The position numbers and the translations under genes are program-made. Source: Archangiaceae bacterium (GTDB lineage: Bacteria; Myxococcota; Myxococcia; Myxococcales; Myxococcaceae). From it: DNA of 35,518 bases. This document shows positions 1 to 35,518 of the stretch, in pieces (within the stretch, counting starts at the first letter, position 1; every line of letters begins with the position of its first letter). Location of the stretch: assembly GCA_016879935.1 (NCBI GenBank), contig JAACJQ010000263.1, positions 1 through 35,518 of the forward strand, written 5' to 3'. The notes below the pieces were generated by a model, which had not been told where the DNA came from, did no database searches, and saw only the letters and a list, made by a program, of their open reading frames with translations.

Positions 1-79
1 CATCGTCATCGTCTTCGGCGCGCCCGTCGGCCAGGCCGGCAAGATCAACTCGCTCCGCCTGCACACCATTTCGATGTGA
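1..79 (+). CDS. pyk: C-terminus of a protein resembling pyruvate kinase (partial)
   Basis: Only the last 25 codons are present, in the frame that opens at base 2 and stops with TGA at 77-79. The peptide contains VFGAPVGQAGKINSLRLHTI. It fits the C-terminal strand pattern of pyruvate kinase, in which a hydrophobic strand is followed by G-x-P-V-G-x-x-G-x-x-N-x-x-x-x-H. Pyruvate kinase converts phosphoenolpyruvate and ADP to pyruvate and ATP in the cytosol. With so few residues the assignment rests on this motif alone; the next gene is convergent and gives no support. Confidence 0.55.
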   Translation, partial: IVIVFGAPVGQAGKINSLRLHTISM

Positions 80-90
80 GGTCGTTCGTT

Positions 91-105
91 CGAGGCTCAG
101 CCTCG
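91..105. terminator. Small stem-loop between convergent genes
   Basis: CGAGG (91-95) and CCTCG (101-105) pair around a 5-base loop, just after the stop at 79 and before the convergent gene that ends at 146. There is no T-tract, so intrinsic termination is only a possibility. Confidence 0.3.
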
Positions 106-145
106 CGAATCGTGGCGAACTCGACGCCCCACCTGCGGCCGGGAA

Positions 146-1276
146 TCACGCTGCCTTCAAGAGCGACTCATTCGCGTACTGAAACGGCGGTGCCGGCCGG
201 CCGAAGTAGTACCCCTGCATCCACTCGATGCCGAGCACGCTGAGCACCTCGCGTTCGGCTTCGGTCTCGATGGCCTCGGCGATCACCTGCGCGCCCAACT
301 CCCTGGCGAGCTCGAGCATCGACGCTACCACCAGCTGCTGCTTCCCCGACTTCGGGAGCCCCCGCACGAGCGAGCCATCGAGCTTCACGAAGTCGGGCTC
401 GACGGCCGCGAAGGTCGACAGCCCCGCGTAGCCCGCGCCGAGATCGTCGACCGCGAGCCGGAACCCGAGGCTGCGCAGCGAGAAGAGCTTCGACTGCAGC
501 GCGTCGATCTCCTCGAGGCTGGCGCGTTCGGTGATCTCGAGCACGCACCGTCGCGCGATGCGTGACAACGGCGCGTCGGGCGAGATCAGGTGGGGATCGT
601 CCAGGTCGGCCGGGTGCGCGTTGACGAACAGCAGCGCATCGTCTGGCAGATGCACTGCGTCGCGCGCGACCGTGTCTCGAATCTTCCGCCCCAGCTCGTG
701 CAGCCGCGAGGTCTCCTCGGCCAGCTTGAGCAGCTCCATCGGGTCCTTCGCGCCTTCACGGCAGCGCACCAGCGCCTCCCAGGCGACGGTGCGGCGCTCG
801 TTCGTTCCCACGATCGGCTGATAGGCCATGTGCAGCGTCGCCAACGCGCGGTCGAGCTTCTGGTGCAGCAGGGCCGGCGCGTTCGACGAGCGCGAGCGCA
901 CGGCCTGCGTCACCACGTCGACCAGCACGTCGACCTCGAAGGGCTTCTGCAGCATTCGCAGCGCGCGGTGCTCGAGGGCCTGCATCGCCGTTTCGACCGT
1001 CGGGTGGCCGCTCATCAGCACCACGGGCATCGCGACGTCGAACGCCCGAATGGCCTTCAGCAGCTCGACGCCGTCGACGTTCGGCATGCGCACGTCGGAG
1101 ACGACCGCATCGAACCGACCGTTCTTGAGGCGATCGACGACATGGCGCGGGTCGCCGAGCCCTTCGACGGTGAAGCCGGCGCGTTTGAGCACCGCGGTGC
1201 AGACACGCAGGAACAGATCGTCGTCGTCGACCACGAGGATCGTACCCGGACAGGTCGTGAAGAGAGGGGAGGACAT
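146..1276 (-). CDS. Response regulator with EAL domain (c-di-GMP phosphodiesterase)
   Basis: This 376-residue protein joins a receiver domain (about 11-125) to an EAL domain (about 135-370). The receiver has the acidic cluster D17-D20, the phospho-acceptor D61 in VVSDVRMP and K111. The EAL domain has E167 of the EAL signature, N219, E247 in LEITE, D277-D278 in the DDLGAGY loop, K298, E334 and the QGYYFGRP end motif. The metal and catalytic positions therefore look intact, and it should hydrolyse c-di-GMP to pGpG under control of a partner histidine kinase, which is not in the window. The start at 1276 is chosen because GGAG lies 5 bases upstream and the receiver begins soon after. An upstream ATG at 1372 would add 32 residues with no domain. 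It is divergent from pccB. Confidence 0.9.
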   Translation of the reverse strand: MSSPLFTTCPGTILVVDDDDLFLRVCTAVLKRAGFTVEGLGDPRHVVDRLKNGRFDAVVSDVRMPNVDGVELLKAIRAFDVAMPVVLMSGHPTVETAMQALEHRALRMLQKPFEVDVLVDVVTQAVRSRSSNAPALLHQKLDRALATLHMAYQPIVGTNERRTVAWEALVRCREGAKDPMELLKLAEETSRLHELGRKIRDTVARDAVHLPDDALLFVNAHPADLDDPHLISPDAPLSRIARRCVLEITERASLEEIDALQSKLFSLRSLGFRLAVDDLGAGYAGLSTFAAVEPDFVKLDGSLVRGLPKSGKQQLVVASMLELARELGAQVIAEAIETEAEREVLSVLGIEWMQGYYFGRPAPPFQYANESLLKAA

Positions 1277-1469
1277 GGTGGCTCCGGGTGAAAACAGCCT
1301 GTGCTTGAGCAAGGTGGGTGCCGTGACGAAGCCGAGTGCTCTCAGGGACCTGAAGCGTCGGGCCTGAGTCACCGGTACCCACGGAGGCCAAGCTGACCCG
1401 CCCCTGAAGTCCTGCTGACAGGCCGGGTTACGGCGGATTCGAATGTCGATCGTGCGGCCTTTGAGCGCG

Positions 1470-1478
1470 TGCTAGGCG
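1470..1478 (+). promoter_or_regulatory. -10-like element of pccB, probably leaderless
   Basis: TGCTAGGCG contains an extended -10-like TGnTA. The hexamer TAGGCG ends 8 bases before the ATG at 1487, and no Shine-Dalgarno sequence lies between. Transcription would start at or next to the start codon. No convincing -35 box is seen. Confidence 0.5.
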
Positions 1479-1486
1479 CCGCCGTC

Positions 1487-3055
<1,569 letters not shown>

Positions 3056-3071
3056 GCGATATGACGGGGCC

Positions 3072-3629
3072 GTGAAAGGCGCCCGAAGACAGCTGCTCCT
3101 GTGGCTCGGCGTGGCGGTGCTGCTCGTCGGCGTCGCGCTCCTCTTGCCCGGCGACGTCGTGTTCGTGCTGGCCGGTGCAGCGTGGGGCCTGGGCATCGCC
3201 GGCTTCGTCGCTCGCGGCCGCTACGGCAAGGCGAGGGCGCTGCTCTCGGCGAAGCAGTACGAGGCGGCCTTCGACGAGCTGCTGGCCTTCGAGCAGCAGG
3301 TTCGGCGCGACGGCTGGCGGCGCTCGCTCGCGTTCCTCTACACGGGCTTTCACACCGGCGACCCGCTCGCGCTCACGCGCTGCTACCAGGGCGTCGTGCG
3401 GCTGGAGCAGGGAAGACTCGTCGAGGCCGAGGCGCTGCTGAAGTCAGCCGTGGAGCAGGACCCTGCCTACGGCCTCGCGTGGGCCAACCGGGCCATCGTC
3501 GCGGCGTCGATGGGTGACGAAGCCTCGGCGCGTGCGCACCAGGCGGCGGCCCGGCAGAACGGCGTCACTGGCAGCACGCTCGAACGCACCATCGCCGCCG
3601 CGCTGTCGAAATCCACGTCATCGAACTGA
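3072..3629 (+). CDS. Membrane-anchored TPR-like protein
   Basis: A 185-residue protein with two adjacent hydrophobic segments (about 8-25 and 28-47) followed by a soluble helical part. Residues from about 55 to 165 have alternating Ala/Leu-rich helices, with an A-x-x-x-L-x-x-A-x-x-x-D-P pattern near 125-140, typical of tetratricopeptide repeats. It is probably a membrane-tethered scaffold; no enzymatic motif is seen. The GTG start at 3072 lies 16 bases after the pccB stop, so co-transcription with pccB is likely, and sixA follows 7 bases downstream. No specific family is recognised. Confidence 0.7.
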   Translation: MKGARRQLLLWLGVAVLLVGVALLLPGDVVFVLAGAAWGLGIAGFVARGRYGKARALLSAKQYEAAFDELLAFEQQVRRDGWRRSLAFLYTGFHTGDPLALTRCYQGVVRLEQGRLVEAEALLKSAVEQDPAYGLAWANRAIVAASMGDEASARAHQAAARQNGVTGSTLERTIAAALSKSTSSN

Positions 3630-3636
3630 GGCCCAC

Positions 3637-4095
3637 ATGCAGCTGTTCCTGATTCGACACGCGATCGCGGAGGAGGGCGCCGACGACGACGCGCGTGCGC
3701 TGACGAAGAAGGGCCGCGCGCGCTTCGACGACACCATTCGGTTGCTCGAGGCGCTCGACGTTCGGTTCGACCTCGTGCTCCACAGCCCGAAGTTGCGCGC
3801 CGTGCAGACGGCGCAGCGCCTTCATCGGCTCGTCGAGGGAGACTTCGAGGTCACGCCGCTCCTTGTCGAGCCTCCCTCACGGGCACTGCTCGAGGCGTGT
3901 GAGGGTGATCGAGTGGCGCTCGTCGGTCACGAGCCGTCGTTGTCGGCGCTGCTGGGGTGGTTGGTGACGGGGCGGCCGGCCGGCGGTGCGTTCGAGCTCA
4001 AGAAGGGCGCGGTGGCCTGCCTCGAGGGTGAGCCGCGGCCGGGGAAGATGACGCTTCGCTGGTTGATTCCACCGAAGGTCGCGCGGGCGTGCTGA
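3637..4095 (+). CDS. sixA: SixA-type phosphohistidine phosphatase
   Basis: A 152-residue member of the histidine phosphatase (phosphoglycerate mutase-like) superfamily. It has the catalytic LIRHA motif with R7 and H8, the second arginine R54 in SPKLRAVQTA, and the second histidine H98 in LVGHEPS. Length and order match SixA, which removes phosphate from phosphohistidine on histidine phosphotransfer (HPt) proteins. A short sequence upstream of the ATG at 3637 (TGAGG) is a weak ribosome site. Its stop codon overlaps the start of the CHAD gene, so the two are probably translated together. The natural phosphoprotein partner cannot be read from this window. Confidence 0.85.
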   Translation: MQLFLIRHAIAEEGADDDARALTKKGRARFDDTIRLLEALDVRFDLVLHSPKLRAVQTAQRLHRLVEGDFEVTPLLVEPPSRALLEACEGDRVALVGHEPSLSALLGWLVTGRPAGGAFELKKGAVACLEGEPRPGKMTLRWLIPPKVARAC

Positions 4096-4721
4096 ACCTG
4101 GCTGGCGAGACCCGGGCGCTCCGGCGGCTGGTGTCGCGGTGCCGTGCGCGAGGGAGCGCCGACGACGTTCACGAGCTGCGGGCGACAGCGAGGCGGCTCG
4201 AGGTCTACCTGCGGCTCCTGAAGTGGCAGGTGTTGCGGGCCGATCTGCACCGGCTGATTCGGGCGCTCGGGCCGCTGCGTGATTGCGACGTCGCGAGCCA
4301 GGCGACGCTTGGCCTCGGGTTCGAGCAGTGGCTCGTCGCGCGTCGGGCGGGCGAGCTGGCGCGTATGCGTGCCGAGTTGGGCGCGCCACGAGTGGCGGCG
4401 TTGCTGACGGCGCTCGACGCGCTCCCCGGCCTTCACCTGGGCACGGCGAAGCAGGTCGGCCGAAAGCTCGAGGTCGCGGCGGCAGAGCGCCGTGGTTCGG
4501 GCTTCGAGGCGCTCCACCGCTCGAGGCGGGCGGCGCGGCGGGCGCGGCTGGCCAGAGCGTGGCTCGGTGAAGACGTCACGGCGCTCAAGCAGCGACAGCA
4601 GCTGATGGGCGTGGCGTGCGACTTGTCGTGTCTTTCGCGGCTGCTCCGCGAGTTCGGAGACGAGCGGAGCGCCAGCGTCTGCGACCGGGGCATCGAGCGG
4701 CTGGTCGGCTGCTTCAGCTGA
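4089..4721 (+). CDS. CHAD domain protein
   Basis: A 210-residue all-helical protein rich in Arg and Leu. The segment DVHELRATARRLEVYLRLL (about 25-44) matches the CHAD signature H-x-x-R-x-x-x-R-R. A second HRSRRAARRAR stretch near 145-155 is the usual repeated half. CHAD domains (conserved histidine alpha-helical domains) bind polyphosphate through these basic residues. At 210 residues this copy is short for the family. It starts with GTG at 4089, inside the end of sixA, a 7-base overlap that suggests translational coupling. No CYTH or triphosphate tunnel enzyme domain, the common partner, is present. Confidence 0.75.
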   Translation: MLNLAGETRALRRLVSRCRARGSADDVHELRATARRLEVYLRLLKWQVLRADLHRLIRALGPLRDCDVASQATLGLGFEQWLVARRAGELARMRAELGAPRVAALLTALDALPGLHLGTAKQVGRKLEVAAAERRGSGFEALHRSRRAARRARLARAWLGEDVTALKQRQQLMGVACDLSCLSRLLREFGDERSASVCDRGIERLVGCFS

Positions 4722-4724
4722 AGA

Positions 4725-5885
4725 TCACTTCAGCTGGGCGGCCTTCTTCTCGAGCTCGGCGGCCTTGCGCTTGAGCTCTTCCGCGAGCCCCTGCAGCTTG
4801 CGGCGCTGCACGTCGAGGTCGTCCATCTCGTCTTCGTCGCCCGTAGCGATGCTGCGCGTGCCACCGCCCACCTGCGGACGGGCATCGGAGCTGCTGGTGA
4901 TGGACAACCCTCGCGAATCGAGCGCGCCGTTCGCCGTGCCCGCGCTCTTGCTCGCGCCGCCGGGCGCGGAGTTGGAGAAGTCGGTGGCTTCTCCGGCGCG
5001 GGCGGCAGGTGCTCCGAAGGCGCCCAGCGGAGGGAACGATGGCGGCGGCACCTGAGGCGCGCTGCCAGCGGTGACGGGCCCCTGGGTCGGCGCGGCGTTG
5101 TCGGCGGCGAAGCTCGACTCGGTGTTCGAGACTCCGGCGGTGCGCGACGGCGCGGTAGGCGCTTCGCCCGCCACGGTGTCCTTGCGCTGCAGCCGCAGGC
5201 GGCGATCCTGGTCGTCGAACATCGACTCCTCGCCCATGAAGCGCTGCACGCGGCGATCGAGCTCGACCTCGTCACGACGCTGGGTGATGCGCGCGTCGAG
5301 CGCCTTGAGCTCACGACGAACCTTCTCTTCGTTGTCGCGCAGCAGGTCGGCCTGCTCGAGCAGCTCTTCGGGATCGTCGGTCGGCTTGAGGGCGTCGAGG
5401 GTGGGCAGCTTCGCGGCAGGCAGCGCGGCGCGAACCGACTCACGCTCGGCGCGGAGGCGGCGCATCTGGTCGATGAGGGTCTTGCGGGCCGTGCGGTCGG
5501 TCTGGCGATCGAACTCGCCACGCAGGCGAGTCAGCTCGGCCGACAGCCCGTCGAGCAGGGCCAGGTTTGCGCTCTCGAGCTCGGCTTCACGGCTCGACAA
5601 CTTCTGGGCGAGATCGGTAAGCGAGCCCGACAGCTCCTGGGAGCGCTTGAGCGCCTGGTCGAGCTCGGAGCCCGGCAGCAGCGCGCCCTTCGACTCCGCC
5701 TTGAGCGCTTCGATGCGGCCCGAGACCGTCGAGAGCTCGTTGCGCTTGCTGAGCTGCTCACCACGCAGCTGGCTCACCTGCGCCCGAAGGCCAGCCGAGT
5801 TCGCGCGCATCGCCTCGACGCCGGTCGCCGACCACGCCTGCGAGGCGAGGAGGGTGAGGCAGAGGAGGGCGGCGCGGAGCTTCAT
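4725..5885 (-). CDS. Exported coiled-coil protein of unknown function
   Basis: A 386-residue protein with a cleavable-type signal peptide (basic MKLR, hydrophobic core, cleavage near SQAWSA at about 20). Residues 25-230 are a long Leu/Glu/Arg/Gln-rich heptad region, predicted coiled coil. Residues 235-345 are Pro/Ala/Gly/Ser-rich and probably disordered. A short charged C-terminal helix (about 350-386) follows, rich in Lys, Leu and Glu with repeated AAELEKKAAQLK-like heptads. It probably acts as a periplasmic or envelope spacer. No catalytic motif and no known family name is recognised. It is convergent with the CHAD gene, with only 3 bases between the stops. Confidence 0.7.
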   Translation of the reverse strand: MKLRAALLCLTLLASQAWSATGVEAMRANSAGLRAQVSQLRGEQLSKRNELSTVSGRIEALKAESKGALLPGSELDQALKRSQELSGSLTDLAQKLSSREAELESANLALLDGLSAELTRLRGEFDRQTDRTARKTLIDQMRRLRAERESVRAALPAAKLPTLDALKPTDDPEELLEQADLLRDNEEKVRRELKALDARITQRRDEVELDRRVQRFMGEESMFDDQDRRLRLQRKDTVAGEAPTAPSRTAGVSNTESSFAADNAAPTQGPVTAGSAPQVPPPSFPPLGAFGAPAARAGEATDFSNSAPGGASKSAGTANGALDSRGLSITSSSDARPQVGGGTRSIATGDEDEMDDLDVQRRKLQGLAEELKRKAAELEKKAAQLK

Positions 5886-5894
5886 GACGAGCGG

Positions 5895-5902
5895 GTTCTA
5901 CA
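5895..5902 (-). promoter_or_regulatory. -10-like element of the coiled-coil gene
   Basis: On the minus strand TGTAGAAC places TAGAAC 9 bases before the ATG at 5885. There is no ribosome binding site in between, which points to a leaderless or nearly leaderless mRNA. Confidence 0.4.
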
Positions 5903-6054
5903 GCAACCACGGTGCCAGAGAGTCACCGACAAAATGGCCTGAATTCGAAGTCTTGGGAAGGTGCGCCTCTGTCGGAAGGCCCCGGAAAGCCAGCGATCGA
6001 CAGTTTTCCGTGGTGAGAACACTGCGAGTGGAATCGATGGGGTAAGGCGGGTCG

Positions 6055-6966
6055 ATGCGCGGTCGGCCACAGCCAGGGGTGATGTTGTTCTCGAAGGCGG
6101 TGGGCGCGACGAGTTTTTCGGTCGTGCGCGAGGTGCAGGCTGCCATCGCTGCGGTGCCCGGCAAGTCGTGGAAGGTGTGTCACGCCGGAGCGCTCGACCC
6201 GTTCGCGACGGGGCTGCTGCCGGTGCTGGTGGGCTCGGCGACGAAGCTCTTCGAGCGCGTGCACGAGTTGCCCAAGACCTACGAAGCGACGGTGGAGTGG
6301 GGCAGCGAGACGGACAACGGCGACGCGGGCGGAACCGTCGTCGAGCGCGGAGACGCGAGCGGGCTCACCGTGCAGCAGCTCGACGAGGCGCTGGCAGGCT
6401 TCATCGGGTGGACCAAGCAGGTGCCTCCCGCGACGAGCAACAAACGTGTCGACGGCGAGCGAGCCTACGAGAAGGCGCACCGCGGAGAGCCGGTCGAGCT
6501 CGAGCCGGTGCAGGTCTACCTCCACGAAGCGAAGTGGCTCAGCCATGCGCTGCCCCAGTCGAGCGTGCTGCAGCTCACCTGTCGAGGGGGCTACTACGTG
6601 CGCAGCCTCGCGCGTGACCTCGGTCGGCTGCTCGGCTGTCGTGCCCACCTGAGCGCCCTGAGTCGCACGCAGATTGGCCCGTGGCGCACGCCGCCTTCCT
6701 CCGAGCCGCTCTCGTTGCAGGGCGCCGATGCGCTGGGGTGGATGTCGGTGTTGCCGCTCCACGACGACGAGTGGGGGCAGCTCAAGACGGCGGACGTGAC
6801 GGCGTCGATTCGCGCGAAGCCACGCCCGCCGAAATGGACGGTGCCCGAGAACTTCCCCCGGCCTCCCGAGCTGTTCGTCGGTGTGCACCTCGATCGCGTC
6901 GTCGCGTTGCTCGAGCGCCGAGAGGGTGGCTTCGGCGTGCACACCTCGTTGCTGCCGCCATTCTGA
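6055..6966 (+). CDS. truB: tRNA pseudouridine(55) synthase TruB
   Basis: A 303-residue TruB-family enzyme that isomerises uridine 55 in the T-loop of tRNAs to pseudouridine. HAGALDPFATGLLPVLVG holds the catalytic aspartate at residue 48, the same number as in E. coli TruB. KTYEATVEWGSETDNGD, QVPPATSNKRVDGERAYE and the CRGGYYVRSLARDLG segment complete the family signature. About 70 C-terminal residues after residue 230 do not look like a standard PUA domain. The ATG at 6055 follows a G-rich stretch that could act as a ribosome site. Its neighbours are not the usual infB-rbfA-truB-rpsO cluster, so a second truB elsewhere should be looked for. Confidence 0.87.
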   Translation: MRGRPQPGVMLFSKAVGATSFSVVREVQAAIAAVPGKSWKVCHAGALDPFATGLLPVLVGSATKLFERVHELPKTYEATVEWGSETDNGDAGGTVVERGDASGLTVQQLDEALAGFIGWTKQVPPATSNKRVDGERAYEKAHRGEPVELEPVQVYLHEAKWLSHALPQSSVLQLTCRGGYYVRSLARDLGRLLGCRAHLSALSRTQIGPWRTPPSSEPLSLQGADALGWMSVLPLHDDEWGQLKTADVTASIRAKPRPPKWTVPENFPRPPELFVGVHLDRVVALLERREGGFGVHTSLLPPF

Positions 6967-7035
6967 CCCTGGTCAAGGCGCAATGCCGCCGTCGCGCGAT
7001 CGTCCCTCTCCCAGCCCCCGCACTGAGAGGACGTC

Positions 7036-7791
7036 ATGCATGCAGCCCAGAGTGTCCTGGTCGTCGGAGGTACGGGGCGAACGGGTTCGCGGGTCGTTCA
7101 GCAGCTCCTGGCGCGCGGGCTCGAGGTTCGAGTCGTCGTGCGCTCGTCGGCGAAGCTCGCGCCCGAGCTGATGAACATCCCCAGGCTGAAGGTCACCGAA
7201 GCGAGCCTGTTGGCGCTCTCGGCGCCCGAACTGCAACGGCTCGTGAGCGGGTGTGACGCCGTCATCTCGTGTCTGGGCCATGTGCTCGGCTTCAAGGGCA
7301 TCTTCGGTGCGCCCCGCGATCTGGTGACATGCGCAGTGACGCGTCTGTGTGAGGCCATCGAAGCGCAGCGGCCACGCACGCCCATCAAGTTCATCGTGAT
7401 GAGCAGCGTCTCGGTTCATCGAAGCAACGGCCTCGATGCGCGGCGGAGTGCGTTCGAGCGCGCGTTTCTCTGGGTGCTCTGCCGCCTCGTGCCACCCGCG
7501 CGTGACAACCAGCGCGCCGCGGAGTTTCTCCTCGAGCAGGTCGGCACCAGGCACCCGTTCGTGGAGTGGGTCGTCATACGGCCCGACACGCTGCTCGAGG
7601 GCGACGTCACTCCGTACGCGGTGCATGCCGAGATCGTCGACAGCCTCTTCTCACCCGGCTGCACGAACATGGCGAACGTGGCGCACGTGATGTGTGAGCT
7701 GGTGACGAACGCGTCGCTGTGGTCTCAGTGGAAGTACCAGTTGCCAGTGGTGGTGAACGATCAGCGCAGCACACCCGCCATCGGGCCCTGA
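7036..7791 (+). CDS. NAD(P)-binding atypical short-chain reductase (NmrA-like)
   Basis: A 251-residue Rossmann-fold protein. The N-terminal VLVVGGTGRTGSRVVQQLL is the dinucleotide-binding GGTGxTG motif of atypical short-chain dehydrogenases. It is followed by R39 and R42-like residues in VVVRS that suit NADP, and by a CDAVISCLG strand. FIVMSSVSV near 119 occupies the place of the active-site Ser strand, but no YxxxK follows, as in NmrA-like and NAD(P)H-binding proteins. The function could be redox sensing or reduction of an unknown substrate. GAGG upstream of the ATG supports the start. Its last 31 bases overlap the convergent DUF1552 gene. Confidence 0.75.
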   Translation: MHAAQSVLVVGGTGRTGSRVVQQLLARGLEVRVVVRSSAKLAPELMNIPRLKVTEASLLALSAPELQRLVSGCDAVISCLGHVLGFKGIFGAPRDLVTCAVTRLCEAIEAQRPRTPIKFIVMSSVSVHRSNGLDARRSAFERAFLWVLCRLVPPARDNQRAAEFLLEQVGTRHPFVEWVVIRPDTLLEGDVTPYAVHAEIVDSLFSPGCTNMANVAHVMCELVTNASLWSQWKYQLPVVVNDQRSTPAIGP

Positions 7792-9041
7792 CAGAACGAG
7801 GGGTCGCCGAAGGTGGTGAGCGGAGCCCCCGCGGCCTGGGCGCAGGCGAGCAGCAGCTCGGAGTGCGAGCCACCGTTCGTCTCGAGCAGGCCGGAGCGCA
7901 AGGTTCCTCCACCGCCGCCTGCCACGACGAAGGGCACCGCGCGGTGCGAGTGCGTGTTGCCCTGCCCGAGCTCGTTGCCCCAGATGATGACGCTCTGATC
8001 GAGCAGCGAGGTGCCACCGCCAGCCGGTGTCGACTCCAGCTTCGACAACAGCCGCGCGAACTGTTCGGCGTACCACCGGTGAATCGTCGTGATGTCGGCG
8101 CGAGCGGAAGCGTCGTCGTCGGTGTGGTGGGAGAGTTCGTGGTGCTCGATGCCGACGCCGCTCCACCGGTGAACGATGGGGCTCGCCGACCGAGACCACT
8201 GCAGACTCGCGACGCGGGTGAGGTCGCACGCGAGCGCGAGGGCGAGCAGGTCGGTCTGCAGCGCGCCCAGCTGCGGAAACGAGTCGGGGCCCGTCGGGGT
8301 GACTGGCTCCGATGGACGAACGCAGGTCGACGATGGAGCGACGACCGCGTCGATGCGGCGCTCCACCTCACGAATCGTGTCGGCGTGTGCGTCGAGCACG
8401 GCACGGTCAGCCACGCTCACCTTCGGGCTCAGCGCGTTGAACTCACCGAGCACTGCGTCGAGCACGCTCTTCCGGTTGGCCCGGCGACGCGCGGCCTCGA
8501 GCGGATCAGCCGCACCGAACAGCCGCTCGAAGACCGCGCGTGGGTCGCTCTCGGGCGCGAGTGGAAAACCGGCGGGCGAATACGACATGCGCGAGAGCAC
8601 CGTCGCTTCGGTCACCATCACGCCGAGCTCGAGTGAACGAAGCGCGGTCTCGGCGCCGAGGCTCGAGGCCACGACTTGATCGATCGACGGGCCCGACGCC
8701 CAGCCCACGTTGCCGAAGAGCGAGCTCGACTGGAGCGCGCGCGCCGTCCACAGGTGGCCCATGCCGCGTTGATGCCCGTCGCCGGGGCCGGTCGTCGCGG
8801 TCTTCAGGTCGACCTGCAGGGGCACCAGCACCTTCGACTGAAACGGCGCGAGCGGCGCGAGAATCGGAGACAGCGCCCAGCCCATCGGCGTGCGCGTCGG
8901 CGCCCACGAGTCGAGCACGGTGCCGTTCGGCGAGAACACGGTCACGAAGCGGCGGGGAGACGTTCCCTGCGCGAACGCCTCGAGCCATGGGAGCGCGAGC
9001 GAGACGCCAGCCGCGCGGAGGACGAGCCGGCGCGAGATCAT
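7761..9041 (-). CDS. DUF1552 family exported protein
   Basis: A 426-residue protein of the DUF1552 family, recognised from the N-terminal SRRLVLRAAG followed by a hydrophobic stretch, then PRRFVTVFSPNG and the later GDGHQRGMGHLWT and GPSIDQVVA segments. The start resembles a short Tat-type signal (SRR plus hydrophobic core). Family members are found mainly in Planctomycetes and Myxococcota and almost always follow a DUF1592-type gene, as here. Their biochemical role is not established. Near residues 310-370 it has H-rich segments (GIEHHELSHHTDDD) that could bind metal, which is inference. Its ATG overlaps the TGA of the upstream gene (ATGA). Confidence 0.85.
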   Translation of the reverse strand: MISRRLVLRAAGVSLALPWLEAFAQGTSPRRFVTVFSPNGTVLDSWAPTRTPMGWALSPILAPLAPFQSKVLVPLQVDLKTATTGPGDGHQRGMGHLWTARALQSSSLFGNVGWASGPSIDQVVASSLGAETALRSLELGVMVTEATVLSRMSYSPAGFPLAPESDPRAVFERLFGAADPLEAARRRANRKSVLDAVLGEFNALSPKVSVADRAVLDAHADTIREVERRIDAVVAPSSTCVRPSEPVTPTGPDSFPQLGALQTDLLALALACDLTRVASLQWSRSASPIVHRWSGVGIEHHELSHHTDDDASARADITTIHRWYAEQFARLLSKLESTPAGGGTSLLDQSVIIWGNELGQGNTHSHRAVPFVVAGGGGGTLRSGLLETNGGSHSELLLACAQAAGAPLTTFGDPSFCQGPMAGVLR

Positions 9042-10603
9042 GGCGCACCCGCCAATCGAAACGTGTCGCTCGTCACCAGCGTCAGCAGCGCCTCACGTAC
9101 GTCTCCGTCGGTGAGCTCGAGCGTGCGAGTCATCGCGTCGAGCGTGCAGCGATCGCCGGCCGTCTCCGCGCGGCCCATCGTGAAGCGAAACCACTGCGTG
9201 GCGACACACCGGCGAACGTCGGAGCTCTGTGCCAGCCACTGGCCGAGCGGCTCGGCGCCCTCGAAGCGGAACCCACCGTCGAACCTCGTCAGTTCTCCAT
9301 GCGCGTCGATGGCGCGACCGTTCTCGACGAGCCTGAAGGCGCCGGTCTCGTCGTAGCGCTCGAGGCCGAAGCCGATCGGATCCATCAGCTGGTGACAGCC
9401 CGAGCAGGCCGGGTCGGCCACGTGCTGTTGAAACCTGGCGCGCGTCGTTCCTCCGTTCTGCGCCGGCAGCGTCATCGAGACGTTCGGAGGAGGTGTCGGC
9501 AACTTCCCGCAGAGCAGCCGTTCGCGAACGAAGCGGCCACGCAGCGTGGGTGAGGTGCCCCTCGACTTCGCCCAGACCGCCAACACCCCGGGCGCCGTGA
9601 GCACGCCGCTGCGCTGGAGCACGTCGAGCTGCACGCGTCGAAAGCCCTCACCTTCGAGGCCGGCGAACCCGTACCGCGCGCCCAGCGGAGGATCGACGAA
9701 GGTGGTCTTGCCCGAGAAGAGCGTCGAGAGGTGGTGATCATCGAGTGTGACGAAGGCGCCCAGCTCGGCGACCTCACGCTCCATCGAGGGCTTCAGGTCA
9801 TCGAAGCCTGCGTCGGGGCCGCCGCGAGAGACCCGGGAGAGCGACGAGACGCCGAGCCACTCGACGTGAAAGCGGCCGATGGTTCGTCTCGCCGCGGCGG
9901 TCGAGAGCAGGCGTTGGGCTTCGGCGCGAACGTTCTGGTTCGAGACGAGCGCTCCCGACGCCGCGAGCGCGCGGAGCCGATCGTCAGGCCCCTCGCCCGT
10001 GAGCGCGAACGCCAACCGAATGGCGAACGCCTCGTCGTCGACGACGCCTGCATCGGTCGACTCCACGCGAAAGAGGAACGCTGGTGATTGCAGCAACACC
10101 TGGGTGAGCAATCGGGCGCTCATGTCTTCAGACTCGGTCGTGCGCAGCCGTCGCCAGGTCTCGTTCAGTCGCGCGAGCTCGTCGTCGCGCGCCGGCCTTC
10201 GAAAGAGGGCGGTCGCGAGCTTCGCGATGAACCGCGGCGAGCACGTGTCTGAGAGGGGGCAGGGCGAGAGCTCGCCGACGTTCATCGAGGCCGTGGTGCG
10301 CTCCGCGGCTTCGAGCAGCTTCTCCGCCAGCGAAACCGAAGCTGCTTGCGCCTCCGCGACAGTGGAGAAGCCGAGCCCCTCGTCGTCGGGGATCTCCAGC
10401 GTGACGTCGACGTTCAGCGCCTGCTTCACCGAGTGCTGCCACTCGAGCCGTGTCAGGCGCCGCAGCCGCAGAGGCGCGGGTTGGCTCGTGCACGACACCT
10501 CGACCGTCGTCACGGGTTCGGGGTTCAGCGTGGGGGCCGGAGACTGGCGGCAGGCCAGGTCGAACATCACCACTCCTGCCCAGAGCCACCGCACGAGGCG
10601 CAC
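9038..10603 (-). CDS. DUF1592/DUF1588/DUF1585 family lipoprotein
   Basis: A protein of about 521 residues with the usual series DUF1595 (N-terminal, RRLTRLEWQHSVKQAL), DUF1592, DUF1588 and DUF1585. FVRERLLCGKLPTPP and the single CSGCHQLMDPIGFGLE, a CxxCH motif at about 396-400, mark the DUF1588 part; RFTMGR marks the last domain. CxxCH is the covalent haem c attachment signature, so redox activity in the envelope is possible. The GTG at 10603 gives a short lipoprotein signal ending FDLAC with C18; earlier in-frame starts would run into the divergent gene at 10652. It is translationally coupled to the DUF1552 gene by a 4-base overlap. Function unknown. Confidence 0.82.
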   Translation of the reverse strand: MRLVRWLWAGVVMFDLACRQSPAPTLNPEPVTTVEVSCTSQPAPLRLRRLTRLEWQHSVKQALNVDVTLEIPDDEGLGFSTVAEAQAASVSLAEKLLEAAERTTASMNVGELSPCPLSDTCSPRFIAKLATALFRRPARDDELARLNETWRRLRTTESEDMSARLLTQVLLQSPAFLFRVESTDAGVVDDEAFAIRLAFALTGEGPDDRLRALAASGALVSNQNVRAEAQRLLSTAAARRTIGRFHVEWLGVSSLSRVSRGGPDAGFDDLKPSMEREVAELGAFVTLDDHHLSTLFSGKTTFVDPPLGARYGFAGLEGEGFRRVQLDVLQRSGVLTAPGVLAVWAKSRGTSPTLRGRFVRERLLCGKLPTPPPNVSMTLPAQNGGTTRARFQQHVADPACSGCHQLMDPIGFGLERYDETGAFRLVENGRAIDAHGELTRFDGGFRFEGAEPLGQWLAQSSDVRRCVATQWFRFTMGRAETAGDRCTLDAMTRTLELTDGDVREALLTLVTSDTFRLAGAP

Positions 10604-10651
10604 TTCAAACGCAACGCTCCAGCAGGCGCAAGGCGTGGTACCAGATGGGGC

Positions 10652-11230
10652 GTGGCGACGCAGGAAGACGGCAAGACCGCGGCGACGACGGCGCTCGTTT
10701 CTGGAGCGCTCGGGCTCACGCTCATTCCACTCGTCGGAGCCGTCGTAGCCATCATCGCTGGTCACCTCGCGAGACGAACCCTGCCGAAAGGCGCGGAGGG
10801 CCGGCGGCAGGCCACCATCGGGCTCGTGCTCGGCTACCTCGGGCTCGCTGCGCCTGCGCTGCTCATCGGGCTGGGACACACGCCGTCGTCACGCGCGGCC
10901 GACGTCGAGGCTGGTTGTGTGCGGGCGCTCGAGACGCCCTCGCCATTCGCCGTGTGCAGCCAGTTGATCAGCGACGTCGCGCTCGCGTCGTCGTTTCAGG
11001 GCCTGACTGCGCTCGAGCCCTCGCGTCGGCTCGATTCGTGGGCGGTCGCGCTCAAAGACAGCGCCACCTGCCGAATGGAGCCGAAGCCAGCGCTCTGCTC
11101 GCTCGACCCGGGCGGTTCACGCGACGAGCTCCGGCGCCTCTCGGTCGAGGCCTTCCTTCGTTCGGCGCGAAGCCTCGACCCGCAGACGACGCGCGCGCTC
11201 GAGGCCGCGTTGCCGCGTCACCTTCAGTGA
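10652..11230 (+). CDS. DUF4190-like membrane protein
   Basis: A 192-residue protein with two hydrophobic helices near the N-terminus (about 12-36 and 52-70) joined by a short basic loop (HLARRTLPKGAEGRR). This GALGL...IIAGH...G.RQATIGLVLGYLGL pattern is typical of DUF4190. The C-terminal 110 residues are probably extracytoplasmic and contain four cysteines (near 88, 98, 142 and 149) that could form disulfides. The GTG start at 10652 is 48 bases from the divergent DUF1592 gene; a GGGG stretch lies just upstream. Its end overlaps the convergent HD-GYP gene by 7 bases. Function unknown. Confidence 0.65.
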   Translation: MATQEDGKTAATTALVSGALGLTLIPLVGAVVAIIAGHLARRTLPKGAEGRRQATIGLVLGYLGLAAPALLIGLGHTPSSRAADVEAGCVRALETPSPFAVCSQLISDVALASSFQGLTALEPSRRLDSWAVALKDSATCRMEPKPALCSLDPGGSRDELRRLSVEAFLRSARSLDPQTTRALEAALPRHLQ

Positions 11231-12765
11231 CCCTTCAGGGCCCGCTTCGGCACCTCGGCCTCGACGAAGATGCGAATGAGCTCGGCGTCGAGCTGCCCGC
11301 TCTTCGACTCCATGTGCAGAATGTCGATGGCCTTCTCGTGCGGCACGGCCTTCTTGTAGGGGCGGTCGCTGGCGGTGAGCGCGTCGTAGATGTCCGAGAT
11401 GGCCATCATCTTCGACTGAAGCGGAATTCGTTCGGCGGCGAGCGCCCGCGGGTAGCCCTTGCCGTCGAGCTTCTCGTGGTGCGCGTAGGCGATCTCGGGC
11501 ACGCGCTTGAGCACCCGCGTCCACGGAATCTGCGAGAGGAACTTGAAGGTGTGCGTGACGTGCGACTCGATCTCGCGACGCTCGGTGGCCGACAACGACC
11601 CACGCGGAATCGAGAGCACCTGAATCTCGTGGGCCGACAGAATCGTCATCGGCCGCTCGCGTGAATCGGTGAACGCGACCTCGCCCAGCCCGGCGAGCTT
11701 CTCGAAGCCGCCCTGCGCCAGCACCGTGGGCTTGTTGCAGCTGATGATGAAGTCGAGCGCTTCGTCGAGCTCCTTCAGTTCCTTCGCCAGGCGCACCTCT
11801 TCTTCCTGGTCGATGGCCGCGATCTCACGGTCGCCGCGCAGCTTCACCATCTCGAGGCGCCGCTGCATCGAGGCGAGCTGACGGTCTTTTCGCGCGAGCT
11901 CGAAGCGCTGCTTGATGACCTCGAACTCGTGCGGGTACAGCTTCTCGGCCTTCACGAGCACGGGCTCGCGTACGCCGATCTTCCCGAAGTCGTGCAGCAG
12001 TGACGCGTAGCGGATCTCCTGGATCTGCTCCTGCGTGAAGGCGGTGCCGCGGTAGGGCCCGGTGGGAACGGCCTCGGCCGACTGGGCGAGCCCGACGGTG
12101 AGCGACGCCACACGGCCCGAGTGACCGGCCGTGGTGGGGTCTCGAGACTCGATCGCCATCACCGATGCTTGCACGAAGCCCTCGAAGAGCCGGCTGATCT
12201 CTTCGTGCAGCATGGCGTTCTCGATGGCCTGCGCGGCCTGGCCGCCGAGCGCGAGCAGCAGCTCTTCGTCTTCGGCGTCGAAGGTGCCGTCCGACGCGTT
12301 GAGCGCCTGGATGACGCCGGTGATGTCGCCGCGTGTGTCGCGCATGGGCACGCAGAGAATGCTCTTCGTGCGGTAGCCGCTCTTCACGTCGAAGTCGCGG
12401 TTGAACCGGGCGTCTTCGTAGGCGTCCTTGATGTTGACGATCTCGCCAGTGGCCGCGACCGAGCCGGCGATGCCCTGGCCGATGGGCAGGCGAATCTCCG
12501 AGCTGGCGCCCTGCGCGACGCGGCTCCACAGCTCGTTGCGCGTGCGGTCGACGATGAAGAGGCTGCAGCGATCGGCTTCGACGACGCGCGCGGCCTCTCT
12601 CAAGATGAGCGGGAGCAGCGTGTCGAGGTTGCGCTCGGCCGTCATCGCCTTGGCGACTTCGAGAATCGACGACAGCTTGCTCATGCGTCGCAGCGCCGCC
12701 TGCATCGGCGAGATCGACGGTGAGGTGGTTTCGTCTGCCTTGAAGTCGTTGGGGCTGGTAGACAC
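11224..12765 (-). CDS. GAF plus HD-GYP domain regulator (likely c-di-GMP phosphodiesterase)
   Basis: A 513-residue cytosolic protein. Residues about 30-190 form a GAF sensor domain (RCSLFIVDR, LPIGQGIAGSVAATGE, SILCVPM). Residues 195-500 form an HD-GYP domain: H215 in TTAGHSGRV, H258-D259 in LLHDFGKIG, H429-H430 in AHHEKLDGKGYP with G437-Y438-P439, and D458 in ISDIYDAL. These match the metal-binding and GYP signature of c-di-GMP phosphodiesterases. Unusually, about 170 residues separate HD and HH, roughly 100 more than in typical members. The insert includes a charged coiled-coil region (about 285-340). It starts with GTG at 12765, only 8 bases from the divergent start of the lipoprotein gene. 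No receiver domain is present, so the GAF domain probably senses the signal. Confidence 0.85.
   Translation of the reverse strand: MSTSPNDFKADETTSPSISPMQAALRRMSKLSSILEVAKAMTAERNLDTLLPLILREAARVVEADRCSLFIVDRTRNELWSRVAQGASSEIRLPIGQGIAGSVAATGEIVNIKDAYEDARFNRDFDVKSGYRTKSILCVPMRDTRGDITGVIQALNASDGTFDAEDEELLLALGGQAAQAIENAMLHEEISRLFEGFVQASVMAIESRDPTTAGHSGRVASLTVGLAQSAEAVPTGPYRGTAFTQEQIQEIRYASLLHDFGKIGVREPVLVKAEKLYPHEFEVIKQRFELARKDRQLASMQRRLEMVKLRGDREIAAIDQEEEVRLAKELKELDEALDFIISCNKPTVLAQGGFEKLAGLGEVAFTDSRERPMTILSAHEIQVLSIPRGSLSATERREIESHVTHTFKFLSQIPWTRVLKRVPEIAYAHHEKLDGKGYPRALAAERIPLQSKMMAISDIYDALTASDRPYKKAVPHEKAIDILHMESKSGQLDAELIRIFVEAEVPKRALKGH
12756..12764 (+). promoter_or_regulatory. -10-like element of the metallo-beta-lactamase-fold gene
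   Basis: TGGTAGACA is an extended -10-like element with TAGACA ending 9 bases before the ATG at 12774. It lies over the GTG start codon of the divergent HD-GYP gene (12763-12765), so RNA polymerase bound here would cover that start. Confidence 0.45.
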
Positions 12766-12773
12766 GGGCGGCG

Positions 12774-13640
12774 ATGTTCCTCTGGCGAGCGAGCCTCCGC
12801 AACCGCCTCACCATCGCGATGTGCGCCTTCTCCATCGTGAGCGGCTGCGCGATGCAGCAGTTCCTTCGCGTCGACGAGCGGCGGGTCGACGAGCGCCTGC
12901 GCTTCTTCCTCGGCGGTGGCGGTAACTCGCTGGTGCTGTCCCACGGCGCCGAGGCGTTCCTCATCGACACCAAGTTCGCGGGTGCTTCGCAGTCGCTGCG
13001 GCACCGCGTCGAAGAAGAGCTGCTGCGCGACGTGCGGCGCATTCTGTTGACGCACTCGCACTTCGATCATGCCGACGGCCTCGAGCGCTATCACCACCTG
13101 GGCCCGGTGCTGGTGCACGAGAACACGAAGCGTCGGCTCGAGGCGCGAGGGGTGCGCGCGCGGTGGGTCGAAGTGAACGGCGCCATCGAGCTCCAGCTGG
13201 GCGACGAGCTGGTGCGCATCTGGTTCCCCGGCAAGGGGCACACCGACGGAGACCTCGTCGCGTACCTCGTGAAGCGGAAGCTGCTGGTGACCGGCGATCT
13301 CGTGACCGCCCAGAACGAGCCGGTGATCGACGTCTCCTCGGGAGGCGACGTGCTCGCGTTCCGGCACACCCTCGACGCGCTGCTGCAGCTCGACTTCGTG
13401 ACGGCGCTCCCCGGCCATGGAGAGCCCGTCGGCCGCGCCACGCTCGTGCGTCTGCGTGACTACCTCGCCCAGCTCGAGCTCGAGGTGCGTGACGGTCAGT
13501 CGCGCGGGTGGACCGAGGACGAGGTCGTCGCTGGCATTTCCATGAAGGGCGCGCCCGACCTCGAGCCCGTGCCGTTCGGCGCGAACCGTGAGAAGACGAC
13601 GCGGCTGATGGATCGGGCGCTGCGCGCGCGCAAGGAGTGA
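12774..13640 (+). CDS. Metallo-beta-lactamase-fold lipoprotein
   Basis: A 288-residue protein with a lipoprotein signal: basic WRASLRNRL, a hydrophobic core, and the lipobox VSGC with C25. The mature part is a metallo-beta-lactamase fold with H94, H96, D98 and H99 in [11 protein letters not shown]156 in GKGHTDGD, D175 in VTGDL and H215 in LPGHGEP. All metal ligands of a binuclear zinc hydrolase are present. It is probably anchored to an envelope membrane. The substrate is unknown; the family includes glyoxalase II, lactonases and other hydrolases, and no beta-lactamase-specific features are seen. rpe follows after 4 bases, with its ribosome site within the end of this gene, so the two are probably co-transcribed. 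Confidence 0.82.
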
Positions 13641-13644
13641 CGAG

Positions 13645-14301
13645 ATGGCGAAACCGGTGAAGGTGGCTCCCTCGATTCTCTCGGCTGACTTCGGCCGCCT
13701 CGCCGACGAGGTGCGCGCCATCGAGAAGGCCGGCGCCGACTACGTGCACGTCGACGTGATGGACGGCCGCTTCGTGCCCAACCTCACCATCGGGCCACTG
13801 GTCGTCGAGGCCGTGAAGAAGGCGACCTCGCTGCCGCTCGACGTGCACCTGATGATCGTCGAGCCTGAGAAGTACATCGCCGACTTCGCGAAGGCCGGCG
13901 CGAACCTCATCACCGTGCACCAGGAGACGTGCCCCCACCTCCACCGCACGCTCCAGCAGATTCGGGCCGCCGGTGCCAAGCCGTCGGTGGTGCTGAACCC
14001 TTCGACGCCGCTCGTCACCATCGAAGAGGTGCTGGGCGAGGTCGATCAGGTACTGCTCATGAGCGTGAACCCCGGCTTCGGCGGGCAGACGTTCATCGAG
14101 GCCACGGTCGACAAGGTGAAGCGCCTGCGCGCGATGCTCGAGGCTCGCGGGCTCACGAACGTCGACATCGAGGTCGATGGCGGCATCAACGCCGACACCG
14201 CGAAGCGGGTCATCGCGGCCGGAGCCTCGGTGCTCGTCGCGGGCAATGCGGTCTTCAAGACCCCCGACTACGCGAAGGCAATCTCGTCGCTGCGCTCGTG
14301 A
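13645..14301 (+). CDS. rpe: Ribulose-phosphate 3-epimerase
   Basis: A 218-residue TIM-barrel enzyme of standard length that interconverts D-ribulose 5-phosphate and D-xylulose 5-phosphate in the pentose phosphate pathway. Visible motifs: [12 protein letters not shown] at the N-terminus, [17 protein letters not shown] with the catalytic metal-binding His and Asp, [19 protein letters not shown], and VDGGIN with the second catalytic Asp. AAGG(A)G overlaps the preceding stop codon and stands 8 bases before the ATG, a good ribosome site. Co-transcription with the upstream lipoprotein gene is likely. Confidence 0.95.
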
Positions 14302-14402
14302 GCGGCGCACGTTTTTCGTTCACTGGCCGCGCGCTCGACCGTGCTTCTCGTCAGATGCTGCTGGCCCGATGAATGCTGACCTTCACCGCGGAGGTGTACG
14401 CC

Positions 14403-14852
14403 GTGAAAGCCAGCCGCGTGATGACGAAAGACGTGACCTGCATCACACCTGACTTCGGCCTCGAGCGCGCGTGGTCGTTGATGAAGAAGCTCAACGTCAG
14501 GCACCTGCCAGTCGTGTTCTCGGGGAAGGTCGTCGGCATCTTGTCCGACCGCGATCTGTTGCTGCGCGCGCTGCCGGTCGAAGGCGGAGCGCTCTCGTTT
14601 CCTCCCTTGGCAGCCGGCGAGGCGATGACGCCGCACCCGATCTCGTGTCAGCCCGCGACGCCGGTGTCGAAGCTCGCCGCGCTCATGCTGCAGCACCGCA
14701 TCGACTCGATTCCCATCGTGAGCCTGCGCGACGATCTCGTCGGCCTGGTGACGTCGACCGATCTGATCGAGCTGCTCACGGCGCCCGAGACCATCACCGA
14801 CACGCTGCCGTTCGAGTTCAACGTGAAGCAGGCAGAAGCAGCCGCCGCCTGA
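14403..14852 (+). CDS. Two-CBS-domain protein
   Basis: A protein of about 149 residues made almost wholly of a tandem CBS pair. The first CBS runs from SRVMTKDVTCITPD to VVGILSDRDLL; the second from AGEAMTPHPISCQP to LVGLVTSTDLIELL. Such stand-alone Bateman modules bind adenine nucleotides or related ligands and act as energy sensors or binding partners. The GTG at 14403 has GGAGG 8 bases upstream, a strong ribosome site, and is preferred over the ATG at 14373, which would add 10 residues and has none. A partner protein cannot be deduced. Confidence 0.85.
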   Translation: MKASRVMTKDVTCITPDFGLERAWSLMKKLNVRHLPVVFSGKVVGILSDRDLLLRALPVEGGALSFPPLAAGEAMTPHPISCQPATPVSKLAALMLQHRIDSIPIVSLRDDLVGLVTSTDLIELLTAPETITDTLPFEFNVKQAEAAAA

Positions 14853-14855
14853 CCG

Positions 14856-16466
14856 TCACTCGATGAGCCCGTGCTTCACGAGCCACGTCGCGAGGAAGCC
14901 GGCGACCCATGGTTCGCGGCCGCTCAACGTCGCCGCGAGGTGCTCCTTGAGCGTGCCCCACGCGCGCGGCGTCTCACAGAGCGTCAACGCCCAGCGCACG
15001 TCGTCGTCGCTGATGAGCACGCGCAGCTCGGGGTAGATGACCCACGGCTGGCCCTCGGTGCGGCTGAAGGCGGTGCGGGTCACGAGGCGGTCGTCGGCGA
15101 TGTGGCCCGTGGGGAAGTGGGCGAACGCCCGCTGGAAGTCGAGCTTGAGGGGGTGGCTGCGGCCCGTTGGCGTGAAGGGCTTCGTCGACAGGTCGCGCCA
15201 GGTCGCCTCGAGCTGCTTCACCACCACTCGCCAGTCATAGGTCGACTTCGCGCGCTGTTGCGCCGCTGCGCCGAGCCGCTCCCGGAGCGGTCGATCGTTC
15301 GCGAGCCCGGCCATCGTCGCGGTCAGGGCCTTCAGGTCGACCTCGATGCTCTGCCCGAGGATGAGGTGCAGCGGGCGCTCGTAGAGCAGGGGGCCGAGCT
15401 CCGAGAGCTGGCTCCAGTCGACGCCGAGGCGCGTCGTCACGCGGCGCCCCACCTGCTCGTCGACCGTGTCTTTGTAGCCGTCGAAGTCGGACGCGATGAC
15501 GGGCAGGCCGGCGGCGAAGGCCTCGATGACCGACTGCCCGAACGTCTCCTGCAGGTTGTCGACGGGCGAGACGAAGACGTCGGCGGCCGAGAGCAGCAGG
15601 CGCTTCTCGGGCGCAGAGAAGTCGACGCGGAGCGTGACGCGATCGTCGACGCGCAGCACCTTCGCCCACAGCGCGATCATCTCGGGCGTGCGGGTGCCCT
15701 GCCTGGCTCCGGCGAGCACGAGATGAACGTCGAGCTTGTGCTCGTGCACGAGCGCGGCGAACGCCTGCAGCAGGGGAAACGCGTCGAGCTTGTCGTACTC
15801 GGTGAAGCGCGCGAGCGAGAGAAAGACGACGCGGCCCGAGGGAAGGCCCAGCGAGGTGCGCGCCTCGTGCTTGAGAATCGGCGCGAGCGCGTCGACGTCG
15901 ACGCCCAGCGGCACGTGCGGGAGCTGCCAGCGGGAGAGGGCCGCGCTGAGCCCCCGCTCCTTGAACGCGGCCTCGACGTGGTCGAAGCACTGCTCGAGGG
16001 TTCGGCGGCCCTGCGTCGAGGAGCAGAAGATGGCGTCGGTGGCCGAGGGCTGCAGCAGCGGCCAGCGCGCGAGCTCCTGGTGCAGGCGCGGGTAGCTCAA
16101 CGAGTGCGTCTGGCCCGTCACGGGCGTCGCCTTCGTGGCGTAGCGGTCTCGGAGCGCGACGAGGTCGAACAGGCGCTCGAGGTGGGCAGGGTGGTGAAGC
16201 ACGTCGATGTGGCCGGTGCGCAGCAGCTCGGGCACCTGCAGCAGATGACAGGCCTGCAGCCGGCCCTGCGGCAGCTTCCACTCGGCGATGAGGCTCTCGA
16301 AGACGGGCAGGTCGGCGTCTTCACCCGCGACCATCAGCACGCGCTCGAACGACGAGTGATGCACCAGCGCGTCGAGCAGGGCGCCGTTCGCGACTGTGCG
16401 GCCGACCAGCACGCCGCCGGGGTGGGTCCACGTTCCGGGCACGGCCAGCGCCGCGAGCGTTCGCAT
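14856..16466 (-). CDS. GT4-type glycosyltransferase
   Basis: A 536-residue protein. The C-terminal Rossmann half (about 210-420) shows the retaining GT4 pattern: VVFLSLARFTEYDKLD, HLVLAGARQGT, and DVFVSPVDNLQETFGQSVIEAFAAGLPVIASDFDGY with the E-x7-E nucleotide-sugar binding motif. The N-terminal half lacks a signal peptide and begins VPGTWTHPGGVLVG, like acceptor domains that open with a glycine-rich loop. About 110 extra residues after 425 form an unassigned helical tail. It would transfer a sugar from a nucleotide sugar to an unknown acceptor, perhaps a surface polysaccharide or lipid. It is convergent with the CBS gene and lies alone, without a polysaccharide cluster. Confidence 0.8.
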   Translation of the reverse strand: MRTLAALAVPGTWTHPGGVLVGRTVANGALLDALVHHSSFERVLMVAGEDADLPVFESLIAEWKLPQGRLQACHLLQVPELLRTGHIDVLHHPAHLERLFDLVALRDRYATKATPVTGQTHSLSYPRLHQELARWPLLQPSATDAIFCSSTQGRRTLEQCFDHVEAAFKERGLSAALSRWQLPHVPLGVDVDALAPILKHEARTSLGLPSGRVVFLSLARFTEYDKLDAFPLLQAFAALVHEHKLDVHLVLAGARQGTRTPEMIALWAKVLRVDDRVTLRVDFSAPEKRLLLSAADVFVSPVDNLQETFGQSVIEAFAAGLPVIASDFDGYKDTVDEQVGRRVTTRLGVDWSQLSELGPLLYERPLHLILGQSIEVDLKALTATMAGLANDRPLRERLGAAAQQRAKSTYDWRVVVKQLEATWRDLSTKPFTPTGRSHPLKLDFQRAFAHFPTGHIADDRLVTRTAFSRTEGQPWVIYPELRVLISDDDVRWALTLCETPRAWGTLKEHLAATLSGREPWVAGFLATWLVKHGLIE

Positions 16467-16472
16467 GGCGAG

Positions 16473-16481
16473 GGTCTAGCA
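16473..16481 (-). promoter_or_regulatory. -10-like element of the glycosyltransferase gene
   Basis: The minus strand reads TGCTAGACC, with TAGACC ending 6 bases before the ATG at 16466 and no Shine-Dalgarno sequence. It is nearly the same as the elements before pccB and the gene at 21199. Confidence 0.45.
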
Positions 16482-16517
16482 CCGGGGCGCCGATGGGAGC
16501 GCAGCCACGAGATGGAG

Positions 16518-16523
16518 TAGAGA
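16518..16523 (+). promoter_or_regulatory. -10-like element of the lipoprotein gene at 16534
   Basis: TAGAGA ends 10 bases before the ATG at 16534, again with no Shine-Dalgarno sequence. It faces away from the glycosyltransferase promoter in the same 67-base divergent region. Confidence 0.35.
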
Positions 16524-16533
16524 GCACTGGCGC

Positions 16534-17322
16534 ATGAACGCCTCCTGGAAAGCCTCGCTGTTGAGCGCGCTGCTCCTGGGCGCTGGCTGTGACGACGCGG
16601 CGAAGAACGAGAAGCCCGACGAGCCGGAGAAACCGGAGACGTCCGAGGCGGCGATGCCTGCGGTCGCGGCGGCGCTGTCGGCCGCTCCGGGCAGGGTCAG
16701 GCCCGAGAAGGAGTCGAAGCGCCGCCCGAAGTCCATCTTGCTCGCCGAGGCGCGGGAGCTGATCGGCTGGCGCGTGGCCGATGGCTTCTTGTCGCGTGAG
16801 CAGATTCTCACCGCGGCGCTGCAGTCGGCCGATGGGCGCGAGTCGCTCAAAGGTGAGCTCGAGAAGGTCGTCGACGAAGAGCTCAGCGCTCACCGCAAAC
16901 GCGAAGCCGAGTGGAAGTACCTCACCGACGCCGATCGCCTGAGCCGCGCGTTCAAGGCGCTCGAGAAGCAGGGCGTCATCGCGCGTGAACGCTTCGCCGA
17001 TTGCCGCAAGTGTGGCGTCGCCGACATGAAGCTGTTGCGCGAGGACCTGCTCGAGCGGGGCCAGCGCGCCGATGGCTACGTGTTCTTCACCGATCAAGAC
17101 GCCGACGGCCTCTCGGAGTCGGGTGAGCTGGTGCTCGAGTACGGCAGCTTTCGAGACGACGCCGAGGCGGCGCAGAAGGTCGGCGGCCGGGTGGAGCAGG
17201 TGCTCAAGTCGGAAGGCCTCTCGCCCGTCGCCGAGACCGATGACGAAGGCGGCGAGACGTACCTCGTGCTGTCGGGCCTCGACTGGCAGAAGCGCCGGTT
17301 CACGAAGGCCCCCGCGAAGTAG
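16534..17322 (+). CDS. Lipoprotein, DUF6891-like
   Basis: A 262-residue protein with a lipoprotein signal (hydrophobic core, lipobox LGAGC with C19), then a Lys/Glu/Pro-rich linker (about 22-40). The rest is soluble and highly charged. FADCRKCGVADMKLL followed by DGYVFFTDQDADGL and LVLEYGSF (about 153-205) resembles the core of DUF6891 proteins, in which a GYVFxxxQD element precedes a conserved aromatic strand. The CRKC pair may be a disulfide or metal site. Its biochemical role is unknown. It is convergent with the OmpA gene. Confidence 0.65.
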   Translation: MNASWKASLLSALLLGAGCDDAAKNEKPDEPEKPETSEAAMPAVAAALSAAPGRVRPEKESKRRPKSILLAEARELIGWRVADGFLSREQILTAALQSADGRESLKGELEKVVDEELSAHRKREAEWKYLTDADRLSRAFKALEKQGVIARERFADCRKCGVADMKLLREDLLERGQRADGYVFFTDQDADGLSESGELVLEYGSFRDDAEAAQKVGGRVEQVLKSEGLSPVAETDDEGGETYLVLSGLDWQKRRFTKAPAK

Positions 17323-17336
17323 GCCAGACATGACGA

Positions 17337-17375
17337 CGCCGGCGAGGCGGAGCGAGGTGCTCCAACCTGCCGGCG
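17337..17375. terminator. Stem-loop between convergent genes
   Basis: CGCCGGCGAGG (17337-17347) pairs imperfectly with CCTGCCGGCG (17366-17375), one bulged base. It lies between the stops at 17322 and 17397 of convergent genes, so it may end transcription from both sides, though no T-tract follows. Confidence 0.4.
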
Positions 17376-17396
17376 CCGGCCCTGCGTTCGGGTCTG

Positions 17397-18866
17397 TTAC
17401 TTCCCGATGATGTTGAACTCGACGCGGCGGTTGTTGTCGCGGCCCGCCGGCGTGTCGTTCGAGTCGGCCGGCTTCTCCTGGCCAAAGCCGACGGCCTTGA
17501 CGCGGCTCGCGTCGACGCCCTGCTTCACGAGGTAGTCCTTCACCGAGTCAGCGCGCTCCTGCGAGAGCTTGAGGTTCTGCTCGGGCACGCCGGTGTTGTC
17601 GGTGTGGCCTTCGACCTGCACCAGGGTGATCTCGGTGTGCTGCTTGAGCACCGCGCTGACCTGGTCGAGCAGCGCGAACGAGCGCTTCTGCAGCGTCGCC
17701 TTGTTGAGGTCGAAGTACACCTTGTCCTTGATGACGAGCTTCTCGCGGGTGATCACGACGAGCTGCTTCACCTTCTCGGGGCAGCCCTGGTTCGTCGCCG
17801 GGCCCGCCTCGTTGATGCAGTTGTCGACGCGGTCGTTCACGCCGTCCTTGTCGGTGTCGGGGTAGGGGCAGCCCTTGTTGTCCTTCTCGCCGGCCACGTC
17901 GATGCAGGCGTCGAGGCGATCGACCGTGCCGTCGGCGTCCTTGTCGGTGTCGGGGCAGCCCGCGTTCTCTTTCGGGCCCGACTGGTCGACGCACTTGTCG
18001 TCGTTGTCGAGCACGCCGTCTTTGTCCTTGTCGCCCCACGGGCAGCCGGCGTTCTCCTTCGGGCCAGCCACGTCGACGCACTTGTCGTCGTTGTCGAGCA
18101 CGCCGTCTTTGTCCTTGTCGCCCCACGGACAGCCGCCGTTCTCCTTCGGGCCGGCGACGTCGACGCACTTGTCGGTCTTGTCGTTGGTGCCGTCCTTGTC
18201 CTTGTCTTCGATGGGGCAGCCGTTCGTCTCTTTCGGGCCGGCCTGATCAGGGCACTTGTCGGCGTCGCCCGAGATGCCGTCGTCGTCGAAGTCGGCCTCG
18301 GCCGGAATGGTGTCGGGAGCGCCGATGCTGACCGAGAGACCTGCCATCAGCATCTGGTGGGGCCCGAGCATGCGGAAGGTGACGACGGGGCCGATGTGCA
18401 GCGCTTCGACGAGCGAGAACTCATAGCCGGTGCCGATGTCGAAGCCGGGCCCGAGCTCATTGGCGACCTTCGCGAAGCCGTACGCGAAGTGCGCGTCGAA
18501 GTACCAGGAGCCCCAGAGGTTGCCGCGGTGGGTGGTGCCGGGGTTGAAGAGGTAGCCCTTCTCGTCGTTGAACAGGCGCAGCCGAACGCCGATGCCCGCG
18601 CCGAACGCCGCGCCCTGGTCGAGGTAGCCGACGAAGTTGTTGAAGGTCGAGATGCCGAAGGCCTCGATCTGCGGCGCAACCGGCCCCAGCACGCTCTTGA
18701 GCAGGGTGGTGTCGACCTTGATCGCCGCGCCCGTGAGAGGCACCGCGTGGTCGAGCCCCGTGCCGCCGCCCATGTCGAGGTGGATGTTGACCGGCGACTG
18801 TTCGGCGAAGGCCGAGAACGAAGCGAGCAGGGCCGTCAGGAAGACGAGCCGGAAGTGCGTGTGCAT
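17397..18866 (-). CDS. OmpA-family outer membrane protein with thrombospondin type 3 repeats
   Basis: A 489-residue protein with a Sec signal (cleavage near AFAEQ, about 21). Residues 25-185 have alternating strands ending in aromatic residues, consistent with an outer-membrane beta-barrel. Residues 190-360 are six to seven DxDxDGxxDxxDxC repeats, the Ca-binding thrombospondin type 3 pattern, spaced by GPKENxGCP. Residues about 370-489 are an OmpA C-terminal domain (VYFDLNKATL, VEGHTDNTG, LSQERADSVKDYL, NRRVEFNI) that binds peptidoglycan diaminopimelate. The protein would tether the outer membrane to the wall through a Ca-stiffened linker. GAGGGG 8 bases before the ATG supports the start. Two internal repeats are nearly identical at the DNA level. 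Confidence 0.9.
   Translation of the reverse strand: MHTHFRLVFLTALLASFSAFAEQSPVNIHLDMGGGTGLDHAVPLTGAAIKVDTTLLKSVLGPVAPQIEAFGISTFNNFVGYLDQGAAFGAGIGVRLRLFNDEKGYLFNPGTTHRGNLWGSWYFDAHFAYGFAKVANELGPGFDIGTGYEFSLVEALHIGPVVTFRMLGPHQMLMAGLSVSIGAPDTIPAEADFDDDGISGDADKCPDQAGPKETNGCPIEDKDKDGTNDKTDKCVDVAGPKENGGCPWGDKDKDGVLDNDDKCVDVAGPKENAGCPWGDKDKDGVLDNDDKCVDQSGPKENAGCPDTDKDADGTVDRLDACIDVAGEKDNKGCPYPDTDKDGVNDRVDNCINEAGPATNQGCPEKVKQLVVITREKLVIKDKVYFDLNKATLQKRSFALLDQVSAVLKQHTEITLVQVEGHTDNTGVPEQNLKLSQERADSVKDYLVKQGVDASRVKAVGFGQEKPADSNDTPAGRDNNRRVEFNIIGK
17991..18251. repeat. 87-bp tandem repeats inside the OmpA gene
   Basis: The sequence GCACTTGTCG recurs at 17991, 18078 and 18165, exactly 87 bases (29 codons) apart, and the flanking bases are nearly identical. 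Each unit encodes one Ca-binding repeat ending in a GPKEN-type turn. Near-identity suggests recent duplication or gene conversion. Confidence 0.8.
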
Positions 18867-18932
18867 CGAAGAAACCCCTCGAAGAAAGCGGCCAACCGAG
18901 GGGCGCGGACTTACGGCTTTCCCAGCGCGTGT

Positions 18933-20111
18933 CTACTGCTTTTTGGCTCGGCGCCGCGCTGCCTGCGTCAAGAGTGCCGCCAGCGCGAGCAACGAACTGC
19001 CGTCGATGGAGCCGCAGCCGCACCCCTTCGCGAGGGGATACGACGCGGGCGGCGCCTGAAGGATGAAGGGCATCGGCGTCGGCGCAGGACCGGCGTCGGC
19101 GAGGCCTGCATCACTGCCCGAACCTGCATCGGCCGCGGCGCCCGCATCAGGCGTGCTCTGACCTGCGTCAGGTCGCCCCGCATCGACCGGAGGCACCACG
19201 CCTCCGTCGCTCACGCCGCCGTCGCCGAGACACTCCGAGACGTTCAGCGTTCGGGTCGTGACGCAGCTCGTGGGCGTCGCGCACGACGGGTCAGGCAACG
19301 CCGGAGGCCGCGAGACCCCCGCTCCGATGTCACTCAGTCGCGGGTACGCCGGGCGAATGCCGCGCCAGTGATTGGCGGTGGGGGCGAACTCCATCCACCC
19401 CCAGACACGCTCCTGGTACGGCGCCGAGCCCGAAGGACAGGAGCCGGGGCGGCACACGCCACGCGTCGACGGGAAGTTGGGGTTGTTCGGGTTGTTGGTC
19501 GTCGACAGCCCGTTGTACGCCCACGTCGCGGTGTACCAGTGCTCGACGATACGCGGCTGGTTGTCGCCCACGCAGTTCGTCACGCGCCACTTGTCGGTGA
19601 GAATCTGCATGCCGGTCTGCAGGTTGTAGAGCGCGTCAGACGCCACGCGGCTGCGGTCGTACGCGGGCGTCGGGTCGAACGAGCGCATGCCGCTGGTGAC
19701 CTGACCCACGCCGTAGCCGCAGTCGAACGAGATGATGGTCTGTGCAGGTTTGCCGCGCTGATCAGCCGGCGTCGTCGGCGCGCAGAACTGGTTCCAACTG
19801 CTCTCCTGCATCGAGATGGCCTTGATCAGCTCGCAGGGAAACTTCGCGACCTGGCTCATGGGCGGCGTCGGGTTGTTGCAGCCCGTGCCGAGGTTGCTGA
19901 CGGTCGGAGCATTCGTGCCCCACGCCGCCGGCCCCTTCGAGACCGTGTCGAAGATCACCTGCCACTGCGTGACCGTCGGGTTCGTTCCCGGTACCGCTTC
20001 GACCGCGCAGCTGCCGGTGTTGCCCGAGCTCGACAGCGTGTACGAGGGACAGAACTGCGCTGACGCTTCGAGCGCGAACAGCGTCGCCGCCGCCGAGAGC
20101 ACGCGTTTCAT
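18933..20111 (-). CDS. MYXO-CTERM-anchored lytic transglycosylase-like protein
   Basis: A 392-residue exported protein. A signal peptide (about 1-18) is followed by a lysozyme-like transglycosylase region (about 90-215): E103 in KAISMQESSWNQF as the likely catalytic Glu, GYGVGQV at 132-138, NLQTGMQIL at 163-171, and the ATWAYNG motif at 195-201. A disordered linker rich in Asp-Ala-Gly follows (about 305-350). The end is a sorting signal: GCGCG, a hydrophobic helix and the basic RRRAKKQ tail, which is the MYXO-CTERM pattern of proteins processed and displayed on the surface of myxobacteria. It would cut peptidoglycan glycan strands at the cell surface or in secreted form. Its ATG overlaps the stop of the upstream gene (ATGA), so the two are coupled. 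Confidence 0.78.
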   Translation of the reverse strand: MKRVLSAAATLFALEASAQFCPSYTLSSSGNTGSCAVEAVPGTNPTVTQWQVIFDTVSKGPAAWGTNAPTVSNLGTGCNNPTPPMSQVAKFPCELIKAISMQESSWNQFCAPTTPADQRGKPAQTIISFDCGYGVGQVTSGMRSFDPTPAYDRSRVASDALYNLQTGMQILTDKWRVTNCVGDNQPRIVEHWYTATWAYNGLSTTNNPNNPNFPSTRGVCRPGSCPSGSAPYQERVWGWMEFAPTANHWRGIRPAYPRLSDIGAGVSRPPALPDPSCATPTSCVTTRTLNVSECLGDGGVSDGGVVPPVDAGRPDAGQSTPDAGAAADAGSGSDAGLADAGPAPTPMPFILQAPPASYPLAKGCGCGSIDGSSLLALAALLTQAARRRAKKQ

Positions 20112-21115
20112 CGGTTCACCCCCGCGACGTCGACGATGCCCGTGGGGAACACGACGGGAACCGCCGTGCCATCGCGCAGGCGCGTGACGTAGACCAGCGG
20201 CGCGAGGTTCGGCACCTCATGACGGGTGAAGACGAGCCCGTCGGCGACGAAGCGCACCCGCTCGAAGCCCGGCCCGTGTGAAGTGAGCGCGACGCCGTCA
20301 CGACCCAGCCACGAGAGGCCGCGGCCTTCACCCGTCGACCACGCGAGGCCCGCCGGCAGCACGGTGGGCAACAGCGCGACCTGATCACCTTCTGCGAGGC
20401 GAGTCCGTTTGCCCGAGGAGAGGTCGACTTGTTCGATGAACCAGCGCTCCACGCCGGGCTCGGCGATGGTGAACAGCACGCGCTGGTGTTCGGCGTCGAT
20501 CACGAAGTCGTGCGCCATGGCCGGCAGCGAAGGAATGAGCGTGCGGACGGCGAGCGTGTCGACGTGAACGGCCTCGAGCTTCGCGCCGCCCGGCCCCGCG
20601 ACGTAGATGATCAGCTCGCGGCCGAGGCCTCCCGCCACGTGCGTCCAATAGCCCTTCGTCTCGTAGACGGTGCGGAGGCGGCCGCTCTGGAGCTCGACTT
20701 CGGAAACAGTCAGCGCGTCGACGCGATAGCTGCCGTCGTTCGTTTCGGGCCCCGGCGCGCCGCGCTCCACGAACAGCCGCGAGCCCAGCAACGTCGGCTT
20801 CGACGCGCGCACCACGTCGGTCGCGAGCACGCGTTCGGGTTGGCCGGGCGAGACGATCGACAGCGTCGCGACGAACGATGGGTCACGCGCGAGCCCGGTG
20901 ACACGAACGACGGCGAGGCGCTTCGTGCCTGGCATGACGATGGCGCGGAACGTCTCGTCGGGCTGCACCTCGAGCTGGGCGAACGGCTCCGTGAGCGACG
21001 TTGCGGCGATGGGCTGCCACCGAACCTGGAGCGTCGACGACGGCACGTCTTTCGACAGCACCGCGACCTCGAGCGGAGCGGCCGCCACCAGCACACCGAG
21101 AACGAGCGTGACCAT
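20108..21115 (-). CDS. Exported protein with propeller-like repeats
   Basis: A 335-residue protein starting with a short hydrophobic segment (MVTLVLGVLVAAAP) that could be a signal peptide. The rest is rich in beta strands with recurring patterns such as SGKRTRLAEGDQ and SGRLRTVYETKG, about 40-60 residues apart, as in TolB-like or other beta-propellers. No catalytic residues are seen. It is the first gene of a two-gene unit and is translationally coupled to the MYXO-CTERM transglycosylase, so it may be a partner or regulator of it, which is inference. Confidence 0.6.
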   Translation of the reverse strand: MVTLVLGVLVAAAPLEVAVLSKDVPSSTLQVRWQPIAATSLTEPFAQLEVQPDETFRAIVMPGTKRLAVVRVTGLARDPSFVATLSIVSPGQPERVLATDVVRASKPTLLGSRLFVERGAPGPETNDGSYRVDALTVSEVELQSGRLRTVYETKGYWTHVAGGLGRELIIYVAGPGGAKLEAVHVDTLAVRTLIPSLPAMAHDFVIDAEHQRVLFTIAEPGVERWFIEQVDLSSGKRTRLAEGDQVALLPTVLPAGLAWSTGEGRGLSWLGRDGVALTSHGPGFERVRFVADGLVFTRHEVPNLAPLVYVTRLRDGTAVPVVFPTGIVDVAGVNR

Positions 21116-21123
21116 TGTCTGGC

Positions 21124-21132
21124 CACCTAGCG
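21124..21132 (-). promoter_or_regulatory. -10-like element of the propeller gene
   Basis: The minus strand reads CGCTAGGTG, with TAGGTG ending 8 bases before the ATG at 21115. The spacing is the same as at pccB and the gene at 21199, and no Shine-Dalgarno sequence is present. Confidence 0.45.
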
Positions 21133-21181
21133 CGAGTCTGCGCCCGTCGTCACCCGACGGTGGGTTCGGCTCGCGCGCGGG

Positions 21182-21190
21182 TGCTAGGGT
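21182..21190 (+). promoter_or_regulatory. -10-like element of the gene at 21199
   Basis: TGCTAGGGT is a good extended -10 (TGnTAnnnT), ending 8 bases before the ATG at 21199, with no Shine-Dalgarno sequence between. Confidence 0.5.
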
Positions 21191-21198
21191 CGGCTCCC

Positions 21199-21627
21199 AT
21201 GGCCAACCCTCCGCCGTCCGCCAAGAAGCCCGAGAAGACGCCCGAAGCCATCGTCGAGAAGCTGCTCGACGACCCGAACACGCCGAAGATCGCCGAGAAG
21301 CTCGAGATGAAGCTCGAGGACTACGTCGCGCTCGTCGTTCACTACGTGATGAACCCGAACGAGCAGCCGATGCTCAACATCGTGAAGGACGAAGACCTGG
21401 CGAAGCAGGGGCTGAAGCCGATCTCGAGTGACGAGATCAACACCTACATGGAGCAGTCACTCGCCGTCGCCGAGGCCGCCGTCGGGTCGGGGTTCTCCGA
21501 AGCGAAAAAGGCACCGGTTTCAATGGGTTCACTGCCCCAGGTGCAGGTCGATGCTTCGAAGACGAGCCCTGAGCTCAAGGCCGAGCTCGAGAAGGCCATG
21601 CGACGCGGGCGCGGCGGCAAGACCTGA
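21199..21627 (+). CDS. Small charged protein of unknown function
   Basis: A 142-residue soluble protein without signal peptide or membrane segment. The first 75 residues are rich in Lys, Glu and Leu with predicted helices (IVEKLLDDPNTPKIAEKLEMKLEDYV). The C-terminus ends in a basic MRRGRGGK tail. The start at 21199 is chosen because the -10-like element sits just before it; a longer reading from 21115 would overlap the divergent promoter. I recognise no family. It is followed after 93 bases by another unknown small gene on the same strand. Confidence 0.6.
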   Translation: MANPPPSAKKPEKTPEAIVEKLLDDPNTPKIAEKLEMKLEDYVALVVHYVMNPNEQPMLNIVKDEDLAKQGLKPISSDEINTYMEQSLAVAEAAVGSGFSEAKKAPVSMGSLPQVQVDASKTSPELKAELEKAMRRGRGGKT

Positions 21628-21720
21628 TCGCAACTTCAAAGGCCTTTCTCCGAGAATGAGAATGTCAGTCCGTTTTTCAGAACGGCGCGAAACCCAAAAA
21701 CCGCAGTCCACGAGGCACTC

Positions 21721-22185
21721 ATGGCTTTCCTGAAGAAGTTGGTTGGCGGCATCGGCAAGGCGCTCGGCAAGGTCACGAGCTTCGTCAAGAAGGTGTGGAA
21801 CAACCCGCTCTTCAAGATGGCCCTCAACGTCGGGATGATGTTCATCCCCGGCGGCGCGATCGTGAAGGGCCTGGGCATGCTGGGCAAGCTCGGCTCGCTC
21901 GGGCAAACGCTGACGTCCTTCGCGGGCTTCGCGCAGAAGTTCATGGGCCCGCTGCAGAGCATGATGCAGAGCGGCCCGCTGAAGATGCTCTCGGGCTTCC
22001 TCGGCCAGGCTGGCAACTCGAGCAACCTGCTCTCGATGGCCACCGACCTCTTCAGCGCACGGCAGAGCCAGCAGACGCAGAACCAGCCTCCGGGCCTCGG
22101 CGACGCGTACCAGATGGGCCTCGCCAACATTCAGCAGATGTTCGCGTTCTCTCAGGCGAACCAGCTCCGCAGCTTCTTCGGCTGA
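21721..22185 (+). CDS. Small amphipathic, Gly/Leu/Met-rich protein
   Basis: A 154-residue protein with no clear signal peptide. The first 30 residues are basic and amphipathic (FLKKLVGGIGKALGKVTSFVKKVW). Residues 34-100 form a weakly hydrophobic stretch rich in Gly, Leu and Met with no strong single membrane helix, and the last 45 residues are Gln/Asn-rich. This composition recalls proteins that insert into or associate with membranes, but no family is recognised. GAGG sits 5 bases before the ATG. A strong hairpin follows the gene. It lies in a 93-base A/T-richer gap after the previous gene and may have its own promoter. Confidence 0.6.
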   Translation: MAFLKKLVGGIGKALGKVTSFVKKVWNNPLFKMALNVGMMFIPGGAIVKGLGMLGKLGSLGQTLTSFAGFAQKFMGPLQSMMQSGPLKMLSGFLGQAGNSSNLLSMATDLFSARQSQQTQNQPPGLGDAYQMGLANIQQMFAFSQANQLRSFFG

Positions 22186-22220
22186 TCTTTCACTGCAGCA
22201 CTGCCAAACGGGGCGGGCAC

Positions 22221-22264
22221 CGGGCCGACTTCCGAGACGAGCGGAAGCCGGCCCGAAGTGTTTC
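22221..22264 (+). terminator. Strong hairpin after the gene at 21721
   Basis: A 14-base arm (22221-22234) pairs with 22242-22255, 13 of 14 positions, around a 7-base loop, and is followed by a short T-run (GTGTTTC). It lies 35 bases after the stop and before the end of the convergent oxidoreductase gene. Confidence 0.7.
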
Positions 22265-22309
22265 TGGTCGTCGCGAGCCACATCGCGGCGGCTGCGCGTC
22301 GGCTTCGTC

Positions 22310-23764
22310 TCACGGTGCTGCGGGAGGGGCGGTGAGTCGCCGCCCGTCTTTCGTTCGCCGCACGGTCGCATCGTCGGCGTGACCCTTCGCGCGATCCCAC
22401 AACTGGCAGGTGACGGCCTGGTGCGCTTGATCGAGCCCTTCGCAGTAGTTCGTGAAGAGGCAGCGCCGCACCTCGTCGCCACGCCCCTGCCGCACCTTCT
22501 CGAACCAGTCGGGGTCGGCGAGCGATTGGCGTGCTGAGGCGACGACATCGGCCGCGCCCTCCGCCAACACCGCCTCGGCCTGCTGAAAGCTGGCGATGCC
22601 GCCGCACGCGACGACCGGCGTCTCGAGCTTCGCGTCGACGAGTGCACGCTTCACCATCGCGACGGCTCCGAGGTTTCGCCCAAACGGACCGGGCGCGGCG
22701 ATGTTCGTCGTCGGCATGCACTCGTGCCCCGAGGGGCCTGTGTAGGGATAGGCGGCGTGACCGATGCGCGGCTGCTTCGCGTCTTCGAACTTCCCGCCGC
22801 GCGAGAGCGAGACGAAGTCCATTCCGGCGCGCGCGAACTCGACGGCGAAGAACGCCGCGTCGTCGACGCCCGAGCCATGCTCGATGATCTCATCGGCCAG
22901 AAACCGGCACCCGACCGCGACGGAAGGAGCTGCCGCGGCACGCACCGCGTGAAAGACCTCGAGCGGCAGCCGCACGCGCTGGGTTCGATCGCCGCCGTAC
23001 CCATCGGAGCGCGTGTTCCTCGCCGAGAGAAAGCTGGCCATCGTGTAGGCGTGCGCGAAGTGCAGCTCGATGCCGTCGAAGCCTGCCGCGACACAGCGCT
23101 TCGTTGCATCGGCGAACAACGCCGGCAGCACGCGCGGCAACGACTCGATGTGGGGCAGGTGGGTGTCGGTGACGCGCTCCCGAAGCCCGAAGCGCAGCGC
23201 CTCGGCCTCTCGCTCGTCGAGCACCGCCAGCACGGCGTCGTCCGGCAGCGACAGCAGGTGCGCACGCACGTCAGCCTCGGGGACCGTTGCGAACGAGGTG
23301 CCCAGCGCGGAACGCAGCCGTGGCGTGATGGTGAGGAATCGCCCCAGAAACGACTCGCGCGTCGGCCTTCGTTTGATGTTCAGAAAATCGATGAGCTGCA
23401 CGAACAGCTTCGTCTCGCCGCGGCTCGCCTGCTTCACCGCGCGTGTCAGCTTCGCGAGCCCCTCGACGAACCGATCATGCCCGGCGCGCAGCAACGGCCC
23501 CGAGGGCACGTCACGAATGCCCGTCGCTTCGATGACGATGACGCCTGGCCGGCCCTTCGCGAAGCGCGAGTACCACTCGATGACGTCGTCGGTGACGAAG
23601 CCGTCGTCGGTCGCGCGCCAGGGCACCATCGCCGGAATCCACGTGCGGGTGAGCGCCTTCACGGGGCCCAGCTGAACGGGAGAGAACCAGCGGCTGAGGG
23701 CGGCCTCGTCGGCGGTGGGCCAGCGATCGATGGGCAACAACTTCGCGCGTCGGCGGTCACTCAT
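22310..23764 (-). CDS. Old-Yellow-Enzyme-type NADH:flavin oxidoreductase
   Basis: A 484-residue flavin-dependent TIM-barrel protein. The GFDGIELHFAHAY segment followed by FLSARNTRSDGYGGD matches the family signature around the substrate His pair and FMN loop. VVACGGI and ADVVASARQSLADPDW near the C-terminus match the FMN phosphate-binding strands. It has no C-terminal FAD/NAD domain, as in stand-alone ene-reductases. The region from 435 has cysteines at 435, 441 and 453, the places where 2,4-dienoyl-CoA reductase-type members bind a 4Fe-4S cluster, but the second position (438) is Thr. About 70 extra residues between 140 and 205 are unlike simple OYE enzymes. It may reduce activated alkenes; substrate unknown. 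The start at 23764 is the only early ATG. Confidence 0.82.
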   Translation of the reverse strand: MSDRRRAKLLPIDRWPTADEAALSRWFSPVQLGPVKALTRTWIPAMVPWRATDDGFVTDDVIEWYSRFAKGRPGVIVIEATGIRDVPSGPLLRAGHDRFVEGLAKLTRAVKQASRGETKLFVQLIDFLNIKRRPTRESFLGRFLTITPRLRSALGTSFATVPEADVRAHLLSLPDDAVLAVLDEREAEALRFGLRERVTDTHLPHIESLPRVLPALFADATKRCVAAGFDGIELHFAHAYTMASFLSARNTRSDGYGGDRTQRVRLPLEVFHAVRAAAAPSVAVGCRFLADEIIEHGSGVDDAAFFAVEFARAGMDFVSLSRGGKFEDAKQPRIGHAAYPYTGPSGHECMPTTNIAAPGPFGRNLGAVAMVKRALVDAKLETPVVACGGIASFQQAEAVLAEGAADVVASARQSLADPDWFEKVRQGRGDEVRRCLFTNYCEGLDQAHQAVTCQLWDRAKGHADDATVRRTKDGRRLTAPPAAP

Positions 23765-23897
23765 TGGGCGCGGCAGTGTCGCTGATGCTCCAGGTCACGT
23801 CACCACGACGTGGGTGGCATCGCGGCCGAAGACGTGCGTAAAAGCGCGCTCTCCACTCCGGCGGCGGCCACCCGGACAACTCGAGACGGATTCCTCC

Positions 23898-26800
23898 ATG
23901 AGACTTCAGCTCTTCACCCCGACCTCCTCGGCGCCGAACCGCTTCGTGTTCGCGGCCCTCGTCGCGTCGATGGCGTTCCTCAGTGCCTGCGGCAGTGGAA
24001 CGGTCTGCGGCAACGCGCGGCTCGAGACCGGCGAGGCCTGTGACGACGGCAACAAGGTCGACGGCGACGGCTGCGAGAGCACCTGCCAGCTCACGATGAA
24101 CACGGGCGGCGGCGCTGCGACGGGCGGCGGCACGACGGCTGGTGGGGCGGCGACGGCTGGCGGAACCGGAACTGCGGGCGGCACGGGCACGGCGGGCGGC
24201 ACCACGACGGCGGGTGGAGCGGCCGGTGGCGCCACTGCAGGTGGAGCAGCAGGCGGCACGGTGATGAGCGTCTGTGGCGACGGCCAGCGCACCGGCGGCG
24301 AGCTCTGTGACGACGGCAACATGGTCGACACCGACGGCTGTACGACGGGCTGCGTGTTCTCGGCCGCCAGCGCGTACTGCGGCGACGGCACCCGCAACGG
24401 CACCGAGGCGTGCGACGACGGCAACCTCGGCTCGGGCGATGGCTGTGAGATCGACTGCACTGCGACGGTCGCCTCCACGCCCGCCAACGTCTGTGGCGAT
24501 GGTGTGCGCCGTGGGTCGGAGCTGTGTGACGACGGCAACGTGATGCCCGCCGATGGCTGCGAGGCCGACTGCACGCCCACGCAGGTGCTGACCGTGACGT
24601 GCCCTGCGGCGTCGCTCCCTGCGCCCACGAGCTCGTGTGATGTCGCGCCCGGCTCCACCACGAAGCTCATCGTCGGCACCGTGCTGCAGCCCGGTCGCGT
24701 GCTGCGCGGCGGTCAGGTCGTCGTCGACCCGATGGGCATGATCACCTGCGTCGGCTGCAACTGCCTTGCGGCCGCTGGCGCCAACCCCACTGGCATTCTC
24801 TGCGGCGACAACCTCGTCTCGCCCGGCCTCATCAACAGCCACGATCACCTGACGTTCCCCGCGGCGCCGTACGTGGCCCCGGGCGTCGGAGCGAACGGCC
24901 TGCTCGCCGACGGCGGCGTGCCCGAGCGCTACGAGCACCGCAGCGACTGGCGCGGCGGCGTCGACGGCCACAGCGCCGTCTCGAACGGCGGCGGCGGCAA
25001 CAGCAACCAGACCCGGTGGAACGAGCTTCGTCAGCTGCTCGCGGGCACGACCTCGATCTCGGGCTCTGGCGGCGCGCTCGGCCTGCTGCGCAACCTCGAC
25101 GCCCCTGACACGTCGGCGACCAGCGACAGCCAGCTGGGTCTCGGCGCGAACACCTCGGGCGGCAACTACGACACCTTCCCGCTCGGCAGCAGCACCTCGG
25201 AGCAGCTCGTCGGCAGCTGCGCCTACAGCTCGAAGCCCAACCCGATGACCGACATTCCGGCGAACGCCGTGTACCTGCCGCACATCTCGGAAGGCATCGA
25301 GCTGGCCGCGCGCAACGAGTTCCTCTGCCTCTCGGGTCTCGCCAGCGGCAGCGTCGACGTGCTCAGCCCCCGCACCGCCATCATTCACGGAATCGGCGTG
25401 CGGCCGGCCGAGGTTCGCGCCACCGCCATCAAGGGCTCGAGCCTGGTGTGGTCGCCGCGCAGCAACGTGGTGCTCTACGGAGAGACCGCCCAGACGCCCG
25501 TCTACCACCGCATGGGCGTGAACGTGGCGCTCGGCACCGACTGGGTGCGCTCGGGCTCGATGACGCTGCTGCGTGAGCTCTCGTGCGCGAACTACCTGAG
25601 CCAGAGCTTCTACGGGCAGTACTTCAGCCCGCTCTCGCTGTGGCGCATGGTGACGGTGAACGCGGCGCAGGCGCAGGTCGTCTCGTCGCGCATCGGCACG
25701 CTCCAGACTGGCCGCGTCGCCGACATCTCCATCTACAAGCGCAAGAACCCCGATGCGTTCCGCTCGGTCATCACGGCGAACCCCGAAGAGGTCGTGCTCA
25801 CGCTGCGCGGAGGTGTCGCGCTCACGGGTGATGCGAACGTCGCCGGGGCGCTGGCCACCGGCTGCGAAGCCCTCGACGTCTGCGGTGTCATGAAGTCGGT
25901 CTGTCTGTCGGGCGAAGGCACCACGCTCGCGGCGCTCACCACCGCCAATGCGACGACGTACCCGCTCTTCTTCTGCAACACGACGCCGCGCGACGAACCC
26001 ACCTGCACGCCGATGCGTGGCGCGCCCTGGCTCTTCACCGGAAACCCGTACACGGGCACCAGCTCGATGACCGACTCCGACGGCGACGGCATTCCCAACG
26101 CGATGGACAACTGCCCGGCCGTCTTCAACCCGCGCCGCCCGATGGATGGCGCGAACCAGGGAGACACCGACGGCGACGGCGTCGGCGACATGTGCGACGT
26201 GTGCCCGCTCGACCCCGGCATGACGACGTGCAGCGCGCCCTCGGCGACCGACGTCGACGGAGACGGCATCGCCAACGCGACCGACAAGTGCCCGGCCGAC
26301 CCCGACCCGATGCAGGTGGACACCGACGGCGACTTGAAGGGCGACGCGTGCGACCCCTGCCCGACGCAGGCGAACCCCGGTGGCAACCTGTGCCCGCCTC
26401 CTCCTGGCGTCGCGGCGACCATCTACCAGGTGAAGGCCGTGGGCTCGCCGCTGCTCACCCAGCGCGTGCAGATCACCAACGCCATCGTCACCGCCAGCAA
26501 CTCGCTCGGCTTCTTCGCCCAGGTTCACGAGAACGACATGGGCTACATGGGCCGCGACTACTCGGGCATCTTCGTCTTCTACCCGGGCGCGACCGACCGA
26601 ACCGACATTCTGCCGGGCGATCGCGTGACGATTCCCTCGGCGGTGGCGGCTGACTTCCGCGGCCAGACGCAGCTCAACTCGATTCAGACCGGCAGCATCA
26701 TGGTGACGTCGCGCAACAACCCGTTGCCCGCGCCCACGCCCGTGATGGCCGGCGAAGTGAACGCCCCCACCGCCACCCGTGCGCGTGCGCTCGAGGGCGT

Positions 26801-28436
26801 CTACGTCGCGCTGGCTGGAGCCGCGGTCGTCGCCGACATCGCTCCAGCGGTCGGCATGGGCGACGTCGCTCCGACGAACGAGTTCACGGTGTCCGAAATG
26901 ATGGGCGGCCCGCAGCTGCGCGTAAACGACTACTTCTACCTGTTCACGCCGTTCCCCACCGTGGGCGAGACGCTCGCGCAGGTGCGTGGCGTGCTCCAGT
27001 TCCGCAACGACAACTACAAGCTCGAGCCGCGCACCCCGTTCGACACGGTTCGCCCGGTCTCGCTCGCCGCGGCTGGTCCGTCGGGGCAGTTCCTTCGGTA
27101 CGGCCAGGTCGCGGCGCAGACGTTCCCCACGCCGTTCAAGGTTCGCCTCTCGTCGCCGGCGCTCGCTGACTCGCTCGTCAGCGTCACCGCGCTGGAGTCG
27201 TTCGCCATCACGGTGGCCGACGGTGGCGGCCTCTTCTTCCGCACCGGCGATCTCGAACTGCCCGTGCTCTTCACGGTCTATTCGCCTGACGCGAGCGTGC
27301 CGGGCGACGCGGGCACCATCGACGCTGGCCTGCCGCCAGACGCTGGTTTCGACCCCGATGCCGGCTTCGACCCCGACGCGGGCTTCGACCCTGATGCGGG
27401 CTTCGACCCCGACGCCGGTGTGGTGGACGCGGGCCCTGCGCCCGTTCCGTTCTTCCCCATCGGCAACGTCAACCTGCTCGTCACCTTCGGTACGACGACG
27501 CTCGACGCCGGCATTCGGCTCATCAGCCCCTCCGACGTTCCGACGCGTGTCTCGCTCGCGCCTTCGATGGCCTCGGTCGTCGCCGGCAGCTCGACGCAGC
27601 TGACCGTCTCGCTCGATCTGCCTGCGCCCGTGGGTGGTACGGCGATTCAGCTCGCGGCCACCGGCATGGTGGGCACGGTGCCGATGTCGGTCACCATTCC
27701 CGAGGGCCAGATGAGCGCCACCGTCACCTTCGCCTCGATGGCGATGACGATGGGCCAGTCGACGGTGACCGCGACGCTCGGCAGCACCGTCTCGCAGGCG
27801 ACGTCGACGGTGAACGTGCTCGGCACCGCCACGGTCAACCACGTCGTCATCAGCGAGCTTCAGGTGGGCGTGACGGGCAGCGCGGCCGACGAGTTCGTCG
27901 AGCTCTACAACCCGACGGCTGCACCGGTGAACATCGGCGGCTGGGTGTTGCAGTACCGCTCGGCCACGGGCGCCGCGTACCAGAACACCGCCACCATCCC
28001 CATGGGCACGATGCTCGGTGCGCGCCGGTACTTCCTCATCACCTCGGTTCGCAACGCGAGCGGCGCGACGGGCTTCACGGGGTCGGTGTCGTCCGACCTC
28101 GCGACCTCGGGCGCCCTCGGCTTGAGCGGCACGGCCGGCCACGTTCGCGTCGGCCCTGCGCTCTCGACCTCGGTCACCGACATGAACGCGGTCGACACGC
28201 TCGGCTACGGCACCACCGCTGCGGGTCCCGAAGGTTCGGCGGCTCCGGTGCCGTCGAGTGGCCCGCTCGCGTCGATCGAGCGCAAGGCCAACTCGATGTC
28301 GACGGCGGCCTCGATGAGCACGGGCGGCGCCGACGAGTTCCTCGGCAACGGCCAGGACACGAACAACAACCAGGCCGACTTCGTGCTGCGCACCACGCGT
28401 GACCCGCAGAACTCGATGAGCGCGCAGGAGCCCTGA
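23898..28436 (+). CDS. Large surface lipoprotein with amidohydrolase, Ca-binding repeats and lamin-tail domain
   Basis: A 1512-residue protein. A lipoprotein signal ends LSAC with C31. Four Myxococcus Cys-rich repeats (CGDGxRxGxExCDDGN type, about 37-226) are split by a Gly/Thr/Ala-rich linker (about 70-120). Residues about 255-640 form an amidohydrolase: SPGLINSHDHL with H315 and H317, LPHISEG with H462 and E465, IIHGIG with H497, and LGTDW with D548, the ligand set of the TrzA/cytosine deaminase-like branch. Then come thrombospondin type 3 repeats (about 725-830), an OB-like region (about 840-1010), four DPDAGF repeats (about 1152-1175), and a lamin-tail domain (about 1315-1440). It is probably anchored outside the cell and hydrolyses an unknown C-N bond. 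The ATG at 23898 gives the signal peptide; an upstream in-frame start would hide it. Confidence 0.82.
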   Translation: MRLQLFTPTSSAPNRFVFAALVASMAFLSACGSGTVCGNARLETGEACDDGNKVDGDGCESTCQLTMNTGGGAATGGGTTAGGAATAGGTGTAGGTGTAGGTTTAGGAAGGATAGGAAGGTVMSVCGDGQRTGGELCDDGNMVDTDGCTTGCVFSAASAYCGDGTRNGTEACDDGNLGSGDGCEIDCTATVASTPANVCGDGVRRGSELCDDGNVMPADGCEADCTPTQVLTVTCPAASLPAPTSSCDVAPGSTTKLIVGTVLQPGRVLRGGQVVVDPMGMITCVGCNCLAAAGANPTGILCGDNLVSPGLINSHDHLTFPAAPYVAPGVGANGLLADGGVPERYEHRSDWRGGVDGHSAVSNGGGGNSNQTRWNELRQLLAGTTSISGSGGALGLLRNLDAPDTSATSDSQLGLGANTSGGNYDTFPLGSSTSEQLVGSCAYSSKPNPMTDIPANAVYLPHISEGIELAARNEFLCLSGLASGSVDVLSPRTAIIHGIGVRPAEVRATAIKGSSLVWSPRSNVVLYGETAQTPVYHRMGVNVALGTDWVRSGSMTLLRELSCANYLSQSFYGQYFSPLSLWRMVTVNAAQAQVVSSRIGTLQTGRVADISIYKRKNPDAFRSVITANPEEVVLTLRGGVALTGDANVAGALATGCEALDVCGVMKSVCLSGEGTTLAALTTANATTYPLFFCNTTPRDEPTCTPMRGAPWLFTGNPYTGTSSMTDSDGDGIPNAMDNCPAVFNPRRPMDGANQGDTDGDGVGDMCDVCPLDPGMTTCSAPSATDVDGDGIANATDKCPADPDPMQVDTDGDLKGDACDPCPTQANPGGNLCPPPPGVAATIYQVKAVGSPLLTQRVQITNAIVTASNSLGFFAQVHENDMGYMGRDYSGIFVFYPGATDRTDILPGDRVTIPSAVAADFRGQTQLNSIQTGSIMVTSRNNPLPAPTPVMAGEVNAPTATRARALEGVYVALAGAAVVADIAPAVGMGDVAPTNEFTVSEMMGGPQLRVNDYFYLFTPFPTVGETLAQVRGVLQFRNDNYKLEPRTPFDTVRPVSLAAAGPSGQFLRYGQVAAQTFPTPFKVRLSSPALADSLVSVTALESFAITVADGGGLFFRTGDLELPVLFTVYSPDASVPGDAGTIDAGLPPDAGFDPDAGFDPDAGFDPDAGFDPDAGVVDAGPAPVPFFPIGNVNLLVTFGTTTLDAGIRLISPSDVPTRVSLAPSMASVVAGSSTQLTVSLDLPAPVGGTAIQLAATGMVGTVPMSVTIPEGQMSATVTFASMAMTMGQSTVTATLGSTVSQATSTVNVLGTATVNHVVISELQVGVTGSAADEFVELYNPTAAPVNIGGWVLQYRSATGAAYQNTATIPMGTMLGARRYFLITSVRNASGATGFTGSVSSDLATSGALGLSGTAGHVRVGPALSTSVTDMNAVDTLGYGTTAAGPEGSAAPVPSSGPLASIERKANSMSTAASMSTGGADEFLGNGQDTNNNQADFVLRTTRDPQNSMSAQEP
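27351..27422 (+). repeat. Four 18-bp repeats encoding DPDAGF
   Basis: Four consecutive 18-base units (27351-27368, 27369-27386, 27387-27404, 27405-27422) differ mainly at third codon positions and encode Asp-Pro-Asp-Ala-Gly-Phe. They form a linker in the large lipoprotein and are a candidate for length variation. Confidence 0.85.
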
Positions 28437-28469
28437 GCTCGTTCAGGGCAGTCCAGTTGTCCGACGCCG

Positions 28470-28510
28470 CGACGGAGTGACTTGAGCCCGCTGGGGGCTA
28501 CACTCCGTCG
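28470..28510 (+). promoter_or_regulatory. Perfect 10-bp inverted repeat at the kinase start
   Basis: CGACGGAGTG (28470-28479) and CACTCCGTCG (28501-28510) are perfectly complementary. Between them AGCCC (28485-28489) and GGGCT (28495-28499) form an inner stem. The 3' arm ends 3 bases before the GTG start at 28514 and includes part of a -10-like TACACT at 28499-28504. It could be a terminator of the preceding gene, an operator, or an RNA hairpin at the start codon. Confidence 0.55.
28496..28504 (+). promoter_or_regulatory. -10-like element of the kinase gene
   Basis: GGCTACACT places TACACT 9 bases before the GTG at 28514, with no Shine-Dalgarno sequence. Confidence 0.4.
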
Positions 28511-28513
28511 TGC

Positions 28514-30043
28514 GTGCCGTCCGGTGAACCGACCCTCGTCGAAGGAGCGCCACTCGCGCCCGGCTCGCTCGTCGGCTCGTACGAGATCATGGAGCTCATC
28601 GGCGCGGGCGGCATGGGCGAGGTCTACCGCGCGCGTCACAAGGCCATCGGCCGGCTCGCGGCCGTGAAGGTGCTCAAGGCCGAGCGCGCCAACGACGCCT
28701 CGGCGCTCGACCTGTTCCTCAAAGAGGCGACGACGCTCGGCGCGCTCAGCCACCGAAACCTGGTCGAGGTGCTCGACTTCGGCCACCTGCCGAACGGCCA
28801 GCCGTACCTGACGATGGCCTTCGTCGACGGCAAGACGCTGCACGACGTCATCACCGACGCCATCGATTCGACCGGCTCGGGGCTCACCATCGTCACCGCG
28901 CTGACCGTGACGGAGCAGGTGCTCAACGCGTTGGGCGAAGCGCACAAGAAGGGCATCGTTCACCGAGATCTCAAGCCGTCGAACATCATGCTGCTGAAGG
29001 AGCACAGCGGCGAGACGCTGGTGAAGGTGCTCGACTTCGGGCTCGCGCGGCCGGTCGAAGGCGCGCTGCTGCCGTGGGCGGGGCTGGCGTCGACGAAACA
29101 ATCGTCGGCTGCGGGCACGCCGGCGTACGTGTCTCCGGAGCAGGTGCGCAACGAAGAGCTCGATGGGCGCGCCGACCTCTACTCCCTCGGCTGCACGCTG
29201 TACGAGATGCTCACCGGCCGCGCCCCGTTCGTGTCGGAGTCTCCGCTCGAGCTGGTGAAGCAGCAGCTCGACGCCTCGCCGCCTCCGCTGGCCGACTTCG
29301 TGCGCAACGTGCCGGAGGAGATTGAACGGCTGGTGCTCTGGTTCCTGCAGAAGCACCGCGAAGACCGGCCGGAGTCTGCCGACGTCGCGCGCCTCGAGGT
29401 GCGGCGGCTGCTGACGAAGCTGTCGCGCGAGTCGACGGTGGTGCGTGGCTCGACGTTGCCACCGATGCGCGCGTTGTCTCGCGACGACGTGCAGCGCCTC
29501 ACACCCACGACGCTGCCGCCGCCAGCCGACACGGCGCCCGATAAGCTGCGCCCGCCGCGCCGCGCGGTGTGGCCGTGGGTGATGCTGGGCGCGGTCGCAG
29601 TGGGGTTGGTGGGCGTGGCCGGCTGGGTGCTGACGAGACCCGAGCCGGTGGTGAGGCAGGTCGCAGTGGTCGAGCCTCGCCCGCCGCCACCGGTGGAGCC
29701 GACCGCCGTGGTGACGCCCGAGCCGACACCCGAGCCGACACCCGAGCCAGCGGCTGAGACCGAACCTGTGAAGGCCATCGAAGAAGACGAACTCAGCGTG
29801 CCAAAGGCGGTGGTGAAGGCGCCACGCACACCAGCTCCGCCCACGTGTACGTGGAGCGACGACTTCAAGGCGCTGGCCCGGAAAGACCATCAGGCCCTGC
29901 AGCGGGCGGCGGCCCAGAATGGGACCTCCCAGAGCGTGCTCGATGCCTTGGAGGATGAGTTCGGTGGTGCCATGGTGAAGCGCGATTGCCGGGGCGCGTT
30001 GCGCGTGCTCGACAAGCTGCGCCGCCATGCCCCTTCGCGTTGA
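28514..30043 (+). CDS. Membrane-bound Ser/Thr protein kinase
   Basis: A 509-residue eukaryote-like kinase. The kinase domain (about 23-295) has GAGGMGEVY (30-38), K52 in AAVKVL, E71, the HRDLKPSN catalytic loop with D152, DFG at 174-176, and GTPAYVSPEQ. All catalytic residues are present. A linker and one transmembrane helix (about 353-374) follow, then a Pro/Glu-rich stretch with PEPTPEP repeats and an extracytoplasmic C-terminal segment (about 440-509) with two Cys (about 449 and 493). No PASTA repeats. Myxobacteria have many such kinases. The gene overlaps the next one by 17 bases, so the kinase, membrane protein and propeller lipoprotein are probably one operon, with the extracellular parts perhaps sharing a task. 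Confidence 0.93.
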   Translation: MPSGEPTLVEGAPLAPGSLVGSYEIMELIGAGGMGEVYRARHKAIGRLAAVKVLKAERANDASALDLFLKEATTLGALSHRNLVEVLDFGHLPNGQPYLTMAFVDGKTLHDVITDAIDSTGSGLTIVTALTVTEQVLNALGEAHKKGIVHRDLKPSNIMLLKEHSGETLVKVLDFGLARPVEGALLPWAGLASTKQSSAAGTPAYVSPEQVRNEELDGRADLYSLGCTLYEMLTGRAPFVSESPLELVKQQLDASPPPLADFVRNVPEEIERLVLWFLQKHREDRPESADVARLEVRRLLTKLSRESTVVRGSTLPPMRALSRDDVQRLTPTTLPPPADTAPDKLRPPRRAVWPWVMLGAVAVGLVGVAGWVLTRPEPVVRQVAVVEPRPPPPVEPTAVVTPEPTPEPTPEPAAETEPVKAIEEDELSVPKAVVKAPRTPAPPTCTWSDDFKALARKDHQALQRAAAQNGTSQSVLDALEDEFGGAMVKRDCRGALRVLDKLRRHAPSR

Positions 30044-30965
30044 GGTCTTCGCCGTTCTCGTGACGTTGCCGCTGCTCGCGTTCGCCGAGCCGCGTTCGTT
30101 GACGGTGGTGCCACACCCGCTCGAGTTCGACCCGCGCCCCGAGCTGGTCTCGTCGACCGACAAGCTGAAGGGCGCCTGGGTCGAGGCCGTGCGCGAAGCG
30201 GGAGACGTGGTGACGCCCAGCCGCAAGGAGCTCGACGCCGCGCTCGCCGAAGTCGGAAGAAGAGACTGCCGCACCGCGAACGATTGCCTCGCCGCCCTCG
30301 CAGTGAAGGGCTCGGGCCTGTACGCAATTCACGCGATGCTCGAGCTCAGTGAGGCGCAGGTCTTCACGGTGACGGCCCGCGTGGTGCGCGACGACGGCAA
30401 GCTGATGGCCAGCTTCTCGGCGCAGCAGCCGCGTGGTGACAAGAAGAAGCCGCTGGTGCCGGTGGTGAAGCAGGTGCTCGTCGACGCGGTGAAGGGGTTG
30501 GGCATCTCGAAGTTGCCGGCGTTCAAAGAAGCCATCGCCGCGCCGCCTCCGGTCGTCGAGCCGCCACCGCCGCCTCCGCCGGTCGTGACCGCTCCTGTCG
30601 AGGTCGCGCAGCCTGTCGCCCCGGCCGCGCCGACGTCGGTTCGCAAGCCCGTGGGCTTCACCCTGCTCGGGGTCGGAGCCGCGGGAGCCATCGCAGGTGG
30701 CGTGCTCGTGCTGCTCGCGCAGGCGCAGGCGAGGGCGCTCATGGTCGACGCGCGTGGGTTTCTGCCTGCGGGTTCCGACGAGGCCACGCTGGCGAAGGCA
30801 CGCGCGGCCAATACCCAACAGCTCGCAGGCGTGGTCGCGCTCGGTGCTGGCGCGGCCGTCGCGTTGACGGGCCTGTTGGTCGCGCTCATCGGCTCCGAGC
30901 CGGCCGTCACCCTGGTTCCGCTCGAGCACGGCGCGCTCGCCGTCGTGGGAGGCGCCTTTCCATGA
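30027..30965 (+). CDS. Exported membrane protein of unknown function
   Basis: A 312-residue protein with a signal peptide (cleavage near AFAEP, about 20). Residues 40-170 form a mixed alpha/beta region with one Cys pair (C81, C87); its pattern VEAVREAGDVVTPSRKELDAALAE...CRTANDCLAALA resembles the TolB/CsgG-like N-terminal domains found in many myxobacterial proteins. A proline-rich linker (about 172-205) precedes two hydrophobic helices (about 213-235 and 266-290). It overlaps the kinase gene and, by ATGA, the next gene. No catalytic residues. It probably sits in the envelope and works with the kinase. Confidence 0.6.
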   Translation: MPLRVEVFAVLVTLPLLAFAEPRSLTVVPHPLEFDPRPELVSSTDKLKGAWVEAVREAGDVVTPSRKELDAALAEVGRRDCRTANDCLAALAVKGSGLYAIHAMLELSEAQVFTVTARVVRDDGKLMASFSAQQPRGDKKKPLVPVVKQVLVDAVKGLGISKLPAFKEAIAAPPPVVEPPPPPPPVVTAPVEVAQPVAPAAPTSVRKPVGFTLLGVGAAGAIAGGVLVLLAQAQARALMVDARGFLPAGSDEATLAKARAANTQQLAGVVALGAGAAVALTGLLVALIGSEPAVTLVPLEHGALAVVGGAFP

Positions 30966-33334
30966 ACGCGAGAAGCCTGCTGCTCCTGGGCTGTTTCGTC
31001 GTGGGGTTGTCGTGTCAGCCGGTTGCGACGTGCCGCTCCGACGCCGACTGCGCGCCCGATGGCCTGTGCACCTCGGGGCTGTGTTCGGTGGCTCCGGTGT
31101 CGATGACGTCTGACGCGGGCCGGGTCGACGCAGGCGTCGATGCGGGTCGACAGGACTCGGGCACGCCGGTCGATGCGGGCGTGGTCGACGCGGGAGCTCC
31201 AGTCGATGCGGGCCAGCCGATGGACTCGGGCGTGGTCGACGCAGGCGCTGACGACGGAGGCGTGATGGACGCTGGCCTGCCCTTCGACGCGGGCAGTTGC
31301 CAATCGTGCCCCGACGGCTTCGCGTGTGATGAAGCGCTCGTTCGCTGCACGCCGCAGGTGCTCGCCCTGCGCTTCGTGCGCCCCGACGCGAACGACGTCT
31401 ACGGTGGAGGCCGGCCCGTTCGGCTCGAGGTGCTGGTCGAGCTCGACGCGAGCGTTCCCCTTCCCACCACGCTCCAGGTGACGTCGGTGCCCTCCGACTT
31501 CGCGCCGCCGGCGCTCGCTCTGCAATCAGGGCAGGCCCTCTGGGCGGTGGACACGACCACTCCGGCCGATGGTGGCGTCTTCGCGTTGACGGCGCGCTTC
31601 GTGCTGCAGGACGCAGGCTCCTTCGAGGCCAGCACCACGCTCACGGTCGATGCGCGCCGGCCCGTCGTGCAGCTCGTCGCCGAGCCGGCCCCCGCGCGGG
31701 TGAACGACGGTGGCTTCAGCGATCGCGACCCGGTGTCGGGCTTCGCGACGGCGTACAAGAAGGACGAGCTCATCGAGCTGCGGGTGGAGTCGACGGTTCC
31801 GGTCACCGTGACGCCAGCCGACTTCGGGCTGCCGGCGCAGAGCCTGTCGATTCGCAGCTGCGCCACGTGCTCACCGAGCCGATCGTGTCAGTGCTTCACG
31901 CTCGATCTCGCGCGCGTTCGGCTCGACGCGTTTCGCGGAACGCTCGACGCAGGCGTGGGGCCGCTCAGCGACGCGCTCGGCAACCTGTCGTCTCCTGCGA
32001 ACGTGGCGCTGACGGTGACGCGGTGGAAGTGGAGACGCGTTTTGCTCGAGCCGAACGAAGCGGGGCTCGACGTGCTGCACCCGCCGGCGCTCGACGACGA
32101 CGGCCGCGTGCACGTGGGCACTGGCTACACGGGGAACAACCGCGGCGCGTTGTGGCAGCTGCTGCCGACGGGAGAGACGCGCGTCGACGTGGCCATCGAC
32201 GAGGTTCCGGGGCCGCCGGTCGCGCTCGGGCGAACGGTCTGGGCGCAGGGCGACAACTCGCAGGTGCGCCGCTACGACACCGTGCAGCTGTTGGTGACGG
32301 CGCCTTCGTTGCAGTCGACCGGGAGCAACATCTGCTCGAACGAACGGTGGGAGGGCACCTCGTCGATCGTCGACACGCGGCTGTTCCTGTTGGGTTCGAG
32401 TGGCCGAATCTTCACCGGCACGCCGGCGTCGAGCACCAACTGCGACAACTGGGGGAGTCAGCCCATCTGCTGCCCGCTCGACTACTTCGCGCCGCGCGGC
32501 GTGATGGTGGCGCAGCCGCTCGCGGGCACCGCGGCCCGGCTCTTCTACGGCCGCCCCGAGATGCGCACCTCGTCGGGCATGATGCGCGTCGACTACTTCC
32601 CGAGCGCCGTGCCCAACTTCCAGCAGGAGCGCGCCGCGACGAACCCGCAGGGCACCACGAGCCTCGCGGTGTTCGACGACGTGGTGGCCAGCACCTCGCG
32701 CATCGCGATGCCGCGCAACACGGTGGCGGTCTCGGTGGGGAACGCGGAGCTGTCGGCGCGGGTCGATGGGCGCATCGCGGGCGACGCCGGCACCTCGTTC
32801 GGCCCGCTGGTGGTGCAGGGGCCGCGCACGCAGCCGACGTTCGTCTTCGGCGACGGCGTGGGCACGTTGCGGCGCTTCCCGTACTCGCCTCCGCCTGTGT
32901 CGATGCCCGATGGCGGCGTGCTCGCGAACGAACTCACGCCCATCGCCGGCGTCGACGCGCTCGAGGGTGGCGCGTTTGGAGCGGCGGCTCCGGTGCTGGG
33001 CGCGAACGGGCTGGCCTACCTGGTGAGCCCGGCCACGGGCCGGTTGTCGGTGGTGAACCTGGCGACGGGCGCCGTGGAGTGGACGGCGGCGAACGCGTTT
33101 TTGCCCGGTGCGGTGAGCCCGGCGCTCGACGTGCTGCGAGACCGTGCACTGGCCAAACAGTGTTCGCGCGGCTCGGGGCTGCTGTACGTGGCGGTTCGCA
33201 ACGACTCGGCGCTCACGGCGGTGGTGGTCGACTCAGCCGGCCTCGACACGACGTCGCCGTGGCCGCGTTTTCACCACGACAACGGCAACACGGGGAACCC
33301 CGAGACGCCGCTGACGCCGTGGACCTGCCCCTGA
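30962..33334 (+). CDS. Lipoprotein with Asp-Ala-Gly linker and propeller-like domain
   Basis: A 790-residue protein with a lipoprotein signal (lipobox GLSC, C18) and a Cys-rich N-terminal segment (CRSDADCAPDGLCTSGLC, about 24-41). A long linker of repeated VDAG units follows (about 50-112), then a second Cys cluster (SCQSCPDGFACD). Residues about 130-330 look like Ig-like beta domains. Residues 350-790 resemble a PQQ-type beta-propeller, ending in WPRFHHDNGNTGNP, a common C-terminal phrase of that family in myxobacteria. It is probably displayed on the outer surface. GGAGG stands 9 bases before the ATG, which also overlaps the previous stop. The role is unknown; the kinase operon suggests a cell-surface partner. 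Confidence 0.72.
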   Translation: MNARSLLLLGCFVVGLSCQPVATCRSDADCAPDGLCTSGLCSVAPVSMTSDAGRVDAGVDAGRQDSGTPVDAGVVDAGAPVDAGQPMDSGVVDAGADDGGVMDAGLPFDAGSCQSCPDGFACDEALVRCTPQVLALRFVRPDANDVYGGGRPVRLEVLVELDASVPLPTTLQVTSVPSDFAPPALALQSGQALWAVDTTTPADGGVFALTARFVLQDAGSFEASTTLTVDARRPVVQLVAEPAPARVNDGGFSDRDPVSGFATAYKKDELIELRVESTVPVTVTPADFGLPAQSLSIRSCATCSPSRSCQCFTLDLARVRLDAFRGTLDAGVGPLSDALGNLSSPANVALTVTRWKWRRVLLEPNEAGLDVLHPPALDDDGRVHVGTGYTGNNRGALWQLLPTGETRVDVAIDEVPGPPVALGRTVWAQGDNSQVRRYDTVQLLVTAPSLQSTGSNICSNERWEGTSSIVDTRLFLLGSSGRIFTGTPASSTNCDNWGSQPICCPLDYFAPRGVMVAQPLAGTAARLFYGRPEMRTSSGMMRVDYFPSAVPNFQQERAATNPQGTTSLAVFDDVVASTSRIAMPRNTVAVSVGNAELSARVDGRIAGDAGTSFGPLVVQGPRTQPTFVFGDGVGTLRRFPYSPPPVSMPDGGVLANELTPIAGVDALEGGAFGAAAPVLGANGLAYLVSPATGRLSVVNLATGAVEWTAANAFLPGAVSPALDVLRDRALAKQCSRGSGLLYVAVRNDSALTAVVVDSAGLDTTSPWPRFHHDNGNTGNPETPLTPWTCP

Positions 33335-33343
33335 AGCAGGGCG

Positions 33344-33979
33344 TCACTTCTTCAGAATGCCGTCGAGCACCATGGTGCTGAGCGTCTGCACCATCGGCTG
33401 GTACGAGAGCGTCTCGCGGAAGAGGTTGTGCTGCACGACGAGGCCGATGTTGCCGAAGATGATGGCGTTCGCGAGCGTCATCGGGTCGACGTCGGCGCGG
33501 AACTCCTTCGTCTTGCTCTGGCCGTACTTGATGATGCCGGCGACGGCGAGCACGTAGACCTGCAGCGCGTCGCGCAGGGCCTGGGCCACGTCGGCGCTGT
33601 TCTCGGCGGCCTCGGCGCCCACCATTCCGTAGAAGATGCCGTGTTCGCGGTTGTCCTGCAGGAAGCGACCGGTGTGCTCGACGAAGCCCTTGAGCTGCTG
33701 GTGCGCCGTCCACTTGGCGCCCTGGTTCAGCATGGGCTCGAAGCTGGCGACGAAGCGCTGGTGCAGCTCTTCGATGGCGGCGAGCAGCAGGTCTTCCTTC
33801 GTGGGGAAGTGCCAGTAGAGGGCGCCGGGCGTCATGTGAATCGCGCGCGCGAGCTCGGCCATCGTCGTCGCGAGAATGCCGCGGCGAGCGAAGAGCGTGA
33901 TCGCCGAGTTGAGAATCTCCTGCCGTGTCTTGACCGCGCGGTCCTGCTTGATGGCGCGCTTCGCCGGTTCCCGTTTCAT
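33344..33979 (-). CDS. TetR-family transcriptional regulator
   Basis: A 211-residue regulator. Residues about 17-65 form the TetR DNA-binding domain: TRQEILNSAITLFARRGILATTMAELARAIHMTPGALYWHFPTKEDLL has the expected helix-turn-helix with the GALYWHF recognition helix. The rest (about 70-211) is the helical ligand-binding and dimer domain; its ligand is unknown. It lies convergent to the kinase operon with 9 bases between stops. An inverted repeat over its own promoter suggests autorepression. No divergent target gene is adjacent; the next feature is the tRNA array. Confidence 0.9.
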   Translation of the reverse strand: MKREPAKRAIKQDRAVKTRQEILNSAITLFARRGILATTMAELARAIHMTPGALYWHFPTKEDLLLAAIEELHQRFVASFEPMLNQGAKWTAHQQLKGFVEHTGRFLQDNREHGIFYGMVGAEAAENSADVAQALRDALQVYVLAVAGIIKYGQSKTKEFRADVDPMTLANAIIFGNIGLVVQHNLFRETLSYQPMVQTLSTMVLDGILKK

Positions 33980-33986
33980 GAGGCGG

Positions 33987-34016
33987 GGAAGATAAACCTT
34001 CCTCTCTGAATGTCAG
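33987..34016 (-). promoter_or_regulatory. Promoter and possible operator of the TetR gene
   Basis: On the minus strand CTGACA (34011-34016) and TATCTT (33989-33994) form a -35/-10 pair with 16-base spacing. The -10 ends 9 bases before the ATG at 33979 and no Shine-Dalgarno sequence is present. GGAAG (33987-33991) and CTTCC (33998-34002) make an inverted repeat over the -10, a possible binding site for the regulator itself. Confidence 0.5.
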
Positions 34017-34094
34017 CGTCTCATCGCGCGCGATGCGTCATCTCGTCAGGGAGCGCGGCGGAGCGGCGTCCAATCGCCCCAGAAGGAGCCCGCC

Positions 34095-34178
34095 ATGATG
34101 CCCATCACGTTCTTCAGCCTGACGACGTTCGATGCCTGCTTCGGCGCTGATGCGGCCCTTCTGATTCCCCTTCGCTGA
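34095..34178 (+). CDS. Possible 27-residue small ORF before the tRNA array
   Basis: ATG at 34095 has a near-perfect AAGGAG 7 bases upstream and opens a 27-codon frame (MMPITFFSLTTFDACFGADA...) ending at TGA 34178, 16 bases before the first tRNA. Only the ribosome site supports it. It has no recognisable motif and could be chance or a leader peptide. Confidence 0.3.
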   Translation: MMPITFFSLTTFDACFGADAALLIPLR

Positions 34179-34194
34179 TTCGCAGTGCCCAACT

Positions 34195-34266
34195 GGTTCG
34201 TGACGCCTCTGGTGAGGCGAGTGGCTTGTCACGCCATCGAGACGGGTTCGACTCCCGTACGAACCG
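34195..34266 (+). tRNA. tRNA-Asp(GTC)
   Basis: The cloverleaf is complete: a 7-bp acceptor GGTTCGT/ACGAACC, D stem CGCC/GGCG, anticodon stem with loop TTGTCAC (anticodon GTC at 34228-34230), and T arm ACGGG-TTCGACT-CCCGT. The discriminator is G, as expected for Asp. Positions 8 and 14 are G and T rather than the usual U8-A14 pair. No CCA is encoded. Confidence 0.8.
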
Positions 34267-34363
34267 CAGTGGTCGTGATGCCGGGCTGGCAGTGGTGGTC
34301 CATGCAGCCGCCTGAAGAGCGGAACATTCTGGTTCGATTCCAGAGCTCGGCGCAGTCGTGATG
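34266..34363 (+). repeat. Related spacers between tRNAs
   Basis: The spacer after tRNA-Asp (34266-34280) and the one after tRNA-Phe (34352-34363) share GCAG, an optional TGG, and TCGTGATG. TCGTGATG occurs again at 34557-34564 at the scaffold start, and GCAGTG lies just before tRNA-Asp (34182-34187) and GCAGTGGT after tRNA-Gly (35426-35433). Confidence 0.6.
34280..34352 (+). tRNA. tRNA-Phe(GAA)
   Basis: Acceptor GCCGGGC/GCTCGGC (one G-U pair), T arm TCTGG-TTCGATT-CCAGA, and anticodon loop CTGAAGA (anticodon GAA at 34314-34316). The top pair of the anticodon stem is G-A and the D stem has only three good pairs. The discriminator is G where Phe tRNAs usually have A. No CCA is encoded. Confidence 0.7.
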
Positions 34364-34446
34364 TCCAGGTGGATGAAATGGAAGACACGCCGCGCTCAGA
34401 CCGCGGTGCCCAGTCGGGCGTGCGGGTTCGACTCCCGCCCTGGATA
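34363..34446 (+). tRNA. tRNA-Leu(CAG)
   Basis: A class II tRNA. Acceptor GTCCAGG/CCTGGAT with a terminal G-U, D arm with GG, anticodon loop CTCAGAC (anticodon CAG at 34397-34399), a variable stem GCCC/GGGC, and T arm GCGGG-TTCGACT-CCCGC. Discriminator A suits Leu. No CCA is encoded. Confidence 0.85.
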
Positions 34447-34465
34447 TGTGAAGCGTTGACCCCGC

Positions 34466-34536
34466 CGGAGCGTGGTCCAATGGAAAGATTCGCGGCTGAT
34501 AACCGTGCGACGAAGGTTCGATTCCTTCCGCTCCGA
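34466..34536 (+). tRNA. tRNA-Ile(GAT)
   Basis: Acceptor CGGAGCG/CGCTCCG, anticodon stem CGCGG/CCGTG around loop CTGATAA (anticodon GAT at 34498-34500), T arm GAAGG-TTCGATT-CCTTC, discriminator A. The D stem has three pairs including one G-U. No CCA is encoded. Confidence 0.8.
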
Positions 34537-34561
34537 TGAGTGCTGGTAGCGTCGTGTCGTG

Positions 34562-34930
34562 ATGCTGGAGCACTTCGAGAATCCACGAAACGTCGGCACC
34601 CTCGACAAAGCAGCGCCCGACGTGAGCTCGGCGCTCGAGAAGTCGGGGCAGTGCGGGCTGGTCGTTCGGGCGCAGCTGCAGTTTGGCCTCGATGGTCGCG
34701 TCGTGGAGTGCCGGTGGAAGACGTTCGGGTGTGGCGCGCTCGTCGGGTCGATGTCGTGGCTGAGCGAGTGGGCCCGCGGGCGGGCGTTGACCGAGCTGTT
34801 GGCGCCGCCGATGGCGTTGCTCACGGAGGAGCTCGCGCTCACTGGAGACCGGCTGCACTGTGGTGAGTTCGCGGCGACGGCGTTGCGGAGCGCGGCGGAG
34901 CAGGCGCTCGCGAAGCTGGCTGCGAAATGA
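34562..34930 (+). CDS. IscU/NifU-like Fe-S cluster scaffold protein inside the tRNA array
   Basis: A protein of 122 residues (ATG at 34562, or 123 from GTG at 34559). HFENPRNVG at the N-terminus is the IscU/NifU opening motif. Counting from 34559, C32 (SGQCGL), C58 (TFGCGA), H100 and C101 (LHCGEF) fill the ligand positions of E. coli IscU C37, C63, H105 and C106. The conserved Asp after the first Cys (D39) is Leu, and the chaperone-binding LPPVK before the last Cys is LTGDR. The N-terminus is about 8 residues shorter than IscU. It may hold or pass an Fe-S cluster without the usual partners, or be a diverging copy. No ribosome binding site is seen; the start lies 25 bases after tRNA-Ile. An IscS-like desulfurase is absent from the window. 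Confidence 0.8.
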   Translation: MLEHFENPRNVGTLDKAAPDVSSALEKSGQCGLVVRAQLQFGLDGRVVECRWKTFGCGALVGSMSWLSEWARGRALTELLAPPMALLTEELALTGDRLHCGEFAATALRSAAEQALAKLAAK

Positions 34931-35164
34931 GGCGTCGAACGCTGTGTCAGGCCGGGCGTCGCCTTGACGTCCAGGGTTGCATGATTTCCAGCGCGAACAA
35001 TTCGATGTGGTCGCCCGGGTCGAAGTATCCGTCGCCGAGCGGCTCTTCGTCGAAGGGTCGTGTGCTGCCCAGCGCTTGAACGCTCTTTGACGAGAGCATT
35101 CACGAGGCCGGGTGGCGAAAGCTCCCCGGCCTCTTCTGCTTTTCTGACGTGCAATTCATCACAT
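34931..35164. other. Non-coding gap inside the tRNA array
   Basis: No tRNA, T-arm (GGTTCGA) or convincing gene is found here. The gap holds a 5-bp hairpin GCTCT/AGAGC (35082-35097) and a stronger stem just after it. A TTGAAC at 35077-35082 could be part of a promoter for the downstream tRNAs, but no good -10 follows. Confidence 0.5.
35104..35143 (+). terminator. Intrinsic terminator-like hairpin
   Basis: GAGGCCGGG (35104-35112) pairs with CCCGGCCTC (35125-35133) around a 12-base loop and is followed by the T-rich TTCTGCTTTT. It lies about 170 bases after the scaffold gene and before tRNA-Tyr. Confidence 0.65.
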
Positions 35165-35253
35165 GGACGGAATGTGACCAATGGTGGTCCAGCGGGCCGT
35201 AACCCCGCCGCTCGTTCGCGCGAGCATGGTGAGTTCGATTCTCACTCCGCCCA
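35165..35253 (+). tRNA. tRNA-Tyr(GTA), somewhat degenerate
   Basis: A class II tRNA with anticodon stem GCGGG/CCCGC around loop CCGTAAC (anticodon GTA at 35199-35201), variable stem GCTCG/CGAGC, T arm GTGAG-TTCGATT-CTCAC and discriminator A. Deviations: C at position 33 in place of the near-universal U, an A-C mismatch at the third acceptor pair, and two extra bases before the D stem (GACC/GGTC). No CCA is encoded. It may be weakly functional. Confidence 0.65.
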
Positions 35254-35259
35254 CTCTTC

Positions 35260-35332
35260 GGGTCCGTAGCTCGACTGGCAGAGCAAGCGCCTCTTACGCG
35301 CGAGGATGAGGGTTCGACTCCCTCCGGTCCCA
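35260..35332 (+). tRNA. tRNA-Lys(CTT)
   Basis: Acceptor GGGTCCG/CGGTCCC with a T-T mismatch at the fourth pair, D stem GCTC/GAGC, anticodon loop CTCTTAC (anticodon CTT at 35293-35295), T arm GAGGG-TTCGACT-CCCTC, discriminator A. The top pair of the anticodon stem is A-G. No CCA is encoded. Confidence 0.78.
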
Positions 35333-35336
35333 CAAT

Positions 35337-35408
35337 GCGGGTGTCGCCAAGCGGGAAGGCATCAGGCTTCCACCCTGACACGCGCGGGTTCGATTCCCGC
35401 CACCCGCT
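35337..35408 (+). tRNA. tRNA-Gly(TCC)
   Basis: Acceptor GCGGGTG/CACCCGC, anticodon stem TCAGG/CCTGA around loop CTTCCAC (anticodon TCC at 35369-35371), T arm GCGGG-TTCGATT-CCCGC, and discriminator T as in bacterial Gly tRNAs. The D arm (GCCAAGCGGGAAGGC) looks more like that of tRNA-Gln. No CCA is encoded. Confidence 0.85.
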
Positions 35409-35446
35409 TCTGGTTGTGATTGGGAGCAGTGGTGCTTCAGCCGCTC

Positions 35447-35518
35447 TGAAAGTGATCCACCCGCCGGCGTGAAACTGATCCACCCCAGGTTGGACTTCCA
35501 GCCTACTTGGACTTCGTC
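35447..35518. mobile_element. Possible IS21-family element end (cut by window edge)
   Basis: Two direct repeats, TGAAAGTGATCCACCC (35447-35462) and TGAAACTGATCCACCC (35470-35485), differ at one base and lie 23 bases apart. Tandem copies of TGAAANTGAYCCACC are known from the multiple terminal repeats of IS21-like elements. No istA or istB is within the window, so this is a fragment or the start of an element beyond the edge. Confidence 0.45.

Follow-up and report, generated by a model that had tools for sequence, protein, structure and literature searches.

Accessory tRNA arrays occur on the bacterial chromosome, as exemplified by the ICEAfe1-type arrays of Acidithiobacillus. Transcription attenuators of the trp/his type control genes for biosynthesis or for aminoacyl-tRNA synthetases and carry leaders with runs of a single amino acid, and T-box riboswitches bind uncharged tRNA directly, with no need of a leader peptide. 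Leader-peptide transcription attenuators have been surveyed (PMC2965389). In Mycobacterium, tRNA array units are found on chromosomes, giant linear plasmids and phages (PMC5966550, PMC12803027), and phage tRNAs have been proposed to evade host tRNases through mutations in the anticodon loop (PMC10264068). The function of accessory tRNA arrays has been disputed so far, in the absence of a regulatory clue. Here we analyse an array from an Archangiaceae bacterium and propose, with a probability of about 0.7 judged from sequence comparison, that it is a spare tRNA set under translation-coupled transcription attenuation, which would sense the depletion of particular tRNAs.

An accessory tRNA array and its insertion sequence

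The window, meaning the whole stretch of DNA analysed, is the entire 35,518-nt contig C214 of a 9.5-Mb draft assembly in 445 contigs. A previous sequence-only reading had described seven tRNA genes for seven amino acids on one strand within 1.2 kb, and we confirmed this array on the plus strand (Table 1). ARAGORN calls five of the genes (Phe, Leu, Ile, Lys and Gly); Infernal with RF00005 (gathering score 29 bits) adds tRNA-Asp, the remaining matches to this model also exceeding 29 bits; and tRNA-Tyr, a type-II tRNA, was recognized from a below-threshold match to the tRNA-Sec model (30.5 bits, E 0.0013) combined with reading by eye. Given that the whole 9.5-Mb genome yields 55 tRNA matches above the Rfam cut-off, seven within 1.2 kb lie far above chance. 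The lack of an encoded CCA, also remarked on earlier, is not a distinctive trait, as few other tRNA genes of the genome encode it. Odd ARAGORN calls of tRNA-Ile(AAT) occur close to the ends of two other contigs (L053 on C277 and L054 on C23).

An IscU-like ORF lies inside the array, outside the leader module described below. It is divergent, retaining three Cys and having lost both the CGD motif (its aspartate) and the LPPVK motif, and the normal IscU of the genome sits on C428. Searches of 195 genomes of the phylum, of IMG/VR and of 84,980 genomes gave no close relative. We considered this ORF as the key to the locus and set it aside, as these searches found no close relative and the other arrays examined showed no such ORF.

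At its right edge the window runs into the left end of an insertion sequence (IS) that is IS21-like by appearance. This left end is common to four contigs (C214, C6, C417 and C418) and the right end to two (C379 and C21), and the 5-mer AGTGG adjoins the IS on both C214 (left end) and C379 (right end). Because the same 5-bp duplication stands on both sides, we infer that C214 and C379 flank one IS insertion, a join that rests on this duplication and is not assembled. With the orientation of the array kept, C379 continues with Asn-GTT, Pro-CGG, Met-CAT, Ser-CGA, Ser-GGA and Ser-GCT, the three Ser genes having been read by eye and two of them also giving weak tRNA-Sec matches. So joined, the array would have comprised 13 tRNAs before the IS entered at the 5' edge of the Asn gene. 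The bordering IS had been taken as a sign of acquired DNA; the duplication does not support this and points to an IS inserted into a pre-existing array. Beyond the array, C379 (L039, about 900–5250) carries a transglutaminase-like gene, and reading by eye suggests a heavy-metal P-type ATPase and a CzcA-like fragment there as well.

Table 1. Features of the array and its leader modules (positions in the window, contig C214, except in the last line)
Feature	Position	Strand	Basis and remarks
Unit a promoter-like motif, GTCAG-N17-CGTC	34045..34070	+	motif search
Unit a leader ORF, MMPITFFSLTTFDACFGADAALLIPLR and stop	34081..34178	+	Shine-Dalgarno AGAAGGAG, ATG at 34095
tRNA-Asp (GTC)	34195..34266	+	Infernal, 46.6 bits
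tRNA-Phe (GAA)	34280..34353	+	ARAGORN and Infernal; G37 in anticodon loop
tRNA-Leu (CAG)	34362..34447	+	ARAGORN and Infernal
tRNA-Ile (GAT)	34466..34536	+	ARAGORN and Infernal
IscU-like ORF (NifU_N)	34562..34930	+	inside array, next to tRNA-Ile
Unit b promoter-like motif, TGTCAGG-N16-CGTC	34945..34971	+	5 exact matches in the 9.5-Mb genome
Unit b leader ORF, MISSANNSMWSPGSKYPSPSGSSSKGRVLPSA and stop	34981..35079	+	Shine-Dalgarno weak
Predicted antiterminator	35064..35116	+	folding; 35064-35070 with 35110-35116, 35077-35080 with 35099-35102
Hairpin P1, enclosed by the predicted antiterminator	35082-35086 with 35093-35097	+	folding
Intrinsic terminator, GAGGCCGGG..CCCCGGCCTC and T-rich tract	35104..35143	+	folding, -25.9 kcal/mol
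tRNA-Tyr (GTA)	35165..35252	+	tRNA-Sec model, 30.5 bits; C33 in anticodon loop (by eye)
tRNA-Lys (CTT)	35260..35333	+	ARAGORN and Infernal; identical in congener G003
tRNA-Gly (TCC)	35337..35408	+	ARAGORN and Infernal
Target-site duplication AGTGG	35428..35432	+	partner copy adjoins the other IS end, contig C379
IS left end, running off contig	35433..35518	.	shared contig ends
Six further array tRNAs	C379 (L039), about 6168-5655	-	profile matches and eye

A syntenic housekeeping cluster was rejected: the host has its own copies for most anticodons, and the congeners have no tRNAs at this site. Separate genes with the same anticodon exist in the genome for Asp, Phe, Leu-CAG, Lys-CTT, Gly-TCC, Tyr, Asn, Met and all three Ser species, the exceptions being Ile-GAT and Pro-CGG, for which no second copy was found in this draft. 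The earlier view of an accessory array is thereby upheld, as its alternative of sole copies syntenic in relatives does not describe the locus, apart from these two anticodons. The array tRNAs share 55–76% identity with the genome's own isoacceptors and up to 100% with the accessory arrays of congeners (Lys 1.00 and Gly 0.97 in G003; Gly 0.99 and Asn 0.95 in G004), and by these identities they appear to be a separate tRNA family, with no recent duplication. Synteny with six congeners extends until about 34,030–34,049, just upstream of a TetR gene (90–95% identical), and is then lost; none of the six has tRNAs at the syntenic position. The next gene in four of these congeners has its counterpart elsewhere in this genome, on C335. 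As an opposite flank of an insertion C335 was rejected, since it carries the ancestral neighbours and then ordinary genes, so the site is a rearrangement breakpoint and no clean insertion.

Searching 96 genomes of the family at the DNA level revealed arrays at other chromosomal sites, several of them at one conserved place. Where relatives' arrays were fully read they contain up to 27 tRNAs, mostly on one strand, with about one per amino acid or isoacceptor. The distribution is patchy, the only matches in three genomes of the same genus (G001, G002 and G005) being housekeeping tRNAs and the IscU gene, and the arrays are rearranged among congeners. An HNH endonuclease gene lies within the array in several genera of the family; none is present in the window or on C379, and it is not a necessary feature of tRNA array units. 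At L144, L147–L149 and L152–L154 this endonuclease has 180 residues and an AAA/ClpB-like gene with a PCRF domain lies downstream, an arrangement kept in several genera. At L145, L149 and L151 a ThiF-family gene and an 83-residue protein with no Pfam match occur together upstream of arrays, possibly as an E1/ubiquitin-like pair.

The array tRNAs score low (40–62 bits). Comparison of the Phe genes of 16 arrays, which are 95.2% paired and in which 12 pairs have changed on both sides (0 of 500 shuffles), indicates from these compensatory changes that the cloverleaf is kept by selection and that the array tRNAs are selected for folding.

The leader module and its predicted RNA structures

Across 41 genomes, 49 array units open with a promoter motif of the tRNA type followed by a short leader ORF, and nearly all of them, unit b of the window included, have an intrinsic terminator between this leader and the first tRNA. 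The sequence-only reading, whose interpretation as an accessory array is supported and whose spare set against tRNA cutting is the favoured role, had missed these leader and attenuator modules, which would supply the mechanism. The elements follow the order of motif (GTCAG-N16/17-CGT(C/A)), leader ORF with a usually strong Shine-Dalgarno sequence, a small variable hairpin and a terminator of the general form GAGGCCGGG...CCCGGCCTC with a short T tract, and the layout recurs at fixed spacing upstream of the first tRNA in unrelated neighbourhoods. The window holds one full module, at 34945–35143 between the IscU-like ORF and tRNA-Tyr and directly 5' of the latter, with motif, leader ORF, antiterminator and terminator. 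Unit a (motif and leader, 34045–34178) precedes Asp-Phe-Leu-Ile, and no terminator was found between its leader and tRNA-Asp; it has either decayed or works by another route. Unit b fits the full scheme but is now interrupted by the IS. In genomes with at least two array units (L154/L155, L167 and L170), each unit has its own leader and terminator.

The promoter motif is present in 48 of the 49 leaders, against a background of 0.0023 per 85 nt, and usually lies some 51 nt ahead of the leader ATG, with a distance of 35 nt in unit b of the window and in G066. It is also found upstream of 28 of 46 housekeeping tRNA genes (for example L011, L017, L018, L022 and L025), so it looks like the tRNA promoter of the lineage, one resembling ECF-type motifs, and we rejected it as a signature specific to the arrays. 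In two genomes, the same motif lies 46–70 nt before a gene resembling GatB/YqeY (L329 in G098 and L355 in G028). The motif recognized by ECF41 sigma factors is TGTCACA-N16-CGTC (PMC3426412), and an array-specific ECF41 promoter was rejected on the same 28 housekeeping genes. By contrast with the motif, the terminator was found upstream of none of the 46.

Leaders were selected by start site, Shine-Dalgarno sequence and stop position and never by composition, the two in the window having been chosen by eye. In 33 leaders, the leader frame has no internal stop in 1607 codons, versus 84 and 15 in the other two frames, and GC content at the three codon positions is 0.51/0.55/0.83. The frame, together with the codon bias and the start site, points to probable translation of the leaders. 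Their residues change freely, with nonsynonymous far exceeding synonymous change, so that frame and stop position are kept and the peptide is not; this is to be expected of a leader, and equally of a non-coding stretch. The leader stop lies 24–40 nt before the terminator.

In a predicted antiterminator, the last codons of the leader and its stop pair with the 5' arm of the terminator hairpin, which would thereby be excluded. When the 3' arm of the terminator is left out of the folded transcript, this pairing forms at the same position in 33 of 33 leaders, at −15 to −26 kcal/mol. The pairing sequences themselves differ, being GCCCGACUCCUGC with GCAGAGGCCGGGC in one group and GCCACCCACUUCCUGAA with UUCACGAGGCCGGGUGGC in congeners, and leaders paired with their own partners reach −20.7 versus −19.05 when partners are swapped, swaps doing as well in 0 of 20,000 trials. 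Unit b of the window reaches −15.5 kcal/mol, which alone is not significant (43 of 200 shuffles). In G036, from another family of the order (L312), two clusters of 7 and 18 tRNAs share a strand, and this terminator type stands 40 nt upstream of the first cluster; we resolved no leader there whose Shine-Dalgarno sequence was clear.

The module is also present in the virus Rctr197k (KX853510), from a methane-oxidising enrichment, which has 30 annotated tRNAs preceded, as read by eye, by a Tyr-like gene. Its leader, upstream of the array, has 52 residues including all 20 amino acids, and is followed by a spacer of 25 nt, itself folding into a hairpin, and then by the terminator; the antiterminator (−28.5 kcal/mol) outscores each of 500 shuffles as well as the other 43 leader windows. 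Together with matches of array tRNAs to phage and plasmid tRNAs, this fits a mobile origin. Rctr197k is the only phage found with the module, a simple detector having identified no full module at eight other phage and plasmid arrays, and HNH relatives of Rctr197k in IMG/VR are not linked to arrays. As a probe for phage arrays, the terminator sequence alone was discarded: of the 80 viral contigs that it retrieved, one contained a lone tRNA and none an array.

The leaders match the arrays they precede. In the first set of loci, coverage of leader residues by the amino acids of the leader's own array was 0.581, versus 0.521 (s.d. 0.009) after permutation (0 of 20,000), and in held-out loci fetched afterwards it was 0.555 versus 0.468 (s.d. 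0.014; 0 of 20,000). Since related sequences weaken any single permutation test, we added one with a single leader per cluster (<55% identity), which gave 0.544 versus 0.447 (s.d. 0.016; 0 of 20,000). Both leaders of the window rank first of 33. In that of unit a, the residues F, L, D and I are abundant; 12 of 26 correspond to the tRNAs of its unit (D, F, L or I), and 10 of 26 codons are readable by them, against 3.1 expected. In unit b, 24 of 31 residues match the nine tRNAs of the unit and 20 of 31 codons are readable, against 10.8 expected; one-third of this leader is serine and C379 encodes three Ser tRNAs, whereas Tyr, Lys and Gly by themselves would account for no more than 6 residues. 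Elsewhere, the G066 leader MTSSTFQFRHQLHRRLSLRLPTL precedes His-Phe-Arg-Leu, and two paralogous leaders of G114, nearly identical over their first 22 positions and then divergent, are G/L-rich before Gly-Leu and D/R-rich before Asp-Arg, a pair with counterparts in G028 and G098. Leaders of large arrays include nearly all amino acids. Some small arrays (G097, G093b and G006) match their own leader no better than others do and are probably fragments.

These regularities bear on the view that the locus is a decaying array of mobile or phage origin, now without function, in which the hairpin is an ordinary upstream terminator and the ORF a chance frame. Such decay would account for the IS interruption, the rearrangement among congeners and the low tRNA scores, and the terminator type is indeed common, 79 of 80 viral contigs bearing it without an array nearby. 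We nonetheless regard it as very unlikely, given the compensatory changes that maintain the cloverleaf, the fixed spacing of motif, leader, antiterminator and terminator in unrelated neighbourhoods, and the match of leaders to their own arrays.

A proposed circuit and its alternatives

The architecture, comprising array, leader frame, terminator, alternative pairing and leader-array match, is well supported by the comparisons above. That the switch works in cells, and that it is controlled by ribosome stalling, we infer by analogy with established trp-type attenuation; more weakly still, its natural trigger may be cleavage of tRNAs by nucleases, in competition or phage conflict, and not amino-acid starvation. 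As we envisage it, transcription would start at the promoter type also used by ordinary tRNA genes, and a ribosome would translate the short leader, whose codons are mainly those of the tRNAs encoded downstream. When these tRNAs are plentiful, the ribosome would reach the leader stop and cover the end of the leader, blocking the antiterminator, so that the terminator would halt transcription before the first tRNA. Were one of the matched tRNAs depleted, the ribosome would stall earlier, leaving the leader end free to pair with the 5' arm of the terminator; with the antiterminator formed, RNA polymerase would enter the array and produce replacement tRNAs with altered anticodon loops. Weak points of the scheme are the short T tracts and the weak Shine-Dalgarno sequence of unit b.

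Altered loops are indeed frequent. C33 occurs in 40 of 321 array copies and in 0 of 42 host loops, the latter taken from one genome, and most array Phe and Tyr copies have G37. These changes fit the proposed escape from anticodon nucleases (PMC10264068), and could also be drift. To a third reading, a regulated tRNA set that adjusts decoding through position 37 and C33 and so alters the translation of a subset of messages under stress, we give an even slighter chance than to decay: the systematic loop changes in Phe, Tyr and others would suit it, but the array anticodons duplicate housekeeping ones and read common codons, and the leader-array match would be left unexplained.

The same attenuator might also respond to amino-acid starvation or to a general slow-down of translation, the array then serving the resumption of growth or development. 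Classical attenuators sense uncharged tRNA, large-array leaders sample nearly all amino acids, and the chromosomal position of the family arrays, several at one conserved place, would be in keeping with such a role. Extra tRNA genes would, however, be no help when amino acids are short, the array tRNAs are divergent with altered loops, and the module occurs in a phage as well; we consider starvation an unlikely signal. A spare set against tRNA cutters is the most likely role. On balance, we lean towards a feedback circuit, judged from sequence, in which stalling on a multi-codon leader senses the loss of individual tRNAs and calls up spare, nuclease-resistant copies, across the family and a phage, with leaders evolving along with array content.

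Given that the leader codons are those of the downstream tRNAs, the array would answer a shortage of those very tRNAs. This makes the anti-nuclease hypothesis directly testable, would provide a natural means of sensing how individual tRNAs fare, and could allow the leader to serve as a list of the tRNAs attacked in nature.

Comparison with described systems

Both tRNA array units and leader-peptide attenuators are known; in the open-access literature searched, we found no report that joins the two as attenuated tRNA arrays, nor one of myxobacterial arrays. The locus resembles the tRNA array units of Mycobacterium in being dense, on one strand and of mixed specificity, with anticodons redundant with chromosomal tRNAs and a putative anti-defence role, and the mycobacterial arrays embed an HNH endonuclease gene, as do those of the window's relatives. 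The two differ in that the mycobacterial arrays examined have no module of leader ORF, antiterminator and terminator; leaders or attenuation go unmentioned in PMC12803027. Like the phage anti-tRNase tRNAs (PMC10264068), the array would replace depleted tRNAs by loop-altered copies, but no sensing or regulation is described for those, and the genes studied here are chromosomal and stand behind a matched leader. It is accessory and chromosomal, as are the ICEAfe1-type arrays of Acidithiobacillus. As in T-box riboswitches, the state of tRNA would be sensed and transcription controlled, Infernal having found no T-box match in the window. In mechanism it resembles the trp/his-type attenuators, which share the leader ORF, its stop near mutually exclusive antiterminator and terminator structures, and ribosome stalling as the predicted signal; unlike them, the genes controlled here would be tRNAs, and the leader mixes the codons that those tRNAs read. 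If confirmed, this would be a new circuit, extending attenuation from biosynthetic genes to tRNA genes, in which tRNA supply controls tRNA genes through matched codons.
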